From positions 1 through 44,265 of the forward strand of contig CANIVU010000073.1 in NCBI GenBank assembly GCA_947470805.1: DNA of 44,265 nucleotides, read 5' to 3'. This document shows positions 1-44,265 of the stretch, in pieces. The notes under the pieces are model-generated. The model saw only the letters and a list, made by a program, of their open reading frames with translations, searched no databases and had not been told where the DNA came from. The DNA is from Acidobacteriota bacterium. Lineage in GTDB: Bacteria; Acidobacteriota; Terriglobia; Bryobacterales; Bryobacteraceae. Made by a program: the position numbers and the translations under genes. Each line of letters starts with the position of its first letter. Within the stretch, counting starts at the first letter, position 1.

Positions 1-2
1 AC

Positions 3-2033
3 CTAGGGACGGAAGACGACTCGTACGCGTTTGCTGGCAACGGGGGTGCCGGGAGTGGGCTCCTGGACGCGGGCGATGCCGCGGCCGACGGCCTCCACTT
101 TCCAGCCTTCGTTGGCGGATTTGGCGAGGACGGCGCGCATGGTGAGGCCCTGGAAGTCGGGCGTTTTGGGGCCGTTGACGAGCGCGGGATCGATGGGCGC
201 GGGTTCGGGTTGGGGCACCGGGTTGTTGACGGCCAGTTGCGGGCGGGCGACGGGTTCGCGATGGGGTTCGGGTTCGGGCTTCGCGGCCGGTTCGGCTTCG
301 ATGAGATCCTTCTGCACGCCGAGGGTGCGGAGGGCGGCGCCGGCGACTTCGCGGAAGACGGGTCCGGCGGTGACGCCGCCGTACTTGTAGGAACCGTTGA
401 TGGTGACGGCGACGACGATCTGCGGATCGGCGACGGGAGCGAAGCCGACGAAGGAGGAGTTGTAGCGGTGGAGGTACTTGCCGGTGCGGGCATCGACCAT
501 CTGCGCGGTGCCGGTTTTGCCGGCGACGGTGTAGCCCTTCTTCAGGCGGGCGAGTTTGCCGGTCCCTTCGAGAACGACCTGCTCCAGCATGCGGCGGAGT
601 TCAATGGCCGTCTCCGGCTTGATGCGGTTTTCCGGTTGCGCGGAGGGCATCATTTCCTTCTTGCCGGTGGTGGCGTTTGTGCGCGCCTTGACGATGCGGG
701 GGCGGACGAGGAAGCCGTTGTTGGCGATGACGCCGAAGGCCTGGGCGAGTTGGAGGGGCGTGGCCATCATTTCATGGCCCATGGCGATGGAGCCCATGGA
801 GGCGGCGGTCCAGTCGCGGACGGGGTGGACCTTGCCGCCGGATTCGCCGGGGAGGGGGATGTTGGTTTTGTCGCCGAAGCCGAACTTGCGCATGTAGTCG
901 TACATGGGCTGGTTGTGGACGGCGAGGCCGATGTTGATGGCGCCGACGTTGGAGGACTTGGCGAGCACCATGGTCATGGGCAGGGCGGAGTAGGAGTCGT
1001 GATCGTGGACGATGCGGCCGGGGAGCTTGATGATGCCGTTGCCGCAGTTGATGATCGTCTCCGGGCGGAGGCGGGTGGTTTCGAGGGCGGCGGCGACGGT
1101 GATGGCCTTGAAGACGGAGCCGGGTTCGAAGGGGGCGGAGATGGTGAGGTTCATCCGCTCCAGCATTTCGTTGTCGTTCTGGGGCTTTTCGCGCGGGTCG
1201 AAGGAGGGGTAGCTGGCCATGGCCAGGATGTCGCCGGTTTTGGGGTTGAGGACGACGACGGTGCCGGAGGGGGCGTGTTCCTCTTCGATGGCGGTTTTCA
1301 GAGCCTTTTCGGCGGCATACTGGATCGCCTCATCGATGGTGAGGGTGATGTGGAGGCCGGGTTCGGGCTTCTCTTCGTTGATGACTTCGCCGTAGTAGTC
1401 GCGATTGCGGGAGTCGCGGAGCATGTGCATGCGTCCGGGGACGCCTGCGAGTTCCTGTTCGAGGCCGCGTTCGATGCCGGCGTCGCCGTGGCCTTCGCGG
1501 TTTACCCAGCCGAGGACGTGGGCGGCGAGAGAGCCTTTGGGGTATTCGCGGCGGTAGGCGTTTTCGATCGTGAAGATATCGAGCTTGCTTTGGCGGAGGC
1601 GGTTGATCTCTTCGTTCGAGACGTCTTCTTTGATGACCAGATAGCCTTTGCGGGGGCCGCCATCGGAGGGGTATTTGGCTTCGTGGATTTCCTTGGCGAG
1701 GGCGTCGGCATCGACGCCGAGGAGGCCGTTCAAGACCGTGGAAACGAAGGGTTCGCCGCCGTCCTGGACGCGGAGCGGGTTGATAGCGACGCGGCGGATG
1801 GGGACGGAGAGGGCGAGCGGGCCGCCGCCTTCGCCACCGCTATAGATGGTGCCGCGGGCGGCGGGCACATCCACTTTATGTTCCTGCTGGCTCTTGGCCA
1901 CCTGGCGAAGAGTGTCGTGCTCGATGACGTGGAGGTGAATCAGGCGGGCGATCAGAACGACTCCCCAGATGACACCAAACCACGCCACGAGGGTTAGCCG
2001 CCGTTGTGCTTGCGGCTCTACCGTCGTTTCCAT
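3..2033 (-). CDS. ftsI: Penicillin-binding protein FtsI with C-terminal PASTA domain (septal peptidoglycan transpeptidase)
   Basis: This is the class B penicillin-binding protein that cross-links septal peptidoglycan as part of the divisome. The 676-residue protein has an N-terminal membrane anchor (about residues 12-32), a dimerisation domain, and a transpeptidase domain with the three expected motifs: SVFK (SxxK), SSN (SxN) and KTGTA (KTG). A proline-rich linker leads to one PASTA domain at the C-terminus, which may bind muropeptides. The start is supported by AAGGAG five bases upstream. It is the fourth gene of the mraZ-rsmH-ftsL-ftsI order; murE would be expected next, outside the window. 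The TAG stop lies at bases 3-5, so the gene is complete. Confidence 0.95.
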   Translation of the reverse strand: METTVEPQAQRRLTLVAWFGVIWGVVLIARLIHLHVIEHDTLRQVAKSQQEHKVDVPAARGTIYSGGEGGGPLALSVPIRRVAINPLRVQDGGEPFVSTVLNGLLGVDADALAKEIHEAKYPSDGGPRKGYLVIKEDVSNEEINRLRQSKLDIFTIENAYRREYPKGSLAAHVLGWVNREGHGDAGIERGLEQELAGVPGRMHMLRDSRNRDYYGEVINEEKPEPGLHITLTIDEAIQYAAEKALKTAIEEEHAPSGTVVVLNPKTGDILAMASYPSFDPREKPQNDNEMLERMNLTISAPFEPGSVFKAITVAAALETTRLRPETIINCGNGIIKLPGRIVHDHDSYSALPMTMVLAKSSNVGAINIGLAVHNQPMYDYMRKFGFGDKTNIPLPGESGGKVHPVRDWTAASMGSIAMGHEMMATPLQLAQAFGVIANNGFLVRPRIVKARTNATTGKKEMMPSAQPENRIKPETAIELRRMLEQVVLEGTGKLARLKKGYTVAGKTGTAQMVDARTGKYLHRYNSSFVGFAPVADPQIVVAVTINGSYKYGGVTAGPVFREVAGAALRTLGVQKDLIEAEPAAKPEPEPHREPVARPQLAVNNPVPQPEPAPIDPALVNGPKTPDFQGLTMRAVLAKSANEGWKVEAVGRGIARVQEPTPGTPVASKRVRVVFRP

Positions 2034-2128
2034 GGGCGCTCCTTATTGTTCACGGATGGTTGGGGGGGAGGTTTTACTGCGGTTGCTGTTTGCGCGGGCT
2101 GGGCTCAGTGAAGGACTGGAAGAAGGCG

Positions 2129-2158
2129 GGGCGCCGTTTCGGGGGAAAGACGGCGCCC
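2129..2158 (-). other. Stable hairpin between ftsL and ftsI
   Basis: The 168-base gap between ftsL and ftsI holds a perfect 9-bp inverted repeat, GGGCGCCGT and its complement, around a 12-base loop. No clear T-run follows on the minus strand, so it is not a convincing terminator. It could be a processing or attenuation element that adjusts ftsI relative to ftsL. The role is inference only. Confidence 0.4.
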
Positions 2159-2201
2159 TGTTCCGCCAGGCCGGTCGGAGGTCCGGTCCGCGAATCGAAA
2201 G

Positions 2202-2678
2202 TTATTGCCGGGTGCGGTTGCGGTTGAGGGCAACGGTGCCGGTGCGGGTGTCGTTGAGGACGACCATGCTATCGGGAGTGGGATCGATGTACTTCTGGTT
2301 CTTGGCGGCGCGGGCGAGCGCTTCGAGGCTGGTGAGTTCGCTTTCGCGCACGGAGTAGCGGGCCACCTGGGCGGCGAGCTGACTGTTCTGCTTTTCGATT
2401 TCGGCGACGGTGTAGCCGGCCAGATAGCTGTTGGCGATCGGGACGATGAGTCCGACGACGAGCAGGGCGAACATGGTGGCGACCGAGATGGTCTTCCAGG
2501 CCGAGGCGTTGGCCTTGGGGTCCTGTTCGCGGACGACGCGGGTGTTGTCGATTTTTTTCACAAAGACGTGGATGTCTTCGTTCGGCATGGGCCGCAGATG
2601 ATAGCGGCCAGCCTGGGTCCGGGAGTGGGCCTGGTGCGAGGCGCCGCTCTTCTTTTCAAAAATCCATCCGAAAGCCAT
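2202..2678 (-). CDS. ftsL: FtsL-like cell-division protein
   Basis: Probably the bitopic divisome protein FtsL, which forms a complex with FtsB and FtsQ and helps activate FtsWI. Assignment rests on position between rsmH and ftsI and on architecture: a polar cytoplasmic N-terminus of about 65 residues, one hydrophobic segment (about 66-88), then a heptad-like stretch (about 90-125) suited to a coiled coil. FtsL sequences are poorly conserved, so sequence alone would not name it. AGGGGG lies nine bases before the ATG. It begins 35 bases after the rsmH stop. Confidence 0.75.
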   Translation of the reverse strand: MAFGWIFEKKSGASHQAHSRTQAGRYHLRPMPNEDIHVFVKKIDNTRVVREQDPKANASAWKTISVATMFALLVVGLIVPIANSYLAGYTVAEIEKQNSQLAAQVARYSVRESELTSLEALARAAKNQKYIDPTPDSMVVLNDTRTGTVALNRNRTRQ

Positions 2679-2713
2679 ACTTCAATTCCCCCTACGTGTT
2701 GCTGTGCCAAAGA

Positions 2714-3583
2714 TCAGAGCATTTCCAGCACCCGCATTTTGGCGCTGCGGCTGGCTGGGTTGCGCCGGACTTCCTCCGGCGTGGGTATAAGAACGTGTTT
2801 GTTGATCAACTTGGCTTTGCCCTCTTTGGCCAGCCGGCGTGTACCGGTCTTGGCGATGAGGTCCTCGCCCGAATGGAAGGTGATGAAGGCCACTCTTCCG
2901 CCGGGGCGAACCAGCGAGGGAAGTTCGTTGATCAGCGTGTCGATTTCCTGATATTCGTTGTTCACCGCGATACGGAGACTGAGAGCCGAGAGCGTGGCCG
3001 GATGCAGTTTTCCGGTACGGGGCACGGCCGCGAGAATGACCGATGCAAATTGATGCATTGTCACAATCGGGCGTGCCCGCACCAGTGCTCTGGCTATTGC
3101 TCGACTTCTCCTTTCTCCAGTGGTGTAGATCAAATTCGCTAATTCTTTTTCGGCCAGACCGTTGACCAGGTCGGCTGCTGTTTCGGTGTCCGAGGTCCTG
3201 TCGAGACGCATGTCCAAAGGGCCGTCGTGCATCAGGCTGAAGCCACGTTCCGGCGTTTGGAAGTGCATCATGCTGGTTCCGAAGTCGGCGAGCAGGGCAT
3301 CGACCTTGGCGGTCATCCCGCTCTGGTCCAGAGCCTGCCGGGCGCGCGAGAAGGGTGTGTGCAGAATGGTGACGGGGCTGGGGGCATCGACCAGATTGGC
3401 TTTGGCCAGGACGATCGATTCGGAATCCGTATCGCAGGCATACACGTGCCCGGAGGGACCGACGGCGGCGCTGATGAGCATCGCGTGGCCCGCGAGACCG
3501 AGGGTGCAATCGAGCGCAGAGAAACCGCTCTGCAGCTGGAGTGCCTCCAGGGTTTCCGCCGGCATGACTGAGACGTGTTGCAT
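2714..3583 (-). CDS. rsmH: 16S rRNA (cytosine-1402-N4) methyltransferase RsmH, divergent
   Basis: RsmH uses SAM to methylate N4 of C1402 in the 16S rRNA P-site. The 289-residue protein keeps the family order: SAM-binding loop (DCTLGLAGHA, about 25-34), DFGTSM, the landmark PERGFSLMHDGPLDMRLD, the AADLVN...ERRSRAIARA stretch, HPAT near 193 and ITFHSGEDLIAK. Several motifs depart from the forms I know (GxGGHS, DLGVSS, ISFHSLED), and it is shorter than the usual 300-plus residues. It starts nine bases after the mraZ stop, with only a weak AAAGG before the ATG. Family certain, full activity less so. Confidence 0.9.
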   Translation of the reverse strand: MQHVSVMPAETLEALQLQSGFSALDCTLGLAGHAMLISAAVGPSGHVYACDTDSESIVLAKANLVDAPSPVTILHTPFSRARQALDQSGMTAKVDALLADFGTSMMHFQTPERGFSLMHDGPLDMRLDRTSDTETAADLVNGLAEKELANLIYTTGERRSRAIARALVRARPIVTMHQFASVILAAVPRTGKLHPATLSALSLRIAVNNEYQEIDTLINELPSLVRPGGRVAFITFHSGEDLIAKTGTRRLAKEGKAKLINKHVLIPTPEEVRRNPASRSAKMRVLEML

Positions 3584-3592
3584 GCATTGCCT

Positions 3593-4078
3593 TTACCGCA
3601 TCCCTAGACGGGTGAGAGTTTGAATAACGTCGGGAGCGACGGATTTTGCGTTTCGGATGAGCGCTTCGTGGTCGGCCTTGCGGTAGACGTGAATGACGCC
3701 TTTTTTGCCGGTGCCGACGACGAGGTCGCCGAGGAGGCCGAGTTCGGAGCGGAGGTCCTGGGAGAGGAGGATGCGTCCGTTGGCATCGAGGTCGGTTTCG
3801 GTGCCGTAGTGGTTAGCGAGATTAAGGAGATGTTCGACTTCGGCGGAGTGTTCACTGGCTTCTTCAAAGATGGCGAGGTTCTGGCGCCAGATGGATTCCG
3901 GGTAGATGCGGACGACGGAGCCATCGAGAGAGGTAGCGAACGCTCTGTTATCTTTAAGGTCATGGGTAAAGAAATGGAGCCAGGTGCCAGGGAGTCGGAT
4001 GCGGCCTTTTTCGTCGCAGCGGGTTTCGAACTTGCCGAGGGGCTGCTTGTCGGCAGCTCCCTTGCCAAAGTCAATCAT
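3593..4078 (-). CDS. mraZ: MraZ, transcriptional regulator and first gene of the division cluster
   Basis: MraZ is a ring-forming DNA-binding protein of the SpoVT-AbrB fold that represses its own division and cell-wall operon. Both AbrB-like halves are visible: KFETRCDEKGRIRLPGTW near the N-terminus and LDANGRILLSQDLRSELGL in the middle. The frame is open further upstream, but the start is placed at the ATG at 4078 because AGGGGA sits eight bases before it and the MraZ core begins right after; this gives 161 residues against the usual 140-150. Candidate operator repeats lie immediately upstream. Confidence 0.92.
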   Translation of the reverse strand: MIDFGKGAADKQPLGKFETRCDEKGRIRLPGTWLHFFTHDLKDNRAFATSLDGSVVRIYPESIWRQNLAIFEEASEHSAEVEHLLNLANHYGTETDLDANGRILLSQDLRSELGLLGDLVVGTGKKGVIHVYRKADHEALIRNAKSVAPDVIQTLTRLGMR

Positions 4079-4086
4079 TATGATTT

Positions 4087-4121
4087 CCCCTGACTGACAC
4101 TTTCGCCCCTTTTCTGACCCA
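4087..4121 (-). promoter_or_regulatory. Candidate MraZ operator: G-rich direct repeats every 10 bp
   Basis: Reading the minus strand toward mraZ, the pentamers TGGGT, AAGGG, AGTGT and AGGGG recur with a period of exactly ten bases; the last one is also the mraZ ribosome binding site. Known MraZ operators are TGGGN pentamers separated by five bases upstream of mraZ. Only the first copy matches that consensus fully, so the assignment is tentative. Confidence 0.4.
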
Positions 4122-4128
4122 CTCCACA

Positions 4129-4158
4129 AGGATAGACTCCAAACGCCTTCCGTTACAA
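4129..4158 (-). promoter_or_regulatory. Possible sigma70-type promoter of the mraZ operon
   Basis: On the minus strand TTGTAA (4153-4158) and TATCCT (4129-4134) are separated by 18 bases, a fair match to -35 and -10 boxes. The proposed MraZ repeats lie just downstream of the -10, where bound MraZ could block initiation. Prediction by eye only. Confidence 0.35.
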
Positions 4159-4189
4159 GACCTACTTAGGGGTAGGTCCGCCTTTTTTT
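4159..4189 (+). terminator. Terminator-like hairpin with T7 tract upstream of ppa
   Basis: A perfect 7-bp stem, GACCTAC with GTAGGTC around a six-base loop, is followed after four bases by seven T on the plus strand. Its place between divergent mraZ and ppa means it could only stop plus-strand transcripts arriving antisense to the division cluster, or ppa transcripts started further upstream. The gap between stem and T-tract is longer than ideal. Confidence 0.35.
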
Positions 4190-4295
4190 GGCTGCTAAGT
4201 CCCGTCTTTCTTTTGTCTTGCACCTCAAAAGGCGAACAAGCGGCGAAGCGCGCTTCCCCGTACCCCCATTACCCCGAATTTGCTACCCTTTGAAT

Positions 4296-4853
4296 GTGAT
4301 TCCCAACTTTTCGCTGTACGATATCGATCCGGGCCCGGACTGCCCGGAGATAGTCCGCGTCATCATTGAAATCCCGAAGAACTCCGGGAACAAGATTGAG
4401 TACGACGGCAAGCTGGGGGTTTTCCGGTTGGACCGGGCGCTCTATTCGCCGATGCACTATCCGGGCGACTACGGATTTATCCCAGGGACGATGGCCGGTG
4501 ACGGCGATCCGATCGACGTGTTGTGTCTGGTGAATGAGCCGAGCTTTACGGGTTGCCTGATCGAGAGCCGTCCGGTGGGCGTGTTGTACATGGCCGATGA
4601 GATGGGCGTGGACGAGAAAATTCTCGCCGTGCCGACTCGGAATCCGCGGTACGACCAGATTCACACGCTGGACCAGATCTTCCCGCACGTCCGGCGGGAG
4701 ATCGAGCACTTCTTCACTATTTATAAGGAACTGCAGGGTGTGGTTCCGAAGATGGAAGGCTGGGGCGGGCCGCCGGAGGCGAGGAAGGCGATTACCGAAT
4801 CGCGCGCCCGCTATTTGGATTTGAAGAAGCAGAAGGAAGAAGCGGCCGGGTAA
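4296..4853 (+). CDS. ppa: Inorganic pyrophosphatase (family I)
   Basis: Soluble Mg-dependent enzyme that hydrolyses pyrophosphate and so pulls biosynthetic reactions forward. The family signature DGDPIDVL is present, together with KIEYDGKLGVFRLDR, YPGDYGFIPGT and RPVGVLYMADEMGVDEKILAVP. The frame is open from 4188, but the conserved sequence begins only at the GTG at 4296 (MIPNFSLYDIDPG), giving 185 residues, close to the family size. No obvious Shine-Dalgarno precedes either candidate, so the start is less sure than the product. acyP follows after eight bases. Confidence 0.93.
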   Translation: MIPNFSLYDIDPGPDCPEIVRVIIEIPKNSGNKIEYDGKLGVFRLDRALYSPMHYPGDYGFIPGTMAGDGDPIDVLCLVNEPSFTGCLIESRPVGVLYMADEMGVDEKILAVPTRNPRYDQIHTLDQIFPHVRREIEHFFTIYKELQGVVPKMEGWGGPPEARKAITESRARYLDLKKQKEEAAG

Positions 4854-4861
4854 CTGGAGCT

Positions 4862-5131
4862 ATGCAGGCGCGCCGCTGGTTGATACGGGGGCGGGTGCAG
4901 GGGGTAGGCTTCCGCCGGTTTGTGCAGCGGGAGGCGGTGGAGTTGCGTCTCGACGGTTGGGTGCGGAATTTGGATGACGGGCGGGTGGAGGCGTTCGCGC
5001 AGGGGGCGTCGGAGGCGTTGGACGCCTTGCAGGGCCGGCTGTGGCAGGGGCCGCGGTGGGGCGAGGTGCGGGATGTGGAGGTGCTGGAAGAATCGCCGGT
5101 GGCCCGGCAGAATTCCTTCCACATTCGCTAA
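4862..5131 (+). CDS. acyP: Acylphosphatase
   Basis: A small 89-residue enzyme that cleaves acyl phosphates. The family core is clear: RGRVQGVGFRRFV near the N-terminus and GWVRNLDDGRVEAFAQG after it. The catalytic pair is expected at Arg18 and Asn36. TGGAG lies a few bases before the ATG, and the gene begins eight bases after the ppa stop, so the two are probably co-transcribed. Confidence 0.93.
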   Translation: MQARRWLIRGRVQGVGFRRFVQREAVELRLDGWVRNLDDGRVEAFAQGASEALDALQGRLWQGPRWGEVRDVEVLEESPVARQNSFHIR

Positions 5132-5165
5132 GACCCTCTACTCCCACTCCGATAAGGCAGATAGT

Positions 5166-5723
5166 ATGTCGAATCGCATAGGGAATAGCTGCCACTGCCG
5201 GGAAGCCTACTCGCCGGCCCAGTCGAGTGCCCAGTCCAGTGAAAGAAGCAAGGACTTGCAGGCGACGCGCCAAGCCAACCGGCTGGCCCGGCAACAGGGG
5301 CCGGCGCGGTTCAGCGGCTCGACGGCCGGGTTTCAGTCCGAGGAGTCGGCCGATCTGGTGGTGAAGACCGCCGATGGGGACACGGTGCGGATCTCGATCG
5401 ACGCGTTGACCAAGGCGCAGGCGGGCGTGTATTCGGCGTCGGCGGGCGGTGCCGAGGCCAGCGCGCAGACGTTCTCTGGCGAGTCGTCGTACTCGGTGAA
5501 GGTGAGCGTGAAGGGCTCGCTCGATGAAAAAGAGGCGCAGCAGATCGGCGATTTGCTGCAGAAGCTAGTTTCGGCCTCGCGCGGGGCGGGCGGTGGCGCG
5601 GCTCCGCCCGAACAGGCAGCGGCGCCGAGTGGCGGGAGTTTTGACACGCTGAGCAGCTTCCGGTACGCCTACCGCGCCTACAGCGAAGCCAGCCAATCGA
5701 CGCTCGACGCGCAGGCGGCTTAA
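5166..5723 (+). CDS. Hypothetical protein, soluble, with a conserved-looking acidic core
   Basis: I do not recognise a firm family. The 185-residue product has no signal peptide or membrane segment. The N-terminus is rich in Ser, Gln and Ala with a CHC motif; the middle (about 65-135) reads like a beta-rich domain ending in KVSVKGSLDEKEAQQIGDLLQKL, which loosely recalls DUF5610-type proteins; a Gly/Ala/Pro linker and a Tyr-rich tail (SFRYAYRAYSEAS) follow. The frame is open far upstream into acyP, but the ATG at 5166, preceded by AAGG at a suitable distance, gives the sensible start. Codon use matches its neighbours, supporting a real gene. Confidence 0.7.
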   Translation: MSNRIGNSCHCREAYSPAQSSAQSSERSKDLQATRQANRLARQQGPARFSGSTAGFQSEESADLVVKTADGDTVRISIDALTKAQAGVYSASAGGAEASAQTFSGESSYSVKVSVKGSLDEKEAQQIGDLLQKLVSASRGAGGGAAPPEQAAAPSGGSFDTLSSFRYAYRAYSEASQSTLDAQAA

Positions 5724-5765
5724 AACGCAGGCTTGCTATACTGGTCTTCCCCCTCTTTTCCTCCC

Positions 5766-6281
5766 ATGGACCACTTAAAGCAGCTTATCCGCGAGATTCC
5801 CGACTGGCCGAAGCCCGGCATTCTCTTCTACGACATCACCACTCTGATGAAGGACCACAAAGGGTTCTCCGAGGTGATCGCCGGTTTGCAGACGGGCGTG
5901 AGCCCGGCCGACGTCGATGTGGTGCTCGGGATTGAAGCTCGCGGGTTTTTCTTTGCCCCGACCGTTGCCCATTCAATGGGCAAGGGTTTTATCCCGGTCC
6001 GGAAGCCGAAAAAGCTGCCGTGGGAGACCGAATCGGTGCAATATGCGCTCGAATATGGCTTCGATACGCTGGAAATTCACAAAGATGCGGTGCAGCCTGG
6101 GCAGCGCGTGCTGATCGTGGATGATGTGTTGGCGACGGGCGGCACGGCGGCGGCGGTGGCACAGTTGGTGGAAAAGCTGGGCGGCAAGGTGGCCGGCTTC
6201 GCTTTCGTCATTGAACTGGACTTCCTGAGCGGTCGCGACAAGTTGAACGGGTACCCGGTACACTCGCTCGTGCATTACTAG
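5766..6281 (+). CDS. apt: Adenine phosphoribosyltransferase
   Basis: Salvages adenine by joining it to PRPP to make AMP. The 171-residue protein has the N-terminal Apt sequence [23 protein letters not shown], the [14 protein letters not shown] segment, [10 protein letters not shown], and the PRPP-binding loop [16 protein letters not shown]. The ATG at 5766 is chosen because homology starts there; the frame extends eleven codons upstream without support. It precedes ispE by six bases, and prs, which makes PRPP, lies just beyond. Confidence 0.95.
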
Positions 6282-6287
6282 GGCGAA

Positions 6288-7301
6288 ATGGCCGCCACAC
6301 GACACGCCCGTCTGAAGGCGTACGCCAAGTTGAACCTGGACCTGAAGGTGTTGAACCGCGGGGAAGACGGGTTTCATGAGCTGCGTTCGTTGTTTCAGAC
6401 GGTCTCGATTTTTGACAGCTTAGACATTACCTTCACGCCGGCCCGGACCACGGAGCTGACGCTGGAGGGGTCCGTCGATATTCCCGATAATCTGGTGCTG
6501 CGGGCGGCGCGGTTGCTGCTGGAGCACGTCAAGGGCACCGGGCGGATTGTCATGCGTCTTACCAAGCGGATTCCGATGGGCGCCGGGATGGGCGGCGGGT
6601 CGGCGGACGCCGCAGCGGTGTTGCTGGGGTTGCCGGTGCTGGCCGGATGGCGTATCTCGATGGAAAATCTGGTCCGGATGGGCGCGGAATTGGGTTCGGA
6701 CGTACCGTTTTTCCTGCTCGGAGGGGCCGCAGTGGCGCTGGGGCGGGGAACGGAGCTCTATCCGCTGCCGGATCTGCCGTCGAGCCGGGTTTTGATCGCC
6801 GCGCCGGCGATTCACGTTTCCACGCCCGATGCGTACCGTGGATTTGCCCGCGCCAGTCATGGAAAATTGACGGAAGCCCAACGGATTCAGTATATTGATA
6901 GTTTCCAGTCGCGCGTCTGGCGGCTCGGGACATCCTTGTCCACAGACGGCGTTGGAACGCAGGTCGAGAACGATTTCGAAGGTGTGGTTTTCCCCCGGCA
7001 CCCGCAGTTGAAATCCATCCTCAAAAATCTACAGAAATCAGGGGCTGACCCAGCCAGAATGACCGGCAGCGGCTCGGCTCTCTTCGGAGTCTTCACCACA
7101 CAAAATCAGGTACAAGAGGCACAGGAGGCATTAGCCAGACTGCGTCCTCAGCCCGCGACGATTCCGGCTACTTTTCTGAGCCGGGGCCGGTACCGGGCCG
7201 CTTGGTGGCGTCAACTGCAAGAACACATGGACGGAAACAAGGACGGGAAGCAATGGCCGCCCCAAAGCCGGTACGCGCCAGGGCGCCGCAACGAGCAATG
7301 A
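6288..7301 (+). CDS. ispE: 4-diphosphocytidyl-2-C-methyl-D-erythritol kinase
   Basis: GHMP-family kinase of the MEP isoprenoid pathway that phosphorylates CDP-methylerythritol. The N-terminus [13 protein letters not shown], the ATP-binding loop [14 protein letters not shown] (about residues 96-109) and the C-terminal [12 protein letters not shown] (about 258-269) are all typical. At 337 residues it is longer than most IspE; the extra C-terminal stretch includes WPPQSRY, which I believe recurs in acidobacterial IspE, so the tail is probably genuine. Its TGA overlaps the proposed prs ATG (ATGA), pointing to coupled translation. Confidence 0.95.
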
Positions 7302-8242
7302 GACCCGAAAAGCTCAAGCTCTTTACGGGCAATGCCAATCCGGCGCTCGCCACCGAAATCGCCGAATGTCTCGGCTTGGAACTTGGTGTCGCCCCCGTGC
7401 GCACGTTCGCCGATGGGGAGATCTATCTTCAGATCAAAGAAAACGTGCGTGGAGCGGACGTTTTCGTCGTCCAGCCGACTTGCGCGCCCGTTGACCGGCA
7501 CATTCTGGAACTGCTGCTGATGATTGACGCGCTGAAGCGCGCCTCGGCCGACCGGATTACCGCCGTTCTGCCGTATTACGGCTACGCCCGGCAGGACCGG
7601 AAAGACAAGCCGCGCGTGCCGATTTCGGCCAAGCTCGTCGCCAGCCTGATTGAACGCGCCGGCGCCGACCGGGTTCTGTGTATGGATCTGCACGCCGCGC
7701 CGATTCAGGGTTTCTTCGACATCCCGGTGGATCACCTGTATGCCGCCCCGGTGCTGGTTGAATATTTCCGTGAAAAGCAGTTCGACAATCTGATGATTGT
7801 TTCGCCCGATGCGGGCGGCGTGGAGCGCGCCCGCGCCTTCGCCAAACGCCTGCGGGCACCGATGGCGATCATCGACAAACGCCGTGAGGAAGTCAACGTC
7901 GCCGAAGTGATGCATGTCATCGGCGATGTGCGCGACCGCCACTGCCTGATCATTGACGATATTATTGATACAGCCGGAACGTTGGTGAAGGGCGCCGAAG
8001 CGCTGCTCGCCTCCGGGGCGGCCGGTGTCACGGCCTGCGCCACGCACGCTGTCCTGAGCGGACCGGCGATCGAGCGCATACAGAATTCCCGACTTACCAA
8101 GGTCATCTTCAGCAACTCGATCCCGCTGAAGGAAGAGGCCCAGAGCTGCGACCGCATTCAAACGCTGTCGGTGGCGCCGCTGCTGGCCCAGGCCATTCGA
8201 TCCATCCACGAAGAGACATCCGTCAGCGGACTTTTCGTGTAG
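7298..8242 (+). CDS. prs: Ribose-phosphate pyrophosphokinase
   Basis: Makes PRPP from ribose 5-phosphate and ATP for nucleotide, His and Trp synthesis. The protein begins [22 protein letters not shown], like other Prs enzymes, and contains the conserved [10 protein letters not shown] segment and the PRPP-binding loop [10 protein letters not shown]. The ATG at 7298 gives 314 residues, the family norm, and overlaps the ispE stop as ATGA. Upstream in-frame starts at 7202 (GTG) and 7253 (ATG) would add a basic extension inside ispE; 7253 has a GGGAAG before it and cannot be excluded. Confidence 0.95.
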
Positions 8243-8298
8243 ACAGCAAGCACTCCCAATCAAGTTTCCTTCGAAATCGTTTTTAACCAGAGGTCAGT

Positions 8299-8973
8299 AT
8301 GAGAAAAGACATCACCGTCGCCGCCACGCCGCGCCCTGCCCGGGGCAAGAATGAAGCCCGCCGCCTGCGGGTGAGTGGTCTTATGCCCGCGATCATCTAT
8401 GGCACCGGAAAGGATCCGGTTGCTGTTTCCGTGAATCCGAAGGAGGTCAACAAGATCCTCCATTCCTCGACCGGCCACAACACCATCTTCGATATGGCTG
8501 TTGACGGCGCCGCGGGCGAGCCGGTGATGGTCGTCGACTGGCAGTATCACCCTGTGAAGGGCAACCTGATGCATGTGGACCTGCTCCGCATCGATCTGGA
8601 AAAGCCGATCAAGGTCAGCGTTCCGGTGCACCTGAAGGGCGAGTCGGTGGGTGTCAAAATCCACGGCGGGTTGCTCGAAGTGGTCAACCGCGAAGTCGAA
8701 ATCGAAGTGCTGCCGAACGAGATCCCCGAGTTCTTCACGGTGGACGTCACCGACCTGGGTCTGAACCAGGGCGTCCGCGCCGGCGACCTTGCATTGTCCG
8801 CCTCCATGCGCCTGTTGGCCCCTGCCGAGAGCGTGCTGGTGCACGTGACCGCGCCGCGTAACGACGAATCGACCGCCGCCGCCGGCGCCGCCGAACCGGA
8901 AGTGGTGAAGGCCAAGGGTAAGAAGGATGACGCCGCGGCTCCTGCCGCCGGTGGCGATAAGAAGAAGAAGTAG
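8299..8973 (+). CDS. rplY: 50S ribosomal protein L25 (CTC/TL5 long form)
   Basis: Binds 5S rRNA in the large subunit. The 224-residue protein has the N-terminal L25 domain (ARGKNEARRLRVSGLMPAIIYG, then HNTIFDMAVDG and VVDWQYHPVKGNLMHVDLLRI) followed by the C-terminal beta domain of the CTC form (PVHLKGESVGVKIHGGLLEVV...EIPEFFTVDVTDL). It ends in an Ala/Lys-rich tail with four lysines. AGAGG precedes the ATG. pth starts six bases downstream, an arrangement common in bacteria. Confidence 0.95.
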   Translation: MRKDITVAATPRPARGKNEARRLRVSGLMPAIIYGTGKDPVAVSVNPKEVNKILHSSTGHNTIFDMAVDGAAGEPVMVVDWQYHPVKGNLMHVDLLRIDLEKPIKVSVPVHLKGESVGVKIHGGLLEVVNREVEIEVLPNEIPEFFTVDVTDLGLNQGVRAGDLALSASMRLLAPAESVLVHVTAPRNDESTAAAGAAEPEVVKAKGKKDDAAAPAAGGDKKKK

Positions 8974-8979
8974 TTTCTG

Positions 8980-9606
8980 GTGGCTGTGGAAGCGCAGGTG
9001 CGTGGTAGCGATGGGCCGCAGTGGCTCATCGCCGGGCTCGGGAATCCGGGTCCGGAGTATGACCTTACCTATCACAACCTGGGCTTCCTGGCCGTCGACC
9101 GCCTGGCCGAGTCGGCATCGATTCGCCTGACGCGGCCGGAATGCAAGGCGTATGTGGGGTCGGGCGTTGTTGCCGGATCTCAGGTGCTTCTGGCAAAACC
9201 GCAAACATTCATGAATTTAAGCGGCGGCTCTTTGCAGCCACTGCTGGCGAAATACATGCTCCCGCCGGAGCGGCTGATTCTGATCTACGATGAATTGGCG
9301 CTCGACTGGGGCTCGCTGCGAATCCGGTACAAAGGTTCCGCTGGTGGTCACAACGGCGTTACCTCGGTTATCCGCAGCGTGGGTAGCGAGAATTTCATTC
9401 GGGTCCGGTTGGGCATCCGGCCGGAGCACCCGATGAAAGATATGAAAGACTATGTGCTTTCCAAAGTCCGGAAAGTGCAAATGGAAACCTTGGATTCAAC
9501 ATTGGCGATTACTCGCCAGGCGGTTGAAACCATCATCACCGAAGGCGTCGAAAAGGCCATGACGAAACACAATCGTCGCGCCCAAGGTGCAAACGAGGAA
9601 CAATGA
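8980..9606 (+). CDS. pth: Peptidyl-tRNA hydrolase
   Basis: Releases peptides from peptidyl-tRNA that drops off the ribosome. The 208-residue sequence has GLGNPGPEYDLTYHNLGF with the catalytic His32, FMN (Asn79), the YDELALDWG acidic segment (Asp104) and GSAGGHNGVTS. A GTG start is used, six bases after rplY. The TGA overlaps the rpsF ATG as ATGA, so translation is probably coupled. Confidence 0.95.
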   Translation: MAVEAQVRGSDGPQWLIAGLGNPGPEYDLTYHNLGFLAVDRLAESASIRLTRPECKAYVGSGVVAGSQVLLAKPQTFMNLSGGSLQPLLAKYMLPPERLILIYDELALDWGSLRIRYKGSAGGHNGVTSVIRSVGSENFIRVRLGIRPEHPMKDMKDYVLSKVRKVQMETLDSTLAITRQAVETIITEGVEKAMTKHNRRAQGANEEQ

Positions 9607-10136
9607 GAACCTACGAACAACTGTTCATCGTCAATACGGCTGCTGCCGAAACCGATGTCGACGCGCTGCTCGAGCAGCTCAACGGCATCATCAAGGCAAG
9701 CGGCGGTGCGATTGACAAGACCGACAAATGGGGCGTGCGGAAGCTCGCCTATCGTGTAAACCGGCAAGCGGAAGGCTTTTATATCCTGCTTTCCTTCACC
9801 TGCGGCGCGCAGACCGTGCGCGAACTCGAACGCCGTCTCCGCGTCGCCGACATCGTGATGAAGTACATCACGGTGCGCCTGGACGAACGGATGAAGCGCG
9901 TTGTGAAGCGGCAGAAGCGGCGTGAAAAGCGTCTGGCTCGCAAGCCCCAGTTGAGCGCTCCGGCCGCCCCGGCCGCGCTTCCCGGTGCTCCGCCTCCCAG
10001 CCCCGGCGCCGTTCCTGGTGCCCCGGCTCCTGGCGCGCCGATGCCGGCCGCTCCGGAAGCGCCCGCCGTTGAGACCCCCGTGGTTGAGACCCCCGTCGTC
10101 GAAGCAGCTCCGGCCGCTGAGACCACCGAAAGCTAA
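9603..10136 (+). CDS. rpsF: 30S ribosomal protein S6 with Ala/Pro-rich C-terminal extension
   Basis: Small-subunit protein that pairs with S18 in the platform. Residues 1 to about 110 match S6: [13 protein letters not shown] at the start, [25 protein letters not shown] and the basic stretch [15 protein letters not shown]. The remaining 65 or so residues are a low-complexity Ala/Pro/Gly tail ending in short repeats of VETPVVE. S6 is usually 95-135 residues, so the 177-residue length comes from this tail. It overlaps pth by four bases and precedes rpsR; no ssb lies between them. Confidence 0.95.
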
Positions 10137-10162
10137 CAGGAAAGGTCAAAGAGGATATATAT

Positions 10163-10465
10163 ATGGCTGAGACCAAAGGTGGTCGTCCGATCGCTGCCTC
10201 GCAGCGCCCCACGGGTGGGGATAAAGCCCTGGTTCCCGGGAAGAAGCAGTTCTTCCGCCGGAAGAAAGTGTGCCGTTTCTGTGTGGAGAAGATCGACTTC
10301 ATCGACTACAAAGAAGTGAAGATGCTGTCGGCTTTCATCTCCGAAAAAGGCAAGATTACTCCACGCCGCATCTCCGGCGTCTGCACCATTCATCAGCGGC
10401 TGCTGACCGGGGCCATCAAACAGTCCCGTAACATCGCCCTGCTGCCCTTCTCCACGGCGGTCTAG
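10163..10465 (+). CDS. rpsR: 30S ribosomal protein S18
   Basis: Small-subunit platform protein and partner of S6. The 100-residue product carries the S18 core: [63 protein letters not shown] in pieces recognisable across bacteria. The cysteines in CRFC and VCTIH indicate the metal-binding form. AGAGGA precedes the ATG. It lies 26 bases after rpsF and 33 before rplI. Confidence 0.96.
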
Positions 10466-10498
10466 TCCCGCCCGATCCGTACATTCGAGGAATCCATC

Positions 10499-10945
10499 AT
10501 GGAAGTTATCTTGAGAGAAGACGTCGAAAAACTCGGTTCGCGTGGCCAGCTGGTCTCGGTCGCCGCGGGTTTTGCGCGTAATTTTTTGTTGCCGAAGCGG
10601 CTTGCTGTTGCCGCCACGGACGCCAATAAGAAGATTGTGGAACAGGAACGCCAGGCTGCTCTTCGCCGCGAGGCCAAGGAAGCCAACGAAGCCGCTGAAC
10701 TGGCCAAGCTGATTGCGCCGGTGGTGATTACCATCGCGCAGAAGGCTGGCGAGAACGATCAGCTGTTCGGTTCGGTCACCTCCGGCGACATCGCCGCGAA
10801 GCTGGAAGAACTGAAGTTCCACATCGATAAGAAGAAGATCGTGCTGCATGATCCGATCAAGCAGCTCGGCGAATACGACGTCACCATTAAGCTTCACCGC
10901 GAGGTGTCGGTCGATATCAAAGTCAACGTCGTCAAGGAAGACTAA
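10499..10945 (+). CDS. rplI: 50S ribosomal protein L9
   Basis: Large-subunit protein near the L1 stalk. The N-terminal domain MEVILREDVEKLGSRGQLVSVAAGFARNFLLPKRLA is unmistakable, followed by the long connecting helix (about 45-75) and a C-terminal domain with LFGSVTSGDIA and REVSVDIKVNVV. At 148 residues the length is normal. GAGGAAT precedes the ATG. It is the last gene before a strong hairpin terminator. Confidence 0.97.
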   Translation: MEVILREDVEKLGSRGQLVSVAAGFARNFLLPKRLAVAATDANKKIVEQERQAALRREAKEANEAAELAKLIAPVVITIAQKAGENDQLFGSVTSGDIAAKLEELKFHIDKKKIVLHDPIKQLGEYDVTIKLHREVSVDIKVNVVKED

Positions 10946-10969
10946 CTTCCGGTCGCGATGTTATCTTAG

Positions 10970-11010
10970 ACGGCCCGCCTTGCGTACCCCGCAGGCGGGC
11001 CGTTCTGTTA
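10970..11010 (+). terminator. Rho-independent terminator after rplI
   Basis: A perfect 10-bp stem (ACGGCCCGCC at 10970-10979 and its complement at 10994-11003) with a 14-base loop is followed by TCTGTTACTT. The T content is modest, but the stem is strong and directly follows the ribosomal protein run. It probably ends the transcript that includes pth, rpsF, rpsR and rplI. Confidence 0.7.
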
Positions 11011-11038
11011 CTTGACCTATATTCTGGAGAGGAACCGT

Positions 11039-11782
11039 ATGGCTTACTTTGATCTAACCGGGCAGACCGCGATTGTCACCGGTGGCGCGAGCGGTATCGG
11101 GTTGGCGATTTCCCGCCGCCTGGCCACTGCCGGTGCCACGGTCGCCGTTGCCGACATGAATCTGGCCGCGGCCGAAGAGGCTGCCGCCTCCATCCCCGGC
11201 GCCTTTGCCGTGCAGGTGGACGTTTCCGATTGGGCTTCGGTGGAGGCCGCCTGGGCCGCCGTCATCGCCAAAACGGGCCGCATCCACATCCTGGTGAACA
11301 ACGCGGGGGTCGCCGGCAAGGCCGCTCCGCTGTGGGAACAGGACTACGCCGACTGGACCAAGTGCATCCGCGTCAACATGGATGGCGTCTGGAACGGCTG
11401 CAAAGCCGCCGTCAGCCACATGCGCGAGCACAAGTACGGCCGGATTGTCTCCATCGCCTCGGTCGCTGGCAAAGACGGCAACCCGAACATGACCGCGTAT
11501 TCGGCTACCAAGGCCGCCGTGATCGGCTTCACCAAGTCCCTTGGCAAGGAAGTGGCCACTGACGGGATCTGTGTGAACGCTGTGGCCCCGGCCGTGGTGC
11601 GCACCGCCATTTTGGACCAACTTACGCCGGAGCAAGTGAAGTACATGACCGATAAGATTCCGATGCGCCGCACGGGCGAACCGGAAGAGATCGCCGCCGT
11701 TGTGCACTTCCTGTCCAGCCCCGATTGCAGCTTCGTCACCGCCCAAACCTACGACGCCTCCGGCGGCCGTAGCACTTACTAA
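11039..11782 (+). CDS. SDR-family NAD(P)-dependent dehydrogenase
   Basis: A classical short-chain dehydrogenase/reductase of 247 residues. It shows the nucleotide-binding TGGASGIG, the NNAG motif, the catalytic Ser (IVSIASVAG) and YSATK (Tyr and Lys of the active site). The substrate cannot be read from sequence; the overall look, with the terminal SGGRSTY, recalls FabG-like enzymes and dehydrogenases of deoxy-sugar acid catabolism. The ATG at 11039 has GGAGAGGA just upstream and is preferred over an in-frame TTG at 11012. The HEAT-repeat gene follows after 15 bases. Confidence 0.85.
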   Translation: MAYFDLTGQTAIVTGGASGIGLAISRRLATAGATVAVADMNLAAAEEAAASIPGAFAVQVDVSDWASVEAAWAAVIAKTGRIHILVNNAGVAGKAAPLWEQDYADWTKCIRVNMDGVWNGCKAAVSHMREHKYGRIVSIASVAGKDGNPNMTAYSATKAAVIGFTKSLGKEVATDGICVNAVAPAVVRTAILDQLTPEQVKYMTDKIPMRRTGEPEEIAAVVHFLSSPDCSFVTAQTYDASGGRSTY

Positions 11783-11797
11783 CCAAAAGGAATCATC

Positions 11798-13201
11798 ATG
11801 TTACTTACTCCGGATCGCTACGCCGAAACTTCCACCGAGGAGCTGCTTACCGAGGCGTCACTGGGACGCATTGGCGTGGATCACGCCTGGGTGAAGGCGC
11901 TGCTGGCGCGCGATCCGGAGGAGACGGCCGAGGCTTTGGCCGCCTTCTATCTGGACATGGATGAGGAGATCCGGATCGACCTCAGCGCGGAGATCTTCCA
12001 CGTGCTGCGGGCGTTGCGTTCGACGGCGGCGATTCCGGTCTACGTCGATCTGCTGCATGACGCCGACGACGATGATCCGAGCGAGATCTACGAAGCGCTG
12101 GCCGAGCTTGGCGCCGCGGCGATTGATCCGCTGCTGGTGCTGCACGCCGAAGCGGGCCCGGAATCGCAGGTCAACGTGGAGTTCCTGCTGGCCGGTTTGC
12201 GGGTCGATGATCCGCGTATCGACGCATTGCTGGAGGCGCGATTGGCGTCCGATCCGGCTGATGCGGCGATCAATATCAGCTTGTACGGCAAGGCATCATT
12301 CAAAGAGCGGATCGAGGCGAGGATCGCCTCGCTCGATCCGGCTTCGGAGTCCTTTGCCCACGACAAACACGAGTTGGAGTTCGCCATCGATCAATTGGCC
12401 GCGGTGACGATTCCCGACGCGCCCCCGCCGTTCGACGTCTACGACGCCTTCCCGGAGGTCGCCCCGCCGGTGTTCGATGTGCTGGAACCGGTGGAGATGC
12501 TGGCCTATCTGGAGCATCCGGATGCCGAGACGCGCCGTCACGCCGTCGAAAGCCTGGGCAACGAGCAGTTGGAAGAAGAAGACCTGGCCAAGATCGTCGT
12601 CCTGGCCGAAAGCGACCCGGAGGTGAGCGTCCGTGCGCAGGCCTGGCAGTCGCTGGCCGCCGCCATCGAAGACCCCGCCATTCGCGCCAAGATCGAAGAA
12701 AAGTTCGCCGATACCGGAGCGCCCTCCACCGAACGCGCCGGTGCCGCCTGCGCGCTGGCCGAAGGCGTCATTAGCGATGAACTGGTGGCAGGGTTGAAAG
12801 AGTTCTATCTGGACCCGGCTACCCGCGCCATGGCGCTGAAGGCCATGTGGCACAGCTTGGACAAGCGGTTTGCCGAGCACTTCCCGCCGCATTTGGAAGA
12901 TGAAGATAAGGAAGTCCAGCGCCAGGCCATCTGGGGCGCGGGCTACCTGGGTATCGGCCACGCGGCCGGCGCGTTGGAAAAGCTGTTCGAAGATCCGGAT
13001 GTGCGCGACCACGCGCTGTTTGCCTACGCCCTGAGCTGCCCCGGCGAAGTGAGCCGCGGCCGCGCCAAGAGCATGTACAAGAAGATTTTCGATCTGGCCG
13101 GCGGACTGAGCGCCGAAGAGGTGGAGATCGTCGAATCGGGGATCGATCAACGGCTGTCCATGCACGGGCTCGACCCGGTATTTCATCCCCACCACCACTA
13201 A
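11798..13201 (+). CDS. HEAT-repeat protein of unknown function
   Basis: A 467-residue, acidic, all-helical protein without signal peptide or membrane segments. Helical pairs typical of HEAT repeats recur, for example around 95-115 (IYEALAELGAAAIDPLL), 238-256 (LEHPDAETRRHAVESLG), 272-290 (DPEVSVRAQAWQSLAAA) and 370-400 (DKEVQRQAIWGAGYLGIG). HEAT arrays serve as scaffolds for protein binding. The C-terminus ends HPHHH, a possible metal-binding tail. AAAAGGAAT precedes the ATG. Neither the sequence nor the neighbouring SDR reveals a specific role. Confidence 0.8.
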   Translation: MLLTPDRYAETSTEELLTEASLGRIGVDHAWVKALLARDPEETAEALAAFYLDMDEEIRIDLSAEIFHVLRALRSTAAIPVYVDLLHDADDDDPSEIYEALAELGAAAIDPLLVLHAEAGPESQVNVEFLLAGLRVDDPRIDALLEARLASDPADAAINISLYGKASFKERIEARIASLDPASESFAHDKHELEFAIDQLAAVTIPDAPPPFDVYDAFPEVAPPVFDVLEPVEMLAYLEHPDAETRRHAVESLGNEQLEEEDLAKIVVLAESDPEVSVRAQAWQSLAAAIEDPAIRAKIEEKFADTGAPSTERAGAACALAEGVISDELVAGLKEFYLDPATRAMALKAMWHSLDKRFAEHFPPHLEDEDKEVQRQAIWGAGYLGIGHAAGALEKLFEDPDVRDHALFAYALSCPGEVSRGRAKSMYKKIFDLAGGLSAEEVEIVESGIDQRLSMHGLDPVFHPHHH

Positions 13202-13266
13202 AAAACTGGCGGGAGGGGTGAAACATATACAATGGCGGTAGCGTCCCTTCAGACGCGGAGTTCAAT

Positions 13267-14466
13267 GTGCCAGCTGTACGTGTTGCCTATTTTGCCGATT
13301 CCTTCCACGAAGTGAATGGCATGGCGCGCACAAGTCGTGAATTAGACGGCTTTGCGCGCCGTACAGGCATGCCGTTTTTGTGTGTGCGTGTTGGGGATGT
13401 TACTAAGTACAGCGCCGAGGGTTCGACGGCGGTGCTCGAACTGCGCCGCGCGTCGACTTCGATTCCGGTTGATAAAGACCTGTCGTTCGACCCGCTGCTG
13501 GGCCGGCATCTGCTGCGCGTTCGCAACGCTTTGCGCCGGTTTAAGCCGGATGTGATTCATGTAACGGGACCGGGCGATATCGGCTTGATGGGTGTCTATC
13601 TCGCCTATCACTACAACATTCCTTTGGTGGCAAGTTGGCATAATAACCTGCACGAACTGGCCGCGCACCGGCTCCATATCATTTTGGAACATCCGTTATT
13701 TAGTTTTCTTCCGAAGGCCTACGCCGACTTCGTAACACTTCTTACGGAGCGCGGGGCATTGGAAGGCGTGTCGTTATTCTATAAGTTGGCTTCCGCGCTA
13801 TTTGCGCCGAATCCGGATCTGGTGCAGATGCTGGGCGAGCGCACGGGCAAGCCGGTGCACCTGATGCCGCGCGGCGTCGATACCGAATTGTTCAGCCCCT
13901 CCAAGCGGTTCCGCCAGGATGGCGCGTTCACGCTCGGCTTCGCCGGACGTCTGCAGCCGGAAAAGAACGTCCGACTTCTGGTCGACCTGCAGAAGCAGTT
14001 GCCGCAGGGCAATCACCGGTTTTTGATTGTGGGCGACGGGTTTGAGCGGACCTACCTGACGCGGCGGTTGCGGCGGGCTGAGTTTACGGGCTTCCTGGAC
14101 GGGGAACCGCTGGCGGAGGCCTATGCCAGTATGGACCTGTTCGTGTATCCCTCCTGTACCGATACGTACGGAACCGCGGTGCAGGAAGCGCTTGCCTGCG
14201 GCGTGCCGGCGGTGGTGCGGGATCAGGGCGGGCCGCGGTATCTGATTGAGTCCGGGGTCAATGGTTTCGTCGCTCGTTCGGATGCCCACTTCATTCGGAG
14301 TGTGGTCCAATTGATGGAAGATCCGACCCGGCTTCCCGGGCTGCGCCGCGAAGCGCGCGAGTCGGCCTGCCGCACCAGTTGGGACTCCATCTGCGCGGCG
14401 GTGTGGGAAATCTATGATCGTGTTCCGCGCCATGAATTCGCGCCCGCTTCCGCTCTGTTGCACTAA
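13267..14466 (+). CDS. Glycosyltransferase family 4 protein
   Basis: A GT-B fold retaining glycosyltransferase of 399 residues. The N-terminal acceptor domain has VAYFADSFHEVNGMARTSREL and DVIHVTGPGDIGLMG; the C-terminal nucleotide-sugar domain has GFAGRLQPEKNVRLLVDL, FLIVGDGFERTYL and the GT4 end motif DTYGTAVQEALACGVPAVV (about 299-317). Such enzymes often transfer mannose or glucose to lipids or polysaccharides; the donor and acceptor are not evident. It starts with GTG, supported by GGAG eight bases upstream. It stands apart from other polysaccharide genes. Confidence 0.88.
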   Translation: MPAVRVAYFADSFHEVNGMARTSRELDGFARRTGMPFLCVRVGDVTKYSAEGSTAVLELRRASTSIPVDKDLSFDPLLGRHLLRVRNALRRFKPDVIHVTGPGDIGLMGVYLAYHYNIPLVASWHNNLHELAAHRLHIILEHPLFSFLPKAYADFVTLLTERGALEGVSLFYKLASALFAPNPDLVQMLGERTGKPVHLMPRGVDTELFSPSKRFRQDGAFTLGFAGRLQPEKNVRLLVDLQKQLPQGNHRFLIVGDGFERTYLTRRLRRAEFTGFLDGEPLAEAYASMDLFVYPSCTDTYGTAVQEALACGVPAVVRDQGGPRYLIESGVNGFVARSDAHFIRSVVQLMEDPTRLPGLRREARESACRTSWDSICAAVWEIYDRVPRHEFAPASALLH

Positions 14467-14507
14467 TTCAGGCCCTGTTTGGGTACGATAGGACTCAACG
14501 CGTTTTC

Positions 14508-15893
14508 ATGGCTTCTTCCACACAACCTCAAGGGCTGCTACGGCAAATCGGCCTGCTGAGCGCTACGGCGCTGGTGTTTTCCAACATGATCGGAACCGGG
14601 ATCTTCACGACTACCGGGTTCCTGGCCGGTGACCTGGGCGATCCGCTATTGGTGATCGGCATCTGGGGCGTGGGCGCGCTGATCGCGCTGGCCGGCGCAC
14701 TGTGTTACTCCGAACTGGGCATCAACTTCCCCAGCTCCGGCGGCGAATATGTCTACCTCACCGAAGCCTACGGGCCCACCTGGGGGTTCATGGACGGCTG
14801 GGTTTCCTTCTTCGCCGGGTTTTCGGCGCCCGTCGCGCTGGCGGCGTTGGCATTTTCCGAATACCTCAGTTACGTCTTTCCAATGCTGAAGTCGACGAAT
14901 ACGATGTCGGTGGGACCGCTCGAAATCGGCCCGGCGCAGCTGACGGCGAGCGCGCTGATCGTCGTCTTCACCATCATCAATTTCTTCGGCATCCAGTTTG
15001 TCAGCGGCGTGCAGAACGTGCTTTCCGGGCTGAAACTGGCGGTGTTGGCGGGGTTCCTGGTGCTGGGGTTCACGGTGGGCAAAGGCGACTGGTCCAACTT
15101 CTCGCAACATGCCGTGCGGACCTCGACCGCCCCGCTTTGGGAACAGTTCGCCACCAGCCTGATCTTCATCTTCGTCGCCTATTCCGGTTGGAACGCCGCC
15201 ACCTACGTGGCCGAAGAGCTGCGTCAACCGGAAAAGACGCTGCCCAAGGCGCTTACTCTCGGCACCGTCTTCGTGGCGATTCTCTACGCGCTGCTGAATC
15301 TGCTCTATATCTATGCCACGCCGCTCGAGAACATGAAGGGCGTATTGCGCGTCGGCTCACAGGCCTCCGAACGGCTGTTCGGCGCCGACGTCGCCTCGCT
15401 CTTCAGTCTGCTAATGGCGGCCGGGTTGCTGGCCTCGGTCAACGCTCTGGTGACCATCGGGCCGCGCGTCTACTATGCGATGGCGAAGAACCGCGCGTTC
15501 TTTCCGGCCGCGGCGCAGGTGCACGCCAAGTGGCGGACACCGATTTTTTCGATTGCCATCCAGGGCGTCTGCGCGGTGTTCATGTGTCTGACGCCGTTCC
15601 GCGATCTGATGTTCTATGTCGGGTTCCTCTTGAATGCCTTCGCCTCGCTCGCCGTGGCGTCCCTGTTTGTGTTTCGGAAGCGGGCGGGGTGGCGGAAGCT
15701 GCCGGTTGTCAGTTTTGCCTGGCCGCTGCTGCCGGTGTTCTTCCTTGTCTGTTGCGCGTGGGTGGCGGTGTCCGGGTTGTTGCTGCGCCCGTCGGTGTCG
15801 TTGACGGCGTTGGCCACGGTGGCGCTGGGCGCGTTGGTCTACAAAATAGTTCTGGCGCCGAAGCCGGCCGCTGAGGTGGCAGGTAAGGCGTAA
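14508..15893 (+). CDS. APC-family amino acid permease
   Basis: An inner-membrane transporter of 461 residues with about twelve hydrophobic segments. The first helix holds the APC signature FSNMIGTGIFTTTGFLAG (unwound TM1 with GTGIF), followed by ALCYSELGINFPSSGGEYVYL. The middle has FVAYSGWNAATYVAEELRQPEKTLPKAL, typical of the LAT/APC group. The cargo is probably an amino acid, without further resolution. It begins 41 bases after the glycosyltransferase on the same strand; no clear Shine-Dalgarno lies close to the ATG. Confidence 0.88.
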   Translation: MASSTQPQGLLRQIGLLSATALVFSNMIGTGIFTTTGFLAGDLGDPLLVIGIWGVGALIALAGALCYSELGINFPSSGGEYVYLTEAYGPTWGFMDGWVSFFAGFSAPVALAALAFSEYLSYVFPMLKSTNTMSVGPLEIGPAQLTASALIVVFTIINFFGIQFVSGVQNVLSGLKLAVLAGFLVLGFTVGKGDWSNFSQHAVRTSTAPLWEQFATSLIFIFVAYSGWNAATYVAEELRQPEKTLPKALTLGTVFVAILYALLNLLYIYATPLENMKGVLRVGSQASERLFGADVASLFSLLMAAGLLASVNALVTIGPRVYYAMAKNRAFFPAAAQVHAKWRTPIFSIAIQGVCAVFMCLTPFRDLMFYVGFLLNAFASLAVASLFVFRKRAGWRKLPVVSFAWPLLPVFFLVCCAWVAVSGLLLRPSVSLTALATVALGALVYKIVLAPKPAAEVAGKA

Positions 15894-15934
15894 GCCCGAG
15901 AGACTTGGCCGCCGGTTGTTGCTACCCTCGGACC

Positions 15935-16405
15935 ATGCTGGCGAGAATAGCGATCTTCGCGATATTGGCGGGTTGCGGGGCGCCGCTGCCGGCCGTGGAC
16001 TTTTCCGGGTCCTGGGTCCTGGCTGTGGCGAAGAGCGAGTTTGGGCGGGCGAATCCGCCGCAGGCGCTGTCGATGGTGGTACGGCAAAGTGAGAAACAGT
16101 TGATGGTTGAGTCGACGCTTGTCGATGGCCGTGGGGCGACGACCAGCAGCTATGCTCTCGATCTGACCGGCAAGGAAGCCGAAAACGTTATGCGCGGCAA
16201 CAAGGTGGTTTCCGTGTCGACGTGGCGCGGGCCGATGCTGCATGTGAAGGCGAAAGCCTCGGTGCAGGGCGCGGAGATCAAGACCGTCGATCAGTGGCAG
16301 TTAGAGGACGGCGGACGTGTCTTGACCGTGTACCGGACGGCGATAACGCCGAATGGCGAGATCGAACAGCGCTACGTTTACGAAAAGGCCCTAGCCAAGC
16401 CCTAA
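15935..16405 (+). CDS. Small putative lipoprotein, unknown function
   Basis: A 156-residue product from the ATG at 15935. The first residues, MLARIAIFAILAGC, form a short lipoprotein-type signal with an LAGC lipobox; cleavage before Cys14 would leave an acylated periplasmic protein. The body is predicted to be beta-rich (DFSGSWVLAVAKSEFG, then strands up to YRTAITPNGEIEQRYVYEKA). The opening, FSGSWxL, is common in secreted acidobacterial proteins of unknown role. An upstream in-frame TTG would add ten residues but spoil the signal. No functional link to the flanking genes is evident. Confidence 0.7.
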   Translation: MLARIAIFAILAGCGAPLPAVDFSGSWVLAVAKSEFGRANPPQALSMVVRQSEKQLMVESTLVDGRGATTSSYALDLTGKEAENVMRGNKVVSVSTWRGPMLHVKAKASVQGAEIKTVDQWQLEDGGRVLTVYRTAITPNGEIEQRYVYEKALAKP

Positions 16406-16486
16406 GGTGTATACCCTTCGGGGATAGTGTCTATGCTCGATTCGTCCGGGCGTAGAAGCATGTTTGAATGAGGTTGCGGATCCCTT

Positions 16487-17716
16487 ATGAAGCGCAACTT
16501 ATTTCCATTGCTAGGCATTGCGGTGGTCGTGGCCATCGCGGCGACCGGCGTGTTTTACGGTTTGTTTGTCGGTAAGATTAGCGGCGCCGCCCCGGCGGCA
16601 GGGTCGAATTCGGCGGGCATGGTCGTGGTTGCTCGCGCTGTCGACCGGGGCAATGTACTGACAGCGGCCGATGTGCGGCTGGTGCCGGCGAACGAACCGC
16701 GGGTAGAAGGCGCGTTTGGGAGCGTCGAAGAAGTTCTGGGGCGTACTGTTACCAAGGCGCTGGCTGCCAATGAGGCTGTGACGGCCGGGGCGCTGGCAGG
16801 TGCCAAGGCGCGTAGCAGCCTGACGATTCCGAAAGGGATGCGCGCCATTTCGATTCGCGTTGGGGATTCGACGGGGCTGGTGCCTTATCTGCGCTCCGGG
16901 AACCACATTGATGTGCAGTCGATTCAGGTACTTGGCACCGGCGAAACGGTGGTACGGACGATGTTGTCGAATGTTGAGGTGCTGAACGTTCACGTGGACG
17001 CGAGTCCGCAGCCGTCGCCATCGACCGTCGTGAACCTGTTGGTTCCGGTTCGCGATGTGGAGCGAGTCGCGCTGGCGGATTCGGCTACGAAGATGCGGAT
17101 TGTGCTGCGCAACGCCGATGACGAGGAGATTCTACCGGTGAGTCCGGCGAAAGCGGTGCCCGGGAAAGCCGGGACTGCGGTCGCTGGCGCTGTGGGTCCG
17201 CAGGTGACTTTTCAGGTGCGGATGGCGGCGGCGGCGGCCGAAACCATTCGTGAGATCTCGGCGCGCGCCGGTATGAGCACCGATGGGGCTGTACGCATCG
17301 GTGTGCTTCCAGCCGGCTGGAATGCCGAGGAACTGGAGCGGAACAAATCCCTGCGGGTTCTGACGACGGAGAACGTGAATTCGTCGCAGTGGCAAGAAGT
17401 ATCGCTGCAGGCCGGAGGGGCAGAGTCGAAGAGCGATTACGATCTCCGTCTGCGGCTGACGCCGCGTGGGGCCGGGAACGGTTCTTTGTTCCTGCGTGTG
17501 CGTCCGGAGTTGACGTTGCCGCAGCGCGGTGGCGTGAGCAGCCGGCGCTTCTCGGCGGATCTGCGGGTGCCGGATGGGCGATCGGTGCTGGTGGCTGGTT
17601 TTGAACGCGATGCGGCGGCTCCGGCGTTGGTCGAAAAACTCTTCCGCTCGCCGGCGGCTCCTTTGGCGGGCACTGAACTCTTGATGGTCGTTACGCCGCG
17701 TACGGCGGCGAAGTAG
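16487..17716 (+). CDS. cpaB: CpaB/RcpC-like pilus assembly protein with a secretin-like C-terminus
   Basis: The N-terminal half is a Flp/Tad pilus CpaB: one membrane segment (about 7-30), an SAF domain (about 45-105) and the RcpC-type region (about 110-215) with GMRAISIRVGDSTGLVPYLRSGNHIDV. After a linker, residues about 285-405 do not look like CpaB. They resemble the outer-membrane secretin core of CpaC/PilQ proteins: RVLTTENVNSSQWQEVSLQAG, a LRVRPELTL strand, DGRSVLVAGF, then LFRS...ELLMVVTPR at the very end, the usual secretin finish. The locus has no separate secretin gene. tadB starts 15 bases downstream. CpaB identity is firm; the secretin resemblance is my reading of motifs. Confidence 0.85.
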   Translation: MKRNLFPLLGIAVVVAIAATGVFYGLFVGKISGAAPAAGSNSAGMVVVARAVDRGNVLTAADVRLVPANEPRVEGAFGSVEEVLGRTVTKALAANEAVTAGALAGAKARSSLTIPKGMRAISIRVGDSTGLVPYLRSGNHIDVQSIQVLGTGETVVRTMLSNVEVLNVHVDASPQPSPSTVVNLLVPVRDVERVALADSATKMRIVLRNADDEEILPVSPAKAVPGKAGTAVAGAVGPQVTFQVRMAAAAAETIREISARAGMSTDGAVRIGVLPAGWNAEELERNKSLRVLTTENVNSSQWQEVSLQAGGAESKSDYDLRLRLTPRGAGNGSLFLRVRPELTLPQRGGVSSRRFSADLRVPDGRSVLVAGFERDAAAPALVEKLFRSPAAPLAGTELLMVVTPRTAAK

Positions 17717-17731
17717 GAATAGGCGGCAGGC

Positions 17732-18700
17732 GTGGCGGCAGCAATCGCAATCCTCTTCTTCATCACGACATTTTTGGCGGCGGCTACGGCTGTCCTCATC
17801 GCCGCCTTTATCCAGAGCCGTTTGCGCGCGCGCCAGGAAGCGCACCTGGAAATGACCGCGGTCTCGCCAGAGGACACCGGCGATTCGGTGCTCTTGAGCG
17901 AACCCTCGCACAGCTCGATCAGCCTGCTGGAGGTCGTGCTGAAGCAGTTGAATGTGATCGAGCACCTGCGGCGCGTTCTGGACGACGCCGGGCTCCGGTG
18001 GTCGGTCGGCCGGGTCGCCGCGACCATGCTGCTTCTGGGTGCAATTGGAGCGGCGCTGGTGATGGATGTCCGATGGCTGCCCACGGGTTCGTCACTGGCT
18101 GCGTTTGCCGCCGGAGTGGCCGTCCCGTACCTGTATATCTCCAAGCTTCGCCAGAAACGGTTGGATCAGTACGAGGCGCAGTTCCCGGACGCGCTGGAGA
18201 GTCTGGCTCGTGCGATGCGAGCTGGCCACCCGCTGCAAGGCGCAATCGAAACGTTAGCGAATGAAATGGCCGCGCCACTCGGACCGGAGTTCCGCCGCAT
18301 TCGCGATGAGCGCCGGTTGGGGATGCCCTGGAAGGTGACGCTGGAAAAGTTCTCGGAACGCGTACCGATCCTGGAAGTCCGCTTGTTCGTCGCCGCGGCC
18401 TTGGTCAGCACGCGCTCCGGCGGACGATTTACGGAAGTGCTGGAAAACCTCGCCGAAACGGTACGGGAAGGTGTGGCGTTGCGCGGTGAGATTCGCGCCG
18501 TTTCCGCCCATGGCCGGATGACGGGAGGCGTGCTGACCATCCTCCCGTTCGGCATCGCCACGATGTTGTACCTCACCAGCCCGGACTACCTGCTGGTTCT
18601 GGTGGACCACCCCTTGGGACCCACGATGATCGGAGCGGCGATCACTTTCGTCGTTGCGGGCCATTTTGTGATTCAGCGCATTGTGAAGATCCGAGTCTGA
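17732..18700 (+). CDS. tadB: Tad pilus inner-membrane platform protein TadB
   Basis: A 322-residue type II secretion F-domain protein. There is an N-terminal membrane helix, two central membrane segments (about 92-135), the cytoplasmic domain with FPDALESLARAMRAGHPLQGAIETLANE and RSGGRFTEVLENLAETVREG, and C-terminal hydrophobic segments. In Tad systems TadB and TadC form the platform on which the TadA ATPase acts to assemble Flp pili. It starts with GTG preceded by GGCAGG. tadC begins seven bases after the stop. Confidence 0.88.
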   Translation: MAAAIAILFFITTFLAAATAVLIAAFIQSRLRARQEAHLEMTAVSPEDTGDSVLLSEPSHSSISLLEVVLKQLNVIEHLRRVLDDAGLRWSVGRVAATMLLLGAIGAALVMDVRWLPTGSSLAAFAAGVAVPYLYISKLRQKRLDQYEAQFPDALESLARAMRAGHPLQGAIETLANEMAAPLGPEFRRIRDERRLGMPWKVTLEKFSERVPILEVRLFVAAALVSTRSGGRFTEVLENLAETVREGVALRGEIRAVSAHGRMTGGVLTILPFGIATMLYLTSPDYLLVLVDHPLGPTMIGAAITFVVAGHFVIQRIVKIRV

Positions 18701-18707
18701 GAAACGC

Positions 18708-19589
18708 ATGAACGAATTCGCCATACTAATCGGGTTCTTCCTCGCCGTGGTGGGCTGCATCACCGGCGTCGGGTATGTTTTCATGAACCGCGGCGGCGGC
18801 ACCGCTGCGATCGACACGCCGCCGGTCTCCTTCAAAGATACCCTTAAGAACTTCGGCGCACTCGTGCCCAAACGGTCGCAGCATGTCGAACACTACCGGC
18901 AACTGCTTAGCAATGCCGGCTATCGGCATCCCGACGCGCTCACCACCTTCTTCGGTATCAAAGCCGCCACCATCCTCAGCTTCGCCTCCGTTCTGGCGCT
19001 GGTGTCCCTCATCGCCGCCGGGGACTCTACGGGCGTCGTCATGGCTGTTATGGCGGGCGCTGGCATCGGCCACCTGTTGCCGGACCGGATCCTTCGGGCT
19101 ACCCATACACGCCGGGACAACTACCTCCGCAGTTCGCTCCCGGTGGCGCTGGAATTGATGATCCTGGGGCTGGAAGCCGGTCAGGGTTTGGACTCTGTTA
19201 TCGCCGAAACGGCCCGAGAGCTCGATACCACCCACCCGGAGCTTGCCGAGGAGTTCAATCTGGTTCTAATGGAAATACTCGCCAGCCGGAGCCGCCAGGA
19301 AGCACTTCGCGGCCTGGCCGACCGGAACTCGGAACCGGAAGTGAAGCGCATCGCCCAGGTCCTGATCGACGGTGACCGCTTCGGCACCGGCCTGGCGGGC
19401 GCGCTTCGCAATCAACTCCGCTTTCTCCGTACCCGCATGCGGCAATCGGCGCAGGAACAAGCCCGGAAAGTCAGCGTCAAGCTGGTCTTCCCCATCTTCT
19501 TCCTCATCTTCCCGGCCATCTTGCTGGTCACCCTTGGGCCGGCCGTCATTCTCGTCTTTAACGCCCTTTCGAAGATGCTGGCGATCTAG
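18708..19589 (+). CDS. tadC: Tad pilus inner-membrane platform protein TadC
   Basis: A 293-residue type II secretion F-domain protein and partner of TadB. It has an N-terminal membrane segment, a hydrophobic pair around 85-125, the cytoplasmic motif LPVALELMILGLEAGQGLDSVIAETARE and a C-terminal helix pair PIFFLIFPAILLVTLGPAVILVF. The gene closes the short cpaB-tadB-tadC run. Its TAG stop overlaps the stop of the convergent lhgO gene within a CTAG, so no intergenic space or terminator separates the two. Confidence 0.88.
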   Translation: MNEFAILIGFFLAVVGCITGVGYVFMNRGGGTAAIDTPPVSFKDTLKNFGALVPKRSQHVEHYRQLLSNAGYRHPDALTTFFGIKAATILSFASVLALVSLIAAGDSTGVVMAVMAGAGIGHLLPDRILRATHTRRDNYLRSSLPVALELMILGLEAGQGLDSVIAETARELDTTHPELAEEFNLVLMEILASRSRQEALRGLADRNSEPEVKRIAQVLIDGDRFGTGLAGALRNQLRFLRTRMRQSAQEQARKVSVKLVFPIFFLIFPAILLVTLGPAVILVFNALSKMLAI

Positions 19590-20779
19590 ACGAACCTCTC
19601 CACACGCGAGACGACTTCGTCGCCGATGGCCAGCGAGGCCGTTGCCCCCGGGCTCGGCGCGTTCAGCAAATGCAGCGCCCGCCGCCGGTCGGCGAACAGA
19701 AAGTCCTGCACCAGGTCCCCATTCGGCAGCATGGACTGTGCCCGTACTCCCGCCCCGCCCGGCGAGATGTCGTCCACCCGAATATCCGGTACCAGCCGTT
19801 GCAGCGATTCGCAGAATAGCTGCTTACTGAACGACCTCTTCACTTCATACCAACTCACCGCCGGATACCGCCGCAGGAACTTCCACAGTCCCGGGAACGA
19901 CAACGCATCCCACAAATCCGCCGCCACAAAATCGCGCTTGGTATAGCCTTCACGCGCAAAGGCCAGCACCGCGTTCGGCCCCGCCTCCACGCCCCCGTGA
20001 ATCAGTCGCGTAAAGTGCACGCCCAGGAACGGGAATGACGGGTCGGGCACCGGATAGATCAGGTGCCGGACCAACTCCTGCCGCTCCTTCCGGATCAGGT
20101 AATACTCACCGCGGAACGGCACGATGCGCATCTCCCGTTGCACGCCGCCCATCTCCGCCACACGGTCGCAATGCAGCCCGGCGCAGTTCACAATGAAATC
20201 CACTTCGCAGTCACCGGTGCCGGTCGACACCATCCACCCGCCGGCCGTCTCCCGCAGCCCCGTTACTCCCGAGGAGACCCTCACCTCGCCGCCCTGTTCT
20301 TCAATCTTCCGCACCAGCGCCGCGCACACGCCGGCATAGTCGACAATCCCTTCCTCAGGCACCCGCAGCGCGCGCACCCCGCCCACATGCGGCTCAATCT
20401 CCAGCATCCCCGCCCGGTCCAGCACCCGCAATCCGGCCAGTCCGTTCGCCGTCCCGCGTTCAAACAGGTCCATCATTCGCGGCACTTCTGCCTCACTCGC
20501 CGCCACCACCAGCTTCCCGCAGATCTCGTGTTTCACGCCGTTTTCCGCGCAAAACCGCACCATCTGGCGGATGCCCTCCACCGCCAATCGCGCCTTGTTC
20601 GACCCGGGCTTATAGTACAAACCCGCGTGCAGCACGCCGCTGTTGTGGCCCGTCTGATGCCGGCCCACGCCGCTCTCTTTTTCAAAAACGATCACGCGCA
20701 GCCCGGGCATCCGCTGCCCGAACCGGTACGCCGTCGCCAGTCCAATGATTCCGCCGCCAATGATTCCGATTGTTTTCAC
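19586..20779 (-). CDS. lhgO: L-2-hydroxyglutarate oxidase
   Basis: FAD-dependent enzyme that oxidises L-2-hydroxyglutarate to 2-oxoglutarate, a metabolite repair and lysine-breakdown step. The 397-residue protein starts with the dinucleotide fold GIIGGGIIGLATAYRF, followed by EKESGVGRHQTGHNSGVLHAGLYYKPGSNKARL, and has the family features IVPFRGEYYLI, HFTRLIHGGVEAGPNAVLAF and GGAGVRAQ. These fit LhgO better than glycerol-3-phosphate dehydrogenase. It lies alone on the minus strand, converging on tadC; the protease gene ends seven bases upstream of its start on the same strand. Confidence 0.93.
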   Translation of the reverse strand: MKTIGIIGGGIIGLATAYRFGQRMPGLRVIVFEKESGVGRHQTGHNSGVLHAGLYYKPGSNKARLAVEGIRQMVRFCAENGVKHEICGKLVVAASEAEVPRMMDLFERGTANGLAGLRVLDRAGMLEIEPHVGGVRALRVPEEGIVDYAGVCAALVRKIEEQGGEVRVSSGVTGLRETAGGWMVSTGTGDCEVDFIVNCAGLHCDRVAEMGGVQREMRIVPFRGEYYLIRKERQELVRHLIYPVPDPSFPFLGVHFTRLIHGGVEAGPNAVLAFAREGYTKRDFVAADLWDALSFPGLWKFLRRYPAVSWYEVKRSFSKQLFCESLQRLVPDIRVDDISPGGAGVRAQSMLPNGDLVQDFLFADRRRALHLLNAPSPGATASLAIGDEVVSRVERFV

Positions 20780-20786
20780 GAATCTA

Positions 20787-23207
20787 CTAGCGTACCGCCA
20801 AGCTCACCGTTCGCGGGCTGATCACTCCACCCGCCTCAATCGATACCGGCACGATACCCGCGCCCATATCCTCCGGCACCCGCACGTTCAATTGCACCAA
20901 CCCGGCCACCAACCCCGGCGCCGCCCCGCCATACAACACGGTGCAAACCCGCTCGCCAATGCGCACCGTCACCGGCGATGCCACCTGCGCATACGGCGCC
21001 CCGGCCAACTCGCCATCCGCCATCACTGGCCGCATCACGCCCAATCCCATTGCAAACAGCACAACAATGGACCCGCGCGCGGCCGGGTTGGCTTCGGAAT
21101 TCAAACTCCCATCCTCATTCAAAAACGCGCCGCCCCCGCGCCCCGAAGCGTTCGCCGTAAACAACGCCGGCGCCGTCCCGGCCACGTTTAACGTCAGCGA
21201 ATTTGTCAGCCGTCCGCGATACTCCAACTGCACCCGCACCACCGATTTCCCCGCCACATTAAACGGCACAATCACGCCCACCTGCCGGGAACTGGCGTAC
21301 AGCACCGGCGCCGCGGTGCCATCGAACAACACCCGCGTCTCGCCCGCCACCGTTCCCACCCGCCGTTGCGCCGTCAGCGTCAACCCGGCCAGTTCCGCCG
21401 GCCCGATATCCAGCCCGAACAGCGTCACAATCTCCCCCGGCGCCACCGACCCGGTAAAGTACGATGCGCCATTGACGAATCCCGCCGCCGTCAACACACC
21501 CGCCTGCGCAAACTGCGCCCGCAGGTCCAAGTCCCCTGTCACAGTGAACGTCTTCCGTGCCTCCCCACCGGTCAGCGTCCCGCCCCATCCCGCGAACGAA
21601 TAGCCATTCAACGGCGTCGCTGTAACCGTCACCGTCGACCCCTCGGCCAGGAATCCATTCACCGGCGCCGGTTCAATCACAATCCGCCCGCCCGCTGTCG
21701 GAGAAACACTCGTCAGCACCTGGTACGAACTGTCAAATCCCGCCGTGATCGTTCCGCCCTCGGCAACTGCCGTCACCGTGTGCCTTTGCCCGCCGCCGTC
21801 GCTCCAGTCCCTCCAAACGTGCGACGCCGCCCCGCCCTGCGTTGTCTGTGTCAACGTCTCGATGCTTATGTCATGCCGTGTCCCGGCCACCCAGGTAAAC
21901 CGCCGTGGTGATATGTAGGCGGTTCCGTCCACCTGAATGCGCAGCCCCGGCGGATTCGTCGTAACCGTTGTAATGGTGCTCCTCGTAAAACTGGCCGTGT
22001 AGCTCAACTGCCCCGACGTCGCCGCGAACCGGATCGGATTGGCGCTGCCGTGCGCGGAGAAAAATCCAAACCCGCTCCAGTTTGTAAACACAAATCCCGC
22101 CGCCGGTTCGGCTTCCAACTCCACCAGCCGGCCATCCGGTACAAACTCGTACTCCAACCCGGGCCGCATCACTATCCGACCACTCCCGGCCGGAGTCGCC
22201 GCCACCGGCAGGCGGAACATCCGCCGCATATGCGCCGTGTACACCGTCGTCGCCGGCGACGCGACAATCGTGTGCGTTCGCTCCCCAAAATCGCTCCACC
22301 GCGCGAACCACAGGTCGGCTCCCTCCACTGCCACGTCGGCCACCCCGATCGTATGCCGGGACCCCGCCGCCCAATCGAACTCCGCCGGCGTGCGCACCGT
22401 CCGCCCATCCACTACCACCGGGATCCCGTCCGGGTTCGAGGCGATCACCGTCTTCGCCGCTTGCCCGCCATACACCCGCACCACCGTGTCGATGTCGGAC
22501 GCTGCCAGCCCCGCCCGCTGCCCCAGCGGAATGCCCTCCGGAATCGTCTCCATCGCCACCGTCCCCGGCAACGCGAACCCGGTCGCCCCGTAGTGCATGA
22601 TCGAGTCGTAGGGATACGCACCCACGTCGTCGGCATTCGTAATTGCCTGCGAATACTGACTCAAATTGTCCCGCTCGATCGATCCCTCCCGCACCCGCAA
22701 GTACAAATCCCGGTCCTCCCGCGACTGCGTATGAAACAGCCCCACTGTATGGCCGATCTCGTGAATCAGCGACCCCTGCGAGCAATCGTCGATCACGTTA
22801 ATGAACTGCTGCCCGCCGATCATTCCGATGCTGGAACTGCACGACCCCGTTGTCCGCCGCCGAAACTGCAGATAGTTCGCCTCGTTCGTCCGCGCCACCA
22901 TCCGGATCGGCGTGCGCGTATTCCAATGCGCGATGGCGCCCTCGATCCGCGCGCGGTCCGGAATATCGCTATCGATCACGAACGGAATCGTACTGTTTGT
23001 CCACCGCGCATTCTGGCCGGACACCACCGCCGAAGCCCGCGAGCCCTTGCCCAGTCCTTCCACGGGACCCAAGACGATATCGCCCTGCCAAACGGCCTCG
23101 CCCTGCACCACTTCGAACCGAATCCGGCGCCCATCGATCTCGGCCTCACGCCAATCGCCCTGTCCCCAAACGCAAGCCACCGCCATCAATCCCAACAGGA
23201 ATCGCAT
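20787..23207 (-). CDS. Secreted astacin-like (M12A) metalloprotease with repeat domains and a TIGR03437 C-terminus
   Basis: An 806-residue secreted protein. The signal peptide is MRFLLGLMAVACVWG. The protease domain contains HEIGHTVGLFH (zinc ligands His149, His153, His159; catalytic Glu150) and a Met-turn SIMHYG (202-207), as in astacins. Residues about 260-580 hold three or four beta-rich repeats with WSDxGxxxHT and GYSFAGWGG elements, similar to bacterial divergent InlB-type repeats. The last 230 residues match the TIGR03437 module (NGASYFTGSVAPGEIVTLFG, APALFTANASG, GSIVVLFAMGLG), a domain I know chiefly from Solibacter. The role is probably digestion of external protein. Confidence 0.88.
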   Translation of the reverse strand: MRFLLGLMAVACVWGQGDWREAEIDGRRIRFEVVQGEAVWQGDIVLGPVEGLGKGSRASAVVSGQNARWTNSTIPFVIDSDIPDRARIEGAIAHWNTRTPIRMVARTNEANYLQFRRRTTGSCSSSIGMIGGQQFINVIDDCSQGSLIHEIGHTVGLFHTQSREDRDLYLRVREGSIERDNLSQYSQAITNADDVGAYPYDSIMHYGATGFALPGTVAMETIPEGIPLGQRAGLAASDIDTVVRVYGGQAAKTVIASNPDGIPVVVDGRTVRTPAEFDWAAGSRHTIGVADVAVEGADLWFARWSDFGERTHTIVASPATTVYTAHMRRMFRLPVAATPAGSGRIVMRPGLEYEFVPDGRLVELEAEPAAGFVFTNWSGFGFFSAHGSANPIRFAATSGQLSYTASFTRSTITTVTTNPPGLRIQVDGTAYISPRRFTWVAGTRHDISIETLTQTTQGGAASHVWRDWSDGGGQRHTVTAVAEGGTITAGFDSSYQVLTSVSPTAGGRIVIEPAPVNGFLAEGSTVTVTATPLNGYSFAGWGGTLTGGEARKTFTVTGDLDLRAQFAQAGVLTAAGFVNGASYFTGSVAPGEIVTLFGLDIGPAELAGLTLTAQRRVGTVAGETRVLFDGTAAPVLYASSRQVGVIVPFNVAGKSVVRVQLEYRGRLTNSLTLNVAGTAPALFTANASGRGGGAFLNEDGSLNSEANPAARGSIVVLFAMGLGVMRPVMADGELAGAPYAQVASPVTVRIGERVCTVLYGGAAPGLVAGLVQLNVRVPEDMGAGIVPVSIEAGGVISPRTVSLAVR

Positions 23208-23218
23208 ACTCCCATTTT

Positions 23219-23251
23219 CATTAAATTGGTGCCTGGCACCAATTTAATCTT
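23219..23251. repeat. REP-like palindrome, copy 1
   Basis: Contains the perfect palindrome AAATTGGTGCCTGGCACCAATTT around a single central base. A 33-base stretch recurs 120 bases further on with only two differences. It lies in the 156-base gap between the protease start and the thiE-like stop; that gap holds no gene. A stable hairpin could form in either strand. Confidence 0.85.
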
Positions 23252-23338
23252 TTCCCGCACGAATTAGCCCACAACGCCGCCAAAAGCCGCAAAAACACCC
23301 TAGATTCCAGGAAAAACCCCAGAAATCGCCGCCCCCAA

Positions 23339-23371
23339 CATGAAATTGGTGCCTGGCACGAATTTAATCTT
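23339..23371. repeat. REP-like palindrome, copy 2 (imperfect, overlaps the end of the thiE-like gene)
   Basis: Direct copy of the element at 23219-23251 with two substitutions, one of which (C to G in the right arm) breaks the palindrome. The stop codon of the minus-strand thiE-like gene (23364-23366) and its last two codons lie inside this copy. The two copies frame about 87 bases of unremarkable sequence, an arrangement like paired REP elements. Confidence 0.8.
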
Positions 23372-23885
23372 GGAACGCGGAAATGGACGCGAACCCCGCT
23401 GCTCCCACCGCTACACACTCTGCCGCGTTCCCCTCCGACACCCCGCCCAAAGCCAACACCGGGATCCCCACACGCCCGCAGGCCTCTCCCAATAACCCCA
23501 ATCCCAACGCCGGCCCGTACCCCGGCTTCGAAGGCGATGCAAAGATCGGGCTCAAAAACACATAGTCCGCCCCTTCCCCCGCCGCCCGTTCCACATCTCC
23601 AATCGAGTGGCACGATACCCCAATCAGAAAACCCGCCCCCACCCACCGCCGCACCAGAGAAGGTGCAATCGACGACCCCGGCAAATGCACTCCCGCCGCC
23701 CCCGCCGCCATCGCCACATCCACGCGCGTATTCACAATCACCCGCGGCCACCGCCCCACCAAATCCCGCACCATCTTCGTCAACGCCCGCGCCGCCAATT
23801 GCTTCTCCCGCACCTGCACCCAATCCACGCGCCTCAATACCCCCGGGCTAACCCCGCGCCCATCGGTAATCGCGCACCGGATCAT
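23364..23885 (-). CDS. Thiamine phosphate synthase/TenI-like protein
   Basis: A 173-residue TIM-barrel of the ThiE/TenI family, which joins the thiamine pyrimidine and thiazole or isomerises the thiazole. Visible: VQVREKQLAARAL, NTRVDVAMAAGAAGVHLPGSS, IGVSCHSIGDVERAAGEGADYVFLSPIFAS and GIPVLALGGVSEGNAAECVAVGAAGFASIS. It is shorter than ThiE (about 210), and HLPGSS replaces the usual HxGQxD, so a TenI-type tautomerase or another role is more likely than true synthase. It overlaps modC by ATGA. The last codons and stop come from a repeat element. Confidence 0.82.
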   Translation of the reverse strand: MIRCAITDGRGVSPGVLRRVDWVQVREKQLAARALTKMVRDLVGRWPRVIVNTRVDVAMAAGAAGVHLPGSSIAPSLVRRWVGAGFLIGVSCHSIGDVERAAGEGADYVFLSPIFASPSKPGYGPALGLGLLGEACGRVGIPVLALGGVSEGNAAECVAVGAAGFASISAFQD

Positions 23886-24958
23886 GACTTGATCAGCCGC
23901 AACGCCGCCGGCGGAATCTCCACCGCGAACTCCTCAGCCCGGGCCATTCCTTCCCAATCCGCCCGCGCAATCTCCGCCCGGAAATCACCGGCAAACAATA
24001 GCCGCGCTCGATCCGGCCCGGCCACCACGTGCAGCAACTCCAACCCCATCGTCCCCGCCGGCGCCCGCCCATCCCTTGGCCGCACCCGTACCTGCCCCGG
24101 CACCACGCACAGCGTCACGTGCGAACCCTTTAAATGCCCCGGATAGTACACCCCCGGAATCTCCCAATCCCCCACTCGCAACAGGCTCGTATTCCGCCCA
24201 GGATCGAGCGCCAATATCTCCGCCGCCAGCAGATTGTAAATCCCCATCTGCCGCGCAATCTCCACCGACCCCGGCGCGTCCATCACCCCCTGCGGCGTCC
24301 CGCTCTGCACAATCCGCCCCTGCCGGAATACATGCATCTGGTCGCCCAACTCCAACGCCTCCTCCAGGTCGTGCGTCACCAACAACGCCGGCATCGGGAA
24401 ATCGTGTTGCACTTCCCGCAAAATCGCATACAACTCCTGCCGCAACACCGCGTCCAATCCCTGCGCCGGCTCGTCCAAAAGCAGCACCCGCGGGCTCGCC
24501 AACAGCGCCCGCGCAATCGACCCGCGCTGCTTCTGCCCGCCCGAAAGTTCATGCGGCCGCCGCCCGCCCACCTCATGTAATTGGAACCGCTCCAGCATCT
24601 CGCTCACGCGCTTCCGCCGCTCCAAATTCTTCAGCGTCGCTGCGGCAAACTCCAAGTTCTCCCGCAGCGTCATGTGCGGAAACAGGGCGTAGTTCTGAAA
24701 CACATACCCGCATCGCCGCGCCTGCGGCTGCAGATGCACCCGTGTCGCGCCGTCGAACAGGATCGCGTCGTTCAGCAAGATGCGCCCTTCGTCGGGCCTC
24801 TCAAATCCCGCAATGCAATCCAGCGTCAACGTCTTGCCCGACCCGCTCGGGCCGAACAAAACCGTCACCCCGGCGCCCGCCTCAAACTGCACGTCCAGCG
24901 CGAACGCGCGCGAATCAGGGCCCGCCGGAAATGCCTTTCGCAGCCGCGCCGAAATCAT
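23882..24958 (-). CDS. modC: Molybdate ABC transporter ATP-binding protein
   Basis: The ATPase that drives molybdate (or tungstate) import. The 358-residue protein has Walker A GPSGSGKT, Q-loop VFQNYALFPHMTLREN, signature LSGGQKQR, Walker B VLLLDEPAQGLD and the H-loop THD. The C-terminal 120 residues probably form a TOBE-like regulatory domain. The ATG at 24958 is chosen because it overlaps the modB TGA as ATGA and begins the ABC domain; an open frame continues upstream within modB. The thiE-like gene overlaps its own stop in the same way. Confidence 0.9.
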   Translation of the reverse strand: MISARLRKAFPAGPDSRAFALDVQFEAGAGVTVLFGPSGSGKTLTLDCIAGFERPDEGRILLNDAILFDGATRVHLQPQARRCGYVFQNYALFPHMTLRENLEFAAATLKNLERRKRVSEMLERFQLHEVGGRRPHELSGGQKQRGSIARALLASPRVLLLDEPAQGLDAVLRQELYAILREVQHDFPMPALLVTHDLEEALELGDQMHVFRQGRIVQSGTPQGVMDAPGSVEIARQMGIYNLLAAEILALDPGRNTSLLRVGDWEIPGVYYPGHLKGSHVTLCVVPGQVRVRPRDGRAPAGTMGLELLHVVAGPDRARLLFAGDFRAEIARADWEGMARAEEFAVEIPPAALRLIKS

Positions 24959-25623
24959 CCGGGAATCCTCCGCGGCGTCAACCGGTTCGCCAGTGTTAAC
25001 AGCGCCAGCGACACGCCGCTCACTACCAGCACCATCCACCGCGCCGCGTCGCCGTTGCCGCCTTCCACGGCGTCATAGATCGCCACTGCCACCGTCTGCG
25101 TCCGGCCCGGAATGTTTCCCGCCACCATGATCGTGACGCCGAAATCCCCCAGCGACCGCGCAAACGCCAGTGCCGCCGCGGCCAATACCGGGCGCCGGGC
25201 CAACGGCAACGTCACCCGCAGAAATACCTTCCACTCCGGCGCCCCCAGTGTCCGCGCCGCGCGCTCGTAGGCGTGGTCAACGCTCTCGAGCGCCGCCCGC
25301 GTCGACTTCACCAGCAACGGCGCCGCATGCAGCACCGCCGCCACTACCGCCGCCTGCCACGTGAACACAAGCGGTCCTCCGAAGACCCACTCGTATACGT
25401 GGCCCAGCCAGCTCTCCCGCCCTAAAACTACCAGCAGGTAATAGCCCACAACCGTCGGCGGCAGCACCAGTGGCAGCGTTACCGCCGCGTCCAAAATGTC
25501 GCGCCCGCGAAACTCCCTGTTCGCCAATAAATAAGCCACCGGAATGCCAACCGCCGCGGCGATGGCGGTTGCCAGCAGCGCCACGCGCAGACTCAGCCAG
25601 AGTGGGAACCAGTCGATTGGCAT
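24955..25623 (-). CDS. modB: Molybdate ABC transporter permease
   Basis: The membrane channel subunit for molybdate import, 222 residues with about five hydrophobic segments. ModB features include LPLVLPPTVVGYYLLVVLG, the coupling-helix region ERAARTLGAPEWKVFLRVTLPLARR and FARSLGDFGVTIMVAGNIPGRTQTVAVAIYDAVEGG. It is the first gene of modB-modC-thiE-like. No modA gene for the periplasmic binding protein lies in the window, so this subunit must be encoded elsewhere. No obvious Shine-Dalgarno precedes the ATG. Confidence 0.92.
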   Translation of the reverse strand: MPIDWFPLWLSLRVALLATAIAAAVGIPVAYLLANREFRGRDILDAAVTLPLVLPPTVVGYYLLVVLGRESWLGHVYEWVFGGPLVFTWQAAVVAAVLHAAPLLVKSTRAALESVDHAYERAARTLGAPEWKVFLRVTLPLARRPVLAAAALAFARSLGDFGVTIMVAGNIPGRTQTVAVAIYDAVEGGNGDAARWMVLVVSGVSLALLTLANRLTPRRIPG

Positions 25624-25695
25624 CGGAACAGCTTGAACAAAGTATACCGATTATGTTTTACGCGCGATGGCCCGTCTCCCCCTATAGTGAACAAT

Positions 25696-26220
25696 ATGAC
25701 GGCCCCATTCCTCGAAGAATCCCTCGCCCTATTGGAGCGCACGCCCGCCACGTTGAACACGCTCCTCCGTGACCTGCCCGCCGCCTGGACCGATGCCACC
25801 GAAGGGCCCGGCACCTGGAGTCCCTACATCGTCATCGGCCACCTCATCCACGGCGAACACGCCGATTGGATTCCGCGCCTGGAAGTCATCCTGCAACACG
25901 GAACTTCGCGCCCCTTCGAACCCTTCGACCGCGAGGCCCAGTTCCGCAACAGCGCCGGCAAATCGCTCCCGCAACTCCTCGACGAATTCGCCGCCGTACG
26001 TCACGCCAACCTCGCCCGCCTACGCGCGCTCGATCTCCGCCCCGATCAACTCGAGCTCGTTGGCACCCACCCCGCCTTCGGACCCGTCACCGCCCGCCAG
26101 TTGATCGCGACATGGACCGCCCACGACCTTGCCCACATCGTCCAAATCGGCCGCGTCATGGCCAAGCGCTACAAGCAGGAAGTCGGCCCGTGGGCCGCCT
26201 ATCTGTCTGTAATGGCCTAG
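25696..26220 (+). CDS. DinB-fold putative metal-binding protein
   Basis: A 174-residue four-helix bundle of the DinB_2/YfiT type. The putative metal ligands are in WSPYIVIGHLIHGEHADWIPRLE and TWTAHDLAHIVQIGRVM, giving the His triad expected of the fold. Members include thiol-dependent transferases for bacillithiol or mycothiol and many unassigned proteins; nothing here fixes the substrate. The ATG at 25696 starts the homologous region. It diverges from modB and is followed after 21 bases by an SDR gene. Confidence 0.85.
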   Translation: MTAPFLEESLALLERTPATLNTLLRDLPAAWTDATEGPGTWSPYIVIGHLIHGEHADWIPRLEVILQHGTSRPFEPFDREAQFRNSAGKSLPQLLDEFAAVRHANLARLRALDLRPDQLELVGTHPAFGPVTARQLIATWTAHDLAHIVQIGRVMAKRYKQEVGPWAAYLSVMA

Positions 26221-26241
26221 CGATATGATCGAGGGAAGCCC

Positions 26242-26967
26242 ATGGAACTCACCGGCAAAAACATCCTCGTCACCGGCGGCGCCTCCGGCCTCGGCGCGGC
26301 CACCGTTGCGGCTCTTCAAGCGGCGGGCGCCCTCCCCATCGTGCTCGACCTGCAGCCAACCGGCGCGGCACCATCCGCGATCGGGTCGGTGACCAATGAA
26401 GCCGACGTGATGGCCGCCATCGCGCTGGCCGGCGAACTCCACGGCGTAGTCCATTGTGCTGGCCTCGCCACCGCCCAGCGGACCGTTGGCAAGGACGGCC
26501 CGCTCGCGCTCGAAGCCTTCGCCAAGGTCATCAACGTGAATCTTATCGGCGCGTTCAACGTCGTGCGCCTCGCCGTCGCGGCCATGATGAAAAACGAACC
26601 GAACGAAACAGGTGAGCGTGGTGTCATCATCCTCACCTCTTCCATTGCCGCCTTCGACGGCCAAATCGGCCAGGCCGCCTACGCGTCGTCAAAAGCAGGC
26701 GTCGCCGGCCTCACGCTCCCGCTCGCCCGCGAGTTCGCCAAGTCCGGCATCCGAGTCGTGACCATCGCTCCGGGGCTGTTCGATACTCCTTTGCTCGCCG
26801 CCCTCCCTCCACAAGTCAAGCAGGAACTCGGTGCGACCGTTCCGTTCCCCAGCCGCCTGGGCCACCCCGAGGAGTACGCCAAACTGGCGCTCGCCATCAT
26901 CGACAATCCCATGCTCAATGGCGAGACGATCCGCCTCGACGGCGCCCTCCGCATGCCGCCCCGCTAG
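26242..26967 (+). CDS. 3-hydroxyacyl-CoA dehydrogenase-type SDR (HSD10-like)
   Basis: A 241-residue short-chain dehydrogenase. It has [14 protein letters not shown], the catalytic Ser ([22 protein letters not shown]) and a C-terminal part, [14 protein letters not shown]...[17 protein letters not shown]...[17 protein letters not shown], that closely matches the HSD17B10 / 3-hydroxy-2-methylbutyryl-CoA dehydrogenase group. Such enzymes act in isoleucine and fatty-acid breakdown. No other beta-oxidation gene lies nearby. GAGGGAAG precedes the ATG. A long palindrome begins right after its TAG stop. Confidence 0.88.
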
Positions 26968-27002
26968 GACAATTCCTTGGTGACTGTCACCAAGGAATTG
27001 TC
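26968..27002. repeat. 35-base near-perfect palindrome between convergent genes
   Basis: Two 17-base arms that are exact complements flank one central T; the core is TTGGTGACTGTCACCAA. It begins at the base after the SDR stop and ends eight bases before the stop of the convergent beta-lactamase gene. Its core follows the same pattern as the palindromes at 23.2 kb and 30.5 kb (TTGGTGnCnGnCACCAA). It is well placed to act as a two-way terminator, though no T-run follows. Confidence 0.85.
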
Positions 27003-27009
27003 CGATGGT

Positions 27010-27882
27010 TTACCGCCGCGCTGCTTCGTCGTAAATCGCCCGCGCGATCTCCGCAATCACACTTTCAATCTTCGCCGGCGACGCCTTCGCGTCGGTCACA
27101 AACACCGCTAGCGCCAGCATCTTCCCATTCGGCAACGGCACCAGCCCAATGTCATTGGTCGCCTGCGTCACGCCATCCCGCGTGCCCGACGTCCCGGTCT
27201 TGTGCATCACGCCCACCCCATCAGGTAGCAACCCCTTAATGCGCTTAGCCCCCGTTGGCGACTCCCGCATCCATCCCAACAACAACCCCGTATGCTCCGC
27301 ATCCAGCGGTGATCGCTCCCGCAGCAAGCGCAATAATTGCACCGCCGCCCGCGGCTCAAACCAGTTCCGGTACTGCGCCGCCAACTCCCGGTGCAACCCC
27401 GCCTCGTTATCCTCCAAGTGAAACCCGCGCACTCCCAGCTGCTGCACATACGCGGTCACCCGCGCCGGCCCGCCCAGCACCCGCAGCACGATATCGCTCG
27501 CCGTGTTATCGCTCGACATCACCGCTGCCTGCAATAACTCCCGCAACGGCACGTCCACATTCTCCTCCGGATATTTATCCTGCAGCGGGCTGTACGTCTT
27601 CGGCAGTATACGGTCACTCGGCAGGAACCGAATCATCTGATCCAGTCCCAACTCCCCCTTCTCCACCCGGTCCAGCGCCGCCATCGCCATCGGGAATTTG
27701 AATACCGATTGCATTGGCGGTCGCGACCCCGCCAACAGGTAACAATCCAGCCTCACGCCTTCTACTGCACACGAAACTGCCACCCGCCCCTCGGCCCCAG
27801 CGGCAATCCCGCTAATTTTCTCCCCTAAACTCTCCGCCATCACCAGCGTCGAAAAGGCAAAAATAACCAGTAAAAGTCGCAT
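27010..27882 (-). CDS. Class A beta-lactamase, subclass A2-like
   Basis: A secreted serine hydrolase that opens beta-lactam rings. The 290-residue precursor has a signal peptide (MRLLLVIFAFSTLVMA) and all class A motifs: SVFK (Ser59, Lys62), SDN (124-126), the omega-loop Glu in EAGLH (Glu160) and KTGTSG (228-233). The ExxxH omega loop, RELLQAAVMSSDN, and the TGAKRIKGLLPDG...NDIGLVPLPNGKMLALAVFVTD region resemble the A2 group (PER, VEB, CfxA) more than TEM. It has no adjacent regulator or mobile element, so it looks like a resident chromosomal enzyme. Spectrum cannot be told from sequence. Confidence 0.9.
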   Translation of the reverse strand: MRLLLVIFAFSTLVMAESLGEKISGIAAGAEGRVAVSCAVEGVRLDCYLLAGSRPPMQSVFKFPMAMAALDRVEKGELGLDQMIRFLPSDRILPKTYSPLQDKYPEENVDVPLRELLQAAVMSSDNTASDIVLRVLGGPARVTAYVQQLGVRGFHLEDNEAGLHRELAAQYRNWFEPRAAVQLLRLLRERSPLDAEHTGLLLGWMRESPTGAKRIKGLLPDGVGVMHKTGTSGTRDGVTQATNDIGLVPLPNGKMLALAVFVTDAKASPAKIESVIAEIARAIYDEAARR

Positions 27883-28013
27883 TGTTCTTCTACTCTACCC
27901 GCCCCCGCCACCACAATTGCTACTCCACCGCGAGATCTCTGTTGCGAATGTGTTATCCTAAGCTCTGAATAAAAGCGATTAAGGTAAGACTAAGGAGTAT
28001 CCACAGCAACACC

Positions 28014-28283
28014 ATGGCCCTGGCAATTGAGTCCAAGACGAACATCATTACGAAGTACCGGATCAATAAGAACGATTGTGGTTCGCCAGAGGTGCAGGTT
28101 GCGCTCTTGAGCCAACGCATCACCCAGCTTACAGAGCACTTTAAGTCCCATAAGAAGGACTTCGGTTCCCGCCGTGGTTTGTTGACCATGGTAGCGCGCC
28201 GTCGCCGCCTTCTGGACTACCTCAAGAGCACGAGCCCCGCACGTTATCAGGCTCTCATCTCCAGCATTGGTATCCGCCGCTAG
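28014..28283 (+). CDS. rpsO: 30S ribosomal protein S15
   Basis: Primary 16S rRNA binding protein of the platform, 89 residues. It has the family core [35 protein letters not shown] and the [10 protein letters not shown] stretch. The nearest good Shine-Dalgarno, AAGGAG, ends 16 bases before the ATG, farther than normal; S15 often regulates its own mRNA through a folded leader, which might explain this. pnp follows, the classic rpsO-pnp order. Confidence 0.96.
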
Positions 28284-28300
28284 TGGACCTTCGATCGGTA

Positions 28301-28400
28301 CGGGTTCTCGTATAGACCCGGCAAATCTGCTCCGGTGAGCAGACCCACCCTCGTACAAGCACTCTAAGTCTCCTTGATTCCCGTCGCGCCGGAAAGCGCG
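28301..28400 (+). other. Structured rpsO-pnp intergenic RNA (three hairpins)
   Basis: The 145 bases between rpsO and pnp carry no gene but can fold into three stem-loops: CGGGT/ACCCG (28301-28320), a perfect 7-bp TCTGCTC/GAGCAGA stem with tetraloop CGGT (28326-28343), and CGCGC/GCGCG (28385-28400). None is followed by a T-run, so read-through into pnp is expected. In E. coli this region holds the RNase III site through which PNPase controls its own mRNA; a similar role here is inference. Confidence 0.45.
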
Positions 28401-28428
28401 AAGAATTACAAAGGTTCAAGGATTTAAC

Positions 28429-30528
28429 ATGTTGCACAAAGTCGAGATCGACCTGTTTGGCACGCTCCTCTCTATTGAGACCGGCGTTATGGCCAAGCAG
28501 GCGGATGGCGCGATTATCGTTCGTTCGGGCGATAACGTCGTGCTTGTCACCGCTTGCTGTTCCGGCAAGCCGCGCGCTGGCGCCAGCTTCTTCCCCCTCA
28601 CTGTCGACTACCGCGAGGGCACCTACGCCGCCGGCAAGTTTCCCGGTGGGTTCATCAAGCGCGAAGGCCGCATGAGCGAAAAAGAAACGCTCACCTGCCG
28701 CCTCATCGATCGCCCGATTCGTCCCCTGTTCCCCGCAGGCTTCCGCCACGAAACGCAGATCGTTGGTCTCGTCCTCTCGGCCGAAACTGAACGTGATCCC
28801 GCTCCGCTCGCCATGGTTGGCGCCGGTGCGGCTCTTGCCATTTCCAACATCCCCTTCCATGAAGTGATCGCCGCCGTTCGCGTCGGCAAAGTGGATGGCA
28901 AGTTCATCGCCAACCCCACCTACTCGCAGACCAAGGAATCGCCCCTCTCGCTCATCGTCGCCGCCACCGAGACCGGTGTCGTGATGGTCGAATCCGGCGC
29001 CAAGCACGTCGACGAAGAAGAGATCCTCGCGGCTCTCGAATTCGGCCACGAATGCTGCAAGAAGATCTGTCAGGGTGTCCGCGAACTGGTCAAGCTCACC
29101 GGCAAAGCGAAGTACGAATTCGTTTCGCCCACAATCAATCAGGAGCTGTTCGCCAAAGTAGATGCGATGATTCGCACCGAGCTCACCGACGCCCTCGATA
29201 CCAAGAAGTACAACAAGCTCGCTTCTTACTCGCTCATCGACAAGCTTCATGCCAAGGTCGAAGAAGCCTTCCCCGAAGAAGAGCGTGTCGAAGCCGGCAA
29301 GCTGTTCGACACCCTCAAGGAACGCATCTTCCGCGACGAAATGCTCGACAAGCGCCGCCGTCCCGATGGCCGCGCCTTCGACGAAGTTCGCGACATCGAC
29401 TGCCAGGTTGGTATCCTGCCCCGCCCGCACGGCTCCGCCCTCTTCACCCGCGGCGAAACCCAGGCGCTCGTCACCTGCACCCTCGGTACCAAGGACGACG
29501 AACAGCGTATCGAGCTGCTCGACCCGACCGAACTCTCCAAGCGCTTCATGCTCCACTACAACTTCCCGCCCTTCTCGGTCGGTGAAGTCGGCATGATGCG
29601 TGGCGCCGGCCGCCGCGAAATCGGCCACGGTGCCCTCGGCGAACGCGCCGTCAGCGCCATCATTCCGGACGAGAAGAGCTTCCCCTACACGGTCCGCATC
29701 GTGTCGGACATCCTGGAATCCAACGGTTCTTCCTCCATGGCATCCATCTGCGGCGGTTCGCTCGCCCTCATGGACGCCGGTGTCCCGGTCGATCGCGCCG
29801 TGGCCGGTATCGCCATGGGCCTCGTCAAGGAAGGCGATAAGTACGCCATCCTCACCGACATTGCTGGCGCCGAAGATCACTACGGCGACATGGACTTCAA
29901 GGTGGCCGGTTCCAAGGAAGGCATCACCGCCCTCCAGATGGATCTGAAGGTCCCCAACGTTCCGATCAGCCTGATGCGCGAAGCCCTCGAACAGGCCAAG
30001 CGCGCCCGCCTGCACATTCTGGACAAGATGAACGCCGTCATCAGCGAGCCGCGCAAGTCGCTCTCGATGTACGCTCCGCGCATCACCACCATCACCATCC
30101 CCGTCGACAAGATCCGCGAACTCATCGGGCCTGGCGGCAAGATGATCCGCTCGATCACCGACACGACGGGCGTGAAGATCGACGTCAACGACGACGGTCA
30201 GGTGAACATCTATGCCACCTCTGGCGTGGCTGGCGAAAAGGCTCTGCAGATGATTCAAGACATCTGCGCCGTGGCTGAACCCGGTAAAACTTACCTGGGT
30301 AAAGTTGTCCGGATTGTCGATTTCGGCGCCTTTGTCGAAATCTTCCCCGGTACCGATGGCCTGCTGCACATCTCCGAAATCTCGGAAAGCCGCGTGAAGA
30401 ACGTCCGTGACGAACTGAACGAAGGCGACCAGATTATGGTGAAGGTGCTGGCTCTCGAAGGCAACAAGATCAAGCTCAGCCGCCGCGCCATCCTCAAGGA
30501 ACAGCGCGAAAAGCTCGCCCAGCAGTAA
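28429..30528 (+). CDS. pnp: Polyribonucleotide nucleotidyltransferase (PNPase)
   Basis: Phosphorolytic 3'-5' exoribonuclease of the RNA degradosome, 699 residues. Two RNase PH domains are present (first with FFPLTVDYREGTYAAGKFPGGFIKREGR, second with RRPDGRAFDEVRDIDCQVG, GSALFTRGETQALV and the catalytic DHYGDMDFKVAG). A KH domain (about 555-610, IRELIGPGGKMIRSI) and an S1 domain (about 620-690, GKVVRIVDFGAFVEIFPGTDGLLHISEIS) follow. AAGGA lies seven bases before the ATG. The TAA stop forms the first three bases of a palindromic repeat, and a strong terminator lies 40 bases on. Confidence 0.97.
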   Translation: MLHKVEIDLFGTLLSIETGVMAKQADGAIIVRSGDNVVLVTACCSGKPRAGASFFPLTVDYREGTYAAGKFPGGFIKREGRMSEKETLTCRLIDRPIRPLFPAGFRHETQIVGLVLSAETERDPAPLAMVGAGAALAISNIPFHEVIAAVRVGKVDGKFIANPTYSQTKESPLSLIVAATETGVVMVESGAKHVDEEEILAALEFGHECCKKICQGVRELVKLTGKAKYEFVSPTINQELFAKVDAMIRTELTDALDTKKYNKLASYSLIDKLHAKVEEAFPEEERVEAGKLFDTLKERIFRDEMLDKRRRPDGRAFDEVRDIDCQVGILPRPHGSALFTRGETQALVTCTLGTKDDEQRIELLDPTELSKRFMLHYNFPPFSVGEVGMMRGAGRREIGHGALGERAVSAIIPDEKSFPYTVRIVSDILESNGSSSMASICGGSLALMDAGVPVDRAVAGIAMGLVKEGDKYAILTDIAGAEDHYGDMDFKVAGSKEGITALQMDLKVPNVPISLMREALEQAKRARLHILDKMNAVISEPRKSLSMYAPRITTITIPVDKIRELIGPGGKMIRSITDTTGVKIDVNDDGQVNIYATSGVAGEKALQMIQDICAVAEPGKTYLGKVVRIVDFGAFVEIFPGTDGLLHISEISESRVKNVRDELNEGDQIMVKVLALEGNKIKLSRRAILKEQREKLAQQ

Positions 30529-30548
30529 TTGGTGCCAGGCACCAATTA
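30526..30548. repeat. REP-like palindrome at the pnp stop codon
   Basis: A 23-base palindrome, TAATTGGTGCC, A, GGCACCAATTA, perfect apart from its central base. The pnp stop TAA is its first three bases. The core equals that of the copies at 23219 and 23339, read from the opposite strand. It lies 19 bases ahead of a separate rho-independent terminator. Confidence 0.85.
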
Positions 30549-30567
30549 GTTCATTCGTAAGACAACC

Positions 30568-30600
30568 GGCGCCCTGCTCCCCAGCAGGGCGCCTTTTTCT
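30568..30600 (+). terminator. Rho-independent terminator of rpsO-pnp
   Basis: Perfect 11-bp stem GGCGCCCTGCT with its complement, loop CCCC, followed directly by TTTTTCT. This is the best intrinsic terminator in the window and ends the rpsO-pnp transcript. Confidence 0.92.
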
Positions 30601-30638
30601 GTCCCTTGCCTCACGGCGCGACCCGTTTGCCTGATAGC

Positions 30639-31622
30639 ATGGTACCCATCGTGATTCGCACCCCGTCTCTGCTGCTCTTTCTCACACTTCTTCTCGCCGG
30701 CTGCCAAAAGCCGATGGTCTTCGAGCCGGTCCCCGATTGGGCCTACCCCACCAACCCTCCTCCTCCGCCCGGACCGCCGGCGACACTCACCCCCGGCCCC
30801 TTCCAAATTGCCAACAGCAAGCTCTCCTTCACCCGCGCCGAAGTCACCAACCTCTTCGCCGCGCCCGACTGGCGTCCCGAGGATCATCCCCCAATGCCCA
30901 CCGTCGTCTCCCACGGCCGCAAGCCCGATGTCCGCGCCTGTGGCTATTGCCACCTGCCCACCGGCAACGGCCGCCCCGAAAACGCCCGCCTCGCCGGTCT
31001 CCCCGTCGAATACTTTGTCGCCCAGATGAACGCTTTCCGCGACGGAAACCGCAAATCCCATGTCACCGGCCGCGCTCCAACGACCAACATGACCAACACG
31101 GCCAAGGCCGCCCAGGACGACGAAATCCTCGCCGCCGCCCGCTACTTTGCCGCGCTCCCCGCCGCCTCGTTCACCCGGATCGTCGAACAATCCACCATTC
31201 CCAAGGCCAAAATTGCCGCCTGGCTCTTCCGCTTTGACCGGACCGGCGCCCAGGAGCCGCTCGGCCAGCGCATCATTGAGGGCCCCGATGACTTCGAGCA
31301 GTTCGAAATTCGCGACCCCGCCACTACCTACACGGCCTATGTTCCCGAAGGCAGCATCGCCCTCGGCAAGCGCCTTGCCGAAAACTGGGGCAATGACAAG
31401 ACGCTTGAGTGCTCCAGCTGCCATGGCCCCGGCTACCGCGGCAAGGACAATGTGCCAAATATCGCCGGCCGTTCGCCCACAGCCATTGTCCGGCAGCTCT
31501 ATGACTTCCGGTCGAACTCCCGGCGCGGCGGCAAGAGTTCAGAGATGGATAAGGTTGTCCGGCACATGAGCAACAGCGACATGCTAGCCCTCGCCGCCTA
31601 CATCGCCTCGCTCACGCCGTAA
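30639..31622 (+). CDS. Dihaem c-type cytochrome lipoprotein
   Basis: A 327-residue exported electron carrier. The N-terminus (IRTPSLLLFLTLLLAGCQKP) is a lipoprotein signal with LAGC lipobox, so the protein is probably tethered to a membrane facing the periplasm. Two class I cytochrome modules bind haem through CGYCH and CSSCH, with later Met residues (for example HMSNSDML) as likely axial ligands; the double-domain plan recalls cytochrome c4. A proline-rich linker follows the lipid anchor. The start is the ATG at 30639; a GTG four codons later is also possible. No terminal oxidase gene is adjacent. Confidence 0.85.
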   Translation: MVPIVIRTPSLLLFLTLLLAGCQKPMVFEPVPDWAYPTNPPPPPGPPATLTPGPFQIANSKLSFTRAEVTNLFAAPDWRPEDHPPMPTVVSHGRKPDVRACGYCHLPTGNGRPENARLAGLPVEYFVAQMNAFRDGNRKSHVTGRAPTTNMTNTAKAAQDDEILAAARYFAALPAASFTRIVEQSTIPKAKIAAWLFRFDRTGAQEPLGQRIIEGPDDFEQFEIRDPATTYTAYVPEGSIALGKRLAENWGNDKTLECSSCHGPGYRGKDNVPNIAGRSPTAIVRQLYDFRSNSRRGGKSSEMDKVVRHMSNSDMLALAAYIASLTP

Positions 31623-31675
31623 AAGTCGCTGTCACCTTTCGCACCCGGTCTGCATCTGACTTATTGAGAACGCTA

Positions 31676-31765
31676 ATGTCGGAAGTCATCCTCCCAATCG
31701 CCGTCATCGCCGCTTACTTCGCGCTCATGCGCTGGGTCCTGCCGCGCTTTGGCGTCCAGACTTGA
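31676..31765 (+). CDS. Possible 29-residue single-pass membrane peptide
   Basis: A short frame reads MSEVILPIAVIAAYFALMRW, then VLPRFGVQT, and stops. It has an acidic first turn, one hydrophobic helix of about 18 residues and a basic end, the layout of bacterial small membrane proteins. It is the only candidate gene in the 177-base gap between the cytochrome and the beta-propeller gene. The ribosome site (GAGAA) is weak, and no family is recognised, so it may also be chance. Confidence 0.35.
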   Translation: MSEVILPIAVIAAYFALMRWVLPRFGVQT

Positions 31766-31799
31766 ATGACCGCTGACTGCGGCCCCCGGTCCGGGCGCC

Positions 31800-32858
31800 C
31801 TATCGCTTCCGCTCCCGCTCCATCGAATACGGCAGAACACCCTTCTGCCCCTTCCGGAAAATAAGCACGTGGTTGGAGTCGCTGCCCATGAACAGCCGCG
31901 CCGTTGAGCCGGATTCTTTATCCGTGTCCCCCGGCTCGATTCCAACCGCCATCGGGTACCATCCGCCGCCCTGGATCAACCGCTCCGGTTCACCCCAGCC
32001 TTTCGGGTTGGATAAATCCGTATTGAAGCTAATGTAGATCCCCTCGGCCGGCCAGTCGGCGCCGCAGCAGGCATGGTTCACCAGCATCACGAACTCGCCC
32101 AACTCCCGGTTGTAGTGCACCGAAGGCCCCCACAGCGCGTCCGGTTGCTCCGTTTCCCAAGGCGTCTTCACCGTGTAAATTGGCGTGACTTTACCTTCAA
32201 TTCCCTCCGACGACCACCCGCCGTCAAAATACTTGAACACTTTGCCCGCCGGTGCCATCCGGTCCGCGTACGCCATCCGCGCCACCGCCACGCCCTGCTC
32301 GCCCGGTAGTCCCCCATAGGCCGAAAAGAAGAAATAGAAACTCTTTTTCTCCCGGTCCAAAATCACCGAGAAATCCCCGTGCCCTCCGGCGAAAAAGCCG
32401 TTCTTTGCATCGCATTTCGGTTCATTCCCATCGGTCAGCACAAATCCCAAATCGGTAAACGTGTGTCCGTTGTCGGTACTGACAACGGCACCGATCACCG
32501 GCACGCCCATGTATCGCACGCCCTCGGTCGGACAAAAGCTATATATTTCATGGTGATACCAGCCATACAACGTCCCGTCATCGTCCCGATAGGTCGCCTC
32601 CAGCCACCACGGCGCCACCGCCGAGTTCAGCAGGAAGGCAGCCCGCATGTACCGCATCTTTCCCATATCGAGCCCCTCGGCCCGCAGCGGCAGCCCATCG
32701 GAGTTGAATACATAGCGGTTCCCGTTGGCCCAATGGATTGGGCTGTTGGAGTCGGCGACGCCCGGAAAATTCACAGGATCGGCAGCGACCACTTCCACTT
32801 TCTGTGCCCACACGGTCATCGGCAGTACTGCAAACGCGAGTCCCAGGCGGAATAGCAT
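31800..32858 (-). CDS. Secreted beta-propeller protein, glycoside-hydrolase-like
   Basis: A 352-residue exported protein with signal peptide MLFRLGLAFAVLPMTVWA. The body shows repeated beta-sheet segments with Asp/Trp-rich turns (SPIHWANGNRYVFNS, WWLEATYRDDDGTLYGWYHHE, GVPVIGAVVSTDNGHTFTDLG, FFAGGHGDFSVILDREKKSFYFFFSAYGG, GPSVHYNRELGEFVMLVNHACC), the look of a five-bladed propeller as in GH43/GH117-like enzymes and related sugar-binding proteins. No catalytic set can be assigned by eye. It is divergent from a sodium-solute symporter with a sulfatase behind it, suggesting work on a sulfated or complex sugar. Confidence 0.65.
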   Translation of the reverse strand: MLFRLGLAFAVLPMTVWAQKVEVVAADPVNFPGVADSNSPIHWANGNRYVFNSDGLPLRAEGLDMGKMRYMRAAFLLNSAVAPWWLEATYRDDDGTLYGWYHHEIYSFCPTEGVRYMGVPVIGAVVSTDNGHTFTDLGFVLTDGNEPKCDAKNGFFAGGHGDFSVILDREKKSFYFFFSAYGGLPGEQGVAVARMAYADRMAPAGKVFKYFDGGWSSEGIEGKVTPIYTVKTPWETEQPDALWGPSVHYNRELGEFVMLVNHACCGADWPAEGIYISFNTDLSNPKGWGEPERLIQGGGWYPMAVGIEPGDTDKESGSTARLFMGSDSNHVLIFRKGQKGVLPYSMERERKR

Positions 32859-32898
32859 GAAACTATATAGTGCAATCCACGTGCCAAAGGTTACTCTA

Positions 32899-32904
32899 TA
32901 TAAT
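32899..32904 (+). promoter_or_regulatory. Perfect -10 box in the divergent symporter/propeller promoter region
   Basis: The 73-base gap between the divergent genes is notably AT-rich and holds TATAAT at 32899, well placed for the symporter; no good -35 is seen, hinting at activator dependence. A TATATAG-containing short palindrome lies near the propeller start. The transporter ATG is preceded by AAGGGA. Confidence 0.35.
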
Positions 32905-32931
32905 TCAACAGTTTTGTAAAGGGATATCCCC

Positions 32932-34713
32932 ATGCAACTTTCCATCATCGATTGGCTCGTCGTCGCCGCTTATTTCGCGCTAAACATCGCCATTGGCTTC
33001 TATTATAAGAGCCGTGCCGGTAAAAGCGTCGATGAGTTCTTCCTTTCCGGACGCGACGTGCCCTGGTGGCTCGCCGGTACGTCCATGGTGGCCACCACCT
33101 TCGCCGCCGATACGCCACTCGCCGTCACCGGTATGGTGGCGCGCAATGGCATCGCGGGAAACTGGCTGTGGTGGAACTTTGTTGCTGGTGGCATGTTAGT
33201 CGTCTTCTTCTATGCGCGTCTTTGGCGGCGAAGCGGGGTCATGACGGATATCGAATTCTCCGAGATCCGTTACTCCGGTAAACCAGCGGCCTTTCTCCGC
33301 GGCTTCCGTGCTCTCTACTTCGGCATCCCCATCAACTGCATCGTGCTCGGCTGGGTCAACCTGGCAATGGTCAAGATACTCATGCTGGTCCTCAACGTCG
33401 ATAAGTTCACGGCGATCATCGTCGTATTAGCTCTTATCGGCATAACTTCGTGGATCTCCACTCTGTCCGGTCTTTGGGGCGTCCTCGTCACGGACGTCGT
33501 TCAGTTCTTTATCAAGATGGCCATGGTGATCGTGCTGGCCGTATGTGCCGTCCAGGCGGTCGGCGGCATGGATGCATTGATGACGAAACTCGCTGCGGTC
33601 GATCTGGCTCGCGGCATTGCCCCGGGCGGGAAAAACTCAATGATTTCGTTCGTACCGGATCTCGACTCCCCTTGGATGCCGATGATCACGTTCCTGGTCT
33701 ACATCTCACTCAACTGGTGGGCCACTTGGTACCCAGGAGCTGAACCCGGCGGCGGCGGATATGTTGCGCAAAGAATGTTCTCCGCCCGCGACGAGCGCCA
33801 TTCGCTACTGGCGACCCTCTGGTTTAATATAGCGCACTACGCCATTCGTCCCTGGCCCTGGATACTAACTGCGCTCGCCAGCGTCGTACTCTATCCTGGC
33901 TTGGCTGACCCGGAAACCGGCTATATCAAAGTAATGATCGATTGCATGCCGCCGTCGCTGCGTGGCCTGATGCTCGCCGGCTTCGCCGCGGCCTACATGT
34001 CAACGATTGCCACGCAGCTCAACTGGGGCGCCAGTTACTTAGTCAATGACTTCTATCGCCGCTTCCTGAAACCCAATGAGACCGGCGAACACTACGTCAT
34101 GATGTCCCAGGTGGCCACCGTCGGCATCACCCTCATCTCCGCCGGCGTGACCTTCTACATGGACTCCATCTCCGGCGCCTGGAAACTGCTCATCGTCACC
34201 GGCGCCGGAACCGGCGGCGTGCTGCTTCTCCGCTGGTACTGGTGGCGCATCAACGCCTGGAGCGAAGTCGTCGCCATGGGCGCGGCCTTCTTCGTCAGCG
34301 TCAGCCTCCAACTCTTCTGGCATCTCGATTCCGATAATCCCGTCCAGTTCGCCTGGTTGATGATCATCACCGTCGGGATCACCACCGCCGCCTGGCTTCT
34401 GGCCACGTTCCTCACGCCACCGGAGAAGGACGAAATCCTCATCAGCTTCTACCGCAAAACCCGCCCGTCCCGCAGCGGCTGGGCCCCCATCGCCAAGCTC
34501 GCCCCCGACGTGAAGCCAGCCGCGGATGGGCTCAATAACCTCACCTGCTGGATCGCCGGTTGCGTCATGATCTACATGGCCTTATTCGGCCTGGGCAAGG
34601 TGCTTTTCAAGGAAACCGGACTCGGCCTCGGGATGCTCGCGCTCTCCGCCACCGCCGGTTTCTACATCTACCGTGACCTTTCCAAGCGCGGTTGGAGTAG
34701 CATAGCCGAATGA
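32932..34713 (+). CDS. Sodium:solute symporter (SSS family)
   Basis: A 593-residue inner-membrane transporter that would import a solute with sodium. The N-terminus is typical: IDWLVVAAYFALNIAIGFYYKSRAGKSVDEFFLSGRDVPWWLAGTSMVATTFAADTPLAVTGMVARNG in successive recognisable pieces, followed by ten or more further hydrophobic segments and a long C-terminal extension with extra helices. The cargo is unknown; sugar or sugar-acid transport would suit the neighbours. AAGGGA precedes the ATG by eight bases. The TGA overlaps the sulfatase ATG as ATGA, so the two are translationally coupled. Confidence 0.9.
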   Translation: MQLSIIDWLVVAAYFALNIAIGFYYKSRAGKSVDEFFLSGRDVPWWLAGTSMVATTFAADTPLAVTGMVARNGIAGNWLWWNFVAGGMLVVFFYARLWRRSGVMTDIEFSEIRYSGKPAAFLRGFRALYFGIPINCIVLGWVNLAMVKILMLVLNVDKFTAIIVVLALIGITSWISTLSGLWGVLVTDVVQFFIKMAMVIVLAVCAVQAVGGMDALMTKLAAVDLARGIAPGGKNSMISFVPDLDSPWMPMITFLVYISLNWWATWYPGAEPGGGGYVAQRMFSARDERHSLLATLWFNIAHYAIRPWPWILTALASVVLYPGLADPETGYIKVMIDCMPPSLRGLMLAGFAAAYMSTIATQLNWGASYLVNDFYRRFLKPNETGEHYVMMSQVATVGITLISAGVTFYMDSISGAWKLLIVTGAGTGGVLLLRWYWWRINAWSEVVAMGAAFFVSVSLQLFWHLDSDNPVQFAWLMIITVGITTAAWLLATFLTPPEKDEILISFYRKTRPSRSGWAPIAKLAPDVKPAADGLNNLTCWIAGCVMIYMALFGLGKVLFKETGLGLGMLALSATAGFYIYRDLSKRGWSSIAE

Positions 34714-36191
34714 TCTCTCGCCGCGCCCTGCTTGCCGCTGCCGCCGCCCCGAAGCGGAAACCGAACTTCGTCTTCATCATCGCCGATGACCATGCCGGCT
34801 ACGTCCTCGGCGCCGACGGCAACCGGAAGGTGTCGACGCCGAACCTCGACCACTTCGCCAGCCAAGGCGTCCGCTTTGCGAAGCATTACTGCAATCAGCC
34901 CGTCTGCACGCCGTCCCGCCAGTCGCTTCTCACCGGCCAGATGCCCTCCGCCGCCGGCGTCACGGTGCTCAAAACTTCTCTCGACCCTGCCAAGCCCACG
35001 CTCCCCAAGCAGTTCAAAGGCGCCGGCTACCGCACGGCGGTGTTCGGCAAAATGCACCTGAACCGCCCCAGCGCGCCCGGCCTCTACGGCTTCGACGAGA
35101 TGATGACCGAGCAGGATATCCAAAAGGCGTGGAGCGGCCTATCCGTTCAGAGAGACCTGCCCGCAGGTGTCCCCCGCAAGCCCCGCTGGCAGCCGTTCAA
35201 AGACCCCGCCCGCATCTGGTTGAACGCCGACAAAGTCCCCTTTCCCCGCTATTACGAGGAGATGCGCGGCACCTTCACCGCCAGTCGCGCCATCGATTGG
35301 CTGAAGCAGCACAAGGATGACGCTGAACCCCTAGCTGTCTGGGTATCGTTCCCCGAACCCCACTCCCCCTACGATTTCCCCATCGATTTGAAGGACCAGT
35401 ACGACCCCAAAACGTTTGATGTCCCCCAGGTCGGTCCCGAGGATGCCTCGCAAATTCCGCTGATCTTCCGCGACCTCTCGCCCGCCGACAAGCAAGGCAT
35501 CGCCGCGTCGTACTACACGGCCGTCTCGGCCCTCGACCGCAACGTCGGCGATGTCCTCAAGGCATTGGATCAATTAGGCTTAGCTGAAAATACCTGCGTC
35601 GTCTACATGGCCGACCACGGCTACTGCCTCGGCCAGCACGGCCGCTTCGAAAAGCACTGCGGCTACGAACCGGCGCTCCGCGTCCCGCTCCTGGTCCGCT
35701 ACCCCGGCAAGATCCGCAAAGGCGCCGTGGTCAACGATTTCACCGAGCACATCGACGTCCCCGCCACCATCACCGATCTTATGGGCCTCGACCCGCTCCC
35801 AGTCCAACACGGCCAATCGCTCAAACCCTATCTGACCGGCGCGAAGCCATCCGCTCCCCGCAAGGGCATCTTCTCCCAATACCTTGAAAATGAAGAGGTT
35901 TTCGCCGCGGACTCGAACTGGAAGCTGATCTTCGGCTCCGGCAAACGCAAGCGGACAGACGGGTACGAAACCGACAACCCCACGCCAGGCCGGACCGTAA
36001 AGTTGTTCGACAAAAAGGCCGATCCGGGAGAGTTCACGAACGTGGCCGCGAAGTATCCGGAAGTTGTTGATTCCATGCAACAATCGATACTGAAGCGCTA
36101 CCGCGCCACCCATCCCGATGCCGCCAAAGAACCCAAAAACCTCCCGGCCCCCGAAGCGCTCGAATTCTACGTCGTACCCCGGGACGCCTAG
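34710..36191 (+). CDS. Type I sulfatase (formylglycine-dependent), secreted
   Basis: Hydrolyses a sulfate ester, probably on a sugar. The 493-residue protein begins MISRRALLAAAAA, a possible Tat-type signal, then NFVFIIADDHAG with metal ligands Asp26 and Asp27. The maturation motif CTPSR (Cys66-Arg70) marks a Cys-type sulfatase whose cysteine becomes formylglycine. Further ligands sit in VYMADHGYCLGQHG. No formylglycine-generating or anSME maturase is in the window. It is coupled to the symporter by an ATGA overlap, and the methyltransferase starts three bases after its stop. Confidence 0.92.
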   Translation: MISRRALLAAAAAPKRKPNFVFIIADDHAGYVLGADGNRKVSTPNLDHFASQGVRFAKHYCNQPVCTPSRQSLLTGQMPSAAGVTVLKTSLDPAKPTLPKQFKGAGYRTAVFGKMHLNRPSAPGLYGFDEMMTEQDIQKAWSGLSVQRDLPAGVPRKPRWQPFKDPARIWLNADKVPFPRYYEEMRGTFTASRAIDWLKQHKDDAEPLAVWVSFPEPHSPYDFPIDLKDQYDPKTFDVPQVGPEDASQIPLIFRDLSPADKQGIAASYYTAVSALDRNVGDVLKALDQLGLAENTCVVYMADHGYCLGQHGRFEKHCGYEPALRVPLLVRYPGKIRKGAVVNDFTEHIDVPATITDLMGLDPLPVQHGQSLKPYLTGAKPSAPRKGIFSQYLENEEVFAADSNWKLIFGSGKRKRTDGYETDNPTPGRTVKLFDKKADPGEFTNVAAKYPEVVDSMQQSILKRYRATHPDAAKEPKNLPAPEALEFYVVPRDA

Positions 36192-36194
36192 CCG

Positions 36195-37073
36195 ATGACC
36201 TGCAAGATTTGCGGCGCCGAGGCGGTGCCGATCGGCTCCAAGATGGGCACCCATCACAAGCAACTCTTTTGTTTTGAACGCTGTGGGAGTTGCGGTTTTA
36301 CCTTCGTCGCCAATCCCTGGACCGACTACGCCCAGATCTACAACGAAGCCTACTATCGCGGCCAAGGGCCCGACCCCTGGATCGACTACGTCTTCGAACT
36401 CGAACACCCCGACCGCACCATCCGGATCCACGAATGGCAGGGGATTCTTGAGGTAGTGCAACAGCTTACGAAGGTTTCCGCCCAGACCAAGTGGCTCGAC
36501 TTCGGTTGCGGCAACGGCGGACTGGTCCGCCACGTGAAGAAGACGGTGAGCTGCGACATTGTTGGGTTTGAAGAAGGCTGGGCGGCCGACCAGGCGCGGG
36601 CGAAAGGCATTTCGGTGATGCGGGAGTCCGATCTCGCCTCCCACGACGGCACCTGCGATGTCGTGACAGCCATTGAAGTGATCGAACACGTCGATGACCC
36701 GGTGGGGGTGTTGCAGCGGATCCGGAAACTCCTCAAGCCCGGTGGTGTGCTGTTCCTGACTACGGGCAACGCCAAGCCGCAACGGGGGAAGATTCTGGAC
36801 TGGGGCTATGCCGTTCCGGAGATCCACATTAGCTTCTTCGAGCCGGAGACGCTGTCAAAAGCGATGCAGAAAGCGGGTTTTTCAACTCAAAATCGCGGTT
36901 TTTTGCGCGGTTTTGACGCCATTTTGCGCTATAAAATCCTAAAGAATCTTAAGAAACGGGAGGCCGGAGGGTGGGAGTCGCTGATCCCCTGGGGCCCCGT
37001 TACCCGCCTGGTGGACCGGACTCACCAGGTGACCGCGCACCCGATCGGCATCGCCGGCGGTCCGCTGGATTGA
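36195..37073 (+). CDS. Class I SAM-dependent methyltransferase with N-terminal zinc-binding motif
   Basis: A 292-residue protein. Residues 3-33 hold two CxxC pairs (CKIC at 3-6, CGSC at 30-33), probably a zinc knuckle. The Rossmann methyltransferase core follows, with WLDFGCGNGGL (motif I, about 100), DVVTAIEVIEHVDDP (motif post-II) and LLKPGGVLFLTTGN. Such proteins often act on sugars or peptides in cell-surface or natural-product pathways, but the substrate is unknown. It runs three bases after the sulfatase and its TGA overlaps the next ATG (TGATG). Confidence 0.85.
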   Translation: MTCKICGAEAVPIGSKMGTHHKQLFCFERCGSCGFTFVANPWTDYAQIYNEAYYRGQGPDPWIDYVFELEHPDRTIRIHEWQGILEVVQQLTKVSAQTKWLDFGCGNGGLVRHVKKTVSCDIVGFEEGWAADQARAKGISVMRESDLASHDGTCDVVTAIEVIEHVDDPVGVLQRIRKLLKPGGVLFLTTGNAKPQRGKILDWGYAVPEIHISFFEPETLSKAMQKAGFSTQNRGFLRGFDAILRYKILKNLKKREAGGWESLIPWGPVTRLVDRTHQVTAHPIGIAGGPLD

Positions 37074-37918
37074 TGGGCGATATGGATTTTCGACGGTTTC
37101 AGCAGATTGATGTGTTCGCCTCGGCGGCGTGCAAGGGGAATCCGCTGGCGGTGGTGGTGGATGCCGAAGGCCTCGCAGATGCGCAAATGCAAGCATTTGC
37201 GGCATGGACGAACCTGAGCGAGACCACGTTTTTGCTGCCTCCCACCTCTGGAGAGGCCGATTACCGGGTGCGGATTTTCACGACGACGACGGAGTTGCCG
37301 TTTGCCGGCCATCCGACGTTGGGGAGTTGCCACGCGTGGCTCGGGGCCGGTGGGCGGCCGCGGAGTGCCGGCGAGATTGTGCAGGAGTGCGGGGCGGGGT
37401 TGGTGCGGGTGCGGATGGGAGAGAGGCGGCTGGCGTTCGCGGCGCCGCCGTTGACGCGGAGCGGGGAATTGGAGCAGGAGTTGTTGGCGCGGGTGCTGGC
37501 GGGGTTGGGTGTTTCGCGGGATGAGGTGGCCGGGCACCAGTGGCTGGTGAATGGGCCGCGGTGGGTGGGCGTGTTGCTGCGTGACGCGGAACAGGTGCTG
37601 GCGTTGCGGCCCGATGCCGCGGCGCTTACAGGGCTGGACATCGGCGTGGTGGGGCCTTATCCGGCGGGGTCTCCGTTGGCGTTTGAGGTCCGCGGATTTC
37701 CGTTCTCCGACGGGCCGATTGAGGACCCGGTGACGGGGAGTTTGAACGCCGGGATTGCGCAATGGTTGATTGGAAATGGGACCGCGCCCTGCAACTATAT
37801 TGCGGGGCAGGGGACGGCGATGGGCCGGGCCGGGCGGATTTATGTTTCTTCGGACGCGGGCGGGATCTGGATCGGCGGGGAATGCCGAACAATTATTGAT
37901 GGCCGAGTGACCATCTGA
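37073..37918 (+). CDS. PhzF-family isomerase/epimerase-like protein
   Basis: A 281-residue member of the PhzF family, double hot-dog-like enzymes related to diaminopimelate epimerase. It has FRRFQQIDVFASAACKGNPLAVVVDAEGL, the Glu-bearing WTNLSETTFLLPP, FTTTTELPFAGHPTLGSCHAWL and IEDPVTGSLNAGIAQWL. Phenazine synthesis is not implied; most family members have unknown substrates. The start at 37073 overlaps the preceding stop; ATG 37082 is an alternative. The 3' end lies in the first copy of a tandem repeat whose later copies re-encode a similar C-terminus. Confidence 0.88.
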   Translation: MGDMDFRRFQQIDVFASAACKGNPLAVVVDAEGLADAQMQAFAAWTNLSETTFLLPPTSGEADYRVRIFTTTTELPFAGHPTLGSCHAWLGAGGRPRSAGEIVQECGAGLVRVRMGERRLAFAAPPLTRSGELEQELLARVLAGLGVSRDEVAGHQWLVNGPRWVGVLLRDAEQVLALRPDAAALTGLDIGVVGPYPAGSPLAFEVRGFPFSDGPIEDPVTGSLNAGIAQWLIGNGTAPCNYIAGQGTAMGRAGRIYVSSDAGGIWIGGECRTIIDGRVTI

Positions 37919-38281
37919 GCGCGAGCTTGCTGTCGGCCTGGGAAGGTGCGGTTTGGATAGGCGGCTCGGGCAAGTGGCTGACGATGATTGATGACCGAGT
38001 GACGATCTGAGCGCGGGCTTGCTGTCGGCCTGGGACGGTGCGGTTTGGATCGGCGGCTCGGCCAGTGGCTGACGATGATTGATGATCGAGTGACGATCTG
38101 CGCGCGAGCTTGCTGTGGGCCTGGGACGGTGCGGTTTGGATAGGCGGCTCGGGCAAGTGGCTGACGATGATTGATGGCAGAGTGACGATCTGAGCGCGGA
38201 CTTGCTGTGGCCCTGGGATAGTGCGCTGGATGATTATCGACGGTCGAGTGACGATCTGAGCGCTAGCTTGCCGTCGGCCCA
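37895..38281. repeat. Tandem array of about 92-bp units at the junction of two convergent genes
   Basis: A core GAGTGACGATCTGAGCGC occurs five times, beginning near 37905, 37997, 38088, 38180 and 38246, giving spacings of 92, 91, 92 and 66. Copy one is the end of the PhzF-like gene; copy five is the end of the convergent Haem_bd gene. On the plus strand full units encode VWIGGSGKWLTMIDDRVTI and a stop, like the PhzF end IWIGGECRTIIDGRVTI; on the minus strand they encode QADSKLALRWSL, like the Haem_bd end. The last unit has lost about 26 bases. The 315-base space between the two genes holds nothing else. Confidence 0.9.
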
Positions 38282-38686
38282 GGCTTGGAGCGTGTCCTGA
38301 TCCGCTTTCGACAGGCGGGCTTCGGGGTGGAGCATCAGGTAGCCCTGCATGGGCATTTTGCCTTTGGCGACCGATTCATAAATCTCCTCGAGCTGGTCCG
38401 GCGATTGACCGGACCAGTCGGAGAAGTTGAGCTTGGCGCGGCCGTCCTTGACGTGCCGGTCGAGCATCCAGGACATGGGGCTGATCTTTGCGTACCAGGG
38501 CCACTGCGTTTCGTGGGAGTGGCAATCGGCACAGGCGCGGCGGAGGATCCCAGCCACTTTGGGATCGACGGCGCGGTCGTTCCAGAGGCTGCGGGCGTGA
38601 TCGACGGGCGGGTTGCTGGTGTCGGGCCGGATGAACTGCGTGGCGCCAATGGCGACCAGGGCGGCGAGGAGGAGGCCGCGTTTCAC
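38234..38686 (-). CDS. Monohaem cytochrome of the Haem_bd (PF14376) type
   Basis: A 150-residue exported protein with an uncleaved or cleavable N-terminal hydrophobic segment (KRGLLLAALVAIGATQFI). It matches the haem-binding domain family: RPDTSNPPVD, RACADCHSHETQWPWYAKISPMSWMLDRHVKDGRAKLNFSDWS and MPMQGYLMLHPEARLS. CADCH binds one c-type haem; Met residues nearby could be the second ligand. It starts with GTG overlapping the CuA gene stop (GTGA) and is the last gene of the decahaem operon. The final codons fall in the tandem repeat array. Confidence 0.85.
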   Translation of the reverse strand: MKRGLLLAALVAIGATQFIRPDTSNPPVDHARSLWNDRAVDPKVAGILRRACADCHSHETQWPWYAKISPMSWMLDRHVKDGRAKLNFSDWSGQSPDQLEEIYESVAKGKMPMQGYLMLHPEARLSKADQDTLQAWADGKLALRSSLDRR

Positions 38687-39063
38687 TTGACCACCACCAT
38701 CTTGAAATTCATCGTGTCGTGGCCGTGGCCGCACTCGACGGTGCATTCGATCAGATACGTTCCGGGCGGGGGCGCGGTGAGAGTGAATTCCTGGACGCCT
38801 TCCTTCAGGCGGACCGACCATCCCTTGTCGCGCAGCTTGCGGACGACGAAGCTGTGGACGGAGCCGTCGCGGGCCTTTTCGCCGCCGAAGAGGGAGTTGA
38901 TTTTGAAGCGGACGGTTTCTCCGGCTTTCAGCGTCAGCGTGGTGTCGCCGTTGGGGAGTTTGAAGCGGTTGTCCTTATCGGCGAGCATTTCGACGGTGCG
39001 AACGCTTTCTCCGGCGAAGGCGGAGAGGGCGGAGAGAAGGAAGAGGGTGCGGGTGAGTTTCAT
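38683..39063 (-). CDS. Stand-alone periplasmic CuA-type cupredoxin
   Basis: A 126-residue exported copper protein. The signal peptide is MKLTRTLFLLSALSAFA. The fold is a single cupredoxin domain whose ligand set matches the dinuclear CuA centre of cytochrome oxidase subunit II: His70 (VHSFVV), then Cys107, Cys111, His115 and Met118 in CTVECGHGHDTM (CxxxCxxxHxxM). There is no membrane anchor of the COX2 kind and no oxidase gene nearby. It overlaps both the barrel gene (ATGA) and the Haem_bd gene (GTGA), so all are translated together. Function as an electron shuttle in this operon is inference. Confidence 0.82.
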   Translation of the reverse strand: MKLTRTLFLLSALSAFAGESVRTVEMLADKDNRFKLPNGDTTLTLKAGETVRFKINSLFGGEKARDGSVHSFVVRKLRDKGWSVRLKEGVQEFTLTAPPPGTYLIECTVECGHGHDTMNFKMVVVK

Positions 39064-41240
39064 GGTTTTGGGTCCTTGTTTGGGGATTTGGGCTCGGGCT
39101 GCGACGGAGCGTCGCCGAACGTGTAGGAGATGCTGGTGTAGCCGGTGTGAGCCCGGTAGTAGGGCTGATAGCCGAAGTAGGCGAACTGCTGGTGATAGCG
39201 GTAGAGCTGCCAGCCGAAGTTCCACTGCGTCTTGGGAGTGAGCTTGATGGAGAGCCGGGCCATGGGGCTCTGATACGTCATGGGGAAGGTGCTCCAGGCG
39301 GCGGTGTAGGCGCCGGCCAGGTTGGTGAGGCCGAGCGCTTGTTGATTGCGGCCGTCGCCGGTATCGCGGGAAATGTTGTAGCCCGTGTAGAACGTACCGC
39401 GGCGAACGGAGGCGCGCACCATGAGCGAAACCGTTTGCAGGTTGCTGATGAACTGGGATTGATAGCCGCGGGCGCTGACGGTGTTGATGGTTGTCGAGCC
39501 CTGCGGGACGAGGAGGGCGAAGATGTTGGCGAGCGAATCCATATGGGCGCGGGTGTAGTTGGCGTCGAAGGAGAGATAGCGCTTGGCCTGGAAGGACGCG
39601 GTGCCGGAGATATCGCGGGAATGGGAGGCGAAGTAGTCGAGCGATGGTCCGGCGTAGGGCGCGTTGAGGTTGTAGAGCTGGCGGTAGGTGCCGCCGAGCT
39701 TGAGGCGTTTGGCACGGTAGTCGACGCGGGCGCGGATGTTGTGGAAGTTGGCGGGGCTGGTGGGATTGAGCGGGCCGTTGTCGCGGCCGACGGTGGTATC
39801 GACATTGACCGAGAGGGCGCGCATGGGTTTCAGGCGGACGCCAAAGGTGCCGGTGTTGAGGTGGTTGCGCGTGGAGTTGAAATCGCGGCTGTTGGTGGTG
39901 CCGGTGCGGACGAGGAAGTTATCGATGAAGCGCGAGGTGTAGCGGTACTCGGAGTGCAAGCCGAGCCAGTTGTTGACGCGGTAGTTCAAGTCCAGCGCCG
40001 AGGAGACGCGGCCGGTGCCGATGTGGAAGGTGTAGAAACGGTTGATGACGGCGTTGGTATTGCTCAGGACGCGGAGCTCGTTGCCGGTGCCGTCATAACG
40101 ATTGCTGAGCACGCTGGTGGTGGCGGTGACGGTGAGCTTCGTGGTGGGGAAGACGGAGAAGGAGAAGTCCCCGGAGAGGAACGGCTGGCGGGCGGCGCCG
40201 GGCATGTAGGTGGCGGCGTTGATTTGGGCGCCGAAGCCGGAGTTGGAGCCGTTGAGGAAGCGGCCGTCGCCGGTGGGGATGTTTGTGCCGGCGGCCTGCG
40301 CGGCGCCGGTCATCCGTTCGGAGTAGACCGATTCCGTGTTGCCTTTGCTGTAGGCGAGGCTGGCGTTGGTGGCCCAGATCTTCTCGCTGCGGCTAAGCGT
40401 GGCGAACCAGCCGTTGCGGCGGGTGTGCATGGGCTGGCTGCGGCTGTAGGCGTTGGCGGCCTGCGGGTAGGTGGCTTCGAGCGTGGGATCGAAGGGGTGT
40501 TGGCGGAAGATGTCGGCGGCGTAGGGCTGGCCGGGGAAGAGGCTGGCGATGGCCGAGTCGTCCTTGTAATTTTCCCAACGGTGGGCGAGGCTGAGGCGGA
40601 AGCCGAGGAAGTCGAGTTCGGCGCCGAGGCGGTATTCGTTGAAGTCGCGATGGGTGTCGCGGGCGAGGGGGAGGCCGCTGCGGGCGAGGCCGCCGATGTA
40701 GGTTTCGTAGTTCGTGAACTCCGGGCCGGTTTCGTGGTTGCGGGTGTAGCCGAGGATGAGTTTGGCCCAGGGTTTGGCGGCGATGTGGAGGTCGTGATCC
40801 TGCATGATGCGGCGGGTGTTTTTGAAGCCGGCACCGGCGCCGTTGAGCAGCGATTGGTTGTAGTAATCGTTGCGGCGCCAGGTCATGTCGTAGCGGTAGC
40901 GATCCTTCTTGTCGACGGTGAGATTGGCGAAGCCGTAGGGATCGTTGCCGAGACCGGAGGTGGTGAGGGTGGCGGCGTCGAAGAGACGGCCGTGGCCGTC
41001 TTTGGCGCGGATATCGAAATTGGCGCCGAAGAGGCGGATGCCGTTGCCGTAGTTTTCGACGGAGCGGAAGAGGCTTTTGTCGCCACCGATGGTGGTGAAG
41101 CGGTAGCCGGTTTCGACGCTGTTGGTGACTTTATAGGCACCGATGTCGGAGGCGGTGGAGGAGGCGTCCGGCGTGGGCGTCAACACGGGTTGGGCGTGCA
41201 GAGACGGGAGGGCCAGGAGGAGGAAAAGATAGTTGCGCAT
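39060..41240 (-). CDS. MtrB/PioB-like outer-membrane beta-barrel
   Basis: A 726-residue outer-membrane protein with signal peptide MRNYLFLLLALPSLHA. The body is a run of alternating amphipathic strands (for example YRYDMTWRRNDYYNQ, FRLSLAHRWENYKDD, KLTVTATTSVLSNRYDG, WNFGWQLYRYHQQFAYFGY), as in the large porins that sheath decahaem cytochromes. The decahaem gene ends seven bases upstream, which makes an MtrB/PioB role likely. The last strand ends YTF but a Pro/Lys-rich tail of about 16 residues follows, unusual for a barrel. The Shewanella-type N-terminal CxxC is not seen. Confidence 0.8.
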   Translation of the reverse strand: MRNYLFLLLALPSLHAQPVLTPTPDASSTASDIGAYKVTNSVETGYRFTTIGGDKSLFRSVENYGNGIRLFGANFDIRAKDGHGRLFDAATLTTSGLGNDPYGFANLTVDKKDRYRYDMTWRRNDYYNQSLLNGAGAGFKNTRRIMQDHDLHIAAKPWAKLILGYTRNHETGPEFTNYETYIGGLARSGLPLARDTHRDFNEYRLGAELDFLGFRLSLAHRWENYKDDSAIASLFPGQPYAADIFRQHPFDPTLEATYPQAANAYSRSQPMHTRRNGWFATLSRSEKIWATNASLAYSKGNTESVYSERMTGAAQAAGTNIPTGDGRFLNGSNSGFGAQINAATYMPGAARQPFLSGDFSFSVFPTTKLTVTATTSVLSNRYDGTGNELRVLSNTNAVINRFYTFHIGTGRVSSALDLNYRVNNWLGLHSEYRYTSRFIDNFLVRTGTTNSRDFNSTRNHLNTGTFGVRLKPMRALSVNVDTTVGRDNGPLNPTSPANFHNIRARVDYRAKRLKLGGTYRQLYNLNAPYAGPSLDYFASHSRDISGTASFQAKRYLSFDANYTRAHMDSLANIFALLVPQGSTTINTVSARGYQSQFISNLQTVSLMVRASVRRGTFYTGYNISRDTGDGRNQQALGLTNLAGAYTAAWSTFPMTYQSPMARLSIKLTPKTQWNFGWQLYRYHQQFAYFGYQPYYRAHTGYTSISYTFGDAPSQPEPKSPNKDPKP

Positions 41241-41247
41241 GGTGGTC

Positions 41248-42213
41248 CTAGCGGAGGAAACGGTAGTGAACGTTGGAGCCGTGGATGGCAACGTGGCAGC
41301 CTGTACAGCGTTGATAGCGAGGGTCGACCATGGAGTGGTTGGCGTGGTCGGGCGTCGTGATGCCGCGGTTGTTGCGGGTGCCGAAGGGGCCGGAGCCGGT
41401 GTGGCATTCCTGGCACTGCATGGTGACTGTGGGACGGGAGAGGAGCTTTGAGGTGGTGGAGCCGTGGGGCTTGTGGCACGTGGTGCAGCCGTCGATTTCG
41501 CCGGCCTGGTGGGCGAAGACGAACGGGCCGCGTTTATCGACGTGGCACTTCATGCAGGGCTGTTCGCTCGAGTGCGATTTGTTGAGCATTTTCGAAGACT
41601 GGCCCATGCCGGCGGTGGGCGTGGAGCCGCCGTGGGGATTGTGGCAATCCGAGCAGGACATGAGGCCTTCGTTGACGCGGTGTTTGGAGGGGAGATCGAA
41701 CTGGGAGCGGACGTCAGTGTGGCACTGATAGCAGAGTTCGCGTTCGTCCTTCTTGGCGAGGAGATTGCGGGGAGATTTAGCGTTGTGGATGGAGTGGCAG
41801 GAGGTGCAGGCGACGTCGTGATTGGTGTGTTCGGAGCGGCGGATGTTGGCGCGGTTGAACTCCTTGGCGTGGCAGGAGAGGCAACTGGCGACGATTTCGG
41901 CGGGCTTCAGGATGCTGAAGGGGCGGACGACGGTATCGATGTCACCACCGGCGTCGACATGGGCCTGGCCGGCGCCGTGGCAGGATTCGCAGCCGTTTTT
42001 GGCCTGAAAATGCGGGTTTTGCGGGAAGGCGTTCCAGATGGCGTCGTGCTTATGGCAGTTGCGGCAGCCGGTGTTGCCGACAAAACCGGACTTGGCTGCG
42101 GCGGCGCGGATCTGCGCGGAGGTTTGTACAACCGGTGCTGCCGATGGGGCTTCCTGCCCCATCATCGCCGTCGAGAGGACGGCCAGTAGCAGCATGCTAC
42201 GACGAGTGCTCAT
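41248..42213 (-). CDS. Decahaem c-type cytochrome, DmsE/MtrA family
   Basis: A 321-residue exported cytochrome with signal MSTRRSMLLLAVLSTAMMGQ and exactly ten CxxCH sites, at residues 50, 75, 111, 136, 161, 187, 220, 243, 267 and 303. Spacing, repeated NPHGG/HKPHGS segments and the GNTGCRNCH opening match the DmsE/MtrA/PioA family, which carries electrons across the outer membrane inside an MtrB-type barrel. The ATG at 42213 has AAAGG seven bases upstream. It is the first gene of a four-gene coupled operon; no outer-surface MtrC-type cytochrome or inner-membrane CymA-type protein lies in the window. Confidence 0.92.
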   Translation of the reverse strand: MSTRRSMLLLAVLSTAMMGQEAPSAAPVVQTSAQIRAAAAKSGFVGNTGCRNCHKHDAIWNAFPQNPHFQAKNGCESCHGAGQAHVDAGGDIDTVVRPFSILKPAEIVASCLSCHAKEFNRANIRRSEHTNHDVACTSCHSIHNAKSPRNLLAKKDERELCYQCHTDVRSQFDLPSKHRVNEGLMSCSDCHNPHGGSTPTAGMGQSSKMLNKSHSSEQPCMKCHVDKRGPFVFAHQAGEIDGCTTCHKPHGSTTSKLLSRPTVTMQCQECHTGSGPFGTRNNRGITTPDHANHSMVDPRYQRCTGCHVAIHGSNVHYRFLR

Positions 42214-42314
42214 CACTTTACCTTTCGCGACGGCCGAATACCGCGCTTGTTGGGTAGGACAGTTGGGAGTTGTTTGCGGAACAGGAATTTTTGGATTTTG
42301 TTACGCTGGCCTTC

Positions 42315-42920
42315 GTGGCTGTGGACCTATTGGTGTGTGTGGCGACGGAGATGGAGGGGGCGCTGTTGCAGGGGCGCGTGCCGGTGCTGGTGACTGGGAT
42401 CGGGGCGGTGAATGCGGCGATTGCGTTGACGCGATATCTGGAGCGGGAGGGGGCGCAGTCGGTGATCTCGTGTGGGATCGCGGGGGCGTATCCGTTGGCT
42501 TTCGAGGAGTTGGGGTTGGGTGGGGTGGTGTGTGCGGAGAGCGAGTGTTATGGGGATTTAGGGGCGCATTCTTCTGGCGGATTTTTGGATCTGCGGGCGA
42601 TGGGGTTTCCGTTGATTGGTGGCGATGTGTTTAATGATTTGCCGATGGGGATTTTTCCGGCGGACCGGCGGGCGAAGTTTGTGACGGTGAACGGGTGTTC
42701 GGGGGATGACGCGGGGGCGTTGGCGATGGCGGCGCGAACGGGTGGGAGTGTCGAAAGTATGGAAGGCGCGGCGATTGCGCATGTGGCGCTGATGTATGGG
42801 ATTCCGGCCGGGGAGATTCGGGGGATTTCGAATCGGGCGGGGAATCGGGACCGGGGGGCGTGGCGGGTACGGGAGGCGGCGGAGGCGGCGCAGCGGGCGT
42901 TGCTGGCTTGGATGTGCTAA
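42315..42920 (+). CDS. mqnB: Futalosine hydrolase
   Basis: Nucleosidase of the futalosine route to menaquinone; splits futalosine into hypoxanthine and dehypoxanthine futalosine. The protein shows VDLLVCVATEMEG, the purine-binding VTGIGAVNAAIAL, VVCAESECYGDLGAHSSGGFLDL and VESMEGAAIAHVAL, a pattern that fits MqnB among the MTA/SAH nucleosidase relatives. The GTG at 42315 (201 residues) is chosen from homology; a TTG at 42270 gives a longer form, and no clear Shine-Dalgarno decides. It diverges from the decahaem operon and precedes a DUF418 gene. Confidence 0.85.
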   Translation: MAVDLLVCVATEMEGALLQGRVPVLVTGIGAVNAAIALTRYLEREGAQSVISCGIAGAYPLAFEELGLGGVVCAESECYGDLGAHSSGGFLDLRAMGFPLIGGDVFNDLPMGIFPADRRAKFVTVNGCSGDDAGALAMAARTGGSVESMEGAAIAHVALMYGIPAGEIRGISNRAGNRDRGAWRVREAAEAAQRALLAWMC

Positions 42921-42952
42921 TCTTTCCGCTTCCCTAGGAAAGGTAGATTCTT

Positions 42953-44140
42953 ATGCAGACTGTTGGACCAGTGCGCTCGGACGAGCGTATTTCGTCGTTG
43001 GATGTGATTCGCGGGTTCGCGTTGTTGGGCATTTTGCTCATGAACATCGTGGGGTTTGGGCTGGCATATGCCTATGACGACCCGACGAACGCGGGCGGGG
43101 CGACGGGGTTGAACCTGTGGACGTGGGTGACGATGCACATCCTTGCCGAGGGGAAGATGCGGTGTCTGTTTTCGATGGTGTTCGGGGCGGGGGTGGTGCT
43201 ATTGACGTCGCGACCGAACGCGGCGGCGGATGTTTATTACCGCCGGAATTTGTGGCTGATGGCGGCGGGGGTGCTGCATGCGTTCTTGTTGTGGCAGGGG
43301 GAGGTTTTGTATCCGTACGCGCTGTGCGCGCTGGCGCTGTATCCGTTCCGGGTGATGGAGGCGAAGTGGCTGGCGTGGATCGGCGTGGGGATGATGGTGA
43401 TCATCGCGGGGTTCAACCTAGGCTCGGCGCTGGAGATGAAGAAGACGATTGAGGAGGGGAAGGCGGCGCTGGCGGTGACAGGGAAGTTGACAGAGGAGCA
43501 GGAGGAGGCGAAGAAGAAGTGGGAGGAGGTGCGGAAGCACGCCAAGCCGACGCCGGAGGAGGTGGAGAAGACGAACAAACGGTGGCAGGGCGGGATTGTG
43601 GATGTAGTAAAGGTGCGGGCGGAGAGTGTGTGGCGGTGGCACAGTATGGCGTATTACCACTACTACAATCTGGACCTGTTCAGCATGATGTTCCTGGGGA
43701 TGGCTTTGTTTAAGTGGGGTGTGTTCAGCGGTACGCGCTCGCTGCGATTTTATGGGGTGATGGCGGGGGTTGGGTATTTGATCGGGCTGTCGTTGAATTC
43801 ATTTACGGCGTACACGCGGGTGGTGAATCACTTCGACATCGTGGTGAATATCTATACAACGCTGACTTATGACGTGGGGCGGTTGTCGATTGCGCTGGCG
43901 CATGTGGCGGTGTTGATTTTGTTTGTGAAGGGGCGGGTGATGCGGTGGCTGACGGGATCGCTTGGGGCGATCGGACAGATGGCGTTGACGAACTATCTGA
44001 CCCATTCGGTGGTTTGTTCGACGATCTTCTGCGGGTATGGGTTTGGGCTGTTTGGAAAGTTACAGCGGTATGAGCTGTACTACGTGGTGGCGGGTTTGTG
44101 GACCTTTCAAATGATTATCCTAAATCCGGCAGTCGGCTGA
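42953..44140 (+). CDS. DUF418/YeiB-family membrane protein, C-terminus apparently missing
   Basis: A 395-residue membrane protein with about nine hydrophobic segments. The start RISSLDVIRGFALLGILLMNI is the YeiB/DUF418 signature, and a Lys/Glu-rich soluble loop lies about 160-225. The DUF418 core LTNYLTHSVVCSTIFCGYGFGLFGKL follows. Members normally continue to an end like GPxEWLWRxLTY; here the frame runs into ILNPAVG and stops after LYYVVAGLWTFQM. The missing 25-30 residues are not evident in other frames just downstream. AGGAAAGG lies before the ATG. Function of the family is unclear. Confidence 0.8.
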   Translation: MQTVGPVRSDERISSLDVIRGFALLGILLMNIVGFGLAYAYDDPTNAGGATGLNLWTWVTMHILAEGKMRCLFSMVFGAGVVLLTSRPNAAADVYYRRNLWLMAAGVLHAFLLWQGEVLYPYALCALALYPFRVMEAKWLAWIGVGMMVIIAGFNLGSALEMKKTIEEGKAALAVTGKLTEEQEEAKKKWEEVRKHAKPTPEEVEKTNKRWQGGIVDVVKVRAESVWRWHSMAYYHYYNLDLFSMMFLGMALFKWGVFSGTRSLRFYGVMAGVGYLIGLSLNSFTAYTRVVNHFDIVVNIYTTLTYDVGRLSIALAHVAVLILFVKGRVMRWLTGSLGAIGQMALTNYLTHSVVCSTIFCGYGFGLFGKLQRYELYYVVAGLWTFQMIILNPAVG

Positions 44141-44167
44141 GCCCTCCGAGTTGCATTTTGGCGGAAG

Positions 44168-44265
44168 ATGTTGAAACTGGGAGGGATGTGGGAAGACAAT
44201 CCAGGGATGGAGATTCACCCTGCGGGTGAATGGGAAGAAGCACCGAGCCAGCCGATTCCGGACGG
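44168..44265 (+). CDS. Possible gene start running off the window, unknown
   Basis: An open frame begins MLKLGGMWEDNPGMEI and continues without a stop to the window end (32 codons). GCGGAAG precedes the ATG. No family is recognised. It contains a perfect 8-bp hairpin (ATTCACCC, TGC, GGGTGAAT at 44213-44231). The stretch follows the shortened DUF418 gene and might mark inserted DNA, but it is too short to judge. Confidence 0.25.
   Translation, partial: MLKLGGMWEDNPGMEIHPAGEWEEAPSQPIPD

What the first reader, a model, noticed from the sequence alone, without database searches (positions are those of the whole stretch)
38234..42213. Four-gene trans-outer-membrane electron conduit with added CuA and monohaem proteins
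Seen: a decahaem DmsE/MtrA-type cytochrome (ten CxxCH), a large barrel, a soluble CuA cupredoxin and a Haem_bd cytochrome, all on the minus strand with gaps of 7, -4 and -4 bases. Known: MtrAB/PioAB pairs move electrons through the outer membrane. Inference: the cupredoxin and monohaem protein serve as periplasmic partners, making an unusual copper/haem variant. No surface cytochrome or inner-membrane quinol dehydrogenase is present locally, so direction (metal oxidation or reduction) is open.
Basis: partly seen in the sequence, partly recalled or inferred. Interest (0 to 1): 0.78.

Follow-up and report, generated by a model that had tools for sequence, protein, structure and literature searches.

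The report
Copper-linked electron wire through outer membrane
An acidobacterium carries a four-gene set that looks like an electrical wire through its outer membrane with its own copper protein and small haem protein to pass electrons inside the cell envelope; relatives repeat the copper link, and we saw no description of it in the papers we could search.

Summary
In detail: on the minus strand lie an MtrA/DmsE-type decahaem cytochrome, a large barrel, a secreted CuA-type cupredoxin and a Haem_bd monohaem protein, gaps 7, -4, -4. The barrel fails Pfam MtrB_PioB, but its widened family profile aligns over 605 columns with a set holding a true MtrB (probability 98.9; controls 0.1, 0.8, 1.3). All four genes show pN/pS of 0.08 or less against the sister genome. 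In another genus (G236) the block is split: decahaem-barrel and, 16 kb away, CuA-Haem_bd behind a duplicated copy of the decahaem upstream region and leader. CuA relatives sit beside other DmsE/barrel conduits in 8 further loci, all 8 with FeS and NrfD quinone-module genes. Yet 0 of 40 other regions with the window-type pair have CuA. I read it as an MtrAB-like trans-outer-membrane conduit with a CuA/monohaem periplasmic relay: a new variant of a known kind. Electron direction is undecided and no electron transfer is shown. The genome also holds an MtrC-decahaem-barrel locus and more MtrC/OmcA genes elsewhere, so the missing surface cytochrome is a local absence.

The parts
41248..42213 (-). 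MtrA/DmsE-type decahaem cytochrome c, 321 aa, ten CxxCH; N-terminal signal peptide by eye
   Evidence: TIGR03508 E 5e-69 over cut-off; MtrAB entry chain 6r2q_A E 4e-34; ten CxxCH
39060..41240 (-). outer-membrane barrel, remote MtrB/PioB relative, 726 aa; 18-residue tail after the Phe on which 24 of 27 other aligned members end (tail also in the sister genome)
   Evidence: decahaem beside it in 40 of 42 loci, the other 2 run to a contig end; profile match; C-termini; no Pfam hit
38683..39063 (-). CuA-type cupredoxin, 126 aa, signal peptide by eye; start overlaps the barrel stop by 4 bases
   Evidence: oxidase subunit II-type hits, ligands invariant in 12 of 12, modest model matches cupredoxins including CuA domains and N2O reductase
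38234..38686 (-). Haem_bd monohaem c-type protein, 150 aa, hydrophobic N-terminus; GTG start overlaps the CuA stop by 4 bases
   Evidence: PF14376 E 2e-40; one CxxCH
37895..38225 (.). 92-bp tandem repeat, 3.6 copies, directly after the last gene; probably not a working part of the block
   Evidence: the sister genome matches it with one stretch of about 84 bp

Best explanation
The four genes encode one electron path across the outer membrane. The barrel holds the decahaem cytochrome as an insulated wire, as in MtrAB/PioAB (homology shown, complex inferred). The secreted CuA cupredoxin docks at the periplasmic end of the decahaem and exchanges electrons with it; the monohaem Haem_bd protein, soluble or anchored in the inner membrane by its hydrophobic N-terminus, links CuA to the respiratory chain (both inferred). 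CuA thus takes the place that cytochromes (such as MtoD or PdsA) or a HiPIP (PioC) hold in known systems. In 8 relatives with CuA and a DmsE/barrel conduit, an FeS protein and an NrfD-type quinone protein lie in the same cluster, so there the chain is probably quinone pool - NrfCD - CuA - decahaem - outside. In the window that inner-membrane step must come from elsewhere in the genome (candidates exist, none tied to this block). Direction is not settled: the usual high potential of CuA (recalled, about +0.25 V) fits either electron uptake from outside or delivery to high-potential outside acceptors such as Mn(IV) or acid Fe(III).
For: Overlapping genes. pN/pS of 0.08 or less for all four, from one pair of genomes. 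Decahaem matches MtrA; barrel is a remote MtrB relative with clean controls and has a DmsE-type decahaem beside it in 40 of 42 loci. Split block in G236: decahaem and barrel 67% and 64% identical to the window's, and on the same contig and strand CuA-Haem_bd whose CuA starts with a copy (531 bp, 89.6%) of the decahaem upstream region and first ~57 codons. Decahaem within 2.7 kb of CuA in 10 of 18 CuA loci, 8 of the 10 with FeS and NrfD. On the decahaem tree CuA presence needs 3 changes, and the window's is separated from the others by CuA-free lineages.
Against: No experiment. The intact four-gene block is known from two near sisters only. 0 of 40 other window-type pairs have CuA. CuA also occurs without a decahaem beside it in 8 of 18 loci: with a small monohaem protein and a 364-417-aa porin-like protein in 6 (in L146 the porin side is cut by the contig end), with a tetrahaem protein plus FeS-NrfD in L142, and in L110 (G236) with the conduit 16 kb off. 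Haem_bd is not rare (4 copies in this genome). The repeat structure around the G236 genes is complex, with several shorter repeats, and the copied region is only presumed to hold a promoter. By single sequence the cupredoxin's solved-structure hits are weak and led by plastocyanin (E 0.009); the family profile finds only CyoA (E 0.008). The barrel fold failed (pLDDT 30), so strand number is untested.
Confidence: 0.62

Rival explanations
1. The decahaem/barrel pair is an ordinary MtrAB-like conduit and CuA-Haem_bd is a separate redox or copper-handling module that came to lie behind it by chance.
For: CuA-Haem_bd lies 16 kb from decahaem-barrel in G236; 0 of 40 other window-type pairs have CuA; 8 of 18 CuA loci have no decahaem within 7 kb; L146 has genes nearby that look to me like an RND metal-efflux system (label from reading, not searched).
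Against: In G236 the separated pair starts with a copy of the decahaem upstream region and leader; CuA joins other DmsE/barrel conduits in 8 loci; gene overlaps and selection.
Confidence: 0.2
2. Inward path (a sub-case of the best explanation): electrons from Fe(II), Mn(II) or another outside donor run decahaem - CuA - Haem_bd - oxidase, like Pio/Mto or the rusticyanin chain.
For: No MtrC in the block, as in PioAB/MtoAB; CuA and such monohaem carriers usually have high potential (recalled); PioC, MtoD and rusticyanin precedents (passages of PMC10654088, and PMC12016527).
Against: 8 relatives have a quinone-linked NrfCD module with the same CuA, equally compatible with outward flow; this genome also has an MtrC-type locus.
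Confidence: 0.4
3. Outward path (the other sub-case): menaquinol is oxidised by an NrfD-type complex, CuA carries electrons to the decahaem, and high-potential solid acceptors outside are reduced.
For: FeS and NrfD genes within 7 kb of CuA in 10 of 18 loci (after CuA in 9, before it in L118); L118 also has an MtrC-type cytochrome; NetBCD, an inner-membrane quinol dehydrogenase, is known beside mtrCAB (passages of PMC8805035).
Against: No FeS/NrfD genes beside the window block; CuA is an awkwardly high-potential step before a low-potential decahaem (recalled potentials).
Confidence: 0.4
4. The pair serves a surface enzyme, as DmsEF serves DMSO reductase, rather than minerals.
For: The decahaem family is named DmsE.
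Against: No molybdoenzyme among the window neighbours that I scanned (11 proteins).
Confidence: 0.05

Closest known systems
MtrAB / MtrCAB (Shewanella and others; PMC8805035, passages)
   Same: decahaem plus barrel as a gene pair; MtrA match E 4e-34, remote barrel profile match
   Different: no MtrC in the block; barrel below PF11854; CuA and Haem_bd where cytochrome carriers stand. 'Copper', 'cupredoxin' and 'NrfD' each occur 0 times in that paper's main text
PioABC and MtoAB(D)
   Same: decahaem-barrel without surface cytochrome, plus a periplasmic one-electron carrier
   Different: carrier is a HiPIP (PioC) or a monohaem cytochrome (MtoD), not CuA (passages)
NetBCD-PdsA-MtrCAB (passages)
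   Same: 8 relatives couple CuA and DmsE/barrel with FeS and NrfD genes; that NetCD are such FeS/NrfD proteins is recalled
   Different: window lacks these genes locally; CuA instead of the cytochromes PdsA/NetB
Rusticyanin chain of Acidithiobacillus (passages)
   Same: copper protein plus haem protein as periplasmic relay for an outer-membrane conduit
   Different: Cyc2 is a porin-cytochrome and rusticyanin a blue (type 1) copper protein; analogy only
CuA domains of oxidase subunit II and N2O reductase
   Same: cupredoxin fold and the five side-chain ligands
   Different: a stand-alone secreted protein with no oxidase or reductase attached

Membership tests
DmsE/MtrA decahaem (TIGR03508) | ten CxxCH and the curated cut-off | tested here: met
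   ten CxxCH; 232.5 bits vs 192.2
DmsE/MtrA decahaem (TIGR03508) | similarity to solved MtrA | tested here: met
   6r2q_A E 4e-34, residues 46-314. The table names the molecule wrongly; that this chain is MtrA of the MtrAB entry is recalled and fits PMC10654088
MtrB_PioB barrel (PF11854) | Pfam gathering score | tested here: not met
   window barrel: no hit at E<=1; 1 of 30 members of A1 matches, L070, 23.4 bits vs 23; L071 and L122 none, L118 14.7 bits
MtrB/PioB superfamily | full-length profile similarity to MtrB | tested here: met
   A6 vs A7 probability 98.9 over 605 columns, controls 0.8, 1.3, 0.1. Weaker with narrower inputs: A5 vs one MtrB 0.2, A5 vs A4 90.7 over 156 columns; no solved-structure hit with A1 or A6
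MtrB/PioB superfamily | 26 strands with the decahaem inside | not testable with these tools
   single-sequence model pLDDT 30
MtrCAB | surface decahaem MtrC in the cluster | tested here: not met
   none among the window ORFs beside the block; MtrC/OmcA genes lie on other contigs
PioABC / MtoABD | AB pair with HiPIP or MtoD carrier | tested here: inconclusive
   AB without C is met; no search for HiPIP was made and Haem_bd was not compared with MtoD
CuA centre | two Cys, two His and Met in a cupredoxin fold | tested here: met
   (model of modest confidence)
CuA centre | binuclear mixed-valence copper | not testable with these tools
   needs metal analysis and EPR/UV-vis
Haem_bd (PF14376) | gathering score and one CxxCH | tested here: met
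   138.2 bits vs 27
NetBCD-type coupling | FeS and NrfD genes beside the conduit | tested here: not met
   none within 7 kb of the window CuA; present in 8 CuA-conduit relatives

The most novel reading that the evidence does not exclude
A class of trans-outer-membrane electron conduits in Acidobacteriota uses a dedicated soluble CuA protein, not a cytochrome, as its periplasmic carrier. It was plugged at least twice into different decahaem/barrel lineages and in most cases is linked to the quinone pool by a minimal FeS/NrfD complex, giving high-potential extracellular respiration or electron uptake.
Probability: 0.45. Interest if true: 0.75.

Novelty: new variant of a known kind. Interest (0 to 1): 0.62.

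Why it matters
Known MtrAB-like wires hand electrons to cytochromes or a HiPIP. A CuA protein in that place would set a different working potential, make copper a requirement for extracellular electron transfer, and give a gene marker for a path in acidobacteria, whose role in iron cycling is so far argued from decahaem and mtrA/mtrB homologues (passages of PMC5900883, and PMC3669403).

Tried and rejected
Barrel as a direct PF11854 member: rejected. Barrel against solved structures by sequence or profile: nothing useful. Single-sequence fold of the barrel: useless. A crude strand count from the alignment gave 42 peaks and was dropped as unreliable. Sub-threshold cupredoxin hits to pertussis toxin S5 (Pfam E 0.02; solved chains E 0.19-0.26) are taken as chance.

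Corrected on the way: my first reading that G236's CuA-Haem_bd has no conduit (note 3) was wrong, the conduit is 16 kb away on the same contig. I had labelled L071 an MtrCAB locus (note 2 and the tree labels); one search finds no MtrC relative in its 17 kb, so that tree label is wrong; CuA counts are not touched.

'Bryobacterales' for the window's order was my working inference and was not checked; the one name seen is the sister record, an acidobacterial MAG. The plasmid search gave one MtrA relative, in Photobacterium, whose neighbour served as true MtrB.

Rows left out: the 44-row tree used 34 of the 40 decahaems (L037, L049, L051, L057, L060 and L061 left out), plus L112, L113, L115-L120, L121 and L122; the decahaems of L148-L150, fetched later, are not in it. 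A1 used 30 and A5 28 of the 42 barrels; A6 used 26 chosen for diversity. A3 holds 12 of the 18 CuA proteins. L147 (CuA cut by a contig end) is not in the 18-locus table. PF11854 was run on one NrfCD-type barrel only (L112).

Full report
WHAT IS THERE. The decahaem has ten CxxCH, scores above the curated cut-off of the DmsE family and matches chain A of the solved MtrAB entry at E 4e-34. The cupredoxin is short and secreted; its best curated relatives are oxidase subunit II models, below cut-off. A model of modest quality (pLDDT 69.6) matches first other cupredoxins, then CuA domains and N2O reductase, with TM-scores under 0.6. Against solved chains its sequence hits are weak and led by plastocyanin. 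Its five side-chain copper ligands are invariant in 12 of 12 aligned relatives. The fourth gene is a clear Haem_bd protein.

THE BARREL. The barrel hits no Pfam family and its genome has no PF11854 match. Relatives are widespread: 51 of 61 genomes searched have a match. In 42 loci examined, window and sister included, a DmsE-type decahaem lies directly beside it in 40; in the other two (L043, L062) the barrel runs to the contig end. A profile of 28 members (A5) matches, over the full length, the barrels of L070 (an MtrC-decahaem-barrel locus) and L071 (decahaem-barrel with a NapC/NirT-like protein), probability 100, but not a single true MtrB (0.2). A widened profile of 26 diverse members (A6) matches a set of that MtrB and six barrels of the NrfCD type over 605 columns, probability 98.9. 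The MtrB was confirmed against 6r2q_B at E 1e-63; of the six, L112's was tested and is PF11854 at 2e-106. Controls: A6 against four porin-like proteins 0.8, the MtrB set against these 1.3, A6 against three large outer-membrane-type proteins (label from reading) 0.1. These are pairwise comparisons, not database searches. So the barrel is a remote member of the MtrB superfamily and most likely works as one, but does not pass the Pfam family test.

THE BLOCK IN RELATIVES. The sister genome (same genus; its named record is an acidobacterial MAG) has the same block; pN/pS over the four genes is 0.08, 0.036, 0 and 0.069. Among 257 genomes of the order, 35 have a cupredoxin match at E 1e-3; 13 loci in 12 genomes are close (E 1.2e-27 or better). 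In G236, another genus, decahaem-barrel (67% and 64% identical to the window) and CuA-Haem_bd lie about 16 kb apart on one contig and strand, and the CuA gene begins with a copy of the decahaem's upstream region and first ~57 codons (531 bp, 89.6%). I take this as a rearranged form of the same block that kept common control; the copied region is only presumed to hold the promoter, and several shorter repeats lie around it. Haem_bd without CuA follows the barrel in two loci of G032 and lies upstream in L053. None of the 40 regions L032-L071 has CuA.

CUA AND CONDUITS IN GENERAL. I tabulated 18 CuA loci from 15 genomes. A DmsE decahaem lies within 2.7 kb in 10: window, sister and 8 others; all 8 others reach the DmsE cut-off and have FeS and NrfD genes within 7 kb. 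In 7 the order is decahaem-barrel-CuA-FeS-NrfD; in L118 it is FeS-NrfD-CuA-MtrC-decahaem-barrel. FeS-NrfD without decahaem occurs in L114 (with a porin-like and a monohaem protein) and L142 (with a tetrahaem protein). In 6 loci (L111, L114, L143-L146) CuA follows a small monohaem protein and a porin-like protein, the last cut off in L146. On the decahaem tree CuA presence needs three changes, which may be two gains and a loss; the window's decahaem lies inside the CuA-free group, apart from the NrfCD type (support 92/76) and L118 (long branches are flagged there). In the CuA tree the window protein joins G236 (100/100) and then L111 (96/96). In 396 genomes drawn across the phylum 5, the window's included, have a match at E 1e-10.

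THE GENOME. The window's genome holds a second DmsE-barrel pair without CuA (C23), an MtrC-decahaem-barrel locus (C31; its decahaem is just under the DmsE cut-off) with a divergent NapC/NirT-type pentahaem protein, two tandem MtrC/OmcA genes (C5), part of another (C49), and two NrfD-type loci (C16, C136). These could complete the path, though nothing ties them to this block.

HOW IT LIKELY WORKS. Shown: tight gene block, MtrA relative, remote MtrB relative, CuA ligand set, Haem_bd family, shared upstream region in G236. Inferred: decahaem inside the barrel, CuA docking to it, Haem_bd as the link to the chain. Open: direction. Typical CuA potentials (recalled) lie above those of MtrA, which favours uptake, while the NrfCD partners in relatives link CuA to the quinone pool.

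LITERATURE. Eight full-text searches listed no paper that, from the listings and the passages I opened, describes a CuA protein beside MtrAB-type genes; most listed papers were not opened, and subscription papers and preprints are not held. In two hits naming CuA (PMC10654088, PMC10879576) it occurs only in reference titles. Baker 2022 (PMC8805035; passages) describes MtrCAB in Bryobacterales with no inner-membrane quinone oxidoreductase near it, and NetBCD in other groups. Sideroxydans makes MtoA only on magnetite and more of three cupredoxins from a separate cluster (PMC12016527; abstract and passages). Other papers seen in passages: PMC9386147 (FeS-NrfD modules with multihaem cytochromes in MBNT15), PMC6295460, PMC5900883 and PMC3669403, the last two reporting mtrA/mtrB or decahaem homologues in acidobacteria.

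VERDICT. A real and coherent variant of a known kind; the CuA link recurs and looks new, while the direction and the electron transfer itself are untested.

Noticed in passing
window 37895-38225: 92-bp tandem repeat of 3.6 copies directly after the last gene; the sister genome matches it with one stretch of about 84 bp.
   Followed up: partly
window 42270-42920 (+): Futalosine hydrolase (menaquinone synthesis; TIGR03664 over cut-off) divergent from the decahaem gene; the alignment with the sister genome runs to 42914.
   Followed up: no
e.g. L036 5843-6154, L039 10281-10595, L050 6119-6427: A conserved membrane protein of about 103 aa follows the barrel: 22 of 44 loci searched match, the window and its sister do not. 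Not searched in family libraries.
   Followed up: partly
L111, L114, L143-L146: Recurring set of a porin-like protein (364-417 aa), a small monohaem cytochrome and CuA (porin side cut off in L146), with FeS-NrfD in L114; perhaps another outer-membrane electron module.
   Followed up: partly
L118 6238-15205: FeS, NrfD, CuA, MtrC-type decahaem, DmsE decahaem and barrel in one row.
   Followed up: partly
L150 5721-12700: DmsE-type decahaem and barrel followed by a monohaem protein, a cytochrome b-like protein (label from reading, not searched) and a nine-haem cytochrome.
   Followed up: no
L138 5874-10357 (G000:C5): Two tandem MtrC/OmcA genes with no decahaem-barrel pair in the 18 kb fetched.
   Followed up: no
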